Made by a program: the position numbers and the translations under genes. The notes under the pieces were generated by a model. That model saw nothing but the letters and a program-made list of their open reading frames with translations. It searched no databases and was not told the DNA's origin. DNA of 64,000 nt from an uncultured Carboxylicivirga sp. (GTDB taxonomy: Bacteria; Bacteroidota; Bacteroidia; Bacteroidales; Marinilabiliaceae). The stretch lies in contig CANLLN010000001.1 in assembly GCA_947491945.1 (NCBI GenBank), positions 1-64,000 of the forward strand, read 5' to 3'. Positions 1-64,000 of this stretch are shown one piece after another; the first letter of the stretch is position 1; the number at the start of each line of letters is the position of its first letter.

Positions 1-80
1 CTAAGGAAAGGTTTTTGAAAATAGACCTATGTTATCAACAACTAATCGGTTTTACAACGCATTATTAAACTATAGCCTAA

Positions 81-914
81 TTATTGCACAATGTGATTGA
101 TAGTGGGCATATTGCGCTCCACCCTGTTTTCGAATTTCATTTGCGGATAGCCAATGAGTATAGCGCTGTGAATGGTGTGGTGTGCGGGTATTTGCAGCGA
201 GTGTTTTATTTTTTTGTTACGACGAGCAGCATTTACAATATATCCATTAATGCAGGTGCATAGATCAAGCAGCTCAGCATAGAGCGTGGCCATACCTGTC
301 CAGATGGCAGCATCGTGCACGGGCATGCCTACAGGGGTGGTTTCACTATGTATCACAATCATTGCCGGGGCGTTATAGGTAATCATCTTCTTATTGATGG
401 CTGCCTTATTCATGAATTTGTCTTTAGCTGTCATCATTTTTTTGAGGGTGGCGCCGCCGGCAAACAAGCGGATGAGTGGTTGGGTGAAGCTATTAATGCC
501 TTTAAAAGCTTTGGTGAGGGTAGTAATTGTGAGCGTGTTAATTTCGTCCATCACGCTTGTATTGCTCACAACAGTAAATTGCAGGCTTTGCAGGTTGCTG
601 GCCGTGGGGCTAAAGCGCATGCTTTCAATAAAGTGCTGCAGCAGCTCAGGCGCTACCCGGCGTTTACTGAAGATGCGATGTGAGCGACGTTGCTGCATCA
701 GTAGCTCAAAATCGTAGGGCTGAATGTTGTTTTGCGAGGTTTCTCCTATAAGATGTTGGGCATTGATGGCGTCGTGTGGACAGATGGCACCGCAGTGATG
801 GCATTCAATACAGTCGTTGCTGATGGTTTGCTTGTTAATGTTGATGCCTGCAACCGGACATATCAGCTCGCATTTTTTGCATTTGCGGCATTGCGTCATG
901 TCAATTTCAATCAT
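81..914 (-). CDS. Ferredoxin-nitroreductase fusion protein
   Basis: Predicted cytoplasmic FMN flavoprotein with its own iron-sulfur electron input. Two [4Fe-4S] ferredoxin motifs fill the first 50 residues: Cys 9, 12, 15, 19 and Cys 35, 38, 41, 45, each last Cys followed by Pro. A nitroreductase domain starts near residue 70, with an RRSHRIF segment typical of the FMN phosphate-binding arm. Ferredoxin-nitroreductase fusions are common in anaerobes and probably reduce quinones or nitro compounds with low-potential electrons; the substrate cannot be told from sequence. It is a single gene transcribed divergently from the acyltransferase. ATG at residue 1 lies just before the first Cys cluster; Met6 is an alternative start. 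Confidence 0.9.
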   Translation of the reverse strand: MIEIDMTQCRKCKKCELICPVAGININKQTISNDCIECHHCGAICPHDAINAQHLIGETSQNNIQPYDFELLMQQRRSHRIFSKRRVAPELLQHFIESMRFSPTASNLQSLQFTVVSNTSVMDEINTLTITTLTKAFKGINSFTQPLIRLFAGGATLKKMMTAKDKFMNKAAINKKMITYNAPAMIVIHSETTPVGMPVHDAAIWTGMATLYAELLDLCTCINGYIVNAARRNKKIKHSLQIPAHHTIHSAILIGYPQMKFENRVERNMPTINHIVQ

Positions 915-1138
915 TCGTTGTGGTATTTAATAAAGCAAATATACAGATTGAGCGGTTTTATTTGTCGCCTTATTTTTTGTGGCCTTTGCGGGAATCATTA
1001 TTTTTGTTCTTGACTTTTATATGAATAAAATTATAGTCAGGATTTTAGCTGCCTGATATCCGCATTGTTTTTAAGTATTCTAAATTATTTTATGATTTAA
1101 GAGGTGCTTGACCGGCCTCTATTGATGTTTGTCGTGCA

Positions 1139-1858
1139 ATGAAGAAGTTTGCTTATTGGCTGTATCAACCTTACAAGTTCTTAGTTTTTATCCCGCTTTT
1201 TGCAGCGGCAAGTATTCTGTTTTCATTTTTGGCTGCGAGTTTCTCCATATTGGTTAACCCACGAGTGGGCAGCTTTTGGGGCGCTACCTGGGCGCGTGTA
1301 ACGGGTTGTCTCACGCCCATGTTTGTAAAGGTTAGCGGACGGGAGAATATTCGTAAGAATCAATCGTATGTGATCATAGCCAATCATCAGAGCGGGTATG
1401 ATATATTTTTGCTATACGGCTGGTTGGGTGTTGATTTTAAGTGGGTTATGAAGAAGGAGTTGCGTCATGCACCCGGCATTGGCTATGCCAGCCATAAGGT
1501 GGGTCACATCTTTCTCGATCGTTCATCGCCACGGGCGGCCTTGGCTTCCATAGACGAGGCGAAAAGAAAATTAAGTGGTGGTTCATCCGTGGTTATTTTT
1601 CCGGAGGGAACACGTAGCGGCTCTAATACCATGCGCCCCTTTAAAAAGGGTGCTTTTAAAATTGCCTTTGAGCTGGGGCTTCCCATACTTCCTATTACCA
1701 TAGTAGATACATATAAGGTTTATAATAAGGGCTTGAATCTGTTACCGGGCAGTGTTGAAATGGTTATCCATCCCCCAATCGATACACGTAAATACATGGA
1801 TCAGCCCAATGAGCTGATTGATAAAACATATAATATTATACAATCGGCCTTGCGTTAG
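1139..1858 (+). CDS. plsC: 1-acyl-sn-glycerol-3-phosphate acyltransferase
   Basis: PlsC-type acyltransferase that converts lysophosphatidic acid to phosphatidic acid at the inner membrane in phospholipid synthesis. The HX4D catalytic motif is NHQSGYD (His83, Asp88) and the glycerol-phosphate binding motif is FPEGTRS (154-160). A hydrophobic N-terminal segment around residues 14-38 would anchor it. Its 239 residues are normal for the family. It stands alone, with about 200 bases on both sides. A different acyl acceptor, such as an ornithine or amino lipid, cannot be excluded because paralogues share these motifs. Confidence 0.93.
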   Translation: MKKFAYWLYQPYKFLVFIPLFAAASILFSFLAASFSILVNPRVGSFWGATWARVTGCLTPMFVKVSGRENIRKNQSYVIIANHQSGYDIFLLYGWLGVDFKWVMKKELRHAPGIGYASHKVGHIFLDRSSPRAALASIDEAKRKLSGGSSVVIFPEGTRSGSNTMRPFKKGAFKIAFELGLPILPITIVDTYKVYNKGLNLLPGSVEMVIHPPIDTRKYMDQPNELIDKTYNIIQSALR

Positions 1859-1894
1859 CAGATGAGCACAAGGCGGATATGTGATTGTATTTGC

Positions 1895-1925
1895 GGAACG
1901 GTACTTTATCATAGGGAACCGTTCC
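1895..1925. other. Inverted repeat downstream of plsC
   Basis: GGAACGGT (1895-1902) and ACCGTTCC (1918-1925) form an 8-bp perfect stem 37 bases after the plsC stop. No T tract follows, so it is a weak terminator candidate; it could also be an operator upstream of the next gene. Confidence 0.4.
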
Positions 1926-2068
1926 CTAAAACTTATTGAGCGCTCTACCCGGTTATTACTTGTATTGCAATTGATCGTTTACTTTAATTACAGTGGTTTT
2001 GCTGTATCTTGGGTTTTGTGTGAATGATTACATAACCAAATGGCATTTTTTGCGTAGTACACTAACTT

Positions 2069-4027
2069 ATGAAGCATCTCGTATTACTTTTATTTGCAGT
2101 TCTGCTTGTTACTTTCGGCCGGGCGCAACATTACAGTGTTAAATCGCGCAAGGCCATTGCCAGCTTTGAGGCCGCGCAAAACAGTTATGCCAACAATCAG
2201 CCGCAAGAGGCGCTGAAGTACCTTGACGCAGCCCTTCGTAAGGAGAAGAGTTTTATTGAAGCTTATCTGCTGAAGGCTGATATTCACTTCTCGCAAAGGC
2301 AGTATAATCGTGAGGTGCATGCTCTGGAGAAGGCATTGGCTATTGATAGCACCTTTTTTGTGCCGGCTTTATTTAATATGGGCGTGGCCAAGTACAATAC
2401 GGGAGCCTATGATGAGGTGCGTCCGTGGATGCTGACCTTTAAAAAATACAACCGCAATAAGCGCAGTAAGCTTAATCCTGATTTTTGGATTGAGAAAGCC
2501 GAGTTTGCCCGCGATGCCATTGTCAATCCTATCTTTATTGAGCCGGTTAATCTGGGACAGCATATTAATAGTGAGTTGGATGAATATTGGCCCAGCCTTA
2601 GTGCGAATGGCGAAACCATGATATTCACCGTGTTGGTACCTAAGGATCCATTGGTGAACGATGTTACAGGGCTTGTGAAGAATGCCATTAACTTTCGTGA
2701 GGATTTTTATGTGTCGCAACAGCACGATGGAGTTTGGCAGATGCGGCAGCCCGTAGTATCGCTCAATACCAATAGCAACGAAGGGGCCCAGACTTTAAGT
2801 GCCGATGGTAACTGGATGTTTTTCACCGCCTGTGGCCGTAAAGGAGGGCGCGGCAGTTGCGATATCTGGTTTTCGCAGCGTACCGCCGATGGATGGAGTA
2901 CGCCAAGCAACCTTGGAGCGCCGGTGAATACCCCTTTCTGGGAGTCGCAGCCCAGCTTCTCATCCGACGGACGCAGCCTGTATTTTGTTAGCAGCCGGCC
3001 CGGTGGAAAAGGGAAGAAAGATATATGGAAGGCCTATATTACCGGTTATAAAAAGGATGGTACACCCTTCTTTGGTAAGCTCCAAAACATGGGGGATAAC
3101 ATTAATACGGAAGGGGACGAGAATTCTCCTTTTATTCATCTCGATAATAAAACTTTGTATTTTGCTTCCGATGGATGGCCGGGCATGGGCAATATGGATT
3201 TATTCTTTTCCAAGAAGAATGATGAAGGACAGTGGGGGCGCGCCAGTAATCTGGGCTATCCCTTAAATACCGAGAAGGATGAGATTGGGCTTGTGATAAC
3301 GGCCAAGGGAGATCTGGGCTATTTCTCTTCCGACGGGCTCCATGAGGGGGATGATAAAGACATCTATCAGTTTACCATACCCCAAAGCATACGCCCAACA
3401 CCCGTTACCTATGTAAGGGGCAGGGTGTTCGATGGTGCATCAGGCGAGCAGCTGTCGGCCGAGATACGTATTAATAAAATGCCCAATGGTGAGTTGTCGG
3501 CCAATGTGAGCACAGCACAGCACTCGGGTGAGTTTCTTTTCTGTCTTCCATCGGGTGGTAGCTATGCTTTGAATATACACAAAAAGGGTTATTTGTTTTA
3601 TTCCGATAATTTTAAAGTAAGTGAAAAGGCCTCTATGGATAAGCCGCAAGTGATGGATGTGTACCTGAGTAAGATAAAAGCCGGAGCTCGCTTTGTGTTG
3701 CGTAATGTGTTTTTTGCCACCGACTCCTACGAGCTGGATCCCGCTTCACATACCGAACTGAATTACGTGGTGCACTTGATGCAGCTTAACCCGGGCGTGA
3801 AGGTTGAGATTGGTGGACATACGGATAATGTGGGTACACAGAGCTATAACCTCACGCTGTCGAACAAAAGGGCACAGGCCGTTTATGATTATCTGATAGG
3901 GCAGGGTGTAGATGCTGTTCAGCTCAGTTACAGGGGCTACGGTTTTGATCAGCCGCTGGAGAGTAACGAAACAGAAGCCGGCAGGGCACAGAACCGGAGA
4001 ACGGAACTTAAGGTGACAGAAGAATAA
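2069..4027 (+). CDS. PorE-like TPR / PD40 propeller / OmpA protein
   Basis: Exported envelope protein. Order of parts: signal peptide (about 1-19), TPR-like helices (about 25-140), a run of PD40/WD40-like beta-propeller repeats (about 190-430, recurring SxDG and YFxSxR/DG pieces), a carboxypeptidase regulatory-like beta-sandwich (about 447-530) and a C-terminal OmpA peptidoglycan-binding domain with GGHTDNVGT and NKRAQAVYDYL. This order and the 652-residue length match PorE, a periplasmic part of the type IX secretion system that binds peptidoglycan. Unlike the lipoprotein PorE, no lipobox Cys is seen after the signal peptide. Several paralogues of this architecture usually exist per genome, so the T9SS role is an inference. 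It ends at a strong terminator. Confidence 0.85.
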   Translation: MKHLVLLLFAVLLVTFGRAQHYSVKSRKAIASFEAAQNSYANNQPQEALKYLDAALRKEKSFIEAYLLKADIHFSQRQYNREVHALEKALAIDSTFFVPALFNMGVAKYNTGAYDEVRPWMLTFKKYNRNKRSKLNPDFWIEKAEFARDAIVNPIFIEPVNLGQHINSELDEYWPSLSANGETMIFTVLVPKDPLVNDVTGLVKNAINFREDFYVSQQHDGVWQMRQPVVSLNTNSNEGAQTLSADGNWMFFTACGRKGGRGSCDIWFSQRTADGWSTPSNLGAPVNTPFWESQPSFSSDGRSLYFVSSRPGGKGKKDIWKAYITGYKKDGTPFFGKLQNMGDNINTEGDENSPFIHLDNKTLYFASDGWPGMGNMDLFFSKKNDEGQWGRASNLGYPLNTEKDEIGLVITAKGDLGYFSSDGLHEGDDKDIYQFTIPQSIRPTPVTYVRGRVFDGASGEQLSAEIRINKMPNGELSANVSTAQHSGEFLFCLPSGGSYALNIHKKGYLFYSDNFKVSEKASMDKPQVMDVYLSKIKAGARFVLRNVFFATDSYELDPASHTELNYVVHLMQLNPGVKVEIGGHTDNVGTQSYNLTLSNKRAQAVYDYLIGQGVDAVQLSYRGYGFDQPLESNETEAGRAQNRRTELKVTEE

Positions 4028-4029
4028 AA

Positions 4030-4057
4030 AAAAACTGCCTTCGGGCAGTTTTTTAGT
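4030..4057. terminator. Bidirectional terminator with TTCG tetraloop
   Basis: AAAAACTGCC, loop TTCG, GGCAGTTTTT gives a 10-bp stem with A and T tracts on either side. It serves the PorE-like gene on the plus strand and the convergent response regulator, whose stop codon overlaps the T tract. Confidence 0.92.
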
Positions 4058-4460
4058 TATTCAAGTATTTCGATAGGGTATCCATTAGTATTTGAAGACG
4101 AATGGGTTTGGCGAGGTAATCGTCGCAGCCTGCCTCCATGCATTTCTCACGCTCACCCGACATTACGTGGGCAGTCTGTGCAATAATGGGTATGGCTTTG
4201 TTGATCGCCTTGATCTCGCGTGTGGCCGTATACCCATCCATAATAGGCAGTTGCAAATCCATTAGTACCAAATCAATCTCATTTTCCTTAAAAAGCTCAA
4301 TGGCTTCCTTGCCGTCCTTGGCCCACAGTATCTTGGCGTGGGTCTTGCGAAGTGCAGCATCGAAAAATATCTTATTGGTATCTACATCTTCCACCACTAA
4401 AATCACTTTGTCTGCCCAATCCTGTACCAGCGAATTGTTTATTGAATCACTTACACTCAT
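4053..4460 (-). CDS. Single-domain response regulator (CheY-like)
   Basis: A stand-alone receiver domain of 135 residues with no output domain. The acidic pocket is VVEDVD near residue 22; the phosphorylated Asp is in LVLMDLQLPIMDG; the conserved Thr is in AQTAHVM and the Lys in LAKPI. It most resembles receiver domains of hybrid histidine kinases. With no kinase nearby it probably takes phosphate from a kinase encoded elsewhere and acts by protein contact. Its partner is unknown. It converges on the PorE-like gene with a shared terminator. Confidence 0.9.
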   Translation of the reverse strand: MSVSDSINNSLVQDWADKVILVVEDVDTNKIFFDAALRKTHAKILWAKDGKEAIELFKENEIDLVLMDLQLPIMDGYTATREIKAINKAIPIIAQTAHVMSGEREKCMEAGCDDYLAKPIRLQILMDTLSKYLNN

Positions 4461-4683
4461 TTTTTCGATAGATGGGTTAATAATCTATTTTCAGCATTCT
4501 AAAGTAGCGGTTGTTAACCGATTATCCAAGACATGATGATAAAAAAACACATCGCGAATAAAGGTCTTATGTTTATCGCTGCTGTATCCCATGTGTTGGT
4601 AATGTTCTGTAGTGTTCGGTTTCAGGCATGGCAGGTTCATTAAATTCAATTATTTTCGTTGGCACAATTATCCGTGAAGAACA

Positions 4684-7191
4684 ATGGTGATCAGACTTTT
4701 CTTTTTCATATTCCTCTGTGGCTGTGGCCAGCCGCTATTTGCCATGGCACGTATCGACTCAATGCTTCAGCGTCTGACTTTGGCCGAAAAAGTGGATTTG
4801 TTATTTGTCGACAGAAGCGATTCGCTGCCTGGTGATACCCTCATGTTGTTTCACCAATACCCGTTTTTACATGGCAAAGAGATGGATATCGATACGGTCG
4901 GATGGCCTATGCCCAACGCCTATACACTGTCGGCTCTCACCGATTCTAATTTAATTCATCAGTTTTACAAAGGCTACTATGCTGCGCATATTTCTAATGG
5001 TCTGTGTGGCGTGCTGGTGCCTGACCGCCTTCCCAATGTAGGCGTTGTGTATACCGGCCGCAGTAAGGCTTTGGATGACTTGCCCCGCATTATTGATTTT
5101 CCCTGTGAGTTGTTGGATAAGCAGCTGTTTCGTTACTTGAGAAATGAAGGGGAGGAGGATATAGATTATGCACAAATAGGTATGCCATTGCTGGGAGCAT
5201 TACACCGGCCATTGGATGCAGCGGTTTCCTTTCGGGAGATGATGAAGTTTAATTACCTGTTTTGGCAGGACGGTGATGAGACTTGTCGGAAGTTGTTGCT
5301 GAAGGCCTTTGAGACCGGCTTTTTGTCAGGAGACATACTGGATGCCAAGCTCAGGCGTTTGATGCGGTATGTGATGGGAGATGCTTCTTCCGTAAGGGAT
5401 GAGGTGAGGCCACAAAGAGGCATTCGCGAGCAAGTGTTTTGCGGTGCTGTATCAGCCTATCAGCGACGTAAGGTATTACCTTTAAATCGGGTGGATACAC
5501 TTTCCTGTACAATAAGGGTGGCTACTGATAGCGATGTGCGTCCTTTTATAGAAAAGCTTAAGCGGTATCACCCGCAGCCGGCACAGGAGGTGTCGAATGC
5601 CCTTCGGGTGCTTGTTTCCGATAGTCTGCCCCTTCTGAGGGAGGCATTGGCAGACTATGAAGAAAAGGGCGCCTTGGGGGATGTTAATGTGCTGGTATAC
5701 GGGGGTATACTCCATAGGAGCGATGTGGATCGCTTGCTTCCTGTTTTCGATGTGCTTATTCTTATGCCTCAACGCATGCATCATTCGTGGTCGATGATGG
5801 CACAAGCGCTTTATGGAGGCTTGCCCCTTAGTGGTCAGTCTGCCCTCGATAGTTGGTTGCAGCAGCAAGGCTTTCAGCGGGTGAATACGGCGGCACAGCG
5901 TCTGTCTTATGCGCTGATTCCGGAAACAGCATTCCCTCGTGACTCGATGGCTAAGATTGATAGCATTGTGCATGATGCCATACGGGAGAAGGCAACCCCC
6001 GGCGCCCAGCTATTGGTGGTTAAAAATGGTCGTATTGTGGTAGATAAGTGCTATGGGCATCATACCTACGATAAGCAGCAGGAAGTGAAAAGGAACGATC
6101 TTTACGACGTGGCATCCATCACAAAGCTGGCGGTTACCTTCCCTTTGGTGATGAAGCTGTACGAGCAGGGACGCATAGATTTGGAAGCCACCTTATCGGA
6201 ATATATCCCGGGTATTGACACTACTGATAAGGGTGATATCACCCTACGCGAGTTACTGGTACATCAGAGTGGACTTATCAGTTATCTGCCTTTTCATATT
6301 AACGCGCTGGATCGCTCTTCATTGGGCAAGCGTACTTTGTATAGTCGGCATTATTCGCGTTTATACAATATTCGCGTTGATACCCGCCTTTATCAGAATA
6401 AAAATGCTCGTTTTCGGAGCGATGTATTTAATAAAAAGGAGCAGGGGATGTATACGCGCCAGGTGAGCAAAGGCCTGTTTATGAATGAGAGTTATGTGGA
6501 CTCCATGTATGCACAAATATATGCTTCGAAGCGCTACGATAAAACTTATCGTTACAGCGACCTGGGGTATTATCTCTTGCAGAAGGTGATTGAGCGGCAA
6601 GCCGGAATGACCATCGATCAGCTGTTTAACCAGGTTATAGCCTCTCGTCTGGGTGCCTCGCGTATGCTCTACAGACCCTTGGAACGTTTTGCGGATACCG
6701 AGATAATACCTACCGAGAATGATCTGGCCTTTAGGCGCAGTTTGCTTGATGGTTATGTGCACGACCAGGGAGCGGCTATGTTAGGCGGTGTTGGTGCTCA
6801 TGCCGGCCTTTTTGCTACCGCCGGTGACTTGGCTAAGCTGGGGCAGCTACTCTTGAATGAAGGTACCTATGGCGGGCAGCGTTTCATAAAGCCCGAAACC
6901 ATTGGCCGCTTTACGCAGACAGTGAATCATGGTAACCGGCGTGGCCTGGGGGTGGATAAACCTGAGCTTGAGCCGGGCGAGAATAGTCATGTATCACAAA
7001 GAGTGTCGGCGGCTTCTTATGGTCATACAGGTTTTACCGGTACCATCTTTTGGCTTGACCCCGAGCATAATTTGATGTATATTTTCCTGTCCAATCGAAT
7101 TCATCCATGGGCTTACAATAAAAAGTTGATTGAGATGAATGTGAGAACACAAATACAAGATGTAATTTACAATAGTCTGGTGCCCCACTGA
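4684..7191 (+). CDS. Degenerate GH3-like plus class C beta-lactamase-like serine hydrolase
   Basis: Exported two-part protein of 835 residues. The signal peptide is about 1-20; LCGC near residue 13 could be a lipobox. The first 400 residues resemble a shrunken glycoside hydrolase family 3 protein: the opening LTLAEKVDLLF matches the usual GH3 start, and GALHRPLDAAVSFREMMKFN and a later C-terminal-like sandwich follow, but the region is far shorter than an intact GH3 N domain and no catalytic Asp motif is recognised. From about residue 425 a serine beta-lactamase/esterase domain carries SITK (SxxK nucleophile), YSDLGYY (Tyr motif) and GHTGFTGT. Full-length GH3-beta-lactamase fusions occur in Bacteroidetes and are linked to amino sugars or murein. 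The adjacent nagB fits that. Confidence 0.82.
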   Translation: MVIRLFFFIFLCGCGQPLFAMARIDSMLQRLTLAEKVDLLFVDRSDSLPGDTLMLFHQYPFLHGKEMDIDTVGWPMPNAYTLSALTDSNLIHQFYKGYYAAHISNGLCGVLVPDRLPNVGVVYTGRSKALDDLPRIIDFPCELLDKQLFRYLRNEGEEDIDYAQIGMPLLGALHRPLDAAVSFREMMKFNYLFWQDGDETCRKLLLKAFETGFLSGDILDAKLRRLMRYVMGDASSVRDEVRPQRGIREQVFCGAVSAYQRRKVLPLNRVDTLSCTIRVATDSDVRPFIEKLKRYHPQPAQEVSNALRVLVSDSLPLLREALADYEEKGALGDVNVLVYGGILHRSDVDRLLPVFDVLILMPQRMHHSWSMMAQALYGGLPLSGQSALDSWLQQQGFQRVNTAAQRLSYALIPETAFPRDSMAKIDSIVHDAIREKATPGAQLLVVKNGRIVVDKCYGHHTYDKQQEVKRNDLYDVASITKLAVTFPLVMKLYEQGRIDLEATLSEYIPGIDTTDKGDITLRELLVHQSGLISYLPFHINALDRSSLGKRTLYSRHYSRLYNIRVDTRLYQNKNARFRSDVFNKKEQGMYTRQVSKGLFMNESYVDSMYAQIYASKRYDKTYRYSDLGYYLLQKVIERQAGMTIDQLFNQVIASRLGASRMLYRPLERFADTEIIPTENDLAFRRSLLDGYVHDQGAAMLGGVGAHAGLFATAGDLAKLGQLLLNEGTYGGQRFIKPETIGRFTQTVNHGNRRGLGVDKPELEPGENSHVSQRVSAASYGHTGFTGTIFWLDPEHNLMYIFLSNRIHPWAYNKKLIEMNVRTQIQDVIYNSLVPH

Positions 7192-7292
7192 TGGGGCTTA
7201 AGTAATCAAGCGAAAGTTACGGTTGCTTTTAATTTCTTGCTAAAAGGCAATTAAATCTTTCTAATATTTTTATTTTTAATCATTATAAATTG

Positions 7293-7300
7293 TAAATTTG
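7293..7300 (+). promoter_or_regulatory. Candidate -7 box of nagB
   Basis: TAAATTTG fits the Bacteroidetes -7 consensus TANNTTTG exactly, 41 bases before the nagB start codon in an AT-rich leader. The -33 element is only a T-rich run near 7267-7273. Confidence 0.5.
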
Positions 7301-7340
7301 CATCTAATCTAAAACCACAAAACTTCAATTTAGAGTAGAT

Positions 7341-9323
7341 ATGATAGAAAAATTCAATCAAAAAATTTCTCCGGCGGGGAAATTTAAGAATGAAGGTTAT
7401 CACGACGATCCTTATTTGAGAGCCTTAATTACCAAGCATGAGAAAATCAGCACAAAAATTTATGGTTCTTCAACCGAAGGATCAAAAGCTGTAGCTTCTG
7501 AGATTGCATCGATTATCAAAATCAAAGAGCTGGAAGGCGGTAAATGTGTACTGGGTTTAGCAGTAGGTTCAGCGCCCAGCGAAGTTTACTCTGAGTTGAT
7601 TCGCTTGCATAAGGAAGAAGGGCTGAGCTTTAAAAACGTGATTGTTTTTAACGTGATGGAGTATTATCCGATAGCACCGGATGCCTTACAAAGTTTTAAT
7701 CGTAACATACGCGAGAAGTTGTTGAACCATATTGATATTCCGGAAGAAAATATCAATTACCTGGACAGCACTCTTCCGCAGGAGAATATTTATGAATTCT
7801 GCCATGCTTTTGAGGAGAAGATTCAGCAGGTAGGCGGCATTGATATGCAAATATTGGGCGTTGGTGCCACTGGTCATATTGGCCTTAACGAGCCCGGCTC
7901 ATCCTATAATTCACTGACACGTATTGTGCCTTTGGATAATATTACCCGCACCGAGGCTGCTTCAGATTTCTTTGGCCTTGATAATGCGCCTCGCAAAGCC
8001 ATCACCATGGGTATTAAAACCCTTATGAATGCTAAACGGGTACGTGTACTGTCGTGGGGCGAAGGTAAAGCATCTATTCTGAAAAAGACCATTGAAGGAA
8101 ATGTTACCGAGGAGAATCCTGCTTCATTCCTTCAACGTCATGAGAATTGTAAAATGATATTGGATGAGGCAGCTGCTGCCGACCTTACCCGCGTTCAAAC
8201 ACCGTGGCTGATCGACAGCGTTGAGTGGAACGATCGCATAATTAAAAAGGCTGTATTGTGGCTATGTCAGAAGGTGAATAAGCCGATCTTGAAACTCACC
8301 GATCGTGATTATAACGACAATGGTATGGGTGACATTCTTGCAGAACGAGGTTCAGCCTATCAGACTAACATCCGCATTTTTAATGAATTGCAGCATACTA
8401 TTACCGGATGGCCCGGTGGTAAGCCCAATGCTGACGATACCAACCGTCCTGAGCGCAAAACGCCGGGTAAGAAGCGTATTATCATCTTTAGCCCACACCC
8501 CGATGACGATGTGATTTCGATGGGGGGTACCATGCTCCGCCTTGTTGATCAGGGACACGAAGTGCATGTAGCCTATCAGGTGTCGGGTAGTATCGCTGTA
8601 TCGGATGATGATGTATTGCGTTATCTGGATTTCGTGGGTGACTACACTAACGGAATGACCGGTGATGATAAAGCTATTAAAGCAGAGCACGATAAAATCC
8701 GTAAGTTCCTGGCTAATAAAAAATCCGATCAGGTTGACTTGCCCGAGGTACGTCGTATCAAAGGACTGATCAGGGTAGGAGAGGCCAAGGCCGGATGTCG
8801 TTATGCCAAGGTGAAGGATGAAAATGTACACTTCCTTAACCTGCCTTTCTATGAGTCAGGTAGCGTAGAGAAACACCCGATGGGTAAAGCTGATGTAAAG
8901 ATCGTTTCGGATCTTATTAAAGAGGTAAAACCGCATCAGATTTTTGCTGCCGGCGACCTGTCTGATCCTCACGGAACGCACCGTGTGTGTCTGGATGCTA
9001 TCTTCCAGGCCATCGACGTACTGAAGAAGGAAGACTTTATGAAAGACTGCTGGGTGTGGTTGTACCGTGGTGCATGGCACGAGTGGGAGATTCATAATAT
9101 TGAAATGGCTGTGCCCATTAGTCCGGATGAGCTTATGCGCAAACGTAACGCCATCTTTAAGCATCAGTCGCAGAAGGATGGAGCTATGTTCCTGGGGGGT
9201 GATAACCGCGAGTTCTGGCAACGTGCCGAAGATCGTAACCGGGGTACTGCACAACTTTATAATGAGTTGGGTATGGCCGAGTACGAGGCAGTTGAGGCCT
9301 TTGTTCGCTACGAGTTTTTATAA
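7341..9323 (+). CDS. nagB: Long glucosamine-6-phosphate deaminase-like / PIG-L deacetylase-like fusion
   Basis: Cytoplasmic 660-residue fusion seen in many Bacteroidetes: an N-terminal NagB-like domain (about 40-310) and a C-terminal LmbE/PIG-L domain (about 370-660). The C-terminal zinc motif HPDDD with a following GGT, and DPHGTHR, point to N-deacetylation. Classical NagB turns GlcN-6-P into Fru-6-P and ammonia; the fusion could couple deacetylation and deamination of amino-sugar phosphates. Compared with E. coli NagB, His143 and Glu148 are kept (His179, Glu184), but Asp72 is Met106 in FNVMEYY and Asp141 is Thr177 in GATGHIG. As I recall, long Bacteroidetes members share such changes, so the deaminase label is uncertain. 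It ends at a strong terminator. Confidence 0.85.
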   Translation: MIEKFNQKISPAGKFKNEGYHDDPYLRALITKHEKISTKIYGSSTEGSKAVASEIASIIKIKELEGGKCVLGLAVGSAPSEVYSELIRLHKEEGLSFKNVIVFNVMEYYPIAPDALQSFNRNIREKLLNHIDIPEENINYLDSTLPQENIYEFCHAFEEKIQQVGGIDMQILGVGATGHIGLNEPGSSYNSLTRIVPLDNITRTEAASDFFGLDNAPRKAITMGIKTLMNAKRVRVLSWGEGKASILKKTIEGNVTEENPASFLQRHENCKMILDEAAAADLTRVQTPWLIDSVEWNDRIIKKAVLWLCQKVNKPILKLTDRDYNDNGMGDILAERGSAYQTNIRIFNELQHTITGWPGGKPNADDTNRPERKTPGKKRIIIFSPHPDDDVISMGGTMLRLVDQGHEVHVAYQVSGSIAVSDDDVLRYLDFVGDYTNGMTGDDKAIKAEHDKIRKFLANKKSDQVDLPEVRRIKGLIRVGEAKAGCRYAKVKDENVHFLNLPFYESGSVEKHPMGKADVKIVSDLIKEVKPHQIFAAGDLSDPHGTHRVCLDAIFQAIDVLKKEDFMKDCWVWLYRGAWHEWEIHNIEMAVPISPDELMRKRNAIFKHQSQKDGAMFLGGDNREFWQRAEDRNRGTAQLYNELGMAEYEAVEAFVRYEFL

Positions 9324-9345
9324 ACTTATTGCAATGAAAATAGTA

Positions 9346-9378
9346 AGCCCGAAGCAGTTTTGCTTCGGGCTTTTTTTA
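9346..9378 (+). terminator. Terminator of nagB
   Basis: AGCCCGAAGCA, loop GTTT, TGCTTCGGGCT followed by seven T: a perfect 11-bp stem 22 bases after the nagB stop. Confidence 0.93.
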
Positions 9379-9387
9379 GGTGCTAAA

Positions 9388-9415
9388 AAAGAGCAATCAA
9401 CAGCGATTGCTCTTT
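9388..9415. terminator. Second, opposed terminator hairpin
   Basis: AAAGAGCAATC, six-base loop, GATTGCTCTTT. The A/T ends make it usable on both strands; by position it mainly ends the convergent flavodiiron gene. Confidence 0.8.
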
Positions 9416-9437
9416 AGTGTAATTGATATCTTTATTT

Positions 9438-10634
9438 TTATTGCAGAGCCTTGAGCTTATTGGCCATGGCCACGCCCAGCTGCCAGCATGCTTCGTATTT
9501 ATCTTCCTTCAGGGCATGTTTTTCTTCCACGGCCTCGGCTACTTCTTCCCATTTGAGGCTTTCGCCTATCTCGCGCAGTTTTTTAACCGATGCACCGGCC
9601 CAGGTGAAGGAGCCCAGTACGCCATAGTAGTGATTGGTAACACCCATGTGATGCAGTTTGTTGGCCAGCGCTTCCATGTTGGGGTGCAGTTCGTTGCTGT
9701 AGGTGGGGCTGCCCAATATCAGACCTTTATATTTGAAAATATCTGAAATGATAAAGGAGGGATGGGTCTTACTTACATCGTACACACGCACATTTTTGAT
9801 GCCACTTTCGGCAATGGCACGGGCAGTTACCTCGGCCATCTCCTCAGTGTTGCCATACATGGAAGCATAGGCCACCACAACACCTTCTTCGCCTTCGTAC
9901 TGGCTCCACTGGTCGTACATGCTAATCATGCGTTGGATATTTTCACGGTATATGGGACCATGAGAAGGAGCCAGCAGTTGAATCTCCAGGCTGCCAAGTT
10001 TTTTAAGTGCTTTCTGTACCGGATTACCATATTTACCTACTATGTTTGAGTAGTAACGGCGCATTTCGTCCACATAGTGTTCAAAATCCAGCTCATCATC
10101 GAAGATACCGCCATCGAGGGTACCAAAGCTACCAAAGGCATCTGATGAGAAGAGCACCTTCTGTGTCTCTTCGAAACAAACCATCGACTCGGGCCAGTGT
10201 ACCATGGGTACTGTATAAAAAGTAAGTTTGTGTTTTCCTAAATCAAGGGTGTCGCCCTCTTTTACCACCTCGAAATCACCGGTTATGCCGTAGTATCCCT
10301 CAATCATGGGAACGGTTTTTTTGTTGCCCACAATCTTCATGTTGGGATATAGCTCGGTGAGGATGCGTATAGCCCCCGAGTGATCGGGTTCCATATGGTT
10401 AACCACCAGGTAATCAACTGCACGTCCGTTGAGGATGGTGCGTACCTTGGCTATCCATTTTTCGAAATGCCCCGCCTCAACGGTATCGATGATGGCTACT
10501 TTTTCATCAGCTATCACATACGAGTTGTAGGACACACCACGGTCGAGCGGCCACATATTTTCAAATAAATTTGTGCGACGGTCGTTCACGCCCACATAAA
10601 AAATATCTTCTGAAAGATTTACCGGTCTGTACAT
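9438..10634 (-). CDS. Flavodiiron protein (FprA family)
   Basis: Cytoplasmic A-type flavoprotein that reduces oxygen to water and/or nitric oxide to nitrous oxide, protecting anaerobes. The N-terminal metallo-beta-lactamase-like domain carries the diiron ligands: HMEPDHSG (H-x-E-x-D-H), HWPESM and the later SHGP. The C-terminal part is a flavodoxin domain beginning at VVVAYASMYGNTEEMAE, the FMN phosphate loop. There is no rubredoxin tail, so an external donor is needed. I chose the start at MYRPVNLSEDI (398 residues); the open frame runs 35 codons further upstream but that stretch is AT-rich, non-conserved and probably promoter. Single gene. Confidence 0.93.
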   Translation of the reverse strand: MYRPVNLSEDIFYVGVNDRRTNLFENMWPLDRGVSYNSYVIADEKVAIIDTVEAGHFEKWIAKVRTILNGRAVDYLVVNHMEPDHSGAIRILTELYPNMKIVGNKKTVPMIEGYYGITGDFEVVKEGDTLDLGKHKLTFYTVPMVHWPESMVCFEETQKVLFSSDAFGSFGTLDGGIFDDELDFEHYVDEMRRYYSNIVGKYGNPVQKALKKLGSLEIQLLAPSHGPIYRENIQRMISMYDQWSQYEGEEGVVVAYASMYGNTEEMAEVTARAIAESGIKNVRVYDVSKTHPSFIISDIFKYKGLILGSPTYSNELHPNMEALANKLHHMGVTNHYYGVLGSFTWAGASVKKLREIGESLKWEEVAEAVEEKHALKEDKYEACWQLGVAMANKLKALQ

Positions 10635-10754
10635 TCCTAGTCTGTTTATATTGTATGTTGTTTTATTTCGGTGATCGAATGCGCAAAAATAATAAAAAGA
10701 TACGCAAGCTAAAGCAAAATGTATCTTATCCCTTGACAATGATACGTTAAATCA

Positions 10755-10784
10755 GCAAAAAAGCCGGCATAATAGTACCGGCTT
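10755..10784 (-). terminator. Terminator of the SPOR gene
   Basis: On the minus strand AAGCCGG, 10-base loop, CCGGCTT followed by a T tract, 11 bases after the SPOR gene stop. Confidence 0.85.
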
Positions 10785-10794
10785 CTGTTCTTAT

Positions 10795-11250
10795 TTATGC
10801 TTTTCGGATGAGTAACCACACATCGTTGTATTTCTTATACTTGTTGCGGATGGAATTAATCTTTTCACGAGCCGGCTCTTCATTGTTATAGGCCGATACG
10901 GAAACGCGATAGAGGCCATTCTCGTTTTCTAGTAATACAGGCAGAAAACCCTCGTCGATCAGTTGACGTTTATAGTTTTGTGCATTTTCCAGCACGCGGA
11001 ACGATCCAATGATTACATAATATTTGAATACGGTCTCATCCTGCTCATCTATTACCCTTACCTTTTCTTCTTTCACCACAATCTTATCTTGTTTGGGTTG
11101 GGGTGTTTCCTTTTTTACCACCGGTTGGGTTTCTTCTTCAACATAAGGGCTGTCGCTGTCCTCAAAGCTGGAGGATCCCCCGTTGAGTGAGGCGCATGAA
11201 ATGGCAAGGCATGAAATGGTAGTTACTGCTAAGGTTTTGATTAATTTCAT
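10795..11250 (-). CDS. SPOR domain lipoprotein
   Basis: Small envelope lipoprotein of 151 residues. A signal peptide with lipobox AISC gives a lipid-modified Cys near residue 18, followed by a low-complexity acidic, Pro/Lys-rich linker to about residue 65. The C-terminal 75 residues form a SPOR domain (YYVIIGSF, then GLYRVSVSAY), a fold that binds denuded glycan strands at division or remodelling sites. The open frame starts 35 codons earlier, but only the MKLIKTLAV start gives a proper signal peptide. It lies downstream of mltG, which fits a role in peptidoglycan remodelling, though the 160-base gap suggests its own promoter. Confidence 0.85.
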   Translation of the reverse strand: MKLIKTLAVTTISCLAISCASLNGGSSSFEDSDSPYVEEETQPVVKKETPQPKQDKIVVKEEKVRVIDEQDETVFKYYVIIGSFRVLENAQNYKRQLIDEGFLPVLLENENGLYRVSVSAYNNEEPAREKINSIRNKYKKYNDVWLLIRKA

Positions 11251-11409
11251 ATTCTTGATATTAAATGTTACTAACTTTTCTGATTGGCTTAAAATAGTCA
11301 TTTTTGATAATATCGTAAATTTCTCCGGGTAAAGTGCCTGGGTTGGACAAGCCAAAAACCGGTACTGTTGATCGCAAGAATGGGTTAGTTGGATTTTGAT
11401 GGTTTCAGC

Positions 11410-12477
11410 TTAGCGGTAGATACGATTACTGTTCAGTGCACGTTGAAATTTTCGTGCATTAATGTTGTGCTGTCGCAAGGTTTTTGCAAAGTTATGATAG
11501 CCCGAGAAATCCTCCTTGGCACACATATACAGGTAATCGTGTTTTTTATAATTCAGCACTGCTTCTATGCCCGATACCGACGGCACGCGGATGGGGCCCG
11601 GTGGAAGGCCGGCATATTTATAGGTGTTATAGGGCGAGTCGGTTTTTAAGTCCTTGCTCAGTACGCGTTGTATCGAAAAATCGCCAATGGCATATTTAAC
11701 CGTTGGATCGGCCTGCAGCCGGATGCCTTTTCGTAGGCGATTGATATAAAGACCTGCCACCAGTGGTTTTTCATCGCTCTTAATGGTCTCTTCATCAACG
11801 ATAGCCGCCAGGGTGCTCACCTCAATGGGTGTCAGCCCGGCAGCTTCTGCCTTTTGGCGTCGTGTCTGGCTCCAAAAACGCTGGTACTCCTTGTGCATGC
11901 GTTTGATAAAACTCTCCGGTGTGGTATTCCACCATAACTCGTAGGTGTTAGGGATAAACAAAGCCGGTGCCTGAGCCTCGTTAAAACCGTATTGCCTGAA
12001 CACATCCTGATTGCTCAGGGCTTCCAGTAAGCTCAAGCTGTCACACTCAAGGTAGTCGCTCACTTCGCCGGCCAATTCAGCCATCGTTCTGATATTGTTA
12101 AAGGTAACCTTAACGGCTGTTTGTCTGCCTGCCCGCAGCAGGTTCACCAGGTCATTATTACTCCAGTTGTTTACCAGCTTATAGCGCCCGGGCTTAATAC
12201 GGGTGTAATTTTTTTTCTGAGCCACCCATCTAAAGGCAGCGGCATCCTTCAGGTAAGCACCGTCTTCCAAGGCTACCATCACGTCCTCAAAGTCGGCACC
12301 TGTGGGGATATAAAAATAAGGCTGTGCAGCATCTACAGTTACGTTGGGTGCGTATATACGGTCGTAAAAACGCTTGCCCATATAAAGCGCTACTGCCGTT
12401 ATTACCAGGATAATGGACAGTAGACGCAGCAGTAGCCGGCTCGTGCGTTTGTGTTTACTTCGTTGTTTAATCGCCAT
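11410..12477 (-). CDS. mltG: Endolytic murein transglycosylase
   Basis: Inner-membrane lytic transglycosylase that cuts nascent glycan strands and so sets strand length. One N-terminal membrane helix (about 14-34) follows a basic, Arg/Lys-rich start. The YceG domain carries the catalytic Glu in AAIVDEETIKSDEK and the signature INRLRKGIRLQADPTVKYA. Length 355 is normal. It starts 31 bases after murB, with which it is very likely co-transcribed, so this is a cell-wall unit. Confidence 0.94.
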   Translation of the reverse strand: MAIKQRSKHKRTSRLLLRLLSIILVITAVALYMGKRFYDRIYAPNVTVDAAQPYFYIPTGADFEDVMVALEDGAYLKDAAAFRWVAQKKNYTRIKPGRYKLVNNWSNNDLVNLLRAGRQTAVKVTFNNIRTMAELAGEVSDYLECDSLSLLEALSNQDVFRQYGFNEAQAPALFIPNTYELWWNTTPESFIKRMHKEYQRFWSQTRRQKAEAAGLTPIEVSTLAAIVDEETIKSDEKPLVAGLYINRLRKGIRLQADPTVKYAIGDFSIQRVLSKDLKTDSPYNTYKYAGLPPGPIRVPSVSGIEAVLNYKKHDYLYMCAKEDFSGYHNFAKTLRQHNINARKFQRALNSNRIYR

Positions 12478-12508
12478 GGTTTAAATCGTATGATTGGTCA
12501 AAATTTCT

Positions 12509-13522
12509 TTATAAAATATTCACTTCCGGTTCAATACTGATGCCAAACATCGCTTGTACATCCTGTATAATCTGTTGGGCCAGATGAAGTACCTCGTAAC
12601 CGGTGGCTCCTCCCTTGTTTACCAGTACCAGAGCTTGTTGGGTGTGAACAGCAGCGCGTCCCATGCTTTTGCCTTTCCAACCGGCTTTTTCGATGAGCCA
12701 TCCTGCGGGTACTTTTACCATGCTGTTGTCGAGTGGGTAATGGGGTACATCGCCATGTTGTTCTTGTAAGGTGGAAAAGGCCTCACAATTAATCACCGGA
12801 TTCTTAAAGAAGGAACCTGCATTGCCCAGCTCCTCTGGTTCGGGTAGCTTGCTGCGGCGTATATCAATAATGGTATTGCGCACATTACTCAGAGTCAGGC
12901 GGCCGTTTTTTTGCACCTGCTCTTTAACCGGGCCATAGCTTAAATGAAAGCTGGCAGACTTATTGAGTTTAAAGATCACGGAGGTGATCAGAGTCTTATT
13001 CTTCAGTTCTCCTTTAAATATGCTTTGGCGATAGGCAAAATGGCAATCGGCATTGCTCATTTCAAAAGGATGGCCGTCAGCTATGTAATACCCCTTCACG
13101 CTTTCGATGCAGTCTTTTACCTCTACGCCATAGGCACCAATATTTTGCACCGGAGAAGCGCCCACATTTCCGGGTATGTACGATAGGTTTTCCAGTCCAT
13201 ACCAATTGCGATCCACGCAGTAGGCTACCAGATCATCCCATACCACACCGGCCGATGCCTCCAGCCAGATATATTCCTCATTCTCCCTCACCTTGGTAAT
13301 ATTATTCATTATAGGATGAATGATCGTGCCTTCAAAATTTTGGCTGAATAGGATGTTGCTGCCACCGCCGAGTACCAGAAAAGGCTTGTTTTGTTGCTGC
13401 ACATAGGCGAGGGCTTTCGCTACCTCGGTATTATTGTGGCAGGCAATGTATTCCCCGGCTGTTATGTCAAAGCCAAAGGTGTTAAAAGACTTGAGTTGGA
13501 AGTCGTGTTTTATCTGAATCAT
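12509..13522 (-). CDS. murB: UDP-N-acetylenolpyruvoylglucosamine reductase
   Basis: FAD-dependent reductase that forms UDP-MurNAc, the second committed step of peptidoglycan synthesis. The FAD-binding segment VLGGGSNILF is near residue 55, YIPGNVGASPVQNIGAYGVE follows, and the catalytic Ser lies in GNAGSFFKNP. A Tyr-loop region (FAYRQSIFK) marks it as type I, like the E. coli enzyme. I chose the start MIQIKHDFQL (337 residues); the longer frame would run into the divergent menA region and past a good -7 box. It leads a murB-mltG operon. Confidence 0.95.
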   Translation of the reverse strand: MIQIKHDFQLKSFNTFGFDITAGEYIACHNNTEVAKALAYVQQQNKPFLVLGGGSNILFSQNFEGTIIHPIMNNITKVRENEEYIWLEASAGVVWDDLVAYCVDRNWYGLENLSYIPGNVGASPVQNIGAYGVEVKDCIESVKGYYIADGHPFEMSNADCHFAYRQSIFKGELKNKTLITSVIFKLNKSASFHLSYGPVKEQVQKNGRLTLSNVRNTIIDIRRSKLPEPEELGNAGSFFKNPVINCEAFSTLQEQHGDVPHYPLDNSMVKVPAGWLIEKAGWKGKSMGRAAVHTQQALVLVNKGGATGYEVLHLAQQIIQDVQAMFGISIEPEVNIL

Positions 13523-13541
13523 GCTGTTATGCTTGAACCGG

Positions 13542-13549
13542 CAAAGATA
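13542..13549 (-). promoter_or_regulatory. Candidate -7 box of murB-mltG
   Basis: On the minus strand TATCTTTG, an exact TANNTTTG match 20 bases upstream of the chosen murB ATG. A TTG triplet lies about 21 bases further upstream. It supports the shorter murB start. Confidence 0.55.
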
Positions 13550-13623
13550 TAGGAAATATGTTTTTAGCCACAATAAGAGGAAGTATGAAATTTGAGTTTC
13601 CCGCAAAGGCTGCATTGGGTTAT

Positions 13624-13654
13624 GTTGCTATATGCCCCAATTAACTTACTTTTG
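13624..13654 (+). promoter_or_regulatory. Candidate promoter of menA-menC-menE
   Basis: GTTG (13624-13627), 19-base spacer, TACTTTTG (13647-13654), close to the Bacteroidetes TTTG-N19-TANNTTTG pattern, 18 bases before the menA ATG. Confidence 0.6.
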
Positions 13655-13672
13655 TGCAAAACAACGAAAATT

Positions 13673-14578
13673 ATGACTCAGCTACGCGCCTGGGTGAGTG
13701 CCTTTCGTCTGCGCACCTTGCCCTTGGCTCTATCATCAATAATAATGGGAGGTTTTTTGGCAGCTTTCTACGGCTCTTTTAGTTGGGCCGTGCTTCTATG
13801 GGCGTCACTCACTACTTTGTTTTTACAGGTCTTGTCTAACCTGGCTAACGATTATGGCGACACGGTTAATGGAGCCGATCATGCGGGGCGACAAGGGCCA
13901 CAGCGTATGGTGCAGGCCGGTTTGATAGCGCCTAAACGCATGAAAGTTGCTATCGTTTTATTCGTTCTGTTTTCATTCATCTCCGGTATTGCCCTTATTA
14001 TTACTGCTTTTCAAACATTACAGCAGATGGGCAGTCTGTTGTTTTTTGTAGTAGGTCTGCTGGCCATTGCGGCTGCCATGAAATATACGATGGGAAAAAA
14101 TCCCTACGGTTATAATGGCTTGGGAGATCTGTTTGTGCTCTTGTTCTTTGGCCTGGTGGGGGTGGGCGGTTCTTTTTATCTGCATCATCATAGAGTGGAG
14201 TGGGAGGTAGTTTTACCTGCATTATCTGTGGGTTTGTTGAGCTCTGGTGTACTTAACCTGAATAACATGCGCGATGAACAAAGCGATACACAAGCCGGTA
14301 AAAGAACCCTGGTGGTTAAGAATGGTTTGCTATGGGCCAAGCGCTATCATTTTATACTTATCATTACGGCCATGTTATGTTCCTTGGTTTTTGTTTTGGT
14401 ACAGACCTTTTGCTGGCCTCATTACTTATTTATCCTGTCCCTGCCGCTTTTTATTCGCCATCTGAGCGTAGTAAGACATGCCGTGACGGCAGAGAATTTT
14501 GATCCCGAGCTGAAAAAGCTGGCTCTTTCAACTTTATTATATGTTATTTTGTTTGGCAGTGGATTAGTAATGTGTTAG
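13673..14578 (+). CDS. menA: 1,4-dihydroxy-2-naphthoate polyprenyltransferase
   Basis: Membrane UbiA-family enzyme that attaches the polyprenyl tail to dihydroxynaphthoate to give demethylmenaquinone. Its 301 residues carry about eight to nine hydrophobic helices. The first Asp-rich motif NDYGDTVNGAD and the second NNMRDEQSDTQAGKRT bind Mg-diphosphate. The start at MTQLRAWVSAFRLRT has the usual Bacteroidetes MenA opening; the 27 codons of open frame before it cover the promoter. It leads the menA-menC-menE unit. The other men genes are not in this window. Confidence 0.95.
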   Translation: MTQLRAWVSAFRLRTLPLALSSIIMGGFLAAFYGSFSWAVLLWASLTTLFLQVLSNLANDYGDTVNGADHAGRQGPQRMVQAGLIAPKRMKVAIVLFVLFSFISGIALIITAFQTLQQMGSLLFFVVGLLAIAAAMKYTMGKNPYGYNGLGDLFVLLFFGLVGVGGSFYLHHHRVEWEVVLPALSVGLLSSGVLNLNNMRDEQSDTQAGKRTLVVKNGLLWAKRYHFILIITAMLCSLVFVLVQTFCWPHYLFILSLPLFIRHLSVVRHAVTAENFDPELKKLALSTLLYVILFGSGLVMC

Positions 14579-14580
14579 TT

Positions 14581-15633
14581 ATGTTACGTGCGAGTTATAT
14601 AAAGAGAGATCTTGTATTCAAAGAGGCAGGCGGCACCTCAAGGGGTGTGCTGCTGACCAAGCCCAGTTGGTTTATACGGCTGGAGAATGAGAAAGGTGAT
14701 GTGGGCATGGGTGAGTGCTCGGTGATACCGGGTTTGAGTCCGGATGATACGGCTGAGCTGCCGGAAGTCATTCATCAGGTATGTAGTAATATTAACAACT
14801 ATTGCCAGAACTACCACACCACCTTGCGTGCTTATCCAGCCTTGCGTTTTGCGCTTGAAACGGCTTTGAAAGGATTAACTCAGCAAAGTGCCTACGCACT
14901 ATTTCCCAGTGCTTTTATTGAGGGCAAGGCATCTATCCCCATCAATGGATTAATATGGATGGGAGATCATGATACCATGCTCAAACGTATTGAAGCAAAG
15001 TTGCGGGATGGTTTTTCCTGTCTTAAGCTGAAAGTGGGTGCCATCGATTTTGAAAAAGAGTTAAGCCTGCTTAAACATATCCGGCAGCATTACAGCCGAA
15101 ATGATCTGGAGTTGCGAGTGGATGCCAATGGTGCTTTTGCGCCGGAAAATGCGCTTGAGCGTTTAGAGGCCTTGTCGGCCTACGATATCCATTCTATAGA
15201 ACAACCTATTAAAGCCGGACAGTGGGAGGCCATGCATGCCCTGTGCCAGCAATCGCCTATTCCCATTGCTTTTGATGAGGAGCTGATAGGTATTTCTGAC
15301 AGGGCAGATAAAGAAAGCCTGTTGAAAGACATAAAGCCGCAGTATATTATCTTGAAGCCCAGTTTGATTGGTGGATTTCAGTCGGCTGATGAATGGATCG
15401 CGCTGGCCCAGAATCATCAAATAGGGTGGTGGGCCACCTCAGCCCTGGAGTCTAACCTGGGACTCAGTGCCATTGCTCAGTGGGTCTTTCAGAAAAATAA
15501 CCCTCTGCGGCAGGGCTTAGGAACGGGACAAGTGTTCACCAATAATCTGACATCGCCACTGTTTCTCAAGGGGGAACAGCTTTATTATCAACCGGAAAGA
15601 ATGTGGTCTAACCCCTTTAGTGAGCAGGTATGA
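14581..15633 (+). CDS. menC: o-succinylbenzoate synthase
   Basis: Enolase-superfamily dehydratase that makes o-succinylbenzoate from SHCHC in menaquinone synthesis. The catalytic Lys pair is in CLKLKVG (KxK) and the Mg ligands follow in RVDANGAF, then HSIEQPI and AFDEELIG; the second catalytic Lys is in YIILKPSLIGG. The start is the ATG two bases after the menA stop; a GTG three codons upstream would overlap menA. The stop overlaps the menE start by four bases (ATGA), so translation is probably coupled. Members of this family can also racemise N-acyl amino acids, but the men neighbours settle the assignment. Confidence 0.94.
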   Translation: MLRASYIKRDLVFKEAGGTSRGVLLTKPSWFIRLENEKGDVGMGECSVIPGLSPDDTAELPEVIHQVCSNINNYCQNYHTTLRAYPALRFALETALKGLTQQSAYALFPSAFIEGKASIPINGLIWMGDHDTMLKRIEAKLRDGFSCLKLKVGAIDFEKELSLLKHIRQHYSRNDLELRVDANGAFAPENALERLEALSAYDIHSIEQPIKAGQWEAMHALCQQSPIPIAFDEELIGISDRADKESLLKDIKPQYIILKPSLIGGFQSADEWIALAQNHQIGWWATSALESNLGLSAIAQWVFQKNNPLRQGLGTGQVFTNNLTSPLFLKGEQLYYQPERMWSNPFSEQV

Positions 15634-16706
15634 AAGATCCTATAGCTATTCAATATCAGAAGCTCACTTTCAACGATCGTTGTTACTCGGGTCGGCAGGA
15701 GTTACTGATGCTCAGTGATCAGCTAATGGCACAGGCCGATGATGAAAGTGTTCATATCGCACAGTTTTTAAAGGATTGGGTGAGCGATGAAGCCAGTATT
15801 CGGCTGCATACCTCCGGAAGCACCGGTGAACCTAAGTTGATAGAGGTGGGGAAGGCAGCCATGGTAGCATCGGCAAAGCGTACCCTGGATTTTTTTGATT
15901 TGCCCCCGGGTGCCACAGCCCTTTTGTGTATGTCGGCCCGCTATATTGCCGGTAAAATGATGTTGGTAAGGGCTTTGGTAGGGGGGCTTAACCTGCTTTC
16001 GGTACCTGTTTCCTCTCATCCTCTTAAGGGCATTAATCGCCGCCTTGATTTTGCAGCCATGGTGCCTATGCAGGTGGCTACCCTGGTGGAGAAGGATCCT
16101 GGAGCCCTGTTCAAGCTTGGATGTCTGATAATCGGTGGAGGGGCTGTATCCAATAAGGTGCGTAAAGCACTTCAGCATAATGATATTAATGTGTGGGAGA
16201 CTTATGGCATGACAGAGACGGTCTCTCATATTGCGCTGCGTCCCTTGAAGGATCCTTCAGTACCTTTTCGTTTGTTGCCCGGCATTGCCATTGAGGCCGA
16301 TGAACGGGGCTGCCTCGTTATTCAGCCTTCAGCGCTTAATGAGGATCGTTTGCTTACCAACGACCTGGTGGAGCTGGTGTCGGAAAACGAATTCCATCTG
16401 CTGGGTCGCTACGATAATATCATCAATACGGGCGGCATTAAGGTGGTGCCCGAGCTCATAGAGTCCCGCCTAAAGCCTTTGATACCGTATCCCTTCATTG
16501 TGTCGTGGAAGGAGGATGCTCTGTTGGGGCAGAGGTTGGTGCTGGTCATCGAAGCTGATGCATCTTTTCCATGCCCTTCTTTTGAACAAGTGAACCTGAA
16601 GCGCCATGAGCTGCCTCGCGAAGTAGTTTATCTGAGTGAGTTGCCCCGCACGGTAACCGGTAAGGTGCAGCGCGTCAAATTACAGCAAGTAATTGCCCGG
16701 CCTTAG
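15630..16706 (+). CDS. menE: o-succinylbenzoate-CoA ligase (short form)
   Basis: AMP-forming ligase that activates o-succinylbenzoate with CoA. The phosphate-binding motif is LHTSGSTGEPKLIEV (about 55-69), the ATYG-like motif is WETYGMTET, the hinge Asp is in LLGRYDNIINTGGIKV and the C-terminal lysine lies in PRTVTGKVQR. At 358 residues it is about 100 shorter than the E. coli and Bacillus enzymes, with most loss in the N-terminal subdomain; such short forms are usual in Bacteroidetes. Last gene of the men unit. Confidence 0.92.
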   Translation: MKDPIAIQYQKLTFNDRCYSGRQELLMLSDQLMAQADDESVHIAQFLKDWVSDEASIRLHTSGSTGEPKLIEVGKAAMVASAKRTLDFFDLPPGATALLCMSARYIAGKMMLVRALVGGLNLLSVPVSSHPLKGINRRLDFAAMVPMQVATLVEKDPGALFKLGCLIIGGGAVSNKVRKALQHNDINVWETYGMTETVSHIALRPLKDPSVPFRLLPGIAIEADERGCLVIQPSALNEDRLLTNDLVELVSENEFHLLGRYDNIINTGGIKVVPELIESRLKPLIPYPFIVSWKEDALLGQRLVLVIEADASFPCPSFEQVNLKRHELPREVVYLSELPRTVTGKVQRVKLQQVIARP

Positions 16707-16750
16707 TGTTTTGACAGGGCATTAATTATATTTGTGCTCAATATAAATGT

Positions 16751-18535
16751 ATGGTTAAAATGAAGTCATCCTTATTGCTGAGCTTGTTTGTACTTTCCTT
16801 ATTGGTAGTATCTTGTTATAATCAGCGTCCCGATATTAAGCATGTCACCTATGTTGAGCCTGCCGATCCTGAGCCCATAGATGTGGAAGCCTGGGAACTT
16901 ACCGGCCGCGGTTTGCATCTTTCCTATGGTTCGAAGGATAAAAAATATAAAAAAGGGAAGGTTCCCATGCTGTCTGTCATAAAAGATGCCAATGTGCAGG
17001 CCTGGCAGGGCGAGTGTGTTTCATTGCAAGCGGTGATATGGAGCGCTTACGATGTGGACCAGGTTGAGTGTGAGTGGGGTGATCTGGTATCGGCAAATGG
17101 TGATACTATTTCTCGCAATATTATACAAACTCACTTTGTGAGGTATATCATGAGTGATGCCGGTTTTGTGCCTGCGGGCGATACCTTAGCCGATGATCAG
17201 CAAGGCTGCCTGATGCCCGATATGCTGGATCAGCTGCCGTGTATGAATATGGAGGCCCGATCGGTAAGGCCTTTGTGGATTACCCTGAACCTCCCAGATG
17301 ATATGACTGCCGGAGTGTATCGCACCTCCCTGAAAGTGTACTCGAAGAAGAATTCGCCCCAGGAATTGCGTCTTACCTTAAAGGTAATCGATAAGAAGAT
17401 GCCGCCGGTTGATCTATGGTCATTCCAGACAAACCTTGCCATAAATCCGCTTTCAATAGCACGTTGGCACAAGGTGACTTCTTGGTCGCCGGCTCATTTT
17501 GATGTGATGGATCCTTATGTGGCCTTATTGAAACGTGCCGGCCAAAAGACAATTACCACCAATATATTTAGCTCTTTGGAGGACATAAAGTATGAGTCAC
17601 CGCTCATTAAATGGACAGTGCAGGAAAAAGGACTTGATGCTGATTTTACTCATTTTGACCAATGGGTGTCTTTTATGATGCAGCAGGGTATATCTGCGCG
17701 TATCGAATGTAATGTGTTTTTTAATGACGAACACTGTATTGCTGTGTTTGATCCTCAGGTCAATGGGTATGTGCACCGTACTATAAGTGTGCAGGAAGAT
17801 AAAGTCCTCTTAAGTCAGTGTCTGGAGGCAGTAATAAGTCACTTGGAATCGAAAGGTTGGTACGATCGTAGTGTGTTTGCCTACGGATCGGATAATATGA
17901 AAGCTGTTGAAGGTGTTAAGCAGGTGCTGCAGGGTATTCAACCCGATGTTAAGTTAGAGCTGTTGGTGCAGGAGTGGACCCCCGGGCTGATGGATGGCGT
18001 GTTTGCGGCCAATGTGCCGGCACAGTACAGTAACCTGAAGGAGTGGTTTAAGATTCGCAATCAGCAAGGACAGGCTTCCTTTTTTCATTTGGATGCTAAT
18101 AATCGTGTGCCCAATATCTTTTTGCATTCACCATCGTCCGAAGCAGCATGGTTGGGGTGGTATGCTATGGCCCAGGGTATTGACGGCTTGCACGTAAAGG
18201 ATTTTAATAATTGGCTGGATAAGCCATTGCTCGATGCACGCGTAAGTAAGCAGTCCTCGGGGGGTAACTTCTTAATTTATCCCGAGGGTCGCAGTTCTAT
18301 TCGTTATGAACGATTGATCGAAGGTATTCAGGATTATGAGAAGCTGCGTATGATACGCGATCAGGAACTAGCAAAAGGAGATGTAGTTGCTCAGCAGCGA
18401 TTGGAGAAGCTGGATGAGGTGCTCAGTGACTTTGTGATTAACCGCATACCACGTGAGAGTGCGGCACAAATGATTGGTAATGGGCGCCAGGTGTTGCATG
18501 AGCTGGCGCTACCCAACGGGGACAAGCCGGAATAG
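16751..18535 (+). CDS. DUF4091 / GH123-like lipoprotein
   Basis: Exported lipoprotein: signal peptide with lipobox VVSC, Cys22. The middle and C-terminal parts resemble the DUF4091 / glycoside hydrolase family 123 group, whose studied members remove beta-linked GalNAc. The C-terminal signature is seen in SSIRYERLIEGIQDYEKLRM, and GWYDRSVFAYGSDN aligns with the strand that normally ends in the catalytic Asp-Glu pair. Here the pair reads Asp381-Asn382, so the general acid appears replaced and the protein may bind sugar rather than cut it. No SusC/SusD pair is adjacent. Function otherwise unknown; 594 residues is normal for the group. Confidence 0.72.
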   Translation: MVKMKSSLLLSLFVLSLLVVSCYNQRPDIKHVTYVEPADPEPIDVEAWELTGRGLHLSYGSKDKKYKKGKVPMLSVIKDANVQAWQGECVSLQAVIWSAYDVDQVECEWGDLVSANGDTISRNIIQTHFVRYIMSDAGFVPAGDTLADDQQGCLMPDMLDQLPCMNMEARSVRPLWITLNLPDDMTAGVYRTSLKVYSKKNSPQELRLTLKVIDKKMPPVDLWSFQTNLAINPLSIARWHKVTSWSPAHFDVMDPYVALLKRAGQKTITTNIFSSLEDIKYESPLIKWTVQEKGLDADFTHFDQWVSFMMQQGISARIECNVFFNDEHCIAVFDPQVNGYVHRTISVQEDKVLLSQCLEAVISHLESKGWYDRSVFAYGSDNMKAVEGVKQVLQGIQPDVKLELLVQEWTPGLMDGVFAANVPAQYSNLKEWFKIRNQQGQASFFHLDANNRVPNIFLHSPSSEAAWLGWYAMAQGIDGLHVKDFNNWLDKPLLDARVSKQSSGGNFLIYPEGRSSIRYERLIEGIQDYEKLRMIRDQELAKGDVVAQQRLEKLDEVLSDFVINRIPRESAAQMIGNGRQVLHELALPNGDKPE

Positions 18536-18752
18536 TATTAGCATTATTTCTGGCTTGGTAGAATATTCTGACCTAAAATGCAGGAACAGCAATCGTCGGA
18601 AACGAATGCCTCAGCTTGTCTTCGTTGAGTTATGAATAATGTCATTATTCAGCTGACGCATCTTTTGTTTATTTGTGGGTTGGTGTTTCGTTGTCCCTAC
18701 AACTCACAATATCTGATTAAATACAGAATTAAATTGAATTAATTATATCGTT

Positions 18753-19937
18753 ATGAAACAATTATCAACATTACTACTAAGTATTTTTTGCTTGTCGGTT
18801 TTTGCGCAGGACAAGGTAGAGACCTATCAATTTGAAACGATTTATGATTTGGAGGCCACCAGTGTTAAAGATCAGCATCGTTCCGGAACCTGTTGGAGCT
18901 TCTCAGCTTTGGGTTTTTTCGAGTCTGAGATGATACGCATTGGCAAGGAGCCTGCTAACCTGTCAGAAATGTTTGTGGTGCGCCACTGTTATGCCGATAA
19001 GGCTGAAAAATATGTGCGTTTGCATGGTTCGCTTAACTTTAGTCCCGGTGGTGCTTTTCACGATGCAGTGTATGTAATGAAGAAGTACGGTATGGTACCC
19101 GAAGAAGCTTACAATGGCTTGCAATATGGTGAAGAGTCCCATGTGCATGGTGAGATGGATGCTGTTCTAAAGGGTTATGTAGACGCTGTTATCAAAAATA
19201 AGAATAAGAAATTAAGTACGGCCTGGAAGAAGGGTTTCGATGGCGTTTTGGATGCCTATCTGGGCGAGGAGCCTGCATCGTTTGAGGTAGATGGCAAAAC
19301 CTATACACCACAAACCTACATGAAAGAGAAGGTAGGTTTGGATATGGATGATTACATTCAGGTTTCTTCTTATACGCACCATCCTTTTTATGATACTTTT
19401 ATTATTGAGGTACCCGATAACTGGTTGTGGGGCGAAGTGTATAATGTAACACTGGATGATCTGATGACAATTTTTGAGCATTCCCTGGAGCAGGGTTATA
19501 GCATTGGCTGGGCTGCTGATGTGAGCGAGAAAGGCTTTTCTCATACCAACGGGGTAGCCATTGTTCCAGAGAGTGATAGTAAAGAGATGTCGGGTTCGGA
19601 GCGTGCCCGCTGGGAAAGTATGTCGCGTGCTGACCGTAATAAAATGATGTATAGCTTTGATAAGCCGGTGAAAGAAAAAGTAATCACCCAGGAGATGCGT
19701 CAGGAAGCCTACGATAATTATCAAACCACCGACGACCATGGTATGCAGATTACCGGTATGGTAAAAGATCAGAATGGTACCAAGTATTTTAAGGTGAAAA
19801 ACTCATGGAATACCAATAATAAGTACGATGGTTATTTCTATGCCTCAGAGGCCTTTGTGAAGTACAAAACTATGTCTATCATGATTAATAAAAACGCCCT
19901 TACTAAAGATTTGAAGAAAAAGCTTGGTTTGAAATAG
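18753..19937 (+). CDS. Secreted C1B (bleomycin hydrolase-like) cysteine peptidase
   Basis: Papain-fold peptidase of 394 residues with a signal peptide (about 1-18, ending VFAQ). The oxyanion Gln and nucleophile lie in VKDQHRSGTCWSFS, the catalytic His in DDHGMQITGM and the Asn in KVKNSWNT, so all catalytic residues are present. Cytoplasmic members are aminopeptidase C or bleomycin hydrolase; exported Bacteroidetes forms probably digest peptides in the periplasm. Insertions between Cys and His fit the C1B subfamily. Single gene with its own terminator. Confidence 0.92.
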   Translation: MKQLSTLLLSIFCLSVFAQDKVETYQFETIYDLEATSVKDQHRSGTCWSFSALGFFESEMIRIGKEPANLSEMFVVRHCYADKAEKYVRLHGSLNFSPGGAFHDAVYVMKKYGMVPEEAYNGLQYGEESHVHGEMDAVLKGYVDAVIKNKNKKLSTAWKKGFDGVLDAYLGEEPASFEVDGKTYTPQTYMKEKVGLDMDDYIQVSSYTHHPFYDTFIIEVPDNWLWGEVYNVTLDDLMTIFEHSLEQGYSIGWAADVSEKGFSHTNGVAIVPESDSKEMSGSERARWESMSRADRNKMMYSFDKPVKEKVITQEMRQEAYDNYQTTDDHGMQITGMVKDQNGTKYFKVKNSWNTNNKYDGYFYASEAFVKYKTMSIMINKNALTKDLKKKLGLK

Positions 19938-19965
19938 TCCCGGTAAGGAGAGCGAATGAAATAAT

Positions 19966-20007
19966 AAACCACGGTTGCCGCTAGCAGGCAGGCCGTGGTT
20001 TTTTTAT
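19966..20007 (+). terminator. Terminator of the C1B peptidase gene
   Basis: AAACCACGG (19966-19974) pairs with CCGTGGTTT (19993-20001) and is followed by a T tract. Confidence 0.88.
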
Positions 20008-20146
20008 GTTTTTTCTGCCAATTGTTTTTATTTATTGGAAAAAGTCACATATTTGCATGTGTTAAAATATGTAAATATTCGTTATGTCTGAATCATTTAA
20101 TGCTTGGTGTATTTAATTAGTGTTAAAAAGGTTTAAGAGATTGACA

Positions 20147-20176
20147 TTTGTGCAATTATTATTGAACTTAGATTTC
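20147..20176 (+). promoter_or_regulatory. Candidate promoter of RNA-like element 1
   Basis: TTTG (20147-20150), 18-base spacer, TAGATTTC (20169-20176): a near match to the Bacteroidetes promoter in a stretch with no gene. It would start transcription near 20182, shortly before the first terminator-ended element. Confidence 0.45.
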
Positions 20177-20179
20177 GCG

Positions 20180-20278
20180 AATTGAGTATAAGGATTTATG
20201 AAGCTTTCTTCATAAGTTAGGGTTAAGGTTAGGTTGAAGAAGGAATGTTTGAAAAGTCAAGCATTCCTCTTTTTTTGT
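20180..20278 (+). ncRNA. Candidate small RNA, element 1
   Basis: About 95 bases with no usable frame. It holds a perfect hairpin TTATGAAG-CTTT-CTTCATAA (20197-20216), then GTTAAGGTTAGG (20222-20233), a purine-rich stretch and a strong terminator: AGGAATG (20241-20247) pairs with CATTCCT (20262-20268), with a further TTGA/TCAA inner stem and a following T tract. The gene before already has its own terminator, so a separate transcript is plausible. No known family recognised. Confidence 0.45.
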
Positions 20279-20334
20279 CTTATATTGAACCTTTTAAGTA
20301 TTAAGGTGTTTAAATATTAGTTAGATTTTTTTCA

Positions 20335-20400
20335 TAGATTTGGATTTTTGAGTTAAGGTTAGGAAGAAAGAAGGAGCTAGTGATAGTTCCTTTTTTTTGT
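20335..20400 (+). ncRNA. Candidate small RNA, element 2 (relative of element 1)
   Basis: Repeats the layout of element 1: an exact -7 box TAGATTTG (20335-20342), the same dodecamer GTTAAGGTTAGG (20352-20363), a purine-rich stretch and a terminator AAGGAGCTA-GTGA-TAGTTCCTT (20371-20392) followed by a T tract. The -7 box sits very close to the dodecamer, so the RNA would be only about 50 bases; it could instead be a second terminator of a longer transcript. No coding frame. Confidence 0.4.
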
Positions 20401-20408
20401 ACACTAAA

Positions 20409-20435
20409 AAAGGCGAAAACATTGTTTTCGCCTTT
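20409..20435. terminator. Terminator of pheT
   Basis: AAAGGCGAAAAC, three-base loop, GTTTTCGCCTTT, with an A tract on the plus strand that becomes the T tract for pheT. A 12-bp perfect stem. Confidence 0.88.
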
Positions 20436-20455
20436 CCTGTTGATGCTCTTTAATA

Positions 20456-22909
20456 TTATTTTCTGATAAGCGCGCCCAAATCTCTTTCGTAGGTGCTCAT
20501 CATTTTCTTCATTATTTTATCAATCTGTTTGTCGTTCAGTGTTTTATTCTCGTCTTGGAGAATAAAGCTAACGGCATATGATTTCTTGTCGGCTCCCAGT
20601 TTCTCGCCTTCAAATACATCGAATAAAGATACTTGCTTAAGAAGTTTCTTTTCTGTTTTCAGGGCAATTTGTTTTACCTGTTCAAACTTCACATCTTTAT
20701 TGATTACCAGTGCCAGGTCGCGTTTTACCTCCGGAAATTTAGGTATCTCGGTGAAGGTAACGGTTTTCTTGCTGCTTTTTTTCAGGATGATATCCCATTT
20801 AATTTCGGCAAAATATACTACGACATCAATATCGAAGCTTTTCAGTATTTTATTGTCTACCAAGCCATAATCAATCACTGATTTATCACCTTGCGCTAAG
20901 GATAAGCCTTCGGCAAACAAATCGCACTTGGTCTCTTCTTCCTTAAAATCACTGAAGGAAAGACCCAAACGAATCAGGATGTTCTCAACCTGGTTCTTAA
21001 GATCGAAAAAGCTGGTTTTTTGTTCCGGCGTATTCCAGTTGGTTGTAGCTTTATTACCCACCATAAACAGTGCGAGCTTTTGCTCTTCGTTGTAGCTGCT
21101 CAGGTCACTTTTATCGCTGCCATCGGCATAATGATAGGTGTTACCGTATTCGAAAAACTTAAGGTCGCCACTGCGTCGGTTGATGTTGTGCTGTATAGAC
21201 TCAAGGCCTCCGAATAAGAGGGTCTGACGCATTCCGTTCAGGTCATTACTCAGTGGGTTAGCGAGCTCCACCACGTTTTCGCGCGGGTAAGTCTTGCTTG
21301 CTTCGTAGTAGGCAGCCTTGGTTAATGAGTTGCACATAATCTCACTGAAGCCCTGTGCTGTCAATTGGTTAGCTATGCAGTTTTTCGATTTATGGTCATC
21401 GGGTTTTTGTGAATATACAATAGTGCTGTTCACCGATGATGGCATCTCTATGTTATTATAGCCATAGATGCGTAATATTTCTTCAATGATGTCGGCCTCG
21501 CGCTGCACATCAACCCGATAAGGAGGTACCAATAGCTTCAGATCAGTATCGGTTTCGTTCGTGATCTCGATATCCAGTGCTACCAGAATACTTTTGATAG
21601 TGTCTTTCGAAAGCGACTTACCAATGAGGCGATGGATATTGTGGTAGCTTACATTTACCTCGAAGGGATTGATGGGTGTAGGGTAGTTATCTGTAATTTC
21701 GCTTGAGATAGTACCGCCGGCAACTTCCTTGATCAATAGAGCAGCACGTTTTAGCGCATATACCGTTATGTTAGGATCAATGCCACGTTCAAAACGGAAG
21801 CTGGCATCGGTGCTTAATGTATGGCGTTTGGCCGTTTTACGCACCCACACAGGATTGAAGTAGGCACTCTCAAGAAATATCTTTGTTGTTTTTTCTGTCA
21901 CCCCGCTTTTATTGCCGCCAAATACACCGGCAATACACATACCTTCTTCGGCGTTGCATATCATCAGGTCTTTGTCTGATAGCTCACGTTTAACTTCATC
22001 CAGTGTTTCAAAGCATGTGCCATCGCTCAGTGTTTTAACAATCACCTGGTTGCCGGCAACGGCATCGCCATCAAAGGCGTGAAGGGGCTGTCCTACTTCG
22101 TGAAGCACAAAGTTGGTTACGTCCACCACGTTATTGATAGGGCTTAGGCCTATGGCTTTTAATTTATTCTGTAACCACTCGGGTGACTCCTGAATGGTAA
22201 CATCACTGATGGTAAGGCCGCAGTAGCGCGGACAAGCCTCGGTGTTTTCCACCTTCACCGTTACGGGGTAGTTGGTATTATCTACTTTAAAGTCATCCAC
22301 CGATGGTAGGGTGAGTGAAACATCATTGTTTTGCTGTTTCAGGTAGGCAGCCAGGTCGCGTGCTACACCATAATGAGAAGCGCCATCTACCCGGTTGGGG
22401 GTTAGGTCAATCTCAATAACGGTATCGGTTTCTACGGCAAAATAATCTTTCGCCAGGGTGCCGGGCTTCAGCTCAGCCGGCAAAACCATAATTCCATCAT
22501 GGCCGGCGCCTAAGCCCACTTCGTCTTCGGCACAGATCATGCCCATGGATAGCTCCCCTCTGATTTTAGACTTTTTAATGGTAAAGCTGTCATCATCGCT
22601 GTAAAGCACGGTGCCCACCGTTGCCACAAGCACTTTTTGGCCAGCTGCTACATTGGGTGCGCCACATACAATGGGCAAGGATTCTTCGCCACCAACATCA
22701 ACGGTAGTAACACTCAGTTTGTCGGCATTCGGATGCCTTTCGCATGTTAACACCTCACCAATCACCAGGCCTTCCAATCCACCTTTTATTGATTGTACTT
22801 CTTCCATTCCACCCACCTCAAGTCCGATGTCAGTCAGTATTTCGCAGGCCTTCTCAGGCGCTAAATCAATATTCAGGTAATTCTTTAGCCAGTTGTATGA
22901 AATATTCAT
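20456..22909 (-). CDS. pheT: Phenylalanine-tRNA ligase beta subunit
   Basis: Beta chain of the alpha2-beta2 synthetase. Order of parts in 817 residues: tRNA-binding OB domain (about 40-150, with RHPNADKLSV), B3/B4 editing domain (about 215-390), B5 domain (about 405-475, with DVQREADIIEEI), catalytic-like core, and the C-terminal anticodon-binding fold (FPEVKRDLALV). Length is typical. pheS is not adjacent, as is common in Bacteroidetes. A 12-bp terminator follows and an exact -7 box lies upstream. Confidence 0.97.
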   Translation of the reverse strand: MNISYNWLKNYLNIDLAPEKACEILTDIGLEVGGMEEVQSIKGGLEGLVIGEVLTCERHPNADKLSVTTVDVGGEESLPIVCGAPNVAAGQKVLVATVGTVLYSDDDSFTIKKSKIRGELSMGMICAEDEVGLGAGHDGIMVLPAELKPGTLAKDYFAVETDTVIEIDLTPNRVDGASHYGVARDLAAYLKQQNNDVSLTLPSVDDFKVDNTNYPVTVKVENTEACPRYCGLTISDVTIQESPEWLQNKLKAIGLSPINNVVDVTNFVLHEVGQPLHAFDGDAVAGNQVIVKTLSDGTCFETLDEVKRELSDKDLMICNAEEGMCIAGVFGGNKSGVTEKTTKIFLESAYFNPVWVRKTAKRHTLSTDASFRFERGIDPNITVYALKRAALLIKEVAGGTISSEITDNYPTPINPFEVNVSYHNIHRLIGKSLSKDTIKSILVALDIEITNETDTDLKLLVPPYRVDVQREADIIEEILRIYGYNNIEMPSSVNSTIVYSQKPDDHKSKNCIANQLTAQGFSEIMCNSLTKAAYYEASKTYPRENVVELANPLSNDLNGMRQTLLFGGLESIQHNINRRSGDLKFFEYGNTYHYADGSDKSDLSSYNEEQKLALFMVGNKATTNWNTPEQKTSFFDLKNQVENILIRLGLSFSDFKEEETKCDLFAEGLSLAQGDKSVIDYGLVDNKILKSFDIDVVVYFAEIKWDIILKKSSKKTVTFTEIPKFPEVKRDLALVINKDVKFEQVKQIALKTEKKLLKQVSLFDVFEGEKLGADKKSYAVSFILQDENKTLNDKQIDKIMKKMMSTYERDLGALIRK

Positions 22910-22982
22910 TCGTCTAAAATCATTATTTGTTGAACATCAAAATGATACGTATGTATCTTTCCTCTCTTTCAAAAAGAGCAAA

Positions 22983-22990
22983 CAAAAGTA
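22983..22990 (-). promoter_or_regulatory. Candidate -7 box of pheT
   Basis: On the minus strand TACTTTTG, an exact TANNTTTG match about 75 bases before the pheT ATG. No tRNA-Phe-rich leader peptide or T-box is seen in the short leader. Confidence 0.5.
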
Positions 22991-23168
22991 ATTATTTTGA
23001 CTGCTGTAAACTAATTATTTGCCCGTGTTTTTATGATTTTCAGATGAGAATGTATGCGTGCCGGACAACAGGTACTTTGGTGGATAGCGACCAGAAATAG
23101 CGCCAGGCGCCCAACGGCCTTTCGGGCGAAGAAAGGGCAGGGGCGCATGGGAATTGATACAATATGCC

Positions 23169-23176
23169 TATCTTTG
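23169..23176 (+). promoter_or_regulatory. Candidate -7 box of the surE-gldG unit
   Basis: TATCTTTG, an exact TANNTTTG match 22 bases before the chosen surE ATG. The stretch upstream (about 23100-23150) is unusually GC-rich and holds a CGCCC/GGGCG hairpin. The box lies inside the upstream extension of the open frame, which argues for the shorter start. Confidence 0.5.
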
Positions 23177-23198
23177 GTCGGTTAAAAGGAATGTTTAT

Positions 23199-23981
23199 AT
23201 GTCGAAAACTGAGATGGAACGACCTTTGATTTTAGTAACTAACGACGACGGTATTAAGGCCGGAGGGTTAGAGTCATTGGTGAAAATGTTGATGCAGATT
23301 GGTGATGTAGTAGTGGTGGCGCCCAATGAATCGTATTCGGGTATGTCGCACGCCATTACGGTAAAATCACCCTTGTATGCTAAGTTGGTGAAAGAAAAAG
23401 AGGGTCTGAAGCTGTATAAGGTGAACGGAACACCTGTCGATTGTGTTAAGCTGGCCATTAATGTCCTGCTCGATCGCAAACCCGATTTATTGGTATCAGG
23501 CATTAATCACGGTACCAACTCCAGCATTAGCCTGCACTATTCAGGCACCGTTGGGGCTGCGCGTGAGGGAGCGCTCAACCAAATACCTGCGGTGGGTTTT
23601 TCTTTGTTGAACTATCGTTATGATGCTGATTTCAGTGAGGCTGTTAAAGTTGCCAGTCATGTTGTGAAGTCGGTGCTGGAGGATAAGTTGCCGGTGGGCA
23701 CCTTTATTAATGTGAATATCCCTGATATTAACCCGGTTAAGGGGGCCCGTGTGGTGCGCCAGAGCAAAGGAAAATGGGTTGAGGAATTCAGTGAGCGGCA
23801 GGATCCACGGGGACGTACCTATTACTGGTTAACCGGACATTTTGAAAACCTGGAACCTGAGGCCAGAGATACCGATGAGTACATTCTAAGCAAGGGTTAT
23901 GCCTCTATTGTGCCTTGTCATCTGGATGCTACCAATTACAATCTCTTGTCCTATATGAAGGAGCAAAACTATGAATTGTAA
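23199..23981 (+). CDS. surE: 5'/3'-nucleotidase SurE
   Basis: Metal-dependent cytoplasmic nucleotidase that dephosphorylates nucleoside monophosphates. The signature TNDDG near residue 14 binds the metal; further ligands are in APNESYSGMSH and SGINHGTN. I chose MSKTEMERPL as start (260 residues) because the codons before it cover a promoter-like box. The stop overlaps the next gene by 11 bases. It heads a tight run surE, small membrane protein, lpxB, gldF, gldG. Confidence 0.94.
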   Translation: MSKTEMERPLILVTNDDGIKAGGLESLVKMLMQIGDVVVVAPNESYSGMSHAITVKSPLYAKLVKEKEGLKLYKVNGTPVDCVKLAINVLLDRKPDLLVSGINHGTNSSISLHYSGTVGAAREGALNQIPAVGFSLLNYRYDADFSEAVKVASHVVKSVLEDKLPVGTFINVNIPDINPVKGARVVRQSKGKWVEEFSERQDPRGRTYYWLTGHFENLEPEARDTDEYILSKGYASIVPCHLDATNYNLLSYMKEQNYEL

Positions 23982-24267
23982 ATGCAATAAACTGTATATC
24001 GGCATGGTAATTGGCCTTGTTCTGCCAATTATCATGTCTTTAGTACTCTATTTTTTTGTTTACCGGGGCGACCTGGTCTATGGATCGTTTCTCAGCCAAT
24101 TGGTGAGGACAGGTAATATGGGGCGCCTCCTGAGTGTGAGTGTGCTGCCCAACCTGCTCGTATTTTTCATTGCAGTTAATAAGGAGCGTTTGCTGGCGGC
24201 ACGAGGCATTGTTACATCTACCATACTGTATGCCATTGCCGTGTTTGTATTGCGTTTTCTGATGTAA
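23971..24267 (+). CDS. Small membrane protein between surE and lpxB
   Basis: Unrecognised 98-residue integral membrane protein. Three hydrophobic helices are visible at about 8-30, 50-68 and 75-97. It begins MNCKCNK, an odd Cys-x-Cys start, but has no other cysteine motif. The start overlaps surE by 11 bases and lpxB follows after 18 bases, so it is translated as part of this unit. An envelope role near lipid A synthesis or gliding would be inference from position only. Confidence 0.75.
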   Translation: MNCKCNKLYIGMVIGLVLPIIMSLVLYFFVYRGDLVYGSFLSQLVRTGNMGRLLSVSVLPNLLVFFIAVNKERLLAARGIVTSTILYAIAVFVLRFLM

Positions 24268-24285
24268 GCTAAAACAAGCTATACT

Positions 24286-25437
24286 ATGCGTTACTATATC
24301 ATTGCCGGCGAAGCGTCAGGCGATTTACATGCAGCCAATCTTATGAAGGCTCTTAAAACGCAGGACGAAACGGCTGAGTTTCGTTTCTGGGGCGGCGACC
24401 TAATGGCTGCACAGGGCGGGACGCTGGTGCGTCATTATAAAGATACGGCTGTTATGGGGCTTTGGGATGTGCTGACGAACCTGAATACCATAAAAAAGAA
24501 TTTTAAGAGTTGCCAGGATGATCTGTTAGCCTATAAAGCCGATGTGCTCATATTGGTTGACTATGCCGGTTTTAACCTGCGTATGGCGCGTTTTGCTCAT
24601 GCTCATAATATTTTGGTATATTACTATATATCGCCCAAGGTGTGGGCCTGGAATCAGAGTCGCGTAAAAAAGATAAAGGCCAGTGTGGATCGTATGTTTA
24701 CCATTTTGCCTTTCGAGACCAAATTTTTTCAGGCGCATGGGGTAGAGGTGCAGTACAGTGGCAACCCGGTGCTGGATGCCATTGATAACCGACCGAATAA
24801 AAATGAATCCTTCGCTGATTTTATCAAGCGAAATGGCTTGGATGAGCGCCCCAAGGTGGCCTTGCTGGCCGGTAGCCGTAAGGGTGAGATAAGCTACAAT
24901 CTGCCTGCCATGCTTCAGATGGTGGATAAGTTTCCGGATTATCAGTTTGTGATTGCCGGGGCTCCTTCCTTTAGTGTGGAGGAGTATAAACCGTTTGTGG
25001 GAGATGCCGATGTGGCGCTAGTGACAGGCGAGACTTATTCGCTGCTGCAACAGGCAAGAGCAGCGCTTGTTACCTCCGGAACGGCTACGTTGGAGACAGC
25101 ACTTCTAGACTGTCCGCAGGTAGTGTGTTACCGCATGTGGGGGGGAGCTTTTACCGATTGGGTGGCAAGATTAGTAATTAAGGTACCGCATATTTCACTG
25201 GTTAATTTAATTTTGGAAAAAGAAGCGGTACGGGAGTTATTTCAACGTGACTTCTCACTTGCTAAGCTGGAGCAGGAGCTTGGTCTGCTGCTGCAGGAAG
25301 GACCAAGGCGTCAGGCCATGATGGACGACTACCAGGAGTTGCATCGTCGCATGGGGGAAGCGGGATCGAGTAGGCGTACCGCACAGCTGATGTTGACTGC
25401 CCTTAAAGCAGATCTAAAAAACAAACAGGAAAGATAA
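24286..25437 (+). CDS. lpxB: Lipid-A-disaccharide synthase
   Basis: GT-B glycosyltransferase (family GT19) that joins UDP-2,3-diacyl-GlcN and lipid X in lipid A synthesis, at the inner membrane. The opening IIAGEASGDLHAANLMKAL is diagnostic; YYISPKVWAWNQSRV and LLAGSRKGEI follow, and the C-terminal nucleotide site includes TSGTATLETAL. Its 383 residues are normal. Its stop is followed after six bases by the gldF ATG. Confidence 0.96.
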   Translation: MRYYIIAGEASGDLHAANLMKALKTQDETAEFRFWGGDLMAAQGGTLVRHYKDTAVMGLWDVLTNLNTIKKNFKSCQDDLLAYKADVLILVDYAGFNLRMARFAHAHNILVYYYISPKVWAWNQSRVKKIKASVDRMFTILPFETKFFQAHGVEVQYSGNPVLDAIDNRPNKNESFADFIKRNGLDERPKVALLAGSRKGEISYNLPAMLQMVDKFPDYQFVIAGAPSFSVEEYKPFVGDADVALVTGETYSLLQQARAALVTSGTATLETALLDCPQVVCYRMWGGAFTDWVARLVIKVPHISLVNLILEKEAVRELFQRDFSLAKLEQELGLLLQEGPRRQAMMDDYQELHRRMGEAGSSRRTAQLMLTALKADLKNKQER

Positions 25438-25443
25438 TTGCCT

Positions 25444-26175
25444 ATGATTGCATTATTTAAGCGTGAATTAACTGTATTTTTTAGTTCAGTAACCGGCGCC
25501 CTAGTCGTTTCGGTATTTCTACTACTCACAGGTTTATTTCTTTGGCTCATCCCCAATGAGCTGAATATTCTTTATGCCGGATATGCCAGCCTTGACTCTT
25601 TGTTTTACATCGCACCGTGGGTGTATTTGTTTCTGGTGCCGGCGGTTACCATGCGTTTTTTTGCTGATGAGAAAAAAATGGGTACCCTTGATATGCTGAT
25701 GACACGACCCGTGTCACCCATGCAGATTGTGAGTGCCAAGTTTATGGCAGGGCTGTCTGTGGTTATTATCAGCCTGGTGCCTACGCTTATTTATGTGTTT
25801 AGCGTATATCAGCTGGGGCTGCCTGTTGGGAATATGGATATGGGAGGTACCTGGGGCTCATACATTGGCCTTTTGTTTTTAGCGGCTGTGTATGTTTCCA
25901 TTGGCGTTTTTGCCTCCTCGCTCACCGAGAACCAGATTGTGGCCTTTGTGTTGGCTGTGCTCCTCGCCTTTATGTTTTATGATGGTTTTGATACACTGGC
26001 TTCTTTGCCGGCCTTGGAGAACTATCGCGAGCTAATCAGTTACCTGGGCATCGATAGTCATTACCGCTCGCTGAGCCGCGGTGTAATCGATTCGCGCGAC
26101 CTTGTGCATCTGACTTCCCTGGTGTTCTTCTTTCTATATTTAACCAAATTGTCACTGCTCCGTAACAAGCGCTAA
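25444..26175 (+). CDS. gldF: Gliding motility ABC transporter permease GldF
   Basis: ABC-2 type permease with six predicted helices in 243 residues. FADEKKMGTLDMLMTRPVSP is the usual cytoplasmic loop of this family. In Flavobacterium johnsoniae GldF, GldG and the ATPase GldA form a transporter needed for gliding; its cargo is unknown. I chose the ATG; a TTG two codons earlier directly follows the lpxB stop. gldA is not in this window, as is usual because it sits apart. Confidence 0.92.
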   Translation: MIALFKRELTVFFSSVTGALVVSVFLLLTGLFLWLIPNELNILYAGYASLDSLFYIAPWVYLFLVPAVTMRFFADEKKMGTLDMLMTRPVSPMQIVSAKFMAGLSVVIISLVPTLIYVFSVYQLGLPVGNMDMGGTWGSYIGLLFLAAVYVSIGVFASSLTENQIVAFVLAVLLAFMFYDGFDTLASLPALENYRELISYLGIDSHYRSLSRGVIDSRDLVHLTSLVFFFLYLTKLSLLRNKR

Positions 26176-26190
26176 TATTTTGTTGTTCCT

Positions 26191-27888
26191 ATGTCTATTC
26201 GTTTCAATCAAACCCAAAAACTTATTCAAGTGACTCTTTTGTTGGCTGCCTTGCTGGTTATTGCCTGGATAAGTCAACAGTTTTTCTTTCGCATCGACCT
26301 GACCAGCGAGAAGCGTTACACATTAACGGAAACATCACAGCGCTTTATGCAGGAGCTGGAGTCGGAGCTATATGTCAAGGTGTATCTGGATGGCAACCTG
26401 AACAGTGGATTCCGGCGTTTATCCAATGCTACGCGCGAGATGCTGGAAGAGTTCAAGTCGGAAGGGGGCACTTCCATGTATTTCGAGTTTGTCAACCCCG
26501 ATAAGGGCGGAGCCGATGATCGCAAAGCACTGATGGAGACTTTGGCGGAATATGGTTTTGAGCCCCAGGCGGTGTTTGAGAGTGCTGAGGATGGCCGCCA
26601 GATACAATCTAATGTTTTTCCCTATGCCCTTGTGTATTATCAGGATCGGATAGTGGGTGTTAACCTATTGGATAACCTGCCTTCGCGCAGTGGCGCTGAG
26701 AATCTGAATACCTCCATTGAAGGCCTGGAGTATAAATTTACCAATGCCTTTAAGCGCTTGCTGAGCCGTGAGAAGCCACGCATTGCTTTTTTGGAGGGGC
26801 ATGGCGAGCTGGATGAGTTGGAGGTGATTGAAGCTACCGATGCTTTGTCGGCCTACTATCAGGTGGATAGGGGACAGATAGGTAGTGATGCCGGTATTTT
26901 AAAGCCTTACAAAGCGGTGATTATTGCCAAGCCCACCCAGCCTTTTACCGAGAAGGAAAAGTACGTGCTTGATCAATACCTGATGCAGGGCGGGCGCATT
27001 CTTTACCTGATGGATGCTGTGAGACTGACGCTGGACAGTCTGCGCTCGTCACCGCAAACTATCGGTTTGTATAACGATGTGAATTTAGATGATCAGCTTT
27101 TCAAATACGGAGTACGTGTTAATCCGGTAGTTGTGGAGGATGTGCAGGCGGGTCGTATTATACTCAATGCCAGGCCGCAGGGGCAGCCGCAGATGGTGCC
27201 TGTTCCGTGGCTGTATAGTCCGCTGTTGTCATCGGCGCAAAATCACGTTATCACACGTAATATTAATCTGGTGCGGGGGTCTTTTACGGGCACCGTAGAT
27301 ACGGTGGGTGTTGGTTTGGAGCTAAGCCGTCAGGTCTTACTGCGTACTTCGCAATATACCAAGGTGAATCAAACACCGGTTTTTATTTCCATGGCCGATG
27401 TGAATAAGCAGCCTAAGCAGAGTGAGTTTAACGCATCGCATCAGGCGGTGGCCCTTGTTCAGGAGGGGCGGTTTCCTTCGGTTTTTGCCAATCGTCAGGT
27501 GCCGGCAGGTCTTACGGGAGTGGATAAGTTCAGGGGCAAGAGTGTGCCCACCAAAATGCTTGTGGTGGCCGATGGTGATATTATCCGTAATAAAGTACGC
27601 TTTAAGCAGCAGGCTAATCCGCAAATACTTCCGTTGGGTTACGATGAAGGCTCGCGCATGCTCTATGGTAACAAGGACTTCATTGTAAATGCTGTTAATT
27701 ACCTATGCGACGATGAAGGGTGGATGGCCCTACGGGGGCGTCACCTTACATTGCGATTGCTCGATAAACAAAAGTTATCGCAGGGCACGGCTAGCTGGAA
27801 GTGGCTTAATGTGGGCTTGCCCATCGTGCTTGTGCTATTGGGTAGTATCCTGTTTGTGTACCTTCGTTATCGCCGCTTTGGCCGATAA
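26191..27888 (+). CDS. gldG: Gliding motility ABC transporter auxiliary protein GldG
   Basis: Partner of GldF, 565 residues, starting 15 bases after it. One N-terminal membrane helix (about 14-34) and one near the C-terminus (about 540-560) enclose a large periplasmic ABC_transp_aux domain. The segment RIDLTSEKRYTLTETSQRF after the first helix and IAFLEGHGELDE are family marks. Together with the PorE-like protein it suggests a gliding, T9SS-bearing bacterium, though gldFG also occur in non-gliding relatives. Confidence 0.92.
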   Translation: MSIRFNQTQKLIQVTLLLAALLVIAWISQQFFFRIDLTSEKRYTLTETSQRFMQELESELYVKVYLDGNLNSGFRRLSNATREMLEEFKSEGGTSMYFEFVNPDKGGADDRKALMETLAEYGFEPQAVFESAEDGRQIQSNVFPYALVYYQDRIVGVNLLDNLPSRSGAENLNTSIEGLEYKFTNAFKRLLSREKPRIAFLEGHGELDELEVIEATDALSAYYQVDRGQIGSDAGILKPYKAVIIAKPTQPFTEKEKYVLDQYLMQGGRILYLMDAVRLTLDSLRSSPQTIGLYNDVNLDDQLFKYGVRVNPVVVEDVQAGRIILNARPQGQPQMVPVPWLYSPLLSSAQNHVITRNINLVRGSFTGTVDTVGVGLELSRQVLLRTSQYTKVNQTPVFISMADVNKQPKQSEFNASHQAVALVQEGRFPSVFANRQVPAGLTGVDKFRGKSVPTKMLVVADGDIIRNKVRFKQQANPQILPLGYDEGSRMLYGNKDFIVNAVNYLCDDEGWMALRGRHLTLRLLDKQKLSQGTASWKWLNVGLPIVLVLLGSILFVYLRYRRFGR

Positions 27889-27987
27889 AATATGGTGTGT
27901 TACCGGCTTGCTTTGTCTTGTTTCGATTGTCTATCGCGGCTTGTTTGCTATTGTTAATAACTCATGAAAAATTAAAGAAAACAGGGC

Positions 27988-28017
27988 TTTGCAGCCATGC
28001 CTTTTTTCGTATCTTGC
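27988..28017 (+). promoter_or_regulatory. Candidate dnaN promoter
   Basis: TTTG (27988-27991), 18-base spacer, TATCTTGC (28010-28017). One mismatch from the Bacteroidetes -7 consensus; the leader to the dnaN ATG would be about 90 bases. Confidence 0.45.
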
Positions 28018-28112
28018 ATACCTACGCATTTATTCATTCAAAAGACGAAGTGAATAGTCGTAATTATCTGTTTTTTTGATATATTTGATAAAAACTAATA
28101 ACGAAATAACCT

Positions 28113-29240
28113 ATGAAATTTGTAGTTTCCAGTACGGAATTACTATCGCATCTGCAAGCTATTAGTCGTGTGATTAGTAATAAAAGTACATTACCAATCC
28201 TTGATAATTTTTTATTGGATCTGAAAGACAGTAAACTGGTGATGACAGCGTCTGACCTGGAGGTGACCATGGTAACGTCGCTGATGCTTGAAAATGCCGA
28301 TGGGGATGGGGTAATTGCATTGCCTTCGCGTATTTTACTGGAGACGCTAAAGAAATTTCCTGAGCAGCCCTTGAATTTTGAAATTAACATGGATACTTTT
28401 GGTGTTGATATCATTACTGAAAAGGGTAAGTTTAGTATTGTGGGGCAAGATGGAGCAGACTTTCCGGAATTGCCAACACTGGATGCAGACAAGAGTTCGG
28501 GACTGCAAGTGCCGGTTGACCTTCTTGAGTCAGGTATCAATAAAACTTTGTTCGCTACAGCTGATGATGAGTTGCGTCCGGTGATGAATGGTATTTTGGT
28601 GGAGCTGTCGCCCGATAATATGACTTTTGTGGCTTCTGACTCGCACAAGCTGGTGCGTTACCGTCGCCTGGATGCCACCACTGAATTTACAGCATCCTTT
28701 ATTTTACCCAAAAAGCCGGCAGGATTGCTTAAGAATGTATTGCCTAAGGAGAGTGGTGATGTATCCATTGAGTTTGATGATAAGAATGCCTTTTTTACCC
28801 TGCCCAACTATAAGTTAGTGTGTCGCTTGGTGGAGGGTAATTACCCAAGTTATAATGCAGTGATACCACAGGATAATCCTTACAAGGTGATCATCGATCG
28901 CAGTGAGTTTCATAACACCCTGGGACGTGTATCCATCTTCTCTAATCAGGCCAGTAATCTGGTGAAGCTGAAGATGACGCCCGGTGAAATGGTGGTGTCG
29001 GCGCAGGATATTGACTTTAGCATCTCGGCACACGAGCGATTAAGCTGTCAGTACGAAGGCGATCAGATGGAAATTGGTTTTAAGTCGGGCTTCTTGGCTG
29101 ATATCCTCGATAATCTGAATTCCACTGATGTGATTCTTGAATTATCGGATCCTTCAAGAGCCGGTATTCTTCTGCCCTTTGAGAATAATGAAAACGAAGA
29201 TGAGTTGATGCTGTTGATGCCGATGATGATTAACGTGTAA
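28113..29240 (+). CDS. dnaN: DNA polymerase III sliding clamp (beta subunit)
   Basis: Ring-shaped processivity factor of 375 residues with the three repeated clamp domains (about 1-120, 130-245, 248-375). The start MKFVVSSTELLSHLQAISRV and the C-terminal LMLLMPMMINV are typical for Bacteroidetes. As usual in this phylum it is not next to dnaA or recF. It has its own promoter-like element and a strong terminator. Confidence 0.97.
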   Translation: MKFVVSSTELLSHLQAISRVISNKSTLPILDNFLLDLKDSKLVMTASDLEVTMVTSLMLENADGDGVIALPSRILLETLKKFPEQPLNFEINMDTFGVDIITEKGKFSIVGQDGADFPELPTLDADKSSGLQVPVDLLESGINKTLFATADDELRPVMNGILVELSPDNMTFVASDSHKLVRYRRLDATTEFTASFILPKKPAGLLKNVLPKESGDVSIEFDDKNAFFTLPNYKLVCRLVEGNYPSYNAVIPQDNPYKVIIDRSEFHNTLGRVSIFSNQASNLVKLKMTPGEMVVSAQDIDFSISAHERLSCQYEGDQMEIGFKSGFLADILDNLNSTDVILELSDPSRAGILLPFENNENEDELMLLMPMMINV

Positions 29241-29260
29241 TATTTGTTTGTACTTAATAT

Positions 29261-29300
29261 ATAAAAGCCGCTGTATCTTTTTCGATATAGCGGCTTTTAT
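29261..29300 (+). terminator. Terminator of dnaN
   Basis: ATAAAAGCCGCTGTATC pairs with GATATAGCGGCTTTTAT, a 17-base stem with one G-T wobble, 20 bases after the dnaN stop. Confidence 0.9.
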
Positions 29301-29509
29301 TGTTTTACAGAGAATTTTAGCAATGGAGAGCTTGCATGTATGAAGGGGGTCAGCAGAAAGCCTGTTTCTTGTGGCGATGCGGAGCAGCCTTATCAAATGC
29401 CAATTAGTCCATAGGTATATTAAATATATTATGTAGCTTCAAGGGCAATATAAATAATATGATTTGTATTGGGGAGTTATGGCAAATTAAAAACTAAACC
29501 AACTATACT

Positions 29510-30883
29510 ATGAGACAACTAACTATCTTCCTATCTTTATTATTGAGCAGCTCATTATTAGCTCAGAATAAGTTAGTTCCAAAATTTGATGAACGAATAG
29601 AATTATTAAGCGTTGTTTTTCGATTGGCTGAATCACCCGAATACATCAATAATTCAATAAAGTTGTATTCTGATTCCGTAGATGCCTACTTCAATCAGTA
29701 TAAAAATCATGAAGTGGTAAAACTAGCCCAAAAGCTACGTAAGAAAAATGGTGTTGCCTATGATGCTGTTATGTCCATGGCAATTCATTTGCGCATTGAT
29801 AATAACACAATACGATTTGATGAATCCTTAACGCGTAAAAACCTCGATAACCGTTGGGGGAAGTACAGCGACAATTTCGTCACTAAACTTTCTGATTTTT
29901 ACAGCAAAAGCGAGTTCAAACAATTCTTTAATAGAAACAAACCGCTGTATGAAATTGCAGAAGAGCGCTTTGGTAATATTAGTCAGTCGCTAGATATAGA
30001 ATGGTTCGAGAACTTTTATGGATACCAGCCAAAGGGCAAATATCACATTGTTCTTAGTTTACTAAATTATGGAAACTATGGTCCCAAAACATTAGCCAAA
30101 TCAGGAGAAGAAAACATCTATTCTATTCTTTGTGCATGGGAAACAGACAGCCGTGGAACTCCTAAATATCATGCCAATCAAAAGGGAACCTTAGTTCACG
30201 AATTTTGCCATTCATTTTGCAATCAATTGGGAGAAAAGTATATCCCGCAAATGGAACCAAAGGCAACCGAATTTTATAAAACTGTTTCAAAGTTAATGCG
30301 CAGACAAGCCTATGGTTCATCGCAAACTATGATTAATGAAATATTGGTTAGGGCCAGTACGATTAGATATTTTGAAGATACGGGAGTAGATGAAACTTCT
30401 ATTGATAGAATGTTGCTCAGTGAACAGGCTAATGGTTTTTTGTGGATTGATACTCTTTATCAGAGCTTTAATAATTATACCAGCAATCGTGAAAAATATG
30501 CAACTCTTGATGATTTTATGCCGCAAGTTGTGAGTTTGCAGAATTCATTATTACCTGAGGAGCTTCTTAAAAATTATAATAGTAACTGCCCGCGTATTAT
30601 AAGTTCATCAATTACTAATGGAGCTAAAGATGTATCACCAAGCTTAAGCGAAATTATAATCGAATACGATAGGCCGATGGCAAGTTATGGTATTTCTGAT
30701 AAGGGCAATCCACCGGAATTGGAGGTGGAGTGGAAAGACCAGCAGCATACAATTTTGAGTGTTAAGGTTGTTTTAGAAAGCGATACTGATTACGCGCTTC
30801 ATTTCCATCCGCCATTTAATGTCGATCGATATAAGTTTCCTCTTAAAGAAAGCTTTAAGCTTAAGTTTAAAACTAAAAAATAA
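29510..30883 (+). CDS. DUF4932-type putative zinc metallopeptidase with Ig-like tail
   Basis: Exported protein of 457 residues; signal peptide about 1-18 ending LLAQ. The central part carries HEFCH, an HExxH zinc-peptidase motif in LVHEFCHSFCNQ, with a downstream Glu in MINEILVRAS as likely third ligand; this matches the DUF4932 group. The last 90 residues look like an Ig-like beta-sandwich (Big_5 type: SSITNGAKDVSPSLSEIIIEYDRPM). Substrate unknown. The gene is visibly more AT-rich than dnaN and mnmA and opens an accessory block; an imperfectly palindromic repeat begins three bases after its stop. Confidence 0.72.
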   Translation: MRQLTIFLSLLLSSSLLAQNKLVPKFDERIELLSVVFRLAESPEYINNSIKLYSDSVDAYFNQYKNHEVVKLAQKLRKKNGVAYDAVMSMAIHLRIDNNTIRFDESLTRKNLDNRWGKYSDNFVTKLSDFYSKSEFKQFFNRNKPLYEIAEERFGNISQSLDIEWFENFYGYQPKGKYHIVLSLLNYGNYGPKTLAKSGEENIYSILCAWETDSRGTPKYHANQKGTLVHEFCHSFCNQLGEKYIPQMEPKATEFYKTVSKLMRRQAYGSSQTMINEILVRASTIRYFEDTGVDETSIDRMLLSEQANGFLWIDTLYQSFNNYTSNREKYATLDDFMPQVVSLQNSLLPEELLKNYNSNCPRIISSSITNGAKDVSPSLSEIIIEYDRPMASYGISDKGNPPELEVEWKDQQHTILSVKVVLESDTDYALHFHPPFNVDRYKFPLKESFKLKFKTKK

Positions 30884-30885
30884 CA

Positions 30886-30976
30886 TGCCATAACAAACCG
30901 TAATAATGCATAGCTTGCCGCAGGCGCAACACAGGCTGCGCATCATACGGCAGGCCGTTGTAGCCAAAGCTGCTAC
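30886..30976 (+). repeat. attC-like imperfect palindrome, copy 1
   Basis: Directly follows the peptidase-like gene. Outer arms ATAACAAACCGTA (from 30890) and TACGG-caggcc-GTTGT (30946-30961) pair with bulges; an inner CGCAG/CTGCG pair closes a GC-rich tip. The 3' part, CATCATACGGCAGGCCGTTG (30941-30960), recurs with three changes after the next gene. The shape recalls integron attC sites and the post-gene repeats common in Bacteroidetes, but canonical core sites are not exact. Confidence 0.5.
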
Positions 30977-31022
30977 AGATGAGTAGAATTATCTAAAACA
31001 AGAAACTATTAAGAAGTGAAAT

Positions 31023-31625
31023 ATGAAAGACGATAAAATAGAATTTAATTTTTTCGCTCAGAGTTATGCGCAATTTCTTATTTTAGAGGCATTGACTTTT
31101 AACGAAAAAATGCTTTCTAAGGAATTGTTTGAATATGTTGTTGAGAAAAGCAATCCTAGTTTGTTGAGCGCGTCTGTGAAACAATTGAATATATACTTGT
31201 TAGAAATGGTTTCTATTGGACTAATAGACTTGGAGCATATTCCAGAATTAAGAAACCAAGAACAACAGTCTTTTTCAATTACTGAAGCTGGAATTGAAGC
31301 ATTGAGAAATAGAACTTTTCAAAGTGTCGCTTCTTCGGCTTTCTTTAATAGACAGGCGATTAGATTGTCAAGAAGAACGTTGTATTTATCAATTATTTCA
31401 GTTGGTATTGCCTTGATTTCAATATTTATTTCAATAAGCTCTTCAAATTCAAGTTATATAGAATATCATAATATGAAGAAAGAATTCAATGAAATAAGAA
31501 AAATTCTAATTAATACTGATTCTGTTGAATTTAAACTAAATCGTATGCAACTCAATGAAATTATTTCAGCGAATAAGTTAGATACAATCATAATAATAGA
31601 TAAAGCTCAGGCTACAACACGCTAG
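31023..31625 (+). CDS. Winged-helix-like membrane protein of unknown function
   Basis: Not recognised. The first 100 residues look like a winged-helix domain: mixed short helices, then SFSITEAGIEALRNR, resembling the wing and last helix of PadR or MarR-like folds. One strong membrane helix follows (about 120-140), then a probable coiled coil (about 145-190) rich in Lys, Glu and Asn. The layout, cytoplasmic DNA-binding-like head plus helix and short coiled tail, is uncommon. AT-rich with Ile/Ser/Asn-heavy use unlike the core genes around, consistent with a transferred cassette. It sits between two copies of a related repeat. Confidence 0.55.
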   Translation: MKDDKIEFNFFAQSYAQFLILEALTFNEKMLSKELFEYVVEKSNPSLLSASVKQLNIYLLEMVSIGLIDLEHIPELRNQEQQSFSITEAGIEALRNRTFQSVASSAFFNRQAIRLSRRTLYLSIISVGIALISIFISISSSNSSYIEYHNMKKEFNEIRKILINTDSVEFKLNRMQLNEIISANKLDTIIIIDKAQATTR

Positions 31626-31934
31626 AATAAAGCATATGGGTACAATGATTTTTAGGAAGTTGAGTGGGGTTTTTGAACACCGCCAAATCTTTGATTTGGC
31701 TTTCATGAAAAGGTAAAACAAATATGCGCATTGGCTCCGCTCCTTTTGGGAAGTTGGTAAGGTTAAATCGCCTTACGACATCATGCGACAGGCCGCTGGC
31801 GAAAATACAGGCATCACTTTAATCTTGAAAAATTTTATACCTGGACTGGTTTCACAAACGTCCATGGAGATAAAAAGTACATCCTTATAGTCTTATAATA
31901 AGACTATAATCAACAATTATAAAAGAATAGTATT
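31626..31934. other. Gene-free stretch with three hairpins
   Basis: No convincing gene in about 310 bases. It holds a perfect hairpin GCCAAATC-TTT-GATTTGGC (31682-31700) followed by TTTC, a possible terminator for the gene before, a GTAAGG/CCTTAC hairpin (31757-31776), and the second attC-like repeat. The last 100 bases are AT-rich and probably hold the promoter of the metallophosphoesterase gene. Confidence 0.6.
31716..31803 (+). repeat. attC-like imperfect palindrome, copy 2
   Basis: AACAAATATGCGCATTGGC at the 5' side and CATCATGCGACAGGCCGCTG (31779-31798) at the 3' side; ATGCG/CGCAT pair across and an inner GTAAGG/CCTTAC hairpin lies between. The 3' 20-mer differs from copy 1 at three positions. 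Like copy 1 it follows an AT-rich accessory gene. Confidence 0.45.
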
Positions 31935-32768
31935 ATGAAGCTACAAATCAATAAATATTTACTAATTGCGGTGCTTATATTCAGTATCTCATGTACAGAA
32001 AAAGAAGATGAGTCTTTTTCTTTTGTTCAATTATGCGATACTCAGTTAGGCTTTGATTCTGAGGGTTATGAGAATGATGTTGATAAGTTCAAGCGAGCTG
32101 TTGCTCAAATTAATGAACTCAACCCAGATTTTGTGATTGTGTGTGGCGACCTTGTTAATATTCCAGTTGACAGTACATTTTCAGACTTTAAAAAAATTGC
32201 TGCAGGTTTGAAAATGCCATGTTATAATGCCCCGGGAAATCATGATGTTGGAAATAATCCGACAGATAGTACGCTTACTTATTATCGTAAAACGATCGGA
32301 AAGGATTATTATGAATTTCATCATAAAGGATATTCATTTATAGTGACCAATAGCCAATTGTGGAAAGGAAACTCCGGTAATGAGTCAGATAGACATGATC
32401 TTTGGTTTAAGCAGACTTTAAAGAATCAAAGCGCTAAGAATTATCCTGTAGTTGTAGTTGGGCATTATCCCTTGTTTTCTGAAAAGCCTGAAGAGGAGGA
32501 AGGGTATTTTAACTTTCCATCCCTTAAAAGGCAAGAGCTGCTGGCATTATTTTCACGAAACAATGTTGTTGCTTACTTATCAGGTCATGCTCACAAGTTA
32601 ATCATTAACAATTATGACAATATTCAAATGGTAAGTGGAGAAACGCTCAGTAGAAATTTCGACAATAAACCTTTTGGATTCAGACTTTGGCAGGTTTCGC
32701 CAGATACTGTAATGCAAAATTTTGTTCCCTTGCAAACAACATTAGTTCATGACGGAATAATTAAATAA
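31935..32768 (+). CDS. Calcineurin-like metallophosphoesterase lipoprotein
   Basis: Exported lipoprotein of 277 residues; lipobox SISC gives Cys20. The binuclear metal motifs are in order: CDTQLG (D-x-Q in place of D-x-H), VCGDLVN, PGNHDVG, VVGHYPLF and SGHAHK. Such proteins hydrolyse phosphomono- or diesters; the substrate is unknown. It resembles eukaryotic CPPED1-type phosphatases in the DxQ start. AT-rich like its two upstream neighbours. No repeat is seen after it. Confidence 0.85.
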   Translation: MKLQINKYLLIAVLIFSISCTEKEDESFSFVQLCDTQLGFDSEGYENDVDKFKRAVAQINELNPDFVIVCGDLVNIPVDSTFSDFKKIAAGLKMPCYNAPGNHDVGNNPTDSTLTYYRKTIGKDYYEFHHKGYSFIVTNSQLWKGNSGNESDRHDLWFKQTLKNQSAKNYPVVVVGHYPLFSEKPEEEEGYFNFPSLKRQELLALFSRNNVVAYLSGHAHKLIINNYDNIQMVSGETLSRNFDNKPFGFRLWQVSPDTVMQNFVPLQTTLVHDGIIK

Positions 32769-32946
32769 TCTTGGTGAATTAATAACTACTGGGGTATAGA
32801 GACATTGTTATTAGAGAAAGCTTCTATAGTGCAAGCCATTTTCAGTTTCTTTATTTGATGTGTGGAATCCTAATGTTCCATACGACGCTCTTTCTGTGCT
32901 TGTTGCGAAGTGTTTGTCAATTGATGGCAGGAATAAATAAAAATTG

Positions 32947-32954
32947 TACTTTTG
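32947..32954 (+). promoter_or_regulatory. Candidate -7 box of mnmA
   Basis: TACTTTTG, an exact TANNTTTG match 32 bases before the chosen mnmA ATG. No clear -33 TTTG at the usual distance. Confidence 0.5.
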
Positions 32955-32986
32955 TGCGCTAATTGGCAATAAAGAAGACAACTATC

Positions 32987-34189
32987 ATGCAAAAGAAAAA
33001 AGTCGTAATAGGCCTGTCGGGAGGCGTTGATTCAAGTGTTGCAGCCTATGTACTTAAGGAACAAGGCTATGAGGTGATTGGGCTTTTTATGAAGAACTGG
33101 CACGATACTACCGGTGTGCTTAAATCGGACTGTCCGTGGTTAGACGATCAGTTTGATGCCCAGGCCGTGGCCATGAAGCTGGATATTCCTTTTCACACGG
33201 TAGATCTAAGCGATTTTTATCGTCAGCGCGTGGTGGATTATATGTTTTCGGAGTACGAGAAAGGCCGCACGCCCAATCCGGATGTGCTGTGCAACCGCGA
33301 GATTAAGTTCGATGTGTTTATGGATAAAGCACTGGAGCTGGGTGCCGATTATGTGGCAACGGGTCATTACTGCCGCAAGGAAACGGTGCTGGTTGACGGC
33401 CGCGAGGTACATCGCCTGTTGGCCGGAAGCGATGATAACAAAGATCAGAGTTATTTCCTTTGTCAGCTCAGTCAGCAGCAGCTGGCCAAAGCCTTGTTTC
33501 CCATCGGGGATATCGTTAAACCCGAGGTGCGTCGTATTGCCAATGAGCTGAACCTGATTACGGCTCATAAAAAGGACTCGCAGGGCATTTGCTTTGTGGG
33601 TAAGGTGGATTTGCCGGTTTTCCTGCAGCAGAAACTGGAGCCTAAAAAAGGCCGGGTTTTTATGATTGATGCCGATTGTGAGCTTTTTAAGCGCGACTGG
33701 AGCAAAGCCGAAGGAGAGGCACCGACCGATGAGGATCTGGCGGAGCTATCCCTGCCTTATGCTTTTCATCCCAAGTATGGCAAGCGTATCGGTGACCATA
33801 ACGGGGCGCATTTTTATACCATAGGGCAGCGCAAGGGTCTGAATATCGGTGGATTTCCAGAACCTTTATTCATTATTGGTACCAATGTGGATTATAATCA
33901 GGTGTATGCCGGCATGGGCAAGCAGCATCCCGGTTTGTTCCGTAAGGTACTGCGCATTATGCCCGATGAGGTACATTGGGTGCGCAACGATTTGGCCATG
34001 ACGGTGGGTGAATCGCGTCGTTTGAATCTTCGTATCCGCTATCGTCAGCCCCTTCAGCAGGGAGTGCTCCATTATCGTGCCAATGGTCTGTTTCTTGTAT
34101 TTGACGAGCCGCAGCGGGGCATCACGGCCGGTCAGTTTGCCGCCTGGTACGATCAGGATGAGTTGATTGGTTCGGGTGTAATCAGCTAA
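32987..34189 (+). CDS. mnmA: tRNA-specific 2-thiouridylase
   Basis: Adds sulfur to U34 of Lys, Glu and Gln tRNAs, working with a sulfur relay. The PP-loop GLSGGVDSS is at the start; the two catalytic cysteines lie in [12 protein letters not shown] and [17 protein letters not shown] follows. Between the second Cys and YTIGQ there is an insertion (about 225-265: [20 protein letters not shown] and beyond) making the protein 400 residues, longer than the usual 360. The ATG is preferred over a TTG eight codons earlier. Its stop directly abuts the stop of the convergent sixA-like gene. Confidence 0.94.
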
Positions 34190-34693
34190 TTATTTAAACA
34201 TTTTAGGACTGATAAACCAGTCGATCTTACCTTCGCGTGCATTTACTTGTTCCCAGCTTTCCACATCAAAGGAGATTGCGATGGTTCCGGTGGTGGGAAA
34301 GTGTAGATAATCACTATTGCTCAGTGTAATGGCTGACATGGCAATTTCCGGATTGTGTCCAATAATCATAATGCATGGGTACTTTTCATTGTATTGGGCA
34401 AGATAAAGCAGCAATTCAGAAGTGGTGTAACCATCGTAAAGAAACTGTTCGCGCACGATGTGATGTTTTTCAATATTCAGCAGTTCTGCAAACACCCGCA
34501 TGGTTTGTGTGGCACGTGCTGCAGTGCTGCTAATCAGTAGATCCGGATGTATGCCGCGTGTTGTCATATCCTGGGCGATCAACTTGCTGTCATCATAGCC
34601 TCTGGGCTTGAGTTCGCGTTCGAAATCGGATTTATCGCTGTTATAGCCCAGTTGTTCTGTTTTGGCGTGGCGCGTAAGGATCAGTGTTCTCAT
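34190..34693 (-). CDS. SixA-like phosphohistidine phosphatase
   Basis: Histidine phosphatase superfamily protein of 167 residues. The catalytic RHAK is in LILTRHAKTE at the N-terminus, the second His in MIIGHNPEIA, and SSTAARATQT is the usual middle motif. SixA proteins remove phosphate from phosphohistidines, for example on ArcB or the nitrogen PTS. It overlaps ppk1 by four bases and is co-transcribed with it. Ppk1 runs through a phosphohistidine intermediate, so a link between the two is attractive but only inferred. Confidence 0.88.
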   Translation of the reverse strand: MRTLILTRHAKTEQLGYNSDKSDFERELKPRGYDDSKLIAQDMTTRGIHPDLLISSTAARATQTMRVFAELLNIEKHHIVREQFLYDGYTTSELLLYLAQYNEKYPCIMIIGHNPEIAMSAITLSNSDYLHFPTTGTIAISFDVESWEQVNAREGKIDWFISPKMFK

Positions 34694-36792
34694 GACTTTG
34701 CTTTTTTTGTGTTACCGGCATGTTGACGAGCTAACTGGTCGAGCTCTTTCAGGTATTGATAGCTTGCGTATTGCGCCCGCAGTGGTTTATCGCCTTGATT
34801 CACGGGTACATTCTTAAGGTCTTTATCTATACGTCGAAGTTTAATATTGTCTTGCAGCTGCATCTCCAGCATCGTAAGTATTTCAGCCTTAAGATCGGCT
34901 TGTTCAATGGGAAAGGCCGTTTCTATGCGTCGGTTAATGTTGCGGTTAAGCCAGTCGGCCGATGAGAGGAACATTTCGGTATCGTTATCGTTACCAAATA
35001 CCCATATTCGGGCATGCTCCAGGTAACTATCCACCAGTCTTAGCACTCTTATATTTTGACTGTACTCCTGTTCGGGTACCAGGCAGCAAATGCCCCGCAC
35101 AATCAAATCTATTTTTACACCGGCTCTGCTCGCTTCATACAGTTTGCTGATAAGATTTTTGTTTTGTATTCCGTTCATCTTCAGCAGTAGGTAGCCTCCT
35201 TTTCCACTTTTTGCCAGATCAATCTCGCGGTTAATACGCTTCATAATTTCCTTGCGCAGATTAATTTGCGTGATCAGTAGTTTGTTGAGTTTTGGCTTTG
35301 TACTTTGGTCTTCCAGGTAGTTGAATAAAGCCTCCATGTCATCGAGGTAGGCATCGTTGCAAGTGAAGAAGCCGTGATCGGCATACTGACGGGCTGTTTT
35401 CTCATTAAAGTTACCAGTGCTTAAGTAGGCAAAGGAACGCTTGCGCACACCGCGGGAACGTCGTATGGCCATCGCCATTTTAGCATGCACTTTCAGGCCG
35501 GGTATGCTGTAGATAATTTTAATACCCGCTTTTTCCATCTGCCGTGCAAAATGCAGGTTATTGGCCTCATCAAAGCGGGCTTTCACCTCTACAAATACTG
35601 TTACTTTCTTTTTGTTATGAGCCGCAAATATTAAGGCACCTACCACCTCAGAATTACTCGCCACCCTATACTGTGTCACTTTTATTTCATCTACCTTTTC
35701 ATCCGTTGCCGCCTCACGTAAAAACTGTATTACATAGTCGAACGAGTGATAGGGGAAATGCAGCACGCGCTCCTTGCGTTTGATGGCTTCAAACATGGAG
35801 CCGGCCTTATCCAGCTCGTAGGGTCTGATGGGTTGGGGTGCTTGCCATTGAAGTTGGGGCGCGTACGGGTTGGGGAAATTAAAAAAGTCGTGCAGGTTTT
35901 GGTAGCTGCCTGTTTCCACCAGTTCAATCTGCTTTATGTCGAAGGATTTCATTAGGAAGCCCAGTACATCGGCGGGTATGGAACGGTCGTGGTAAAGGCC
36001 GGCCGGTGTACCTGTTTTTCGCAGTGCCAGGTTTTTTCTTATTTTCTCTACCAAGTCGCCCCAAAACTCATCTTCAATACCCAAATCAGCGTTACGGGCT
36101 ATCTTAACGCCCCAGCTGCCCACCACATCATATCCCGGAAACAGCTCGGGTAAACCGTAGCGAAGTGCATCATCCAGAAACATATAATGGTACTGATTAT
36201 CAATCTTCGGTAGCTCAATAAAGCGGGGGTGATCGTTGGTGGGTACTTTGATAAGGGCATACCGCGGTCGCCGCTTTTTATCGGGTTTGTCTTTTTTTAT
36301 TTTGCGGTAGAGCTTTACTGCCAGGTAAAGGCGGTTGTCGCGCATAAAGCTGCGCGTACCTTTGTTAAGTAGCACGGGCTGGCAGTAGGGAATGAGCTCG
36401 GTATGGAAAAAGTCGTGTATAAATTGCAAATGCCTTGGTTCGTTGGAGTAACCATCGCGGTGCAGTATGATGCCGTTTTGCTTCATCAGGGGCATAATTT
36501 CCCCTTTGAAGATGCGGCTGTATTCGCGCCAGTGCTGCCTTACAATGGTGTTAATTTGCTCAAGAACAGGGCCTGCGTTGGGCAGGTCGGGGTAGCCTTC
36601 GGGGTGCAGGGTAGCGTTGCGGTATTCAGCTACTCTCACCTTATAAAATTCATCCAGATTATTGGAGTATATGGCCAAAAATTTGAGGCGTTCAAATAGG
36701 GGCAGACTGCCGTCTTTCGCCTCTTCAAGAACACGGTGGTTGAAAGAAAGCCAACTGATATCGCGGTTGTAAAATTGCTGTTCGATGAGCAT
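34690..36792 (-). CDS. ppk1: Polyphosphate kinase 1
   Basis: Makes inorganic polyphosphate from ATP through an autophosphorylated histidine. N-terminal domain begins FYNRDISWLSFNHRVLEEA; the head domain follows; the two PLD-like catalytic domains carry the key His in GLKVHAKMAMAIRR and AYLSTGNFNEKTA. I chose MLIEQQFYNRD (700 residues); 36 further upstream codons are open but look non-coding. It heads a two-gene unit with the SixA-like gene. Confidence 0.95.
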   Translation of the reverse strand: MLIEQQFYNRDISWLSFNHRVLEEAKDGSLPLFERLKFLAIYSNNLDEFYKVRVAEYRNATLHPEGYPDLPNAGPVLEQINTIVRQHWREYSRIFKGEIMPLMKQNGIILHRDGYSNEPRHLQFIHDFFHTELIPYCQPVLLNKGTRSFMRDNRLYLAVKLYRKIKKDKPDKKRRPRYALIKVPTNDHPRFIELPKIDNQYHYMFLDDALRYGLPELFPGYDVVGSWGVKIARNADLGIEDEFWGDLVEKIRKNLALRKTGTPAGLYHDRSIPADVLGFLMKSFDIKQIELVETGSYQNLHDFFNFPNPYAPQLQWQAPQPIRPYELDKAGSMFEAIKRKERVLHFPYHSFDYVIQFLREAATDEKVDEIKVTQYRVASNSEVVGALIFAAHNKKKVTVFVEVKARFDEANNLHFARQMEKAGIKIIYSIPGLKVHAKMAMAIRRSRGVRKRSFAYLSTGNFNEKTARQYADHGFFTCNDAYLDDMEALFNYLEDQSTKPKLNKLLITQINLRKEIMKRINREIDLAKSGKGGYLLLKMNGIQNKNLISKLYEASRAGVKIDLIVRGICCLVPEQEYSQNIRVLRLVDSYLEHARIWVFGNDNDTEMFLSSADWLNRNINRRIETAFPIEQADLKAEILTMLEMQLQDNIKLRRIDKDLKNVPVNQGDKPLRAQYASYQYLKELDQLARQHAGNTKKAKS

Positions 36793-37045
36793 GGTCTTAG
36801 CATCTAGTCCCCTAAAAATATTAAAAATAGGGTAAATTTGACAATGATTTTTAACATTTAGGAAGGAATAAAATACTAGACTAATACGATGCTGACTCAT
36901 TAGTATAAGGATGAGCGAATTAGCCTGGTGATTAGGTGAGAAGATTGAGGCAGTGGGTTTTTTATGCCAGCTGTGAATAGAATCACGGTACTCATATTTT
37001 GTTGCCTGATACCTTTCTCTTTGATTCAGCCTGGAATGAGGAGGC

Positions 37046-37543
37046 TTACGGTCTTTTGCTTAACTCAATAACTTCCATGTCTTTTATCTCTCCGTTGTCA
37101 AGGGTAAAGCGAAGGGCTGTGCGCACAGCGTGAAATCCTTGCTTACCGGCAGCTCCGGGGTTGATATGCAGCAAATTCAGGTCTTTATCATACATTACCT
37201 TGAGAATGTGCGAGTGACCCGATATAAAGAGTTTCGGTGTTTTTTTGAGCAGATGATTTTTGATGGCCGGCGAATAGTTTTTAGGATAGCCACCTATGTG
37301 AACCATCATCACATCAACACCATCGACGGTAAATCGTTCTATCTCTTTCAGCTCCCTTCTGATGGTTGCGTTATCGATGTTGCCATAAACGGCACGCGTG
37401 GTTTTCAATGATTGCATTTTATCCAATACCGATATATCGCCAATATCCCCCGCGTGCCATATTTCATCGCATTGTGCAAAAAGGGTTTGGAATTTAGGGT
37501 CGAAATAGGAGTGAGTGTCTGAGATAAGGCCTATGCGTGTCAT
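37046..37543 (-). CDS. YfcE/MJ0936-type phosphodiesterase
   Basis: Small calcineurin-like metallophosphoesterase of 165 residues, cytoplasmic, no signal peptide. Metal motifs in order: ISDTHSYF, WHAGDIGD, VYGNIDN, MVHIGGYP and SGHSHIL, so all ligands are present. Relatives hydrolyse artificial phosphodiesters; the natural substrate is unknown. It starts 24 bases after the queF stop on the same strand and probably shares its transcript, though no functional link is evident. Confidence 0.9.
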   Translation of the reverse strand: MTRIGLISDTHSYFDPKFQTLFAQCDEIWHAGDIGDISVLDKMQSLKTTRAVYGNIDNATIRRELKEIERFTVDGVDVMMVHIGGYPKNYSPAIKNHLLKKTPKLFISGHSHILKVMYDKDLNLLHINPGAAGKQGFHAVRTALRFTLDNGEIKDMEVIELSKRP

Positions 37544-37567
37544 TCTTTTTTTTGCAAAAATAGGGGT

Positions 37568-38434
37568 TTATTGTCGTAATAATTTTTCCGAAAGCAGTGC
37601 GGCATTAGTCAGGTTTGAGGGGAGCAGATGCTGATGGCTCACACGGACCGGGCAGATATCGATACCACCCCGTCGGGTGTAAATACAGCTCACTGCCAGT
37701 TCGACAGGTGCAAAGATGTCCCACAAGCGTTTGTAAATCATCTCACAGATTTCTTCGTGAAAATGGTTTTCGTTGCGTATGGACACCAGGTATTTTAGCA
37801 AGGCCTGCTGATCGGGTAGCACCGCCCCTTTGATATAAATGTAGGCACTGCCCCAATCGGGTTGATTAGTGATTTTACAATTGCTTCGCAGCAGGTGAGA
37901 GGCCAGTTTTAAGCTGCCGCTTTGTTCACCGGCCGTTAATAGGTTCGGCTCTTCATTAAAGTGATCAAAGCTTAGCTTATCTGTCGTTACATCATCTTCC
38001 AGCGTGGTGTAATCATTAAAATCCGAAGCTACAGGGGCATTGGCATGAGTATGAAAACCAAGCTCCACTGTACATTCTAATAGCTCACTCAGGTCTTTCT
38101 TAATGGTGTCGAGTACCAGCTGAAGGCCTTCTTGAGCCGTGTTGCCAAAACGATGCATGTTAAAGGAGTTAAGGTAAAGCTTAAGTGATTTACTCTCCAC
38201 GATGCTAACATTGGTAGCCGGGTAAACAATTTTCAGGAGTCCGGTAACCGGCAGTCCTTTATTCGTGAGAAAACTCAACTCGTAAGCATGCCAGGTGTCG
38301 TAACCCATAAAGGGCAGCTTATCGGCCTTTAGGCCATATTGCTCACGGTTGAGATGACGGGGCACCGCCACCAGCATTTCCGGTGCATATTCTTGCGGGT
38401 AGCTTACTTGTTTGCCTAAAAAACGATCTTCCAA
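37568..38434 (-). CDS. queF: NADPH-dependent 7-cyano-7-deazaguanine reductase
   Basis: Reduces preQ0 to preQ1 in queuosine synthesis. This is the long, two-domain form (288 residues, like E. coli). The catalytic Cys is in LLRSNCKITNQPDWG and the substrate-binding Glu-His region is NHFHEEICEMI; GGIDICPVR closes the active site. The start is most likely TTG: there is no ATG in frame upstream before a stop, and the next Met (residue 20) would remove LGKQVSYPQEY, which aligns with the E. coli N-terminus. A 7-nt periodic array lies immediately upstream. Confidence 0.93.
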   Translation of the reverse strand: MEDRFLGKQVSYPQEYAPEMLVAVPRHLNREQYGLKADKLPFMGYDTWHAYELSFLTNKGLPVTGLLKIVYPATNVSIVESKSLKLYLNSFNMHRFGNTAQEGLQLVLDTIKKDLSELLECTVELGFHTHANAPVASDFNDYTTLEDDVTTDKLSFDHFNEEPNLLTAGEQSGSLKLASHLLRSNCKITNQPDWGSAYIYIKGAVLPDQQALLKYLVSIRNENHFHEEICEMIYKRLWDIFAPVELAVSCIYTRRGGIDICPVRVSHQHLLPSNLTNAALLSEKLLRQ

Positions 38435-38436
38435 GG

Positions 38437-38492
38437 TAATGGTAAAGTTTAATGGTTAATTATTAATGGTTAGTTGTTACTTAGTGCTTTAG
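38437..38492 (-). repeat. Heptamer-periodic array upstream of queF
   Basis: Eight consecutive degenerate 7-mers on the plus strand: TAATGGT, AAAGTTT, AATGGTT, AATTATT, AATGGTT, AGTTGTT, ACTTAGT, GCTTTAG. Read on the queF strand they give AACCATT-type units that end two bases before the TTG start. Confidence 0.6.
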
Positions 38493-38567
38493 GTTTTATT
38501 TGGCGGTTTTGATGTTCCGGGGTACTTTTACATAATAGCTTCATCCTCCTTCCCACTGCATGGGGTT

Positions 38568-38645
38568 CCTCCTTTGGAGGGAGGAGTGACAGAAATGCTT
38601 CCCCTCCTGAATTTTAGGAGGGGTGCCGACAGGCGGGGAGGTTTA
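38568..38645. repeat. CCTCC/GGAGG intergenic palindromes
   Basis: Two nested-type hairpins: CCTCC-TTT-GGAGG (38568-38580) and CCCCTCCT-GAATTTT-AGGAGGGG (38601-38623), followed by GGCGGGGAGG. CCCCTCC/GGAGGGG intergenic palindromes of this kind recur in many Bacteroidetes genomes. It lies between queE and queF and might fold in the shared transcript. Confidence 0.65.
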
Positions 38646-38687
38646 TTATGCTTAAATGCATTTGGCCAGGTCATTCACCATTATTCT

Positions 38688-39545
38688 TTAAACCCCACTT
38701 TTGCTGCCAAATAGTTCGATGTGTACGCGCGGGCTGAAACGCCATCCCTTGGCAATTGCCATGTCCAGCACCAGGGGTGATGATTGCGCAATTTCTTCGC
38801 GTGTGGCACCCAGGGGCATCAGTAAAATATCTTCTGCCTTGTAATTGCTCAGATGACTTAGAAAGTCGTTGTTGATAGCTTCCAAATCATCGCTTTTGCC
38901 CACCACGAATTTTAGCTGTAAGTCTTTATCCGACGAGCGTGTAAGGTCGATGTAGGACTGAAGTGCAGCTGTGTTGACGCGTTTCTGATCGTGATATTGA
39001 TAAGGGCCAGCCTCTCTCAGTTCGTAAGCTGCCAGTTTTTCGGGCGTGGGAACCGAGTTACGCAACTTGGGCGAGATACTGAACAGATCAATCCATTGTG
39101 CTACCTTTTCATCAAATAGGCTGCCATTGGACTCCAGGGTGATGTGTAGATTCAGCTCTTCTTTAAGTCGCTTGCATAAGGGCGCCAGGGCTTTTTTCTG
39201 TAATAAGGGCTCGCCGCCGGTTATTACTATATGCTTAAGGTTGTTTGTATTATGTTTAATCCAATCAAAAACACTATCTACCTCCATTTCCAGCGTTTCG
39301 CTTGAATGAAAAGAGGCATAGGTGGTATCGCAACGGCAGAAGCTTCCGTTTTCCATCTGCCAGATGCAGCGCAGGTTACATCCTGACAGACGCACAAACA
39401 GAGAAGGCACGCCGGCCAGCTTTCCTTCGCCCTGTATGGTGCCCGGACGCAGCAATCCCGTCTTGGGTTGCTCATCAATTTTGCGGCCTTGCGCATCTTT
39501 CACCACGGGGAAGACGCCTTCTTTGGCCAATACTAGCTTTTCCAT
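38688..39545 (-). CDS. queE: 7-carboxy-7-deazaguanine synthase
   Basis: Radical SAM enzyme that forms CDG from CPH4 in queuosine synthesis. The cluster region is unusual: Cys56, Cys60, Cys70 and Cys72, so the classical CxxxCxxC is broken by an insertion before the CDTTY segment. ITGGEPLLQ is the SAM-binding GGE motif. I chose MEKLVLAKEG as start (285 residues); the 37 codons before it overlap the end of queC. It follows queC after 22 bases. queD is not in the window. Confidence 0.92.
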   Translation of the reverse strand: MEKLVLAKEGVFPVVKDAQGRKIDEQPKTGLLRPGTIQGEGKLAGVPSLFVRLSGCNLRCIWQMENGSFCRCDTTYASFHSSETLEMEVDSVFDWIKHNTNNLKHIVITGGEPLLQKKALAPLCKRLKEELNLHITLESNGSLFDEKVAQWIDLFSISPKLRNSVPTPEKLAAYELREAGPYQYHDQKRVNTAALQSYIDLTRSSDKDLQLKFVVGKSDDLEAINNDFLSHLSNYKAEDILLMPLGATREEIAQSSPLVLDMAIAKGWRFSPRVHIELFGSKSGV

Positions 39546-39567
39546 ATTCGTTTGCTTCGTCAGGGGT

Positions 39568-40233
39568 TTATAATGCAGTATCGATGACGCCGGCCTCGGC
39601 AAATGCTTTGGCGCGTAACAGACAGCTGTCGCAGGTGCCACAGGGCTTATCACCACCGCGGTAACAACTCCAGGTTAAGCTAAAGTCAACCCCAAGTTGT
39701 GCGCCCAGCTGTATCTCTTCTGCCTTGGTCTTGTGTACAAAGGGAGCGTGTATTTTTATGGGTTGGTTTTTTTCGGCCCCCATTACCGTACCCAGATTAA
39801 TGGCCTTTTCCATGCCATCGATAAATGCCTGGCGGCAGTCAACATAGCCCGAGTAGTCCACTTCGCTTACCCCGATGAAGATGTGTTGGGCACCCACGGC
39901 TTCGGCCAGCGATGCCGCCACCGATAGAAACACCATATTGCGCGCCGGTACATAGGTTACCGGTATGTCGCTACGGTTCACATCACCATCTTCCACTGCC
40001 ATGGTGCTATCGGTAAGCGATGAGCCTCCCCATCGATCCAGCTTAAGGCTCACCACTTGATGTTCTTCCACTCCTGCTTGGGCGGCTATGGCTTTCGCAG
40101 CATCCAGTTCGCGGCTGTGACGCTGTCCGTAGTCGAATGACAGTGCATGAACGGCATAGCCTTCTGACTTGGCAAGGTGCAGGGCAATGGCGGAATCCAG
40201 ACCGCCTGAGAGTAATACGACAGCTCGTTTCAT
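39568..40233 (-). CDS. queC: 7-cyano-7-deazaguanine synthase
   Basis: ATP-dependent enzyme that converts CDG to preQ0. The PP-loop is VLLSGGLDSA at the N-terminus; the zinc site is near the C-terminus in SCYRGGDKPCGTCDSCLLR (four Cys). 221 residues, normal length. First gene of the queC-queE unit. A candidate preQ1 aptamer lies about 95 bases upstream in the leader, which would provide feedback by the pathway product. Confidence 0.96.
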   Translation of the reverse strand: MKRAVVLLSGGLDSAIALHLAKSEGYAVHALSFDYGQRHSRELDAAKAIAAQAGVEEHQVVSLKLDRWGGSSLTDSTMAVEDGDVNRSDIPVTYVPARNMVFLSVAASLAEAVGAQHIFIGVSEVDYSGYVDCRQAFIDGMEKAINLGTVMGAEKNQPIKIHAPFVHKTKAEEIQLGAQLGVDFSLTWSCYRGGDKPCGTCDSCLLRAKAFAEAGVIDTAL

Positions 40234-40326
40234 TGTAAATATTTAAAAACAGCTGTTACCAGTATTGCAAGTAAACGGGGAGGGGAAATAAAGAATGCTT
40301 ATCTCCAATCAATCGAAAGATGATGT

Positions 40327-40380
40327 CTCCTAGTTTTGTTTTACAACAGGATGGTTACGAACTGTTGGTGATTAAATCAC
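40327..40380 (-). promoter_or_regulatory. Candidate preQ1-I riboswitch upstream of queC-queE
   Basis: On the minus strand CAACAG (40367-40362) pairs with CTGTTG (40349-40344) around the 12-base loop TTCGTAACCATC; an A-rich tail, TAAAACAAAACTAGGAG (40343-40327), follows. Short P1, a TTC/GTAACC loop and an A-rich tail ending near GG are the features of class I preQ1 aptamers; the loop and tail resemble the Thermoanaerobacter tengcongensis aptamer. The tail GG could pair with loop CC. The P1 3' strand CTGTT can also pair with AACAG near the start codon (40245-40260 region), a possible switch. No clear SD sequestration is seen. Confidence 0.6.
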
Positions 40381-40405
40381 ATTATTTCTGTCGATTAGCG
40401 AAGAT

Positions 40406-40433
40406 GAAAAAGAGTATTTTAGCCTCTTTTTTC
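40406..40433 (-). terminator. Terminator of the Rec-SpoIIE gene
   Basis: On the minus strand AAAAAGAG, 9-base loop, CTCTTTTT. It lies about 100 bases after the Rec-SpoIIE stop and before the preQ1-like element. Confidence 0.7.
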
Positions 40434-40534
40434 CACAGTCTGCACTAAACGACTTATTTGAAGCCACAAAATTAGTAAAAAAGATGAGTTATTTTATTAT
40501 CAGGCTGTAAGATTTGTTCATTTCGATTTGCCAG

Positions 40535-41710
40535 CTACAGGCGTATGCCTACCACCAGTACGTCGTCAATCTGGTCGTTAATGCCCTTCCACACATCAAA
40601 GAAGTTCTCGTAGATCTTTGCCTGCTGCGCCATGGGATGTTGATGGTTTTCCAGTAGTAGGTTGCGAAATCCTTTCTGCATCAACTTCTTATCCTTGGGG
40701 CCACCAAATTGCGAGGGAAAGCCATCGCTGTACAGGTAGATGCTGTCGCCTTTCTGATACTGAATATGGTGGTTGGTGTAAGGGGTGTTATACTCGCCAA
40801 TGGATACGGGCATGTGATCTGCCTGTAAAATCTGCATCTCACCGTTACGAATCAGCAGCAGGTCGTTAAAGGCACCGGCAAATTCCAGTTCCATCTTTTC
40901 TTTGTCGATGCTCACGATGCTGATGTCCATGCCATCTTTCACCTCACTGTCCTTTTCCTGCTTTAGCGACTCGATAACAATGCGCCTTAGCTCGTTAATG
41001 ATTTCGGCAGGCTGCGTCACTTTATTTTTACCAATAATCTCATTTAGGTAGGCCACGCCAAACATACTCATGAAGGCACCCGGTACGCCATGGCCGGTGC
41101 AGTCGGCGGCCACAAAAATCAATTTGTTATCTACCTCCTCTGCCCAATAGAAGTCGCCACTTACGATGTCGCGGGGTTTCAGAAAAGTAAAATATTCGTC
41201 CAGCATCTCATCCAGGTGTTCCTTGGGGGGCAGGCTGGCATTTTGTATTTTCTGTGCGTATTCAATGCTGTTGGTCAGCTTTTTATTGACCGCCTCAATT
41301 CTTTTTATAAGGCGCTGATTCTGGTCGCGTGCCATTTTTATGGTCAGCTGTGTTTTAACCCTAGCCTTTAGCTCCAGTATGTTAAAGGGTTTGGTGATAT
41401 AGTCGATGGCACCGGCTTCAAAGCCCTTTAATATGCTGTCCGAATCTGTTTGTCCGGTAATAAAAATGATGGGAATGTCTTTCGACAGGTCGTTTTGTTT
41501 CAGTATTTTGCATACTTCGTAACCGTCAAGTCCCGGCATCACAATATCCAGCAGGATAAGATCCGGCTTGTTACGCGAGAAAGCGATCTCCATAGCGGCA
41601 TCACCATCGCAGGCAGTCACCGTGTTGTAGCGCGACAGAGCATCCTGTAATATCTCAAGGTTGACCGCTGAATCGTCAACAAGCAATATGGTGGGTTCAA
41701 ATTGAGTCAT
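40535..41710 (-). CDS. Response regulator with PP2C (SpoIIE/RsbU) phosphatase output
   Basis: 391-residue cytoplasmic signalling protein. Receiver domain (about 1-125): acidic pair in LLVDDSAVN, phosphorylated Asp in LILLDIVMPGLDG, Lys in YITKPFN. A coiled-coil linker with SIEYAQKIQNASLPP (about 150-175) leads to a SpoIIE-type Ser/Thr phosphatase with metal Asp in SGDFYWAE, AADCTGHGVPGAFMSM and YLYSDGFPSQFGG. Phosphorylation of the receiver probably controls the phosphatase; the target, perhaps an STAS anti-anti-sigma protein, is not nearby. The ATG five codons after the first possible start is used here. Confidence 0.93.
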   Translation of the reverse strand: MTQFEPTILLVDDSAVNLEILQDALSRYNTVTACDGDAAMEIAFSRNKPDLILLDIVMPGLDGYEVCKILKQNDLSKDIPIIFITGQTDSDSILKGFEAGAIDYITKPFNILELKARVKTQLTIKMARDQNQRLIKRIEAVNKKLTNSIEYAQKIQNASLPPKEHLDEMLDEYFTFLKPRDIVSGDFYWAEEVDNKLIFVAADCTGHGVPGAFMSMFGVAYLNEIIGKNKVTQPAEIINELRRIVIESLKQEKDSEVKDGMDISIVSIDKEKMELEFAGAFNDLLLIRNGEMQILQADHMPVSIGEYNTPYTNHHIQYQKGDSIYLYSDGFPSQFGGPKDKKLMQKGFRNLLLENHQHPMAQQAKIYENFFDVWKGINDQIDDVLVVGIRL

Positions 41711-41822
41711 GTATTCTATTCCCAAAAAAATATTTGATTGACAGGTTTACGCAATAAACGGTATAAAGTTTTATTTTTTTCATCGTCAATAGTGCTGTTT
41801 GCACCGCTGCCATTGGGTTTGG

Positions 41823-44267
41823 TTAAAAGCTGGCACTCACTTTCAGGTTGATTCTTCTTGATGTTAAATAATTTGGCACAGCATACTGGCGATTGTGAAT
41901 GTCATTTACCCAAAAATAGGAAATGGTATTACTAATGTCAAAAAGATTGAACACCTCGAGGCCAATCCAGCAATCCTTCACCAACTTGTTGTTTTTGTTT
42001 ACCCACTGGCTCAGGTCTTTGGAGAAACCGATATCAACACGGCGATAGGCCGGCATGCGGTTAGTGGCCATGTAGCGCGGCGATTGCGGAGGGCCAAAGG
42101 GCAGACCCGTGGCAAATAAGAGGTTAAGGTTTACCCGAAAAGTGGGATTGTTGGGCAGGTAATCCTGAAAAAATAAGTTGAAAGAGACACGCTGATCTGA
42201 GGGACGCGGCAGATAGCCGGGGTAGATCACCGTTTCCTTGCCTTCGTTGTCTTTTTGTATGTACGAATCGTCAAGTATGTTTTCCTCCGTCTTCATAAAG
42301 GATAGATTGGCCCAGGATTCTATGCCGGGCACAAACTCGCCGTGCAGCTTAAAATCAATACCTGCGGCATAGCCTTTGGCATTGTTTAGGGCAGCGTAGC
42401 GGATGCGTACGTTATCAACCTGATAGGGATTTAGGTTCGTCATCTGCTTATAATATGCCTCAGAGGTGAATTTGAACGGGCGGTTCATGGCGGTAAACAA
42501 GCGATCGATGCCGGCACTTATCTGCACCGATTTCTGTGCTTTTGTGTTGTAGTTAATGCTGCCATCGGGGGCACGCATCTCGCGATAGAGGGGCGATTGA
42601 TAGTAAATGCCTCCGGCCAGCCGGTATCGCGTGTTTTTTTCCTTGCCGGGGTAATACAGCAGGTTAACGCGCGGACTAATGAGAAATTCCTTGTTAAAAT
42701 CCCAGTAATTGGTGCGCACTCCGGCATTAATGGTCAACAAACCATCGCCCAAATTAAGGTTAATGGCATCCTGCACGTAAGCAGTTATTCTGTTGCTGTG
42801 TGTTTCGTGGCCGGCATTGTAGGCATATACCAGTTTCAGCTCCTTGTCGGAGTAAGGCAGTGAATAGCCGGCGGAGTCGCGCATCTCCCATTCATTGATA
42901 GCGTCCTTGAAGTATTCGTACTGATACTTAAGCTCCCAGCTGAGCAGGTGACGCTTGAGCTGATGCCTGCCCTGCACAGCCACATTTTGAATAATGCCCA
43001 ATAAATCATTGCGGGCATGCTCCAGATTGGAGCCCACACCAATGTTTTGCACCCCATCCTCCTGCGGATTGGGTGTTGTGCCATCTGGATTTTCAATGTT
43101 TTGTAGCCAGTATTGCCCAAGTATATCATAACTCACTTCTTCGTAGGTGCGATAACCTGTTCCCGTTATTTTTATCTGATTATCGGTGTTGGGTGTTATC
43201 TTAAGGGCGATGGCGGCCAGCCCCGTTTGGAAAAGATCTTTCTCCTGTCCCTCAAAATAGATTTTCAGCTTCTTGGCCTCGCTGATGGTGCCAAAGGAAG
43301 TTTCGCGATCCACCGGTTCAAAGGAATAGTTGTTTTGCGAATAATAGCCCAGTGCCTCCAGTTGTAACAGCTCGCTGAAGCGATAGGTCAAAAAGGTTTG
43401 GGCATCGAGAAACTTAGGACTGTAGTCGCCGCTTACATCCAACGATCCCAGCAGGTATTGATTACTTTTGTAGCGCACACCGGTAACGGCCGTGAAGCGT
43501 TGATTTTTTGAGCTTCCTTCCAGGTGAGCTGAGGCACCCAGCAGGCTGGCACTAACACTACCGCTTAGGGTGGTGGGTTGCTTGTAGCGTATGTCGAGCA
43601 CTGATGACATTTTGTCGCCGTATTGCGCCTCAAAGCCGCCGGGTGAAAACTTTAGCGAGGATACCAGGTTAGGGTTGACAAAGCTGAGCCCTTCCTGCTG
43701 ACCGGCACGTATTAAAAATGACCGATAGATCTCAATGTCATTAACATACACAAGGTTTTCGTCGTAATTGCCGCCCCGCACGCGATATTGAGCGCTTAGC
43801 TCGTTGTTGGACGATACACCCATTTGACTCTTAACTAGACCCTCGATATTTCCGCCTCCTGCATCGGGCAATCTATTAATTAGTTTGGGATCTATTTTAG
43901 TAAAGGAAGCTGCTCTTTCTGTGCCTTCTATACTCACCTCCTTAATAGTTTCCCGCCGTATGAGTAGGCTGATGTGTAGCTGTGCTGCCTGCCCTGGGCT
44001 GTTAATTTTTAGCCGGGCAGTGTGGTAGCCCAGCGATGATACCTGAAGAGTGAAGGGAAGGGGCTGAGTTGTGGAAAAAGAAAAGTAGCCGTCGACATCG
44101 CTTACACCGCCGTCTTTGCCTCCTTGAATGCTGATGTTGGCAAAGGGAATCGGCGTGTTCAGGCTATCGGTAACTAGTCCTTTAATGGTTGTTTTTTGTT
44201 GCGCCATCAGGGTTGTGCCGCTTATTATGGCGATGACTAAATAAGATAGAATAAGCTTGTTTCTCAC
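41823..44267 (-). CDS. TonB-dependent receptor with carboxypeptidase-like N-terminal domain
   Basis: Outer-membrane transporter of 814 residues. Signal peptide (about 1-22, ending LMAQ), carboxypeptidase-D regulatory-like domain (about 25-110, with VTDSLNTPIPFANISI), plug (about 120-230, with RVRGGNYDENLVYVNDIEI) and a 22-strand barrel ending in aromatic-rich KVSASF. No SusD-like lipoprotein, TonB or ABC gene is adjacent, so the substrate is open; it could be a siderophore, vitamin B12 or a peptide. The plug wording and size are closest to receptors without SusD. Confidence 0.93.
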   Translation of the reverse strand: MRNKLILSYLVIAIISGTTLMAQQKTTIKGLVTDSLNTPIPFANISIQGGKDGGVSDVDGYFSFSTTQPLPFTLQVSSLGYHTARLKINSPGQAAQLHISLLIRRETIKEVSIEGTERAASFTKIDPKLINRLPDAGGGNIEGLVKSQMGVSSNNELSAQYRVRGGNYDENLVYVNDIEIYRSFLIRAGQQEGLSFVNPNLVSSLKFSPGGFEAQYGDKMSSVLDIRYKQPTTLSGSVSASLLGASAHLEGSSKNQRFTAVTGVRYKSNQYLLGSLDVSGDYSPKFLDAQTFLTYRFSELLQLEALGYYSQNNYSFEPVDRETSFGTISEAKKLKIYFEGQEKDLFQTGLAAIALKITPNTDNQIKITGTGYRTYEEVSYDILGQYWLQNIENPDGTTPNPQEDGVQNIGVGSNLEHARNDLLGIIQNVAVQGRHQLKRHLLSWELKYQYEYFKDAINEWEMRDSAGYSLPYSDKELKLVYAYNAGHETHSNRITAYVQDAINLNLGDGLLTINAGVRTNYWDFNKEFLISPRVNLLYYPGKEKNTRYRLAGGIYYQSPLYREMRAPDGSINYNTKAQKSVQISAGIDRLFTAMNRPFKFTSEAYYKQMTNLNPYQVDNVRIRYAALNNAKGYAAGIDFKLHGEFVPGIESWANLSFMKTEENILDDSYIQKDNEGKETVIYPGYLPRPSDQRVSFNLFFQDYLPNNPTFRVNLNLLFATGLPFGPPQSPRYMATNRMPAYRRVDIGFSKDLSQWVNKNNKLVKDCWIGLEVFNLFDISNTISYFWVNDIHNRQYAVPNYLTSRRINLKVSASF

Positions 44268-44450
44268 TGTTTCAATTTGTGTTATAAGCCGACAAGTAAA
44301 CGGGTGGCTGTCGTTTGGTATGAATTAATGCCCTGGGGCTTGATGTGTGTAAAAATAGGAAGGATATCGCAATGAAAAAAATGCCTATTCAAGCGTTAAT
44401 CCTTCCTTTGATTGTTAACGAAAATAATTGATTTTTCGTATCTTTATTGT

Positions 44451-44618
44451 ATGGAAACAAAGATAATTGATGACCATCCTTTCCTTAACCGATATGAGGA
44501 TCGTTTTCGAAAAATACTGGACTCACTTGTCGTTTCTTTTCAACTAGAGGGAATTCATTTTTCGGATGAAGAACTGCAGAAAATGGTGGTGAAAGTGGAG
44601 AGTGAGCTCAAAAAATAG
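44451..44618 (+). CDS. Candidate Fic antitoxin (SxxxEG motif)
   Basis: Small protein of 55 residues, mostly helical. It contains SFQLEG (Ser29 to Gly34), matching the (S/T)xxxE(G/N) inhibitory motif by which class I Fic antitoxins such as VbhA or YhfG push a Glu into the Fic active site. Length and the following charged helix (DEELQKMVVKVESELKK) are in line with YhfG-type partners. The ATG is preferred to a TTG 13 codons earlier. Its 3' end overlaps the 3' end of the convergent fic gene by 11 bases. The usual arrangement is antitoxin upstream in the same operon, so this tail-to-tail layout is unusual. Confidence 0.65.
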   Translation: METKIIDDHPFLNRYEDRFRKILDSLVVSFQLEGIHFSDEELQKMVVKVESELKK

Positions 44619-45210
44619 ACCTTATAATTTGGGTCATAGGTTCATAATTTTGTTCGGCCGCCGATTGTACTGCTACGATATAATGTTTAAACTGTCGTTG
44701 GGTAATCTTATAGAAACCCAAAAAGTCAAAGCCTTGCTTTACCGCCATCATATTGGCCAGTATGCGCGCCACGCGTCCGTTTGCCTCCCGGAAGGGATGG
44801 ATGAAGAGCAGCTCGGCATGCACACGCGCTATGTCTTTAATCAGCGCTTCTTTATCGGGATAATAATGAGGCATGGGCTGTAGCATCTTTTTATCAAAGT
44901 CGTGGCAGATGTGGGGCAGAAACTTAGCTGTGGGAAACAGGAAGCCACCCTTGGTCATATTAACACTACGTAGTTGTCCGGCAAAATCGTAGATATCCTG
45001 CAAGGCAAGATGGTGAATGTGGCAGATATAGGCGAAGTTAAATGTGGTGTGACTGGTTAATTCTTCCAGTAACTGATACTGGGCCTTTAAAAAGCCTTCA
45101 AATTCCAGCTTATGAATAGCATCGATGGAGGTAATGCCTTTCAGGTTGGGCAGCACATCATGATGACCATCATCACCGGGAACTTCATATCTCGAATGCA
45201 AATAAGGCAT
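44608..45210 (-). CDS. fic: Fic family protein (putative AMPylase)
   Basis: Cytoplasmic protein of 200 residues. The catalytic loop HPFREANGRVAR (His138 to Arg149) matches HPFx(D/E)(G/A)NGRxxR, so transfer of AMP or a related group to a Tyr, Ser or Thr is likely. LRSVNMTKGGFLFP is the substrate-side flap. No intramolecular (S/T)xxxE(G/N) helix is seen at either end; KLEFEG near residue 34 lacks the Ser/Thr. That makes it class I, needing a separate antitoxin, and the convergent 55-residue gene offers the motif. Target unknown. Confidence 0.9.
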   Translation of the reverse strand: MPYLHSRYEVPGDDGHHDVLPNLKGITSIDAIHKLEFEGFLKAQYQLLEELTSHTTFNFAYICHIHHLALQDIYDFAGQLRSVNMTKGGFLFPTAKFLPHICHDFDKKMLQPMPHYYPDKEALIKDIARVHAELLFIHPFREANGRVARILANMMAVKQGFDFLGFYKITQRQFKHYIVAVQSAAEQNYEPMTQIIRSIF

Positions 45211-45448
45211 ATCGTTGGTAAAAACAAGGTTTACACAGTTTTTAGAAACGGAAGAACAAATTAGCGCGAAAAAACAGAATTGGCAAGTGAAAAGCTGCTT
45301 GGTAGTATAGCAAAATGATTTTATCTTTAAGCGACCATAGTGGTTTAGCTTCCCTACACAGCAGACAGCGTGTTTGACTTTTTAAGCAAGCATCGGACAA
45401 TTGTAGGGAAGATGATAAAACTGAAATAGGTTGTGATTATTTGATTAT

Positions 45449-45859
45449 ATGGTGGAACAATTTGAAATAAGCTTGCGGTCGCGGCGTCGTGGCTTTCACT
45501 TGATAAGTGATGAGGTGATAGCTGCTTTGCCAGCCCTGCCTGAAGCGGGTCTGTTGAATATCTTTATTCAACATTCATCGGCCGGTATTACCTTGAATGA
45601 AAATGCCGATGATAGCGTGCGCGATGATTTTGAAACGGTATTTAATAAACTGGTGCCGGAGAATGATCCGGACTACCGGCATACGCTGGAAGGCGCCGAT
45701 GACATGCCGGCGCATATCAAAACAAGTCTTGTGGGTGCTTCTGTGAGTATTCCCATCACCCGGGGACGGCTTAATATGGGCATCTGGCAGGGTATTTACC
45801 TGTGTGAATTCCGAAATAATGGAGGGTCGCGACGCCTCGTGCTTACCCTTTATTATTAA
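45449..45859 (+). CDS. YjbQ / UPF0047 family protein
   Basis: 136-residue cytoplasmic protein of the YjbQ family, which forms trimers and shows weak thiamine-phosphate synthase activity in some members; the physiological role is unsettled. Family marks: HSSAGITLNENAD, HTLEGADDMPAHIK and the C-terminal MGIWQGIYLCEFRNNGG. Full length. It precedes iorA after 110 bases; no link is evident. Confidence 0.9.
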   Translation: MVEQFEISLRSRRRGFHLISDEVIAALPALPEAGLLNIFIQHSSAGITLNENADDSVRDDFETVFNKLVPENDPDYRHTLEGADDMPAHIKTSLVGASVSIPITRGRLNMGIWQGIYLCEFRNNGGSRRLVLTLYY

Positions 45860-45969
45860 GAACGCCTACAAATTGTAAGCTTTGACATATGTCATTACGA
45901 AAGGGTTTTAATATTCGTTACTTAGCCATTGGAAGAAAAGAAGTAATAATATAAAACCCAATCAGCAAA

Positions 45970-47583
45970 ATGCAAAAGTTATTATTATTAGGTGATGAGG
46001 CGATAGCACAAGGTGCAATCGATGCCGGTCTCTCCGGCGTATATGCCTATCCGGGCACTCCCTCTACCGAGATAACCGAGTATATTCAGGACTCGCGCAT
46101 TGCCAAAGAGCGAAATATTCACCGCCAATGGTCCAGTAATGAAAAAACCGCCATGGAATCGGCGCTGGGCATGGCCTATGCCGGTAAGCGTGCCATGACC
46201 TGCATGAAACATGTAGGACTTAACGTGGCAGCCGATGCCTTTATCAATGCGGCTATCACCGGAGTGAATGGTGGTTTTGTGGTGGTGGCAGCCGATGATC
46301 CCTCCATGCACTCGAGTCAGAATGAGCAAGACAGCCGTGTGTATGGTAAGTTTGCCATGATTCCCATATTGGAACCAGTTAATCAGCAGGAGGCTTACGA
46401 CATGGCCTATGCTGCCTTTGAAATGTCGGAAAAATTTAATGTGCCGGTGATGATACGTATCACTACGCGTCTGGCGCACTCGCGGGCCGGTGTTGTTCGC
46501 AAGCCTTTGTTGGAAGAGCGTGAACTTAGTTTACCCAAAGATCCCACGCAATTTGTTCTGCTGCCGGCGATCGCCCGACGTAACTATAAGAAATTGATTG
46601 AGACGCGTCCTGATCTGGAGAAGCTATCAATGGAATCGCCCTATAACAGCTATGCCGATGGTTCAGATCGTTCCATGGGAATCATAGCCTGTGGTATTGC
46701 CCATAACTATTTGATGGAAAATTTTCAGGAGCGGGAATGTAATTATCCGGTGCTGAAGCTGTCGCAATATCCAATGCCTCGCAAGGACATCGAACGCATG
46801 GTTAGTGAGTGTGATTCAATTCTGATATTGGAGGATGGCTATCCGGTGATTGAGGAGCTGCTCAAAGGTTATCAGGAGGCCGGTACACCGGTAAAAGGTC
46901 GTCTGGATGGTACTTTGCCACGCGATGGTGAGTTAACACCTAATATTGTGGCCAATGCGCTGGGCTTCCCCTTTGAGGAAGGCGCTCCGGTACCTGACTT
47001 GGTGGTGGGTCGACCGCCGGCCATGTGCAAGGGCTGTGGTCATATCGATGCTTACAAGGCGCTGAATATCGCATTGGAGGACTATGGTCCCGGGCGTGTG
47101 TTTGCCGATATTGGCTGCTATACACTGGGCGCCTTGCCGCCTTACAATGCCGTTAACTCGTGTGTAGATATGGGTGCATCCATTACCATGGCTAAAGGAG
47201 CCGCCGATGCCGGCCTGACACCTGCCGTGGCAGTGATTGGTGACTCTACTTTCACTCACTCGGGCATGACGGGTTTGCTCGATGTGGTGAGCGAGGGAAC
47301 GCCCATCACCATAATTGTGTCCGATAACTATACTACCGGTATGACGGGAGGTCAGGACTCACAGGCGCTTGGGCATTTGGAGCAAATTATCGCCGGTATC
47401 GGTGTGGATCCGGATCATATCCGTGTATTTAAGCCTACGGCAGCCAACCTCGATGAGATGGTATCCATCATTAAAGAAGAATTTGACTATCCGGGCGTAT
47501 CGGTGATCATTCCGCGTCGTCAGTGCATTCAAACATTACGCAATAAGAGCCTGGTGCTAAAAGTAAAGGAGTTGGGCTTGTAA
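45970..47583 (+). CDS. iorA: Indolepyruvate:ferredoxin oxidoreductase, alpha subunit
   Basis: Thiamine-diphosphate enzyme that oxidises aryl-pyruvates to aryl-acetyl-CoA with ferredoxin, or makes aryl-pyruvates in reverse. Pyrimidine-binding domain at the N-terminus (YPGTPSTEITEYI; SSNEKTAMESALGMAYAGKR) and TPP domain at about 340-520 with MCKGCGHIDAYKALN and GDSTFTHSGMTGLLD. The protein stops at 537 residues, lacking the C-terminal two-cluster ferredoxin domain of archaeal IorA (about 600-650). Such a short form is common in Bacteroidetes; electrons must pass to an external ferredoxin. It is followed by iorB. Confidence 0.93.
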   Translation: MQKLLLLGDEAIAQGAIDAGLSGVYAYPGTPSTEITEYIQDSRIAKERNIHRQWSSNEKTAMESALGMAYAGKRAMTCMKHVGLNVAADAFINAAITGVNGGFVVVAADDPSMHSSQNEQDSRVYGKFAMIPILEPVNQQEAYDMAYAAFEMSEKFNVPVMIRITTRLAHSRAGVVRKPLLEERELSLPKDPTQFVLLPAIARRNYKKLIETRPDLEKLSMESPYNSYADGSDRSMGIIACGIAHNYLMENFQERECNYPVLKLSQYPMPRKDIERMVSECDSILILEDGYPVIEELLKGYQEAGTPVKGRLDGTLPRDGELTPNIVANALGFPFEEGAPVPDLVVGRPPAMCKGCGHIDAYKALNIALEDYGPGRVFADIGCYTLGALPPYNAVNSCVDMGASITMAKGAADAGLTPAVAVIGDSTFTHSGMTGLLDVVSEGTPITIIVSDNYTTGMTGGQDSQALGHLEQIIAGIGVDPDHIRVFKPTAANLDEMVSIIKEEFDYPGVSVIIPRRQCIQTLRNKSLVLKVKELGL

Positions 47584-47588
47584 AATAA

Positions 47589-47637
47589 CAGTGCTTAGTA
47601 CTCAGTGCACCGTGCACTAGGTATCAGGCACTCATTA
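47589..47637 (+). repeat. Heptamer-periodic array upstream of iorB
   Basis: Seven consecutive degenerate 7-mers: CAGTGCT, TAGTACT, CAGTGCA, CCGTGCA, CTAGGTA, TCAGGCA, CTCATTA. It lies between the iorA stop and the iorB ATG (15 bases further on). Confidence 0.6.
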
Positions 47638-47652
47638 AAATTATCAGTAATT

Positions 47653-48246
47653 ATGAAATCAGATATAGTTTTAGCAGGCGTAGGTGGGCAGGGTATCTTG
47701 TCCATAGCTGCAACAATAGGTATGGCTGCAGTGGATAAAAATTTGCACCTGAAACAGGCCGAGGTACATGGTATGAGTCAGCGGGGGGGCGATGTGCAGT
47801 CGCACCTGCGTGTAAGCAGCAAGCCCATCGCCTCGGATTTGATACCCAGGGGCAAGGCCGATATTATCTTATCGGTTGAACCCATGGAATCATTGCGTTA
47901 CTTGCCTTACCTGTCGAAGAAAGGCTGGTTGGTGACGAATACAACGCCGTTTGTTAATATCCCCAATTATCCGGAAATGGAGGAGGTGATGGCCAAAATA
48001 GCCGAGCAGACGAATCATATTGCCATTGATGCGGAGAAGATAGCCGTTGAAGTGGCCACCAAACGCTCGTCTAATATTGTTATGCTGGGTGCTGCTTCCC
48101 CGTTTATCGACATTGAGATGTCGGCCTTGGAAGAGGGTTTGCGTAAAATTTTTGAACGTAAGAGCGATGCGGTGGTGGAATCAAATATCAATGCCTTGCG
48201 TGCGGGGCGCGCTGCTACCGAAGTAATTCTGGCCAGTAGAAATTAA
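47653..48246 (+). CDS. iorB: Indolepyruvate:ferredoxin oxidoreductase, beta subunit
   Basis: Gamma-type subunit of the oxidoreductase, 197 residues. The opening DIVLAGVGGQGILSIA and QAEVHGMSQRGGDVQSHLR are family signatures of the POR gamma domain. The chosen ATG (MKSDIVLAG) lies just after the 7-nt array; the frame is open 16 codons further into it. Its stop overlaps the stop of the convergent LRR gene by four bases. Confidence 0.94.
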   Translation: MKSDIVLAGVGGQGILSIAATIGMAAVDKNLHLKQAEVHGMSQRGGDVQSHLRVSSKPIASDLIPRGKADIILSVEPMESLRYLPYLSKKGWLVTNTTPFVNIPNYPEMEEVMAKIAEQTNHIAIDAEKIAVEVATKRSSNIVMLGAASPFIDIEMSALEEGLRKIFERKSDAVVESNINALRAGRAATEVILASRN

Positions 48247-48857
48247 AGCAGCAGTTTTTCGGCCTTAAAGGCAGCATCTTTCGGCATTTCAGTCAGGGGA
48301 TTATCGCCTAAGTTCAGTTCCTTCAGTTGACCTGCGCTAAGCTGATCGAAAGGAAAGGATCTTAAACGATTGTTGTTGAGGTAAATATTTTTGATAGCGG
48401 GCAGTTGTAGCAAAATGTGACAACTGCCCGCTATGGTGTTTTCGCTAAGGTCAATAAGGCGAAGCTTATCCAGTCTGCTCAGCTGCTGAGGCACCAGGCT
48501 AAAGGCATTAAAGCCCAGGTACAGCTTCTCCAGGCGGCTCAATTGCGAAAAATTCTTGGGTAACTCCGTGAGCCGGTTATTGCGCATGTCAGCGTATTCA
48601 AGCTGCATTAAGTGCCTAATGGCATCGGGCAGCTGTTGAATATTATTCTCTCTGATATCAAGATAGCGCAGGTGCTGCAGCTCAAATAATTCGGCGGGTA
48701 TAACACCTTTGAGCCGGGCCTTAAACAGGCTGAGGTGAGTCACCTCCTGCCGGTCATTCAACACATAGCCTTTGCTTATCCAACTGATTTTCTGCACTTG
48801 CTTAATGGGACGGTGCAGCTGTTGGTTAATTCGTTCTATGGTGACAATATCCGACAT
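48243..48857 (-). CDS. Leucine-rich repeat protein
   Basis: 204 residues, no signal peptide, so cytoplasmic. After about 40 residues of cap, some seven LRRs of 22-24 residues follow in the pattern LxxLxYLDIRENxIxxLPxxIxxL, closest to the plant-like/SDS22 type. Such proteins are binding modules; no enzymatic part is present and the partner is unknown. Single gene, convergent with iorB and upstream of nothing on its strand. Confidence 0.85.
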   Translation of the reverse strand: MSDIVTIERINQQLHRPIKQVQKISWISKGYVLNDRQEVTHLSLFKARLKGVIPAELFELQHLRYLDIRENNIQQLPDAIRHLMQLEYADMRNNRLTELPKNFSQLSRLEKLYLGFNAFSLVPQQLSRLDKLRLIDLSENTIAGSCHILLQLPAIKNIYLNNNRLRSFPFDQLSAGQLKELNLGDNPLTEMPKDAAFKAEKLLL

Positions 48858-48929
48858 AATTGCGCTGTTTACAGGCTAAAATAGCAAAGAGTTCCGATAT
48901 ACGCATGGATACGCAAGATGCTTAGTGCA

Positions 48930-49445
48930 TTATTTTTTTATTTTCGGATCGATCTCAATCATCATCTGATCTTTTAGCACATTGTCGCCCGCTTTAATAT
49001 GAATTTTACTAATCACACCGCTGATGGGCGCCACAATCTCATTCTGCATCTTCATGGCCTCAAGGGTAAGCAGTACTTCTCCTTTCTGAATGGTTTGATT
49101 ATTCTCAACCATCACATCACAGATCATACCCGGTAACATGGCCGTTATCGCCACCTTGCTGACGGCATTCTTTTTGGCGATTTTCTTCCGTCGTTTAAAC
49201 GATTTCTCTGTCTCAATGGTGAAATTGTAAGTATTACCGTTCAATAATACCGTGCATTGGTTTTGCTTTAAACGCACCACCTCACCCGCAAAAGTGTGTT
49301 TGTTTAGCTCCACCTCAAACTCGTTATTTTCGTTGCGACTTATTTTTGGGGTGGCCTCTTTTTCGTCGATCTTAGCAATCTGATTATCCACAACATCAAT
49401 TGAAGTGGTTTTGCCGTTGACCAATATATATTTTGTAGCTTTCAT
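48930..49445 (-). CDS. Biotin carboxyl carrier protein of acyl-CoA carboxylase
   Basis: 171-residue carrier. The C-terminal biotinyl domain (about 100-168) has EAMKMQNEI, the Lys of which carries biotin, with PISGVIS after it. A basic stretch KRRKKIAKKNAV (about 85-96) marks the linker from a beta-rich N-terminal part that probably docks to the carboxylase. Third gene of the carboxylase operon, four bases after the biotin carboxylase stop. Confidence 0.93.
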   Translation of the reverse strand: MKATKYILVNGKTTSIDVVDNQIAKIDEKEATPKISRNENNEFEVELNKHTFAGEVVRLKQNQCTVLLNGNTYNFTIETEKSFKRRKKIAKKNAVSKVAITAMLPGMICDVMVENNQTIQKGEVLLTLEAMKMQNEIVAPISGVISKIHIKAGDNVLKDQMMIEIDPKIKK

Positions 49446-49449
49446 GGCG

Positions 49450-50940
49450 TTAATGTGATTTAAGATTTTGTTTTAGAAACCAGGCGTTGGACGATGCTTC
49501 CACCGACTGTGTTTCCTCCAGCTTATTCATTTCCTGCAAGTAAGCGGTGAGCGCAATACATGCGGCAGCTTCCTGATCGTTGGGATGCTGATAGTGCAAC
49601 TGATCCATCTGTGTTTCAATAAAATCAGTGTAATAATCGCCTTTGATAAAAGCCGGAATGGTCAGTACCTTGCGAAAGAAGGGAAGGGTTGTCTTTAAAC
49701 CTTTAATGTTCAAATCGCTTAAGATCTCACCCGCTTGTTCCAGCGTCTCTGCCCGGTTTTTTCCATGCACAATGGCCTTGGCCAGCATGGAGTCGTAGCA
49801 GGCCGGTACTACTTTACCGGCCACATAGCCGCTGTCGAAGCGCAGATGGTCGGAGGCAGGTACCTCAATGTGTTCGATGATGCCCGTACAGGGCGCAAAA
49901 TCAGCCTGCACATCTTCGGCATTGATTCTAAACTCAATGGCGCTTCCTTTTATCTGAATGTCATCTTGTTTTATGGTCAGCGCCTCTCCGCTGGCTATGA
50001 TGATCTGCTGCTCTACAATGTCAACGCCTGTAATGGCTTCGGTAACCGGATGCTCCACCTGTATGCGCGTATTCATCTCCATAAAATAAACATTGTTATC
50101 CACATCCAGGAGAAATTCCACGGTGCCGGCATTAAAGTAGCCCGTTTGTTTGCATAGATTCACTGCATGGGTGCAGATGGTGTCGCGAAGCTCGGGAGTT
50201 AGTGCAGGCGAGGGAGCTTCTTCCATTAATTTCTGGTGCTTTCGCTGTATGCTGCACTCGCGCTCGAAAAGATGAATTACATTGCCGTGTTTATCGGCCA
50301 GTACCTGCACCTCGATATGCCGTGGACGGGCAATGTATTTCTCAATAAAAACGGCGCCATTGCCAAATACTGAGCGCGCTTCGTTCATGGCAGCCCGCAG
50401 CATCTTGGGCAGCATCTCTTCATTTTCAACCACACGCATGCCTTTACCGCCGCCACCGGCCACGGCCTTCACCATTACCGGATAACCAATATTGGCCACC
50501 ACCTCAAGGGCTTCTTCCTCGGTATTGATGAGTCCTTTACTGCCTTCCGGAACGGGTATTCCGCATGATTTGGCGGTTTGTCGTGCCACACCTTTATTGC
50601 CCATCTTCTCGATGTGCTGATGCGATGGCCCAATAAAGATGATGCCTCGTGTCTCGCATTCTTTGGGCAGGAATGGATTTTCAGACAGGAAGCCATAGCC
50701 CGGATGTATGGCATCAACTTTATTTTCAACGGCGGCATCTACAATCTTTTCAACGCTTAGAAAAATATTGGTAAAGGTGTCGCCCGATACATCTATCAGT
50801 TCGTCGGCAAAGGATAAATAGTGGGCATTGGGCTCCTGATGGGTTAGGAACATATATGAACGGATACCCATTTTGCGGGCCGTTTGAGCAATGCGGATGG
50901 CAATCTCTCCGCGATTGGCTATTAATATCGATTTAATCAT
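49450..50940 (-). CDS. Biotin carboxylase subunit of acyl-CoA carboxylase
   Basis: ATP-grasp enzyme that carboxylates biotin. N-terminal SILIANRGEIAIRIAQTARKMG, the Gly-rich lid VMKAVAGGGGKGMRVV, FIEKYIARPRHIEVQV and MEMNTRIQVEHPVTE are all present. 496 residues; the last 50 (after the usual biotin carboxylase end) are a short extra helical tail without a carrier domain. It lies between the carboxyltransferase (12 bases upstream) and the carrier gene. Confidence 0.95.
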   Translation of the reverse strand: MIKSILIANRGEIAIRIAQTARKMGIRSYMFLTHQEPNAHYLSFADELIDVSGDTFTNIFLSVEKIVDAAVENKVDAIHPGYGFLSENPFLPKECETRGIIFIGPSHQHIEKMGNKGVARQTAKSCGIPVPEGSKGLINTEEEALEVVANIGYPVMVKAVAGGGGKGMRVVENEEMLPKMLRAAMNEARSVFGNGAVFIEKYIARPRHIEVQVLADKHGNVIHLFERECSIQRKHQKLMEEAPSPALTPELRDTICTHAVNLCKQTGYFNAGTVEFLLDVDNNVYFMEMNTRIQVEHPVTEAITGVDIVEQQIIIASGEALTIKQDDIQIKGSAIEFRINAEDVQADFAPCTGIIEHIEVPASDHLRFDSGYVAGKVVPACYDSMLAKAIVHGKNRAETLEQAGEILSDLNIKGLKTTLPFFRKVLTIPAFIKGDYYTDFIETQMDQLHYQHPNDQEAAACIALTAYLQEMNKLEETQSVEASSNAWFLKQNLKSH

Positions 50941-50951
50941 TATTCAGTTTT

Positions 50952-52487
50952 TTACATTGGAATATTTCCGTGTTTACGCGGAGATTTCTGTTCGAACTTG
51001 TTTTCTAGTAGTGAGAAAGCAGAGATCAATACCTCACGTGTTTTTGCGGGTTCTATCACCTCGTCAACATAGCCTTTTTCTTCCGCGATAAATGGATTGG
51101 CAATGTTGTTTTTATAATCATCCACCAGCTGACGCTTAAGTTCATCAGGATCGTTTGCCTCGCTCAGCTCTTTGCGATTCAGTATTTTTATGGCGCCCTC
51201 GGGTCCCATCACCGCAATTTCAGCCGATGGCCAGGCATAATTCATATCACCGCCCATGTTTTTACTGTTCATCACAATGTAGGCGCCACCATAGGCTTTT
51301 CTAATGATTACTGTAATTTTGGGTACGGTGGCTTCGGCAAAAGCATACAGTAGTTTAGCACCGTGCATAATAATGGCATTGTGCTCCTGGTTTTTACCCG
51401 GCATAAAGCCCGGCACATCTTCCAGTACCAGCACCGGAATATTAAAGGCATCGCAAAAACGCACAAAACGGGCGGCTTTGCGCGATGCATTGATATCCAG
51501 TGTACCCGCCATTACTTTTGGTTGATTGGCGATGATTCCTATAACTTTTCGATCCAGGCGGGCGAAGCCGGTAATGATATTCTGCGCGTGTCCTTCTGCC
51601 ACTTCAAAAAAGGAATCCACATCCACAATGCGCTCGATAATATCAATCATATCGTAGGGCTTGCCTGAGTCCTCGGGCAATATGTAGGAGATGTTTTCGC
51701 TGTTGCGCGGCGTGATGTCATCCCAGTTTAATACGGGAGGCTGCTCCAGGTGGTTAGAAGGAAGGTACGACAGGAGCTTCTTCACGCCCAGCAGGCAATG
51801 TTCCTCATCGTTATACACAAAATCGGTTACGCCCGAAGCAGAGCCATGTACTTCGGCACCGCCCAGGTCTTCAAAGGTAATGTCCTCGTTCAATACTTCT
51901 TTTACCACCTGTGGGCCGGTAACAAACATGTGCGAGGTGTGTTTTACCATAAAACGGAAGTCGGTGAGAGCCGGTGAATAGACAGCACCGCCGGCAGCAG
52001 GGCCGAGTATAACAGATATCTGCGGCACAATGCCCGAGGCTTTTACGTTATTACGAAAAATACCGGCATAACCGGCCAAACTGGCTACCCCTTCCTGTAT
52101 GCGTGCACCACCCGAATCGATGAGTCCGATGACAGGATGCCCCATATTGGCCGCCAGTTCCTGCACTTTCTGAATTTTTTGCGCATGAACAAGCCCCAGG
52201 GAGCCTCCCATAATATTAAAATCCTGGGCGTACACCATTACTTTACGGCCGTTGATGGTGCCGTAGCCACAGATTACACCATCGCCATAATTTTTGGCTT
52301 CTTTATCGGGTTTGATCAAGGCGCCTATCTCGTGAAAGCTGCCCTCGTCGAATAAAAAGTCGATACGCTCGCGGGCTGTTAGCTTGCCCTTATCGTGTTG
52401 TTTCTTATAATAATCACCTGTGTATTGATCATTCAGCTTATCTTTCCGCTCATGAAAAACTTTGTAAGCCTTTCTGTTTTCCTCCAT
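50952..52487 (-). CDS. Acyl-CoA (probably propionyl-CoA) carboxyltransferase subunit
   Basis: 511-residue carboxyltransferase of the PccB/MmdA type. N-terminal half with GKLTARERIDFLFDEGSF and DSGGARIQEGVASLAGYAGIF; C-terminal half with LVLEDVPGFMPGKNQEHN and RKAYGGAYIVMNSKNMGGD. With biotin carboxylase and carrier downstream it forms a complete soluble carboxylase, most likely interconverting propionyl-CoA and methylmalonyl-CoA. No membrane decarboxylase subunits are near, so a sodium pump is unlikely. A cobalamin riboswitch and an attenuator-like hairpin precede it, which fits the methylmalonyl-CoA (B12-dependent mutase) pathway. Confidence 0.92.
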   Translation of the reverse strand: MEENRKAYKVFHERKDKLNDQYTGDYYKKQHDKGKLTARERIDFLFDEGSFHEIGALIKPDKEAKNYGDGVICGYGTINGRKVMVYAQDFNIMGGSLGLVHAQKIQKVQELAANMGHPVIGLIDSGGARIQEGVASLAGYAGIFRNNVKASGIVPQISVILGPAAGGAVYSPALTDFRFMVKHTSHMFVTGPQVVKEVLNEDITFEDLGGAEVHGSASGVTDFVYNDEEHCLLGVKKLLSYLPSNHLEQPPVLNWDDITPRNSENISYILPEDSGKPYDMIDIIERIVDVDSFFEVAEGHAQNIITGFARLDRKVIGIIANQPKVMAGTLDINASRKAARFVRFCDAFNIPVLVLEDVPGFMPGKNQEHNAIIMHGAKLLYAFAEATVPKITVIIRKAYGGAYIVMNSKNMGGDMNYAWPSAEIAVMGPEGAIKILNRKELSEANDPDELKRQLVDDYKNNIANPFIAEEKGYVDEVIEPAKTREVLISAFSLLENKFEQKSPRKHGNIPM

Positions 52488-52582
52488 GATTATTTCAGTA
52501 TTTGTTAGTTAATGTATTGATATGCTTCTGTTACCAGGCCAAACTGGCAAAGTAACGATTGAAGGCTTTAAGTTGTTTATTA

Positions 52583-52643
52583 AACAAAAAACAGCACGAA
52601 AATCTGTGTAAACAGAGTTCGTGGAAAAATAAAAATGTGCTGT
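52583..52643 (-). terminator. Leader terminator (attenuator) of the carboxylase operon
   Basis: On the minus strand ACAGCAC (52643-52637) pairs with GTGCTGT (52597-52591) and is followed by a T tract (52590-52586). An inner CTGTTTACACAG hairpin lies in the loop. It stands between the cobalamin aptamer and the carboxyltransferase ATG, so it is the likely expression platform. Confidence 0.75.
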
Positions 52644-52723
52644 CGCAGACGCTATAAATGCAGGGATAGAATTAAGATCCGATACCTGCTTTGTGTCGCG
52701 AAAGCAAATATCATTCAAATATT

Positions 52724-52905
52724 AAAGACAGGTCTCCTGGCTTTCCCGACTCTTAACACCTTCCCAACTGTCATATGCAGTCAGTGGTTAATCCGCTAAA
52801 AGTACATACCGTCTATACGGCACGAGATCACAGTTGCGCGTCAGCCCATGATTTACACATGGTTCCCTATTAAACCCTTGTTACGGGGTGTCTTAATGAC
52901 AAAAA
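52724..52905 (-). promoter_or_regulatory. Cobalamin (B12) riboswitch
   Basis: Minus-strand leader with the conserved cobalamin aptamer parts in order: GGGAACCATGTG near the 5' side, ATGGGCTGACGCGCAACTGTGAT, CCACTG, GGGAAGG, GAGTCGGGAAAGCCAGG and the B12 box AAAGCCAGGAGACCTGTCT (plus-strand 52726-52744). It lies about 240 bases upstream of the carboxyltransferase gene, with a terminator-like hairpin between. Binding of adenosyl- or another cobalamin would be expected to change read-through into the operon. Confidence 0.93.
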
Positions 52906-52922
52906 TTTGAATGAACGAGCGG

Positions 52923-52930
52923 CAAAAGTA
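52923..52930 (-). promoter_or_regulatory. Candidate -7 box of the B12 leader
   Basis: On the minus strand TACTTTTG, an exact TANNTTTG match placed about 20 bases upstream of the first conserved part of the cobalamin riboswitch. The usual -33 TTTG is not clear. Confidence 0.55.
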
Positions 52931-53020
52931 GTAAAATTCCTTTATTTGCGTGCTCATTATGCACAGGCAACAATTGTTTTTGATTTCACAATTAGCCTCG
53001 TATTTTACTGATTAAATGAT

Positions 53021-53689
53021 TTAGTGAGATATAAAAGCCTTGTACAGAGCTGTTGTGTTTTCAAATAAAGAATCAGCACCTGCACTGATTAAGACGTCAT
53101 CCGGCAGTTTACCCGTGTTAACAGCAAGGCAGCGTAAGCCAGCCGCCTTGGCCGATTCAACGCCCATAGGTGCGTTTTCCACTACAAGGCATTGGTCTTT
53201 GCTCAGTCCACTGCGTTGCCAGGCGATCAGGTAAGGTTCAGGGTGGGGTTTGCCCTGTTTTACATCTGCACCACTGATAATGTTGCTCGCCTCCACCTTA
53301 AATTGGGCATTTAATTTATCAACGAGCGAGGGTTGCCTGGATCCGGTTACCACAAAGACCTGAACCCCATTTTTTCTCAGAAACTCAATCAGTTCTTGCA
53401 TCATGGGTAACACCGGAGCTTTAGGGCGTTTTGCCATAAGTTCCGTCTTTAAAGTATAAACAGCTTCCTCTTCATCCCGGGTGGGTAATCGGTGAAGGTA
53501 CTTTTCAAAAGCGATTCTGATGGTTGCATAGCCGGTTCGTCCTTCATTCATATATGCCTCTTCTGGCGGAAAATTGATGCCGTATTTTTTAAGTGAATGG
53601 ATCCACGTGTATTCATGACTAGGCATGGAGTCAAACAAAACACCATCCATATCAAAAAACACCGCTTTTATATCATCGAGGACTTGCAT
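53021..53689 (-). CDS. HAD-superfamily sugar-phosphate phosphatase/mutase-like
   Basis: 222-residue cytoplasmic HAD protein with an alpha-helical cap. Motif I is FFDMDGVLFDSMP, motif II VVTGSRQ, motif III the Lys in DVKQGKPHPEPYL and motif IV VVENAPMGVESAKAAG. This pattern is typical of beta-phosphoglucomutase-like and 2-deoxyglucose-6-phosphatase-like enzymes; substrate not determinable. The ATG at MQVLDDIKAV is chosen; a TTG seven codons earlier is less likely. It lies upstream of the B12 leader on the same strand with no clear terminator. Confidence 0.88.
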   Translation of the reverse strand: MQVLDDIKAVFFDMDGVLFDSMPSHEYTWIHSLKKYGINFPPEEAYMNEGRTGYATIRIAFEKYLHRLPTRDEEEAVYTLKTELMAKRPKAPVLPMMQELIEFLRKNGVQVFVVTGSRQPSLVDKLNAQFKVEASNIISGADVKQGKPHPEPYLIAWQRSGLSKDQCLVVENAPMGVESAKAAGLRCLAVNTGKLPDDVLISAGADSLFENTTALYKAFISH

Positions 53690-53754
53690 TGGCTTTACTT
53701 TTGGCCCCAAAGTAATATATTTTTTTACTTATTTTGCAGGCTTAATTCCATTGC

Positions 53755-54414
53755 ATGCTAATTAAAATTGAAGAGCCGTTAAGGGCAAAACTTCCCGATT
53801 TGATATTAGGAGGTTTTGTTACTGATGTGAAGGTGGCTGCCGCTAATGATCAGCTACAATCATTAATGGATAAGGAGGTTGAAGTATTGGCTGCCCAATA
53901 TACACCTGCGTTAATCCGTGAATTATCGCCCGTAAAAGCGAATAAAAATGCTTATCGAACCCTGGGCAAAGATCCCAATCGCTATCGTCCGGCTGCCGAA
54001 TCCCTATTGAGAAGAGTAGCTGGTGGTAAAGGATTGTATCGCATTAATAATGTGGTTGATATACTAAATATTACCTCATTGAAAACCGGTTTCTCAATCT
54101 GTGGCTATAACTATGATGCCATTGAAGGAGATGTGAGTATGGGTATTGGTGAGGCTAATGAAGCCTATGAGGGCATTGGCAGGGGGGATTTGAATATTGA
54201 GAGATTACCGGTTTTTCGCGATGCTTTAGGTGCATTTGGTAATCCTACCAGTGATTCAACACGCACTATGGTGAGTGATGTTACTTCAAAGTTTTTGATG
54301 ATTGTTATTGGCTTTGACGGAAAAGACGCCATCAATGATGCTCTGGATGATACCCTCCATTTGCTTCAAAAATATGCGGAAGGAAAAGAGATCGAACGAT
54401 TTTTTGTGGAGTAG
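53755..54414 (+). CDS. Free-standing B3/B4 (tRNA editing-like) protein
   Basis: 219 residues forming a single B3/B4 domain, the fold that edits Tyr-tRNA(Phe) within PheT. Family marks: SPVKANKNAYRTLGKDPNRYRP, LYRINNVVDILNITSLKTG and the closing FGNPTSDSTRTMVSDVT. Free-standing members are thought to act as trans-editing or tRNA/amino-acid hydrolases but are little studied. The window also encodes PheT with its own B3/B4 domain. Single gene, divergent from the HAD gene. Confidence 0.85.
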   Translation: MLIKIEEPLRAKLPDLILGGFVTDVKVAAANDQLQSLMDKEVEVLAAQYTPALIRELSPVKANKNAYRTLGKDPNRYRPAAESLLRRVAGGKGLYRINNVVDILNITSLKTGFSICGYNYDAIEGDVSMGIGEANEAYEGIGRGDLNIERLPVFRDALGAFGNPTSDSTRTMVSDVTSKFLMIVIGFDGKDAINDALDDTLHLLQKYAEGKEIERFFVE

Positions 54415-54734
54415 GTAGGGATGAGAGGGGAGTGAGGTGAGTCTAGCAGTAGGATTATGGATCTTAACTAGCTTCCCGCCACGCGCCACAAGCTGCTAAC
54501 CCCTAATAACTAACAACTAATTTGGACAAGCCAGAAAAGTACAAAGTATCAAGATTTGAGTATCAAGACTATTGGCAGCTTGCTTATATTTTCTGCCAAA
54601 AATTACAGGAATTCAATTGATAGACACTAACAACTAACCCCTAATAACTAACAGCTAACAACTAACCCTTAACAACTAGCAACTAACCCCTAATAGCTAA
54701 TAGCTAGCAACTAACCACTAACAACTAACAGTCA
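54415..54734. repeat. Gene-free stretch dominated by heptamer arrays
   Basis: About 320 bases, no gene. It begins with purine-rich ATGAGAG/GGGAGTG/AGGTGAG units (54420-54445), then GCTAACC/CCTAATA/ACTAACA units (54495-54522), a short unique piece, and the main array at 54626-54737. Confidence 0.65.
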
Positions 54735-54737
54735 ATG
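54626..54737 (+). repeat. ACTAACA heptamer array running into a start codon
   Basis: Fifteen consecutive degenerate 7-mers, consensus (A/G)CTAACA, in one unbroken register: ACTAACA, ACTAACC, CCTAATA, ACTAACA, GCTAACA, ACTAACC, CTTAACA, ACTAGCA, ACTAACC and so on. A sixteenth unit, GTCAATG, contains the start codon of the MBL-fold gene. Confidence 0.8.
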
Positions 54738-55520
54738 ATACAAGTTTGTGCGATCGCCTCGGGAAGTAACGGCAATTGTTATTACATCGGAAATGAAAAG
54801 GAAGCCATATTGGTGGATGCGGGTATTTCGCGCCGTCAGATTTTGAAGCGGATGCGCGAGATGCGTCTGGATATTGCTAAGGTGAAGGCCGTGTTTATCT
54901 CACACGAGCACTCTGATCATATTAAGGGATTACGTGTATTGTGCGATATGCATGGCATTGATGCCTACCTTACACGCGATACACTACAAAAGGCACATCG
55001 TAATTATCATCCGGAGACAGCGCAGGTGTTCGAAGCAGGTGATGTGCTTTGTGTGGGTCCATTTACCGTTCACACCTTCGGTAAGCAACATGATGCCATC
55101 GACCCCACGAGCTTTCGCGTAGAAATAGAGGGGCAAAGCATAGGTGTGATGACCGATATTGGTTGTGCCTGCGATGCTGTGAAATCCCATTTGGCGGCCT
55201 GCGATCATGTTTTTCTAGAGAGCAATTATGATGAGCGCCTACTGGAGGAAGGACCCTACCCTTATTACCTTAAGCAGCGGGTTAAATCCGATCATGGACA
55301 CCTGAGTAACCGTCAGGCGGTTGAATTGGTTGAGCAATTGAAGCCGGGTAAGTTAAAGACGCTTTTTCTTTCGCACATTTCAGCCGATAATAACCGTGTG
55401 GAGATTGCGATGAAGGCCTTTGAGCACCTTTCAAATCGTTATCGTATTTTGCCTACCAATCGCTATGCGCCATCAGAAGTGTTAATCATCGGGGAGGAGC
55501 AGTTGGCTTTGTTTAGTTAA
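54735..55520 (+). CDS. WalJ/YycJ-like metallo-beta-lactamase-fold hydrolase
   Basis: 261-residue cytoplasmic MBL-fold protein. The metal motif ISHEHSDHIKG (HxHxDH) follows ILVDAGISRRQILKRM; further ligands are in MTDIGCACD and LSHISADNN. It matches the YycJ/WalJ group, single-domain nucleases or phosphodiesterases linked to DNA repair and cell-wall signalling in Firmicutes; role in Bacteroidetes unknown. No conventional ribosome site is visible because a 7-nt array reaches the ATG. Confidence 0.9.
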   Translation: MIQVCAIASGSNGNCYYIGNEKEAILVDAGISRRQILKRMREMRLDIAKVKAVFISHEHSDHIKGLRVLCDMHGIDAYLTRDTLQKAHRNYHPETAQVFEAGDVLCVGPFTVHTFGKQHDAIDPTSFRVEIEGQSIGVMTDIGCACDAVKSHLAACDHVFLESNYDERLLEEGPYPYYLKQRVKSDHGHLSNRQAVELVEQLKPGKLKTLFLSHISADNNRVEIAMKAFEHLSNRYRILPTNRYAPSEVLIIGEEQLALFS

Positions 55521-55532
55521 TAAAATTAGAAA

Positions 55533-55595
55533 AAGTAAGAAGTGAGAGGTGAGTAATGAGTAGGGTGCGATGAGAAATGGGAAGTGAGAAATTGC
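55533..55595 (+). repeat. Purine-rich heptamer array
   Basis: Nine degenerate 7-mers in register: AAGTAAG, AAGTGAG, AGGTGAG, TAATGAG, TAGGGTG, CGATGAG, AAATGGG, AAGTGAG, AAATTGC. It starts 12 bases after the MBL gene stop. Consensus differs from the upstream array. Confidence 0.7.
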
Positions 55596-55673
55596 AAAAA
55601 AACTGTGGGACTGTTGAAATGTAATACGGATTACTGACTTCGGACTTGGATTTCGAGTTTTACAATAATTATC

Positions 55674-55715
55674 GAGCTGCCAATCGCTATCAGCTAGCGG
55701 CTAGTAGCTATAAGC
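55674..55715 (+). repeat. xAxxxGC heptamer array before the DUF819 gene
   Basis: Six degenerate 7-mers: GAGCTGC, CAATCGC, TATCAGC, TAGCGGC, TAGTAGC, TATAAGC, ending 10 bases before the DUF819 ATG. A CTTCGGA-type run (about 55635-55660) lies just before. Confidence 0.65.
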
Positions 55716-55725
55716 TTTTGAAAAT

Positions 55726-56889
55726 ATGAATTCTTTAATACAGGCAGATCAGCATTTTTTAGTTTTAACAATGGTGGTGGCGGCAGCCGCTTTTGGTATT
55801 TGGTCAGAGTATAAAAAGTGGTTTGGCAAGGTATCAGGCATTTTAGTCACCATGATTTCCATGTCTATATTGGCCATGGCAGGTGTTGTGCCTGTGGGTT
55901 CGGGTACTAATGTGTCGGTGCCTGTTTACGATATGGTATTTGATTATTTTATACCGGTGTCGATTCCACTGCTTTTATTCAGCTCTAATATTCTTAAAAT
56001 AATAAGGGAAAGCGGTAAGTTGCTACTGGCCTTTATCGTTGGCGCAGTGGGGGTCGTTGTTGGTTGTTTTGTAGCAGCTTCTGTGATCGATCTGGGAGCC
56101 GATTCAGGCAATACAGCCGGCGTGATTGCTGCCACCCTGGTGGGAGGCAGTATCAATTTTGTGGCTACGGGCGAAACCTTAAATTTCAGCACCAATCCCT
56201 ATTTTTCTGCCACCATTGCGGTAGATAACTTCGCTGCCAATTTGTATGTCTTGTTTTTATTCCTGGTTCCTGCCTTGGCCTTTTTAAAGCGCTTTTGGAG
56301 TCCAACGCCTGTAGAGCCGGCAGACGAAGGTAAAGAACAGGGGGAACAGGCTCCTGTTACCATGGAACGGATGGCTATTGCATTGTTTTTAGCCATTGGT
56401 ATTGCAGCCTTGGGAGGCTGGCTGTCCCCATTTATTCAGCATTTAATTGGTACCGAGTTAAATTTAAGTATTCTGCTAATTACGTTGTTGGCACTACTGG
56501 TAGCTAACCTTTTTCCGGCACGTTTAAAGCCTTTGGAAAACACATCTTTTAGCATAGGCTTGTGGATGATGTATGCTTTTTTGGCGGTTATTGGTGCTTC
56601 CACCAATATTTATGAGGTTTTAAAGGTTGGACCCTCACTGCTCTTGTTTTACCTGATAATAATGGTGTTTCATTTTTTGTTTCTTACGGCAAGCGCCCGT
56701 TTGTTCAAGTTGAATGTATACGACGTTATTGTAGCCTCAGCTGCGAATGTCATGGGACCTTCTGTGGCAGCACCTATGGCAGCTTCGTTGGGGCAAAAGC
56801 GCATGGTAACACCGGCAATTCTAGTGGGTATTTTAGGGTATGTGATGGGTACTTTTATTGGTGTAAGTATTGCGATAGTTCTCAGCTAG
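55726..56889 (+). CDS. DUF819 family membrane protein
   Basis: 387-residue integral membrane protein with about ten to twelve helices. Family marks include VGGSINFVATGET, AVDNFAANLY and AANVMGPSVAAPMAASLGQ, each repeated in pseudo-symmetric halves, typical of DUF819 (YjcL) proteins. These are thought to be secondary transporters, but no substrate is established. A hydrophilic loop (about 190-215) is rich in Glu, Gln and Pro. Single gene. Confidence 0.9.
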   Translation: MNSLIQADQHFLVLTMVVAAAAFGIWSEYKKWFGKVSGILVTMISMSILAMAGVVPVGSGTNVSVPVYDMVFDYFIPVSIPLLLFSSNILKIIRESGKLLLAFIVGAVGVVVGCFVAASVIDLGADSGNTAGVIAATLVGGSINFVATGETLNFSTNPYFSATIAVDNFAANLYVLFLFLVPALAFLKRFWSPTPVEPADEGKEQGEQAPVTMERMAIALFLAIGIAALGGWLSPFIQHLIGTELNLSILLITLLALLVANLFPARLKPLENTSFSIGLWMMYAFLAVIGASTNIYEVLKVGPSLLLFYLIIMVFHFLFLTASARLFKLNVYDVIVASAANVMGPSVAAPMAASLGQKRMVTPAILVGILGYVMGTFIGVSIAIVLS

Positions 56890-57123
56890 GCGATGCAAAA
56901 AAAGCAACAACCCAGGTACAATTTTTAGTTTATTAAAACGGCGTTTTCAGAGAAGGAGTTAAAGATGCTTGAAAAGGGCCTTGATTTGTTTTACGAGATT
57001 GCCTGAATGATCAATGCCTTAACAGGGACAGTTTCTTTGAATTGTGTATATTTGACTGCGTACTTATATTCCTTAGTACATGCCATAAGTATGCTCTAAA
57101 ACCGATAAACTAAAATAATTACT

Positions 57124-58674
57124 ATGTGTAGAAATGTAATGACAGCAATTGCTGTAGTGCTGATAATGCAGCTGGTAGTTTCGTGCCATCAGCCTATCCC
57201 AGCTGATTTATCCAAAGCCAGCCTGATTCCTCTTCCGGTAGAGTTAAATGCAGGTGGAAGCTCCTTTCAACTTACCGAGAAGTCTGATATTTATGTAAGT
57301 GAAGGAAATGGCGAATTAACCCTGGTGGCGCAGAGTCTGGCCAGCGAGATAGCGCGAATTACCGGTATTCAGCCTGCGGTTACCGAAGTGGCTCATACGC
57401 CGGCTAAAGGGATATATCTGCATCTTAATACCGAACAAAGTACAAAAAATAGTGAAGGGTATTCGTTAGCCATAGGAGAAAGAAAAGTGGAGCTGAGTGC
57501 AAAAGCGCCCGCTGGCTTGTTCAGAGGTGTTCAAACACTGGTTCAAAGTCTTGTTAAAGGCGGGGAGGAGCAATCTGTTTGGCTTATTCCTTCCGGAAAA
57601 ATTATTGATTACCCGCAATATGCTTACCGTGGCATGATGCTGGATGTGGCTCGTCATTTTTTCTCGGTTGAGGATGTGAAAAGAGTGATTGATTTAGCAG
57701 CTATGTATAAGATCAATGTTTTGCACCTGCATTTAACAGATGATCAGGGCTGGCGTATTGAAATCAAATCGTGGCCTAAGCTGGCTACTGTGGGTGGAAG
57801 TACCCAAGTAGGCGGTGGCGAAGGTGGTTTTTACACCCAAGAGCAATTCAAGGATATTGTTCGCTATGCCAGCGAGCGATATATAACCGTGGTACCGGAG
57901 ATTGATATGCCTGGGCATACCAACGCGGCTGTGGTGGCTTATCCTGAGCTCAACGGGAATAAAAAGAAGGCCCAATTATATACCGGCACTAAAGTGGGGT
58001 TCAGTACCTTGGCCACGCGCAAGGAAGTGACCTATCAGTTTGTGGATGATGTGATCCGCGAGATGGCTGCGCTGACCGAGGGGCCTTATTTGCATATTGG
58101 AGGCGATGAGTCGCACGTAACAGAAGATGATGATTATGTGTACTTCATTAATCGCACCAAAGAAATTGTTAAGAAGTATAATAAAATAATGATTGGGTGG
58201 GATGAAATCGCGCATGCTGATGTCAATGCTGAAGACATTGTACAGTATTGGGCTAAGGATAAAAATGCCAGCTTAGGGGCAGAAAAAGGCGCTAAAGTGC
58301 TTTTATCGCCTTCAACACGGACCTATCTGGATATGAAATACGATTCAACTACGCACATTGGCTTGGCTTGGTCAGGCCTGATTGAAATAGATCAATCGTA
58401 TAACTGGTATCCTGCAGAATTGATTGAAGGAATTGATAATAACCACATCCTGGGTATTGAATCGCCACTTTGGACTGAAACAGTGGAAACGATGGATGAT
58501 ATTGATTACCTTACTTTTCCTCGTTTAATTGGGCACGCCGAAATTGGTTGGTCTCCGGCTTCTCACTTAAATTGGGAGAGTTTTAGAAAACGTCTGGCAC
58601 AGCACGGAAAGGTTTTGAAAGATTTAGAGGTTAACTTTTACCAGTCAGATCAAATACCGTGGGTAATGGACTAG
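57124..58674 (+). CDS. GH20 beta-N-acetylhexosaminidase, lipoprotein
   Basis: Exported lipoprotein of 516 residues; lipobox VVSC, Cys21. N-terminal GH20b domain (about 30-150), then the catalytic barrel starting at YRGMMLDVARHFFSVEDVKR with HLTDDQGWRIEI and the catalytic Asp-Glu pair in HIGGDESHV. It removes terminal GlcNAc or GalNAc by substrate assistance. Released amino sugars could feed the NagB-like protein elsewhere in the window. Single gene with a terminator. Confidence 0.94.
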   Translation: MCRNVMTAIAVVLIMQLVVSCHQPIPADLSKASLIPLPVELNAGGSSFQLTEKSDIYVSEGNGELTLVAQSLASEIARITGIQPAVTEVAHTPAKGIYLHLNTEQSTKNSEGYSLAIGERKVELSAKAPAGLFRGVQTLVQSLVKGGEEQSVWLIPSGKIIDYPQYAYRGMMLDVARHFFSVEDVKRVIDLAAMYKINVLHLHLTDDQGWRIEIKSWPKLATVGGSTQVGGGEGGFYTQEQFKDIVRYASERYITVVPEIDMPGHTNAAVVAYPELNGNKKKAQLYTGTKVGFSTLATRKEVTYQFVDDVIREMAALTEGPYLHIGGDESHVTEDDDYVYFINRTKEIVKKYNKIMIGWDEIAHADVNAEDIVQYWAKDKNASLGAEKGAKVLLSPSTRTYLDMKYDSTTHIGLAWSGLIEIDQSYNWYPAELIEGIDNNHILGIESPLWTETVETMDDIDYLTFPRLIGHAEIGWSPASHLNWESFRKRLAQHGKVLKDLEVNFYQSDQIPWVMD

Positions 58675-58702
58675 TAAAGAACCTAATAGAGTATAAACTA
58701 TT

Positions 58703-58750
58703 GACCAGTTCCAGAGTCTTATCAAAGATAAAGGGGCTGGTCTTTTTTTT
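58703..58750 (+). terminator. Terminator of the GH20 gene
   Basis: GACCAGTTCC pairs with GGGGCTGGTC (two G-T wobbles) and eight T follow. Confidence 0.85.
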
Positions 58751-58942
58751 CACCATAATCTGAAAAGGATTCACTAGCAGAAGCGATCAGTTAATTCTAG
58801 GTTACGAATGAATTGGTAGAATATTCTGTTTTCGTTCACATTTTTTAAGTTAATCAGGATAACCTTTACACAGCTATTCCGTACTTAGGAGTTGATTTGC
58901 CGCAGGGCACTCTTGAATCTACTATGAACTAAGGAAAAAATT

Positions 58943-60049
58943 ATGAGTGAATTATTGTTGGAGTTATTAAAATCGTCAGTGGCCATTCCGGTGGCAATTA
59001 TCATATTGAAGTTGATTTTTAAAAAATCAATCATGTTCAGGATGAGCTTGTTGCTCGTGTCTTTTGTTATTTTGGTGGCAATGCTGAAGACCATAGAGTT
59101 TTATCTAGGTTCTTTTTTTACATATATCGTTACGCCTGTTAATATTTTGCTTGGGGTGGGTGTTTTTATGTATATTAATAAAATGGTTCGTCAACCTCTT
59201 GACAGTGCCATTGTGGAATTGCAAGAGCTGGCAGAAGGTAATCTGAACAATGACTTGAAGTACATCGAATCCAACAATGAATTGGGGCAGTTAAACAATG
59301 CCATGAAGAATTTATCAGACCGCCTGAAAGAAGTGATGCAAAATATTGAAGGTGGTGCCAATGAGGTGTTGCAGGCCAGTCATCTAATAAATAAAACAGC
59401 CGAGGACTTGTCATCTGGTTCAGCGGAGCAGGCTTCCTCATTGGAGGAAGTATCGACAACCATGGAGGAGATAGCCGGTAATGTGGCCAGTAATGCCGAT
59501 AATGCGCGGCAAACATCGCTCAATGCCAAAGAATCGTCGGCTATGATTGTGCAGGTGGCTGATGTTTCTGATACCAGTTACAAGGCGGTAAGTACCATCT
59601 CCGAAAAGGTTACCGTGATTCATGAAATTGCTCGTCAAACCAATATTTTGGCTTTGAATGCTGCTGTGGAAGCAGCTCGTGCAGGCGATATGGGTAAGGG
59701 TTTTGCTGTTGTGGCAGCAGAGGTGCGTAAGCTGGCAGAAAATAGTAAAAAGGCAGCTGATGAAATTGTGAGCATGAGTGATTCGAGCCGCAGTGAAACG
59801 GAGATGGCAAATGCTATGCTTAAGGAGATGCAGCCACAAGTGGAGGCAACAGCTAGTCTGGTGGAGGAGATATCCATGGCAAGCATTGAGCAGAACAATG
59901 GAGTGGATCAGGTGAATGGTGCTATTCAGCAAATGAATGCAACAACGCAACAAAATGCGGCGGCGGCCGAGGCCTTAGCAGCCAGTTCGGTTGAACTAAC
60001 TAAGCAGGCAGATGAGCTTATGCAGTCCATCGCCTATTTTAGACTTTAA
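58943..60049 (+). CDS. Methyl-accepting chemotaxis-type protein without sensor domain
   Basis: 368 residues. Three predicted membrane helices (about 9-26, 33-50, 55-78) are followed by a HAMP-like segment (about 79-130) and a full signalling domain with the hairpin tip [20 protein letters not shown] and [18 protein letters not shown]. There is no periplasmic or PAS sensor, so input must come from the membrane or from a partner. No che gene is adjacent. The bacterium also carries gldFG, so it may link to gliding rather than flagella. Confidence 0.9.
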
Positions 60050-60058
60050 ATAGCTTGT

Positions 60059-60109
60059 TTATCGGATGACTTGAGTTTTGTAGTAATTTTCATGTCATCC
60101 GATAAGTTT
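60059..60109. terminator. Candidate terminator between the MCP and rsmD genes
   Basis: TTATCGGATGAC (60059-60070) pairs perfectly with GTCATCCGATAA (60094-60105) around a 23-base loop; only GTTT follows. Placed between convergent genes. Confidence 0.65.
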
Positions 60110-60156
60110 CAGTCCGTTTTGGTAGCCATAGCCCCATAATTTTTTGAGACGCTTCC

Positions 60157-60693
60157 TTAGGCTTGAAAAAAGGAGAAATGCACCTTGCCGTATTTTTTTA
60201 CTTCTTTAAAATGAGGATGTGTGTCAAAGCTCATCTTATCAGAATGCTCTAAAATAAAGACTCCTTCGTCAGTGAGTAAGTTATTTTCAAAAAAGCGGTC
60301 GGGTAGTGTCTCAAAATCCTTCATGTCGAATGGAGGATCGGCAAAAACCAGATCATAATGCTTGGGACTTTTCTTGATAAACTTTAGCACATCGGCTTTG
60401 AAGACCTTAATGGCATCTTCCAGGTTAAACTCTTTAACCATTGACTTGATATAGCTGAAATGCTTATAGTTGAGCTCCACCGTTGTAATATCACTACAGC
60501 CTCTTGAAGCAAACTCATAGGAGATACTGCCGGTGCCGCCAAATAAATCCAGTACGGTAAGCTCATCGAAATACAGGCGGTTGTTCAACACGTTAAACAA
60601 ACTTTCGCGGGCGATGTCGGTGGTTGGACGTGCCGAAAAGCTTTTGGGAGGTGAGAAACGCCGGCCTTTAAGTTTGCCGCTTATTATACGCAT
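60157..60693 (-). CDS. rsmD: 16S rRNA (guanine966-N2)-methyltransferase
   Basis: SAM-dependent methyltransferase of 178 residues acting on the small ribosomal subunit. Start MRIISGKLKGRRF is the family opening; the SAM motif is VLDLFGGTGSISYEFASRG and the catalytic motif is VFADPPFD (N/DPPF type). It starts inside the end of the DUF3822 gene (10-base overlap), so the two are coupled. Confidence 0.94.
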   Translation of the reverse strand: MRIISGKLKGRRFSPPKSFSARPTTDIARESLFNVLNNRLYFDELTVLDLFGGTGSISYEFASRGCSDITTVELNYKHFSYIKSMVKEFNLEDAIKVFKADVLKFIKKSPKHYDLVFADPPFDMKDFETLPDRFFENNLLTDEGVFILEHSDKMSFDTHPHFKEVKKYGKVHFSFFQA

Positions 60694-61538
60694 ATTGCCA
60701 GATTAAACAGGTTATGAAAGTTAAGTTTATCACCATCTTTAATACGCATACTGTTGCTGAATTTAAAATGAGTGGTTGGATCGCTTATTTTTGTTTGCCG
60801 CAGATAGTTTTTTAATTCTCTAAATAGGGGACTTTGTTTATCGTCCAGCCCATGTATTAGTACATTCGTTTTATCGGCCTCCAGCTTAAGCTGTTCAAAG
60901 GCAAATAAAACAAAGTACAAAAAGTCATTGGTGTTGCTGTACGAATAGGAGTTGCACAACACCATCTTACGGTCTTTAATCACCAGCAAATCAAAGAAGG
61001 TACTGTGTATACCTATGTGCATCACCACATCGCGTTTCTTTTGCTGACTGGCAATCAGGCAGGTTTCAATAAAAGGCGAGTAGTGTTGGTAAAACTCAAT
61101 GTTGTCGAATTGCGTTTTCGCCAGATGATACATAAATCGGGGTATGCTGAAAAGATTCCAGGCATCGGCCATTTTAATTTTCTGTGCTACCAGCTCCACG
61201 GGATCATTACCCAGCGGATGATTCAGGCTGAACAGGTCAGTATGCCTTGTGTTGTCATACAAAGCACCCGGCACTAGGGTGGCTCGCGGTGACTCGTAAA
61301 GGAAAAAAACCTTTTTGTAGGACAGTTGTAATAATTCCTCTTTCAGCAGTACCTCCTGAGTTTTAATATTGTCCTTGCTATTGTCGTTAAACGGTATATT
61401 GGCGAAGGCAATATAAGTGTTGATTACCGGGTCGAGCACACAAAAAGAAAGTCCACCCGATGAGGATCGGATGGACAGAAAATAAGATGTTGTAATGTTC
61501 GTGTCAAACGATTGATCGACAACGTATTTCTTGGTCAT
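60684..61538 (-). CDS. DUF3822 family protein
   Basis: 284-residue cytoplasmic protein of the Bacteroidetes-specific DUF3822 family, which has an actin/ASKHA-like fold and no known function. Conserved placement before rsmD is typical of the phylum. No enzymatic motif is evident; LLVIKDRKMVLCNSYSYSNT and the C-terminal strands are the recognisable parts. It overlaps rsmD by ten bases and follows the anchored protein after four bases. Confidence 0.8.
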   Translation of the reverse strand: MTKKYVVDQSFDTNITTSYFLSIRSSSGGLSFCVLDPVINTYIAFANIPFNDNSKDNIKTQEVLLKEELLQLSYKKVFFLYESPRATLVPGALYDNTRHTDLFSLNHPLGNDPVELVAQKIKMADAWNLFSIPRFMYHLAKTQFDNIEFYQHYSPFIETCLIASQQKKRDVVMHIGIHSTFFDLLVIKDRKMVLCNSYSYSNTNDFLYFVLFAFEQLKLEADKTNVLIHGLDDKQSPLFRELKNYLRQTKISDPTTHFKFSNSMRIKDGDKLNFHNLFNLAICV

Positions 61539-61542
61539 ATAA

Positions 61543-62175
61543 TTATTCCCAGTTACCAGCGTTATTGTTAGCGGCTTCTAACGAACCTACTTTAAGACCT
61601 GGATATCTTTCCAGCTTCTCGGTCTTGTCGTTTAGGTTAATAATTTCCTGTTTCTCAAGTCCGGCCAGGTAAATGTTGTTGTGCACTTTGGCTTCAAAAA
61701 CCTGCACCTTCACACCAGAACCAGTAACTACGATACCAGCTCCCATTTCGTAAGTTTTGTCGCCATTAACAAAAGGAACAAATTTTAATGAGTCAACCGG
61801 GTAGTTGTCGGGGAATAGAGAGTCTTTCACACTCACGCGAATGGTGTCACGACTGATAATTCCCAGTGCCAGTGCTTTTACTTCGGTCATGCCTGCTTCA
61901 CGCATACTGTCGGTTAAGCTACCTTCTTTTTTAACCAATGGAAGCGAGTCGCTTAGGATGAAGTTGATTAATGTATCGTAGCTACCTGTATACTTACCAA
62001 AAACAGACTTGTAAGCCACCTGGGCATCTCTGGTGAGCATCAGTTTTTCAACGTTAGCGGCTTGTCGCAAGGCATGCTGCTCCTGAAAACGAATTGGCTT
62101 ATTGATACTCTCAACACATAAATAACCAAGCGCGATAATTGCAATAGTAAGAACAATCTGAATAACTGTTTTCAT
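61543..62175 (-). CDS. Membrane-anchored protein upstream of DUF3822
   Basis: Unrecognised 210-residue protein with one N-terminal membrane helix (about 4-22) and a periplasmic or cytoplasmic body of mixed alpha/beta character with no cysteine beyond the helix. It heads the unit with DUF3822 and rsmD. A similar gene at this place is, as I recall, common in Bacteroidales. Ends in an Asn/Gly-rich tail (ANNNAGNWE). Function unknown. Confidence 0.75.
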   Translation of the reverse strand: MKTVIQIVLTIAIIALGYLCVESINKPIRFQEQHALRQAANVEKLMLTRDAQVAYKSVFGKYTGSYDTLINFILSDSLPLVKKEGSLTDSMREAGMTEVKALALGIISRDTIRVSVKDSLFPDNYPVDSLKFVPFVNGDKTYEMGAGIVVTGSGVKVQVFEAKVHNNIYLAGLEKQEIINLNDKTEKLERYPGLKVGSLEAANNNAGNWE

Positions 62176-62264
62176 TATCTTCGGATTTTTGTTTTAGTTT
62201 GAAGTCACAAATTTAAAAAAAAAATCAAACTACGGTTTTTTATTAGCTTATATCTATATTAAAA

Positions 62265-63692
62265 ATGCTAAATAATCATATTTCGACATTAATACGCAAT
62301 AAATTTCCCTTCCAAGCCACCCAGTCGCAGTCAACTTTGATTGATGGCTTAGGTGATTTTCTGGTGCAGGAGGCATCACCGGCCGTTTGTCTTATAAAAG
62401 GATTTGCCGGAACGGGTAAAACATCGCTGATGAAAGCCTTTACTGATGTGCTGGCTGAGATGAAGATGCCTTGCCAGCTGATGGCACCCACGGGACGGGC
62501 AGCCAAGGTGTTGAGTAAATATACTGGTAAGCCGGCTTATACCATTCATAAGCTTATCTATCGTCGTCAATCATCGAACGATGATTTTGGCAGCTTTAAT
62601 CTCAATTATAATAAGGCAAAGGATGCAGTTTTTATTGTTGATGAGGCGTCTATGATCTCTAATAACTGCTTGGATTACACTGCTTTTGGTAGTGGGCGTC
62701 TTTTGGAGGATCTGCTCAACTTTGTGTTTAGTAATAAAGGTTGCCGATTAGTGCTTATTGGTGATGTTGCTCAGTTGCCACCGGTAGGATTTGAGGAGAG
62801 CCCTGCATTGGATAAGTTGTACCTTGAGAGTTTGGGCATGCAGGTGCAGGATTTCTTTTTAAGTGACGTAGTGCGTCAGGAGCAAGATAGTGGTATTTTA
62901 TACAATGCTACTAAGTTGCGATTGATGATGGATGAATATTTGACACCACCGGTCTACCCGGCACTGGAGGCCAAGAGTTACCCCGATTTTAAACGTATTA
63001 GCGGCGAGGAGCTGATTGATGCCTTGAGTTGGTGTCAGGAGCATTACGGGCTGGACGAAACCCTGGTGGTCTGCCGGAGCAATAAGCGTGCTAACCTGTT
63101 TAACAAGGGGATAAGAGCCAGTGTTTTATATCGTGAGGAGGAGCTGACGGTGACCGACCACTTGCTAATTATGAAAAATAACTATCATTGGTTAAAGGAT
63201 AGTAAAGAGGCCGATTTTATTGCCAATGGCGATATTGCCGAAGTGGTACGTATTAATGGTTATGAGGAGTTGTATGATCGTCGTTTTGCCAATCTTACCT
63301 TGCGCCTTACTGATTATGAGCATCTCGAAATCGATGTGAAGGTGATTTTAGACGCTTTGCACACCGATACTGCCGGATTTTCAAAGGAGGAGCAGGAGGC
63401 CTTTTTTCGCAGTGTAATGGAGGATTATGAGGAGGAGAAATCGCAGCGTAAGAAATATGAGAAAGTAAAAGAAAACCCCTACTATAATGCATTGCAGGTG
63501 AAGTATGCGTATGCCATGACCTGCCATAAATCGCAAGGTGGGCAGTGGAAGGCGGTATTTATCGATCAGGGATACATACCCGAAGAGCAGATGGGGCTTG
63601 GGTATTTCAGGTGGCTATACACGGCCATCACCCGCGCAACAGAGCGTGTTTACCTGGTTAACTTTAAGGATGAGTTTTTTGAAGAAGATTGA
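62265..63692 (+). CDS. RecD-like ATP-dependent DNA helicase
   Basis: 475-residue SF1B helicase. Walker A is GFAGTGKTS (near residue 45), motif II FIVDEASM, motif III LIGDVAQLPPVG, then a UvrD-like C-terminal part with YAMTCHKSQGGQW and YTAITRATERVYLV. It lacks the long N-terminal domain of RecD2 and so is close to the short Bacteroidetes AAA/RecD-like helicases, probably in repair or replication restart. Divergent from the rsmD unit; a strong terminator follows. Confidence 0.92.
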   Translation: MLNNHISTLIRNKFPFQATQSQSTLIDGLGDFLVQEASPAVCLIKGFAGTGKTSLMKAFTDVLAEMKMPCQLMAPTGRAAKVLSKYTGKPAYTIHKLIYRRQSSNDDFGSFNLNYNKAKDAVFIVDEASMISNNCLDYTAFGSGRLLEDLLNFVFSNKGCRLVLIGDVAQLPPVGFEESPALDKLYLESLGMQVQDFFLSDVVRQEQDSGILYNATKLRLMMDEYLTPPVYPALEAKSYPDFKRISGEELIDALSWCQEHYGLDETLVVCRSNKRANLFNKGIRASVLYREEELTVTDHLLIMKNNYHWLKDSKEADFIANGDIAEVVRINGYEELYDRRFANLTLRLTDYEHLEIDVKVILDALHTDTAGFSKEEQEAFFRSVMEDYEEEKSQRKKYEKVKENPYYNALQVKYAYAMTCHKSQGGQWKAVFIDQGYIPEEQMGLGYFRWLYTAITRATERVYLVNFKDEFFEED

Positions 63693-63724
63693 TTTTTTAC
63701 GAAGCAGGCAGAAGTGATATAATT

Positions 63725-63757
63725 AAAAAACGGGATGCAATGATGCATCCCGTTTTT
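63725..63757. terminator. Bidirectional terminator
   Basis: CGGGATGCA, loop ATGA, TGCATCCCG, flanked by A and T tracts. Shared by the helicase gene and the convergent mutase gene. Confidence 0.92.
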
Positions 63758-63776
63758 AATGTGTTTTTGAGTATTA

Positions 63777-64000
63777 TTAAATACCTAAATCTTTAACGAT
63801 ATTATTGATAATGGTATCTGCTTTTTCGTTGGCCAGGTAGAACTCGTCCTTGCTGTTCATCGGCACTTTCACCTCAAAGTAAAACTTAATTTTAGGTTCA
63901 GTACCCGAGGGTCGAACAGATACCTTATAGCCATTTTCGGTGAAAAACTGCAGCACATTGGAAGTGGCCGGCAAGTCAATGGTTTCATGATTATTCTCCA
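63777..64000 (-). CDS. Phosphohexomutase, C-terminal end (partial)
   Basis: Only the last 74 codons are in the window; the frame stays open to the edge. [18 protein letters not shown] is the phosphate-binding loop of the C-terminal domain (PGM_PMM_IV) of phosphoglucomutase/phosphomannomutase. Which sugar is used cannot be told from this piece. A terminator lies directly after the stop. Confidence 0.9.

What the first reader, a model, noticed from the sequence alone, without database searches (positions are those of the whole stretch)
54626..54737. Degenerate heptamer array running in register into a start codon
Fifteen 7-mers with consensus (A/G)CTAACA sit in one unbroken register, and the sixteenth, GTCAATG, contains the ATG of the WalJ-like gene. 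The units vary but the period never slips, so it is not simple slippage of an exact repeat. It replaces the normal leader and ribosome site. It could be a translation-affecting leader, a protein-binding ladder, or a fast-evolving insertion element.
Basis: seen in the sequence. Interest (0 to 1): 0.7.

Follow-up and report, generated by a model that had tools for sequence, protein, structure and literature searches.

The report
Seven-base repeat array before walJ gene
Fifteen slightly varying seven-base repeats lead into a gene's start codon; they look like a leftover arm of an insertion element whose complete form, found elsewhere, carries a small four-helix protein gene between mirror-image arrays of such repeats, which may be one source of seven-base repeats in bacteria.

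Summary
The array is real: 15 heptamers at 54626-54730 in one register, lag-7 identity 0.70, segment score 44 against at most 16 in 100 simulations. It is not unique: period-7 arrays recur in spacers of this genome, family and phylum, often with the core AGCTANN/CTAANNN. The new point is a link. Genes for the four-helix protein of 23S rRNA intervening sequences (S23p/IVP, PF05635) sit in gene spacers of Bacteroidota and on cyanobacterial plasmids, flanked by degenerate heptamer arrays that are often inverted copies of each other. At pyrF and at a Nostoc plasmid site, forms with and without the gene occupy the same place. I read the walJ array as an ORF-less arm of such an element, now a G-poor, weakly folded leader. 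No Shine-Dalgarno site was displaced; this genome shows no excess of such sites. Against: the walJ spacer has no complementary arm, a profile search found no IVP gene in 115 walJ loci, and this array is not conserved. Mobility, RNase III processing and any regulatory role are inferred or untested.

The parts
54626..54730 (+). Degenerate heptamer array, 15 units, consensus ACTAACA (CTA-type, the type found on the start-codon side of spacers)
   Evidence: weakly folded in MFE
54731..54737 (+). Word 16, GTCAATG, containing the walJ start codon (54735-54737)
   Evidence: start supported by homologues aligned from residue 1 or 2
54735..55520 (+).
Evidence: 79% identical to Carboxylicivirga mesophila.
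54415..54734 (+). 320-nt spacer between two co-directional ORFs, holding the array and a shorter segment; the spacer is 36-510 nt in the ten other orthologues of the genus that could be parsed
54477..54520 (+). Second period-7 segment in the same spacer (score 13), includes CTAACCCCTAATAACTAACAACTAA, partly identical to the long array and in the same orientation
54542..54575 (+). Heptamer-like stretch GTATCAA GATTTGA GTATCAA GAC; similar by eye to the 5' arm of IVP elements L250 and L251, but no excess of matches to genus IVP flanks in the test
   Evidence: negative test (2 matches, 2.7 in controls)
55530..55590 (+). GTGAG-type heptamer segment (score 16), 9 nt after the walJ stop codon
55686..55716 (+). 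GCTANNA heptamer segment (score 12), ending 9 nt before the next start codon; by eye, related sequence lies at the same place in G004, G011 and, more diverged, G005
38443..38498 (-). Another period-7 segment in the window (score 17), upstream of a minus-strand ORF

Best explanation
The array is an ORF-less remnant or short form of an IVS-like insertion element of gene spacers. The full form, shown here in Bacteroidota and on cyanobacterial plasmids, is: upstream gene - 5' arm of degenerate heptamers - ORF for a four-helix-bundle protein (S23p/IVP, PF05635/TIGR02436) - 3' arm, often the reverse complement of the 5' arm - next gene; in Bacteroidota the next gene's start codon usually follows at once. 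Shown: this anatomy, the period 7, the inverted arms in many copies, the co-directional setting in Bacteroidota, and ORF-bearing and ORF-less forms at the same sites. Inferred: the element is transcribed with its neighbours and its arms pair into a stem that RNase III may cut, as it does in 23S rRNA intervening sequences. Inferred for walJ: only the 3'-arm-type array is left, lengthened and varied by 7-nt (and 28-nt block) duplication and point mutation. It serves as a weakly folded, G-poor leader that does no harm because initiation here does not use Shine-Dalgarno pairing.
For: IVP genes and heptamers: 15 of 26 IVP ORFs in five genomes of the genus have a period-7 array (score >=11) within 250 nt against 31 of 850 genes (p = 3e-14), and 16 of 26 have inverted flanks above the control 99th percentile. 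Family: 19 of 29 loci above the 99th percentile of 1061 control genes. Phylum: 12 of 27 with arrays, 11 of 27 with inverted score above 25.5 (only 4 control genes in that call). Lag-7 identity in IVP flanks is 0.38-0.44 against 0.29-0.31 in control spacers. Cyanobacterial plasmids: 10 of 10 loci have period-7 segments (score >=10), 7 of 10 have inverted score >=30 against 1 of 77 control genes. Same site with and without the ORF: prfA-pyrF spacer and the TraM spacer of three Nostoc plasmids. Same word: in G014 a TIGR02436 ORF is embedded in CACTAAC/CTTAACC/ATTAACA arrays, one running to its ATG. The walJ array matches 21 of 52 genus IVP flanks at score >=20 against a mean of 9.0 in 60 control pools, none reaching 21. 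Family genomes without IVP matches (7 of 60) have no RCTAACA array; Spearman 0.45. Leader z = +1.86.
Against: The walJ spacer has no inverted partner (score 17, 14th percentile), and its duplex energy is unremarkable. The best single match of the walJ array to an IVP flank (29) is not above control pools (mean maximum 30.8). The 54542 stretch shows no excess. Many arrays have no IVP gene nearby; G054, G041 and G027 are rich in RCTAACA hits with 3, 1 and 4 IVP matches. Arms are not always inverted: L387, L388 and L393 score 19, 10 and 19, and L327 has direct arrays. Eleven of 26 genus IVP ORFs have no array at score >=11. By duplex energy a locus's own arms are the best partner in only 8 of 26. 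Control genes on the Nostoc plasmids also often have arrays (16 of 77 at score >=11). The co-directional setting does not hold on several cyanobacterial plasmids.
Confidence: 0.65

Rival explanations
1. A plain neutral microsatellite: one heptamer in a long spacer expanded by replication slippage with a preferred 7-nt step and then decayed by point mutation; no element was involved.
For: Degenerate units with a 28-nt higher-order repeat; heptanucleotides are reported as the most abundant class in most of the repeat-rich genomes and a 7-nt polymerase contact was proposed (Mrazek 2007, as cited in PMC4679880, passages read); no complementary arm and no IVP gene at walJ.
Against: The core word is shared across loci and across the phylum (AGCTANN x3 in 18 of 148 genomes, the period-8 version in 1 of 148); heptamer arrays concentrate at IVP genes, often as inverted pairs, which slippage alone does not give; the pyrF spacer carries different heptamer words in different species.
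Confidence: 0.22
2. A functional leader: the array is kept because a protein or the ribosome recognises the repeated word, tuning translation of walJ (as proposed for TAACTGA repeats).
For: Position next to the ATG, sense-strand preference before starts, and a GCTANNA array 3-6 nt before pyrF in G000, G004, G006, G012 and, from two other genera, G022 and G039, while the rest of the spacer differs.
Against: Words turn over at one and the same site; walJ orthologues have no array, other words, or very short spacers; nothing here measures expression or binding.
Confidence: 0.1
3. The four-helix protein, a relative of the DGR accessory protein Avd, helps to write or vary the arrays through an RNA intermediate, so the degeneracy is produced actively.
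For: Weak similarity of two of three IVP proteins tested to NCBIfam DivGenRetAVD (E = 1.3e-7 and 0.001, below its cut-off); PF05635 resembles Avd according to PMC10053308 (passages read); degenerate words in both arms.
Against: The variation in the walJ array is not confined to adenines; no reverse transcriptase was looked for; no direct evidence.
Confidence: 0.03

Closest known systems
23S rRNA intervening sequences (IVS) with an S23p ORF (PF05635, TIGR02436), e.g. the 428-nt IVS of Coxiella (PMC4990558, passages read)
   Same: Four-helix S23p/IVP ORF between terminal inverted repeats; a heptamer repeated directly 5' of the ORF, its copy number varying between strains
   Different: Found here in spacers of protein-coding genes, not in rRNA; arms are degenerate heptamer arrays with many different words; the walJ copy has neither ORF nor second arm; RNase III cutting not tested
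TAACTGA heptamer repeats of Beggiatoaceae, Cyanobacteria and some Bacteroidetes (PMC4679880: abstract, the Cyanobacteria/Bacteroidetes and summary sections, and passages read)
   Same: Heptamers in spacers, mostly forward and just before start codons in Beggiatoaceae, few Shine-Dalgarno sites, mixed with related heptamers, long in some Bacteroidetes
   Different: Different unit; S23 and four helix do not occur in that paper's main text (term search); no tandem TAACTGA pair in the 90 IVP loci scanned
GGGAATC / GGGGA(C/T)T heptamers of Xanthomonas and Nostoc (PMC4692102, passages read)
   Same: Degenerate heptamers in spacers, some as inverted pairs
   Different: Interpreted there as G-quadruplexes; S23 and four helix do not occur in the main text; the walJ array has no G-tracts
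ORF-bearing and ORF-less insertions at the same rRNA sites in CPR bacteria (PMC11270868, passages read)
   Same: Same site occupied with or without an ORF; IVP ORFs among them
   Different: rRNA genes, mainly homing endonucleases

Membership tests
IVS / S23p (PF05635) element | Four-helix S23p/IVP ORF inside the element | tested here: not met
   Not met at walJ: no profile hit in the window or in 115 walJ loci (motif scans agree but are less sensitive). The related loci were chosen for having it
IVS / S23p (PF05635) element | Terminal inverted repeats | tested here: not met
   Not met in the walJ spacer (score 17, 14th percentile); met in 19 of 29, 16 of 26, 11 of 27 and 7 of 10 IVP loci at the thresholds used
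IVS / S23p (PF05635) element | Location within an rRNA gene | tested here: not met
   The walJ array lies between two protein-coding ORFs
IVS / S23p (PF05635) element | Excision by RNase III | not testable with these tools
   needs RNA data
IVS-like spacer element described here (heptamer arms) | Degenerate period-7 array directly before a start codon, in a co-directional spacer | tested here: met
IVS-like spacer element described here (heptamer arms) | Word shared with arms of ORF-bearing elements | tested here: met
   21 of 52 genus IVP flanks match at >=20 against 9.0 in control pools, but the best single match is not above controls; CTAAC-type arrays around a TIGR02436 ORF in L327
IVS-like spacer element described here (heptamer arms) | ORF-bearing form at the same site in a relative | tested here: not met
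   Not found at walJ in 115 loci; found at pyrF and at the Nostoc TraM site
TAACTGA repeats (MacGregor 2015) | Unit TAACTGA in direct repeat | tested here: not met
   walJ consensus ACTAACA
Slippage microsatellite (long simple sequence repeat) | Copy number varies between close strains in whole units | not tested
   No close strain of this species was at hand; seen for a related element in Nostoc plasmids
Diversity-generating retroelement (Avd) | Avd-like protein with reverse transcriptase, template and variable repeats | not tested
   Only weak Avd similarity of IVP proteins seen

The most novel reading that the evidence does not exclude
Heptanucleotide repeat arrays of bacteria, a long-noted and unexplained excess, are largely the arms and remnants of one class of mobile IVS-like elements whose protein is the Avd-like four-helix S23p. 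These elements enter gene spacers, in Bacteroidota directly before start codons, live as hairpins in mRNA, and leave ORF-less heptamer arrays behind, in Bacteroidota, Cyanobacteria and probably xanthomonads and Beggiatoaceae.
Probability: 0.35. Interest if true: 0.88.

Novelty: new variant of a known kind. Interest (0 to 1): 0.68.

Why it matters
Heptamer repeats are reported as the commonest long simple repeat in many repeat-rich bacterial genomes (Mrazek 2007, as cited in PMC4679880) and have been read as slippage products, regulators or G-quadruplexes. Tying them to S23p/IVP genes gives a common origin that can be tested in any genome. It also recasts some 'four helix bundle' genes in operons (for instance between cas6 and cas4 on two cyanobacterial plasmids, and next to cas genes in PMC3936711, passages read) as possible spacer insertions rather than working parts of those operons. 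I found no paper that makes the link; searches: over an open-access subset of the literature only.

Tried and rejected
Rejected: (1) loss of a Shine-Dalgarno site (no SD excess in this genome). (2) A hairpin within the walJ spacer. (3) Conservation of this array at walJ: among 13 orthologues of the genus, its own included, and 26 parsed loci of the family search (8 with a segment score >=9, its own included) the words differ or no array is present. (4) A promoter inside the spacer: three loose Bacteroidota-type patterns, recalled from memory, gave no match. (5) The TATCAAG stretch at 54542 as a matching IVP arm: no excess.

Literature searches that gave nothing useful. Gene calls are my own (ORFs of at least 80-90 codons, greedy non-overlap), so spacer limits and some start codons are approximate; the starts of L284, L287, L319 and L320 look misassigned and L301 could not be parsed. 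The IVP motif scan was too weak: it missed the IVP gene before pyrF in L295; the profile search replaces it. Dropped rows: L264; L370, L377 and L381 (motif not found). L270 counted a masked N run as an array, so the family count there is 19 of 30, not the printed 20. Some G000 stretches (L184, L187, L190, L200, L201) were chosen because they held hits; they were left out and of the gene controls, but are and the SD count. The IVP loci are the best match per genome for the highest-scoring genomes. The 26 genus loci are 26 of the 44 matches that one search counts in those five genomes; some printed ones were not fetched, and two of the 26 have a stop codon inside the match. The ten cyanobacterial loci are ten of 28 plasmid records, picked by hand; their array threshold was 10, that of their controls 11. 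The reversed control pattern is not silent: 27 hits in 9 of 148 genomes, against 139 in 18, perhaps another heptamer word. The Fisher tests across different genomes are rough.

Full report
Observation. The array is as described: fifteen heptamers from 54626 to 54730 and the ATG of the next gene inside the sixteenth word. Counting in the listing, T at position 3 and A at position 4 are invariant, C at position 2 holds in 14 of 15 units, and the other positions vary. Lag-7 identity is 0.70; the segment score 44 compares with a maximum of 16 in 100 order-2 Markov simulations of the contig's non-coding sequence. The higher-order period of 28 suggests block duplications. The gene is an MBL-fold hydrolase, 79% identical to the protein of Carboxylicivirga mesophila; the window's genome therefore lies in or near that genus of Bacteroidota.

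It is one of many. In 464 kb of the window's contig, 9 non-coding period-7 segments score >=11 where 0.48 are expected; periods 5, 6, 8 and 9 give 2, 2, 1 and 2. Four of the nine flank walJ. In the family, RCTAACA x3 (up to two mismatches) occurs in 29 of 60 genomes and 13 of 21 genera; the reversed control pattern has 6 hits in 5 genomes. AGCTANN x3 occurs in 18 of 148 genomes drawn from the phylum, 139 hits; the same word at period 8 occurs once, in 1 of 148. The reversed control at period 7 has 27 hits in 9 genomes, which I take for another heptamer word, but it shows that the word is less specific than the period. The 80 loci fetched around walJ relatives carry 23 non-coding period-7 segments (score >=12) against 0-9 for the other periods from 4 to 12.

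Position. In 406 co-directional spacers from three genomes, CTA pairs at lag 7 lie within 60 nt before the start in 10 spacers (3-5 at lags 5, 6, 8, 9), within 60 nt after the stop in 5; TAG pairs before the start in 2. The link to start codons is therefore present but modest for arrays in general, and two of the ten spacers are those flanking walJ. SD cores are not enriched before starts in this genome (40 of 599 against 40, 43 and 50 of 599 further upstream), whereas A is preferred at -13 to -10. This agrees with the Bacteroidetes biology in PMC6847099 (abstract read). So the array did not displace a ribosome site. The leader folds less well than its shuffles (z = +1.86).

The lead. In locus L141 the spacer between hisF and hisIE contains GCTANNN arrays on both sides of a small ORF. 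NCBIfam confirms hisF, hisIE and, for the small ORF, TIGR02436 four helix bundle protein, the family of 23S rRNA intervening sequences (PF05635). PF05635 matches 53 of 60 family genomes and 116 of 148 phylum genomes.

Test of the lead. (a) Family: in 29 of 30 loci (one dropped) the flanks upstream and downstream of the ORF align as inverted copies with mean score 29.9, against 17.0 for 1061 control genes and 18.1 for flanks of different IVP loci; 19 exceed the control 99th percentile. Period-7 arrays (score >=11) lie in the flanks of 50 of the 1061 control genes and of 19 of the 30 IVP loci once a masked run is discounted. (b) Genus: 26 IVP ORFs from five genomes, 15 with arrays within 250 nt against 31 of 850 genes (p = 3e-14), 16 above the 99th percentile for inverted flanks. 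(c) Phylum: 27 of 30 loci usable, 12 with arrays, 11 with inverted score above 25.5; that call had only 4 control genes of its own. (d) Without any threshold: lag-7 identity in the flanks before and after IVP ORFs is 0.39 and 0.44 (family) and 0.38 and 0.40 (phylum), against 0.29 and 0.31 in control spacers, with peaks again at lags 14 and 21. (e) Cyanobacteria: ten S23p loci on plasmids all have period-7 segments (score >=10) and seven have inverted arms scoring >=30, against 1 of 77 control genes; arrays as such are common on those plasmids, 16 of 77 at score >=11. A weaker result: by duplex energy the own 3' flank is the best partner of the 5' flank in 8 of 26 genus loci, 10 of 26 below the 5th percentile of mismatched pairs. 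Setting: the IVP ORF is followed by a co-directional gene in 25 of 26 genus cases (24 within 110 nt; control 414 of 841) and preceded by one in 26 of 26; several cyanobacterial copies are not in co-directional spacers.

Same site with and without the ORF. prfA and pyrF are confirmed by NCBIfam on L126. In the spacer before pyrF, four genomes of one genus (G034, G053, G057, G061) have an IVP ORF, in three of them with clear AACTTTN words after it and AAAGTTN-type words before it; a fifth genome of that genus, G015, has AACTTTC words without the ORF. G000, G004, G006, G012 and, from other genera, G022 and G039 have GCTANNA arrays 3-6 nt before pyrF; G005 and G009 have other heptamers; others have none. 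In all, 13 of 30 pyrF spacers parsed have a segment score >=11, against 24 of 593 spacers in the sampled genomes. On three Nostoc plasmids the spacer after a TraM-domain gene has GGGAACA arms around the four-helix ORF in two; in the third, with the same flanks and GGGAAC/TTCCCTA words, there is no ORF. The two ORF-bearing copies differ in the 3' arm by one 7-nt unit.

Back to walJ. The array has the type expected before a start codon. In G014 a TIGR02436 ORF is embedded in arrays of nearly the same words, one running to its ATG. The walJ array matches 21 of 52 genus IVP flanks at score >=20 against 9.0 in control pools. But its best single match is no better than in controls, the spacer has no complementary arm, and a profile of 55 IVP proteins finds no IVP ORF in the window or in 115 walJ loci while it does find those at pyrF and on the cyanobacterial plasmids. 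So membership in the element class is an inference from type, setting and vocabulary, not a direct demonstration.

Mechanism, step by step. Shown: heptamer arms, inverted pairing potential in many copies, ORF-bearing and ORF-less forms at the same sites, one change by a 7-nt step. Inferred from IVS biology (PMC4990558, passages read): stem formation in RNA, RNase III cutting, element-like spread. Inferred for walJ: loss of one arm and the ORF, growth by duplication, tolerance as an unstructured leader.

Novelty. Heptamer repeats and S23p intervening sequences are each known. The two heptamer papers consulted do not mention S23 or four helix in their main text (term searches), and my literature searches (listed under Why it matters) found no paper linking them, within an open-access library. 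The walJ array alone is a minor member; the link between the two known things is the interesting part.

Noticed in passing
L271, L273, L275, L280, L281, L277 (pyrF spacers of G000, G004, G006, G012, G022, G039): A GCTANNA array sits 3-6 nt before pyrF in four species of the genus and two of other genera while the rest of the spacer differs; other species have other heptamer words, an IVP gene, or nothing at the same place.
   Followed up: partly
L200 6468-6608 (G000 C37): A divergent spacer whose period-7 array switches midway from TTAGGNN to CTAACAG, so each half has the CTA type in the sense of the gene it precedes.
   Followed up: no
L010/L302, L227, L210: Arrays in which one heptamer word changes into another without loss of register (GTGAACA to GCTAACA, GACCG to GCTAA, TTAGC to CTAAC).
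   Followed up: no
L388 and L391 (Pseudanabaena and Anabaena plasmids): Four-helix gene with heptamer arrays between cas6 and cas4; earlier work read such genes as CRISPR-associated (PMC3936711, passages read), they may be spacer insertions.
   Followed up: partly
window 55600-55725 and L109: In G004 a composite stretch (GGACTTCGGACTT-like, then AACCAAGCTG, then GCTANNA) occurs both before walJ and before the next gene; a similar stretch lies after walJ in the window (by eye). It looks like a dispersed spacer repeat.
   Followed up: no
G000 C1:152082-152161 (in L091): A single period-8 array of similar character (score 16) in a spacer.
   Followed up: no
L110 (G010 C579): The contig ends inside a GTGAGAA heptamer array just after walJ, a hint that such arrays break assemblies.
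   Followed up: no
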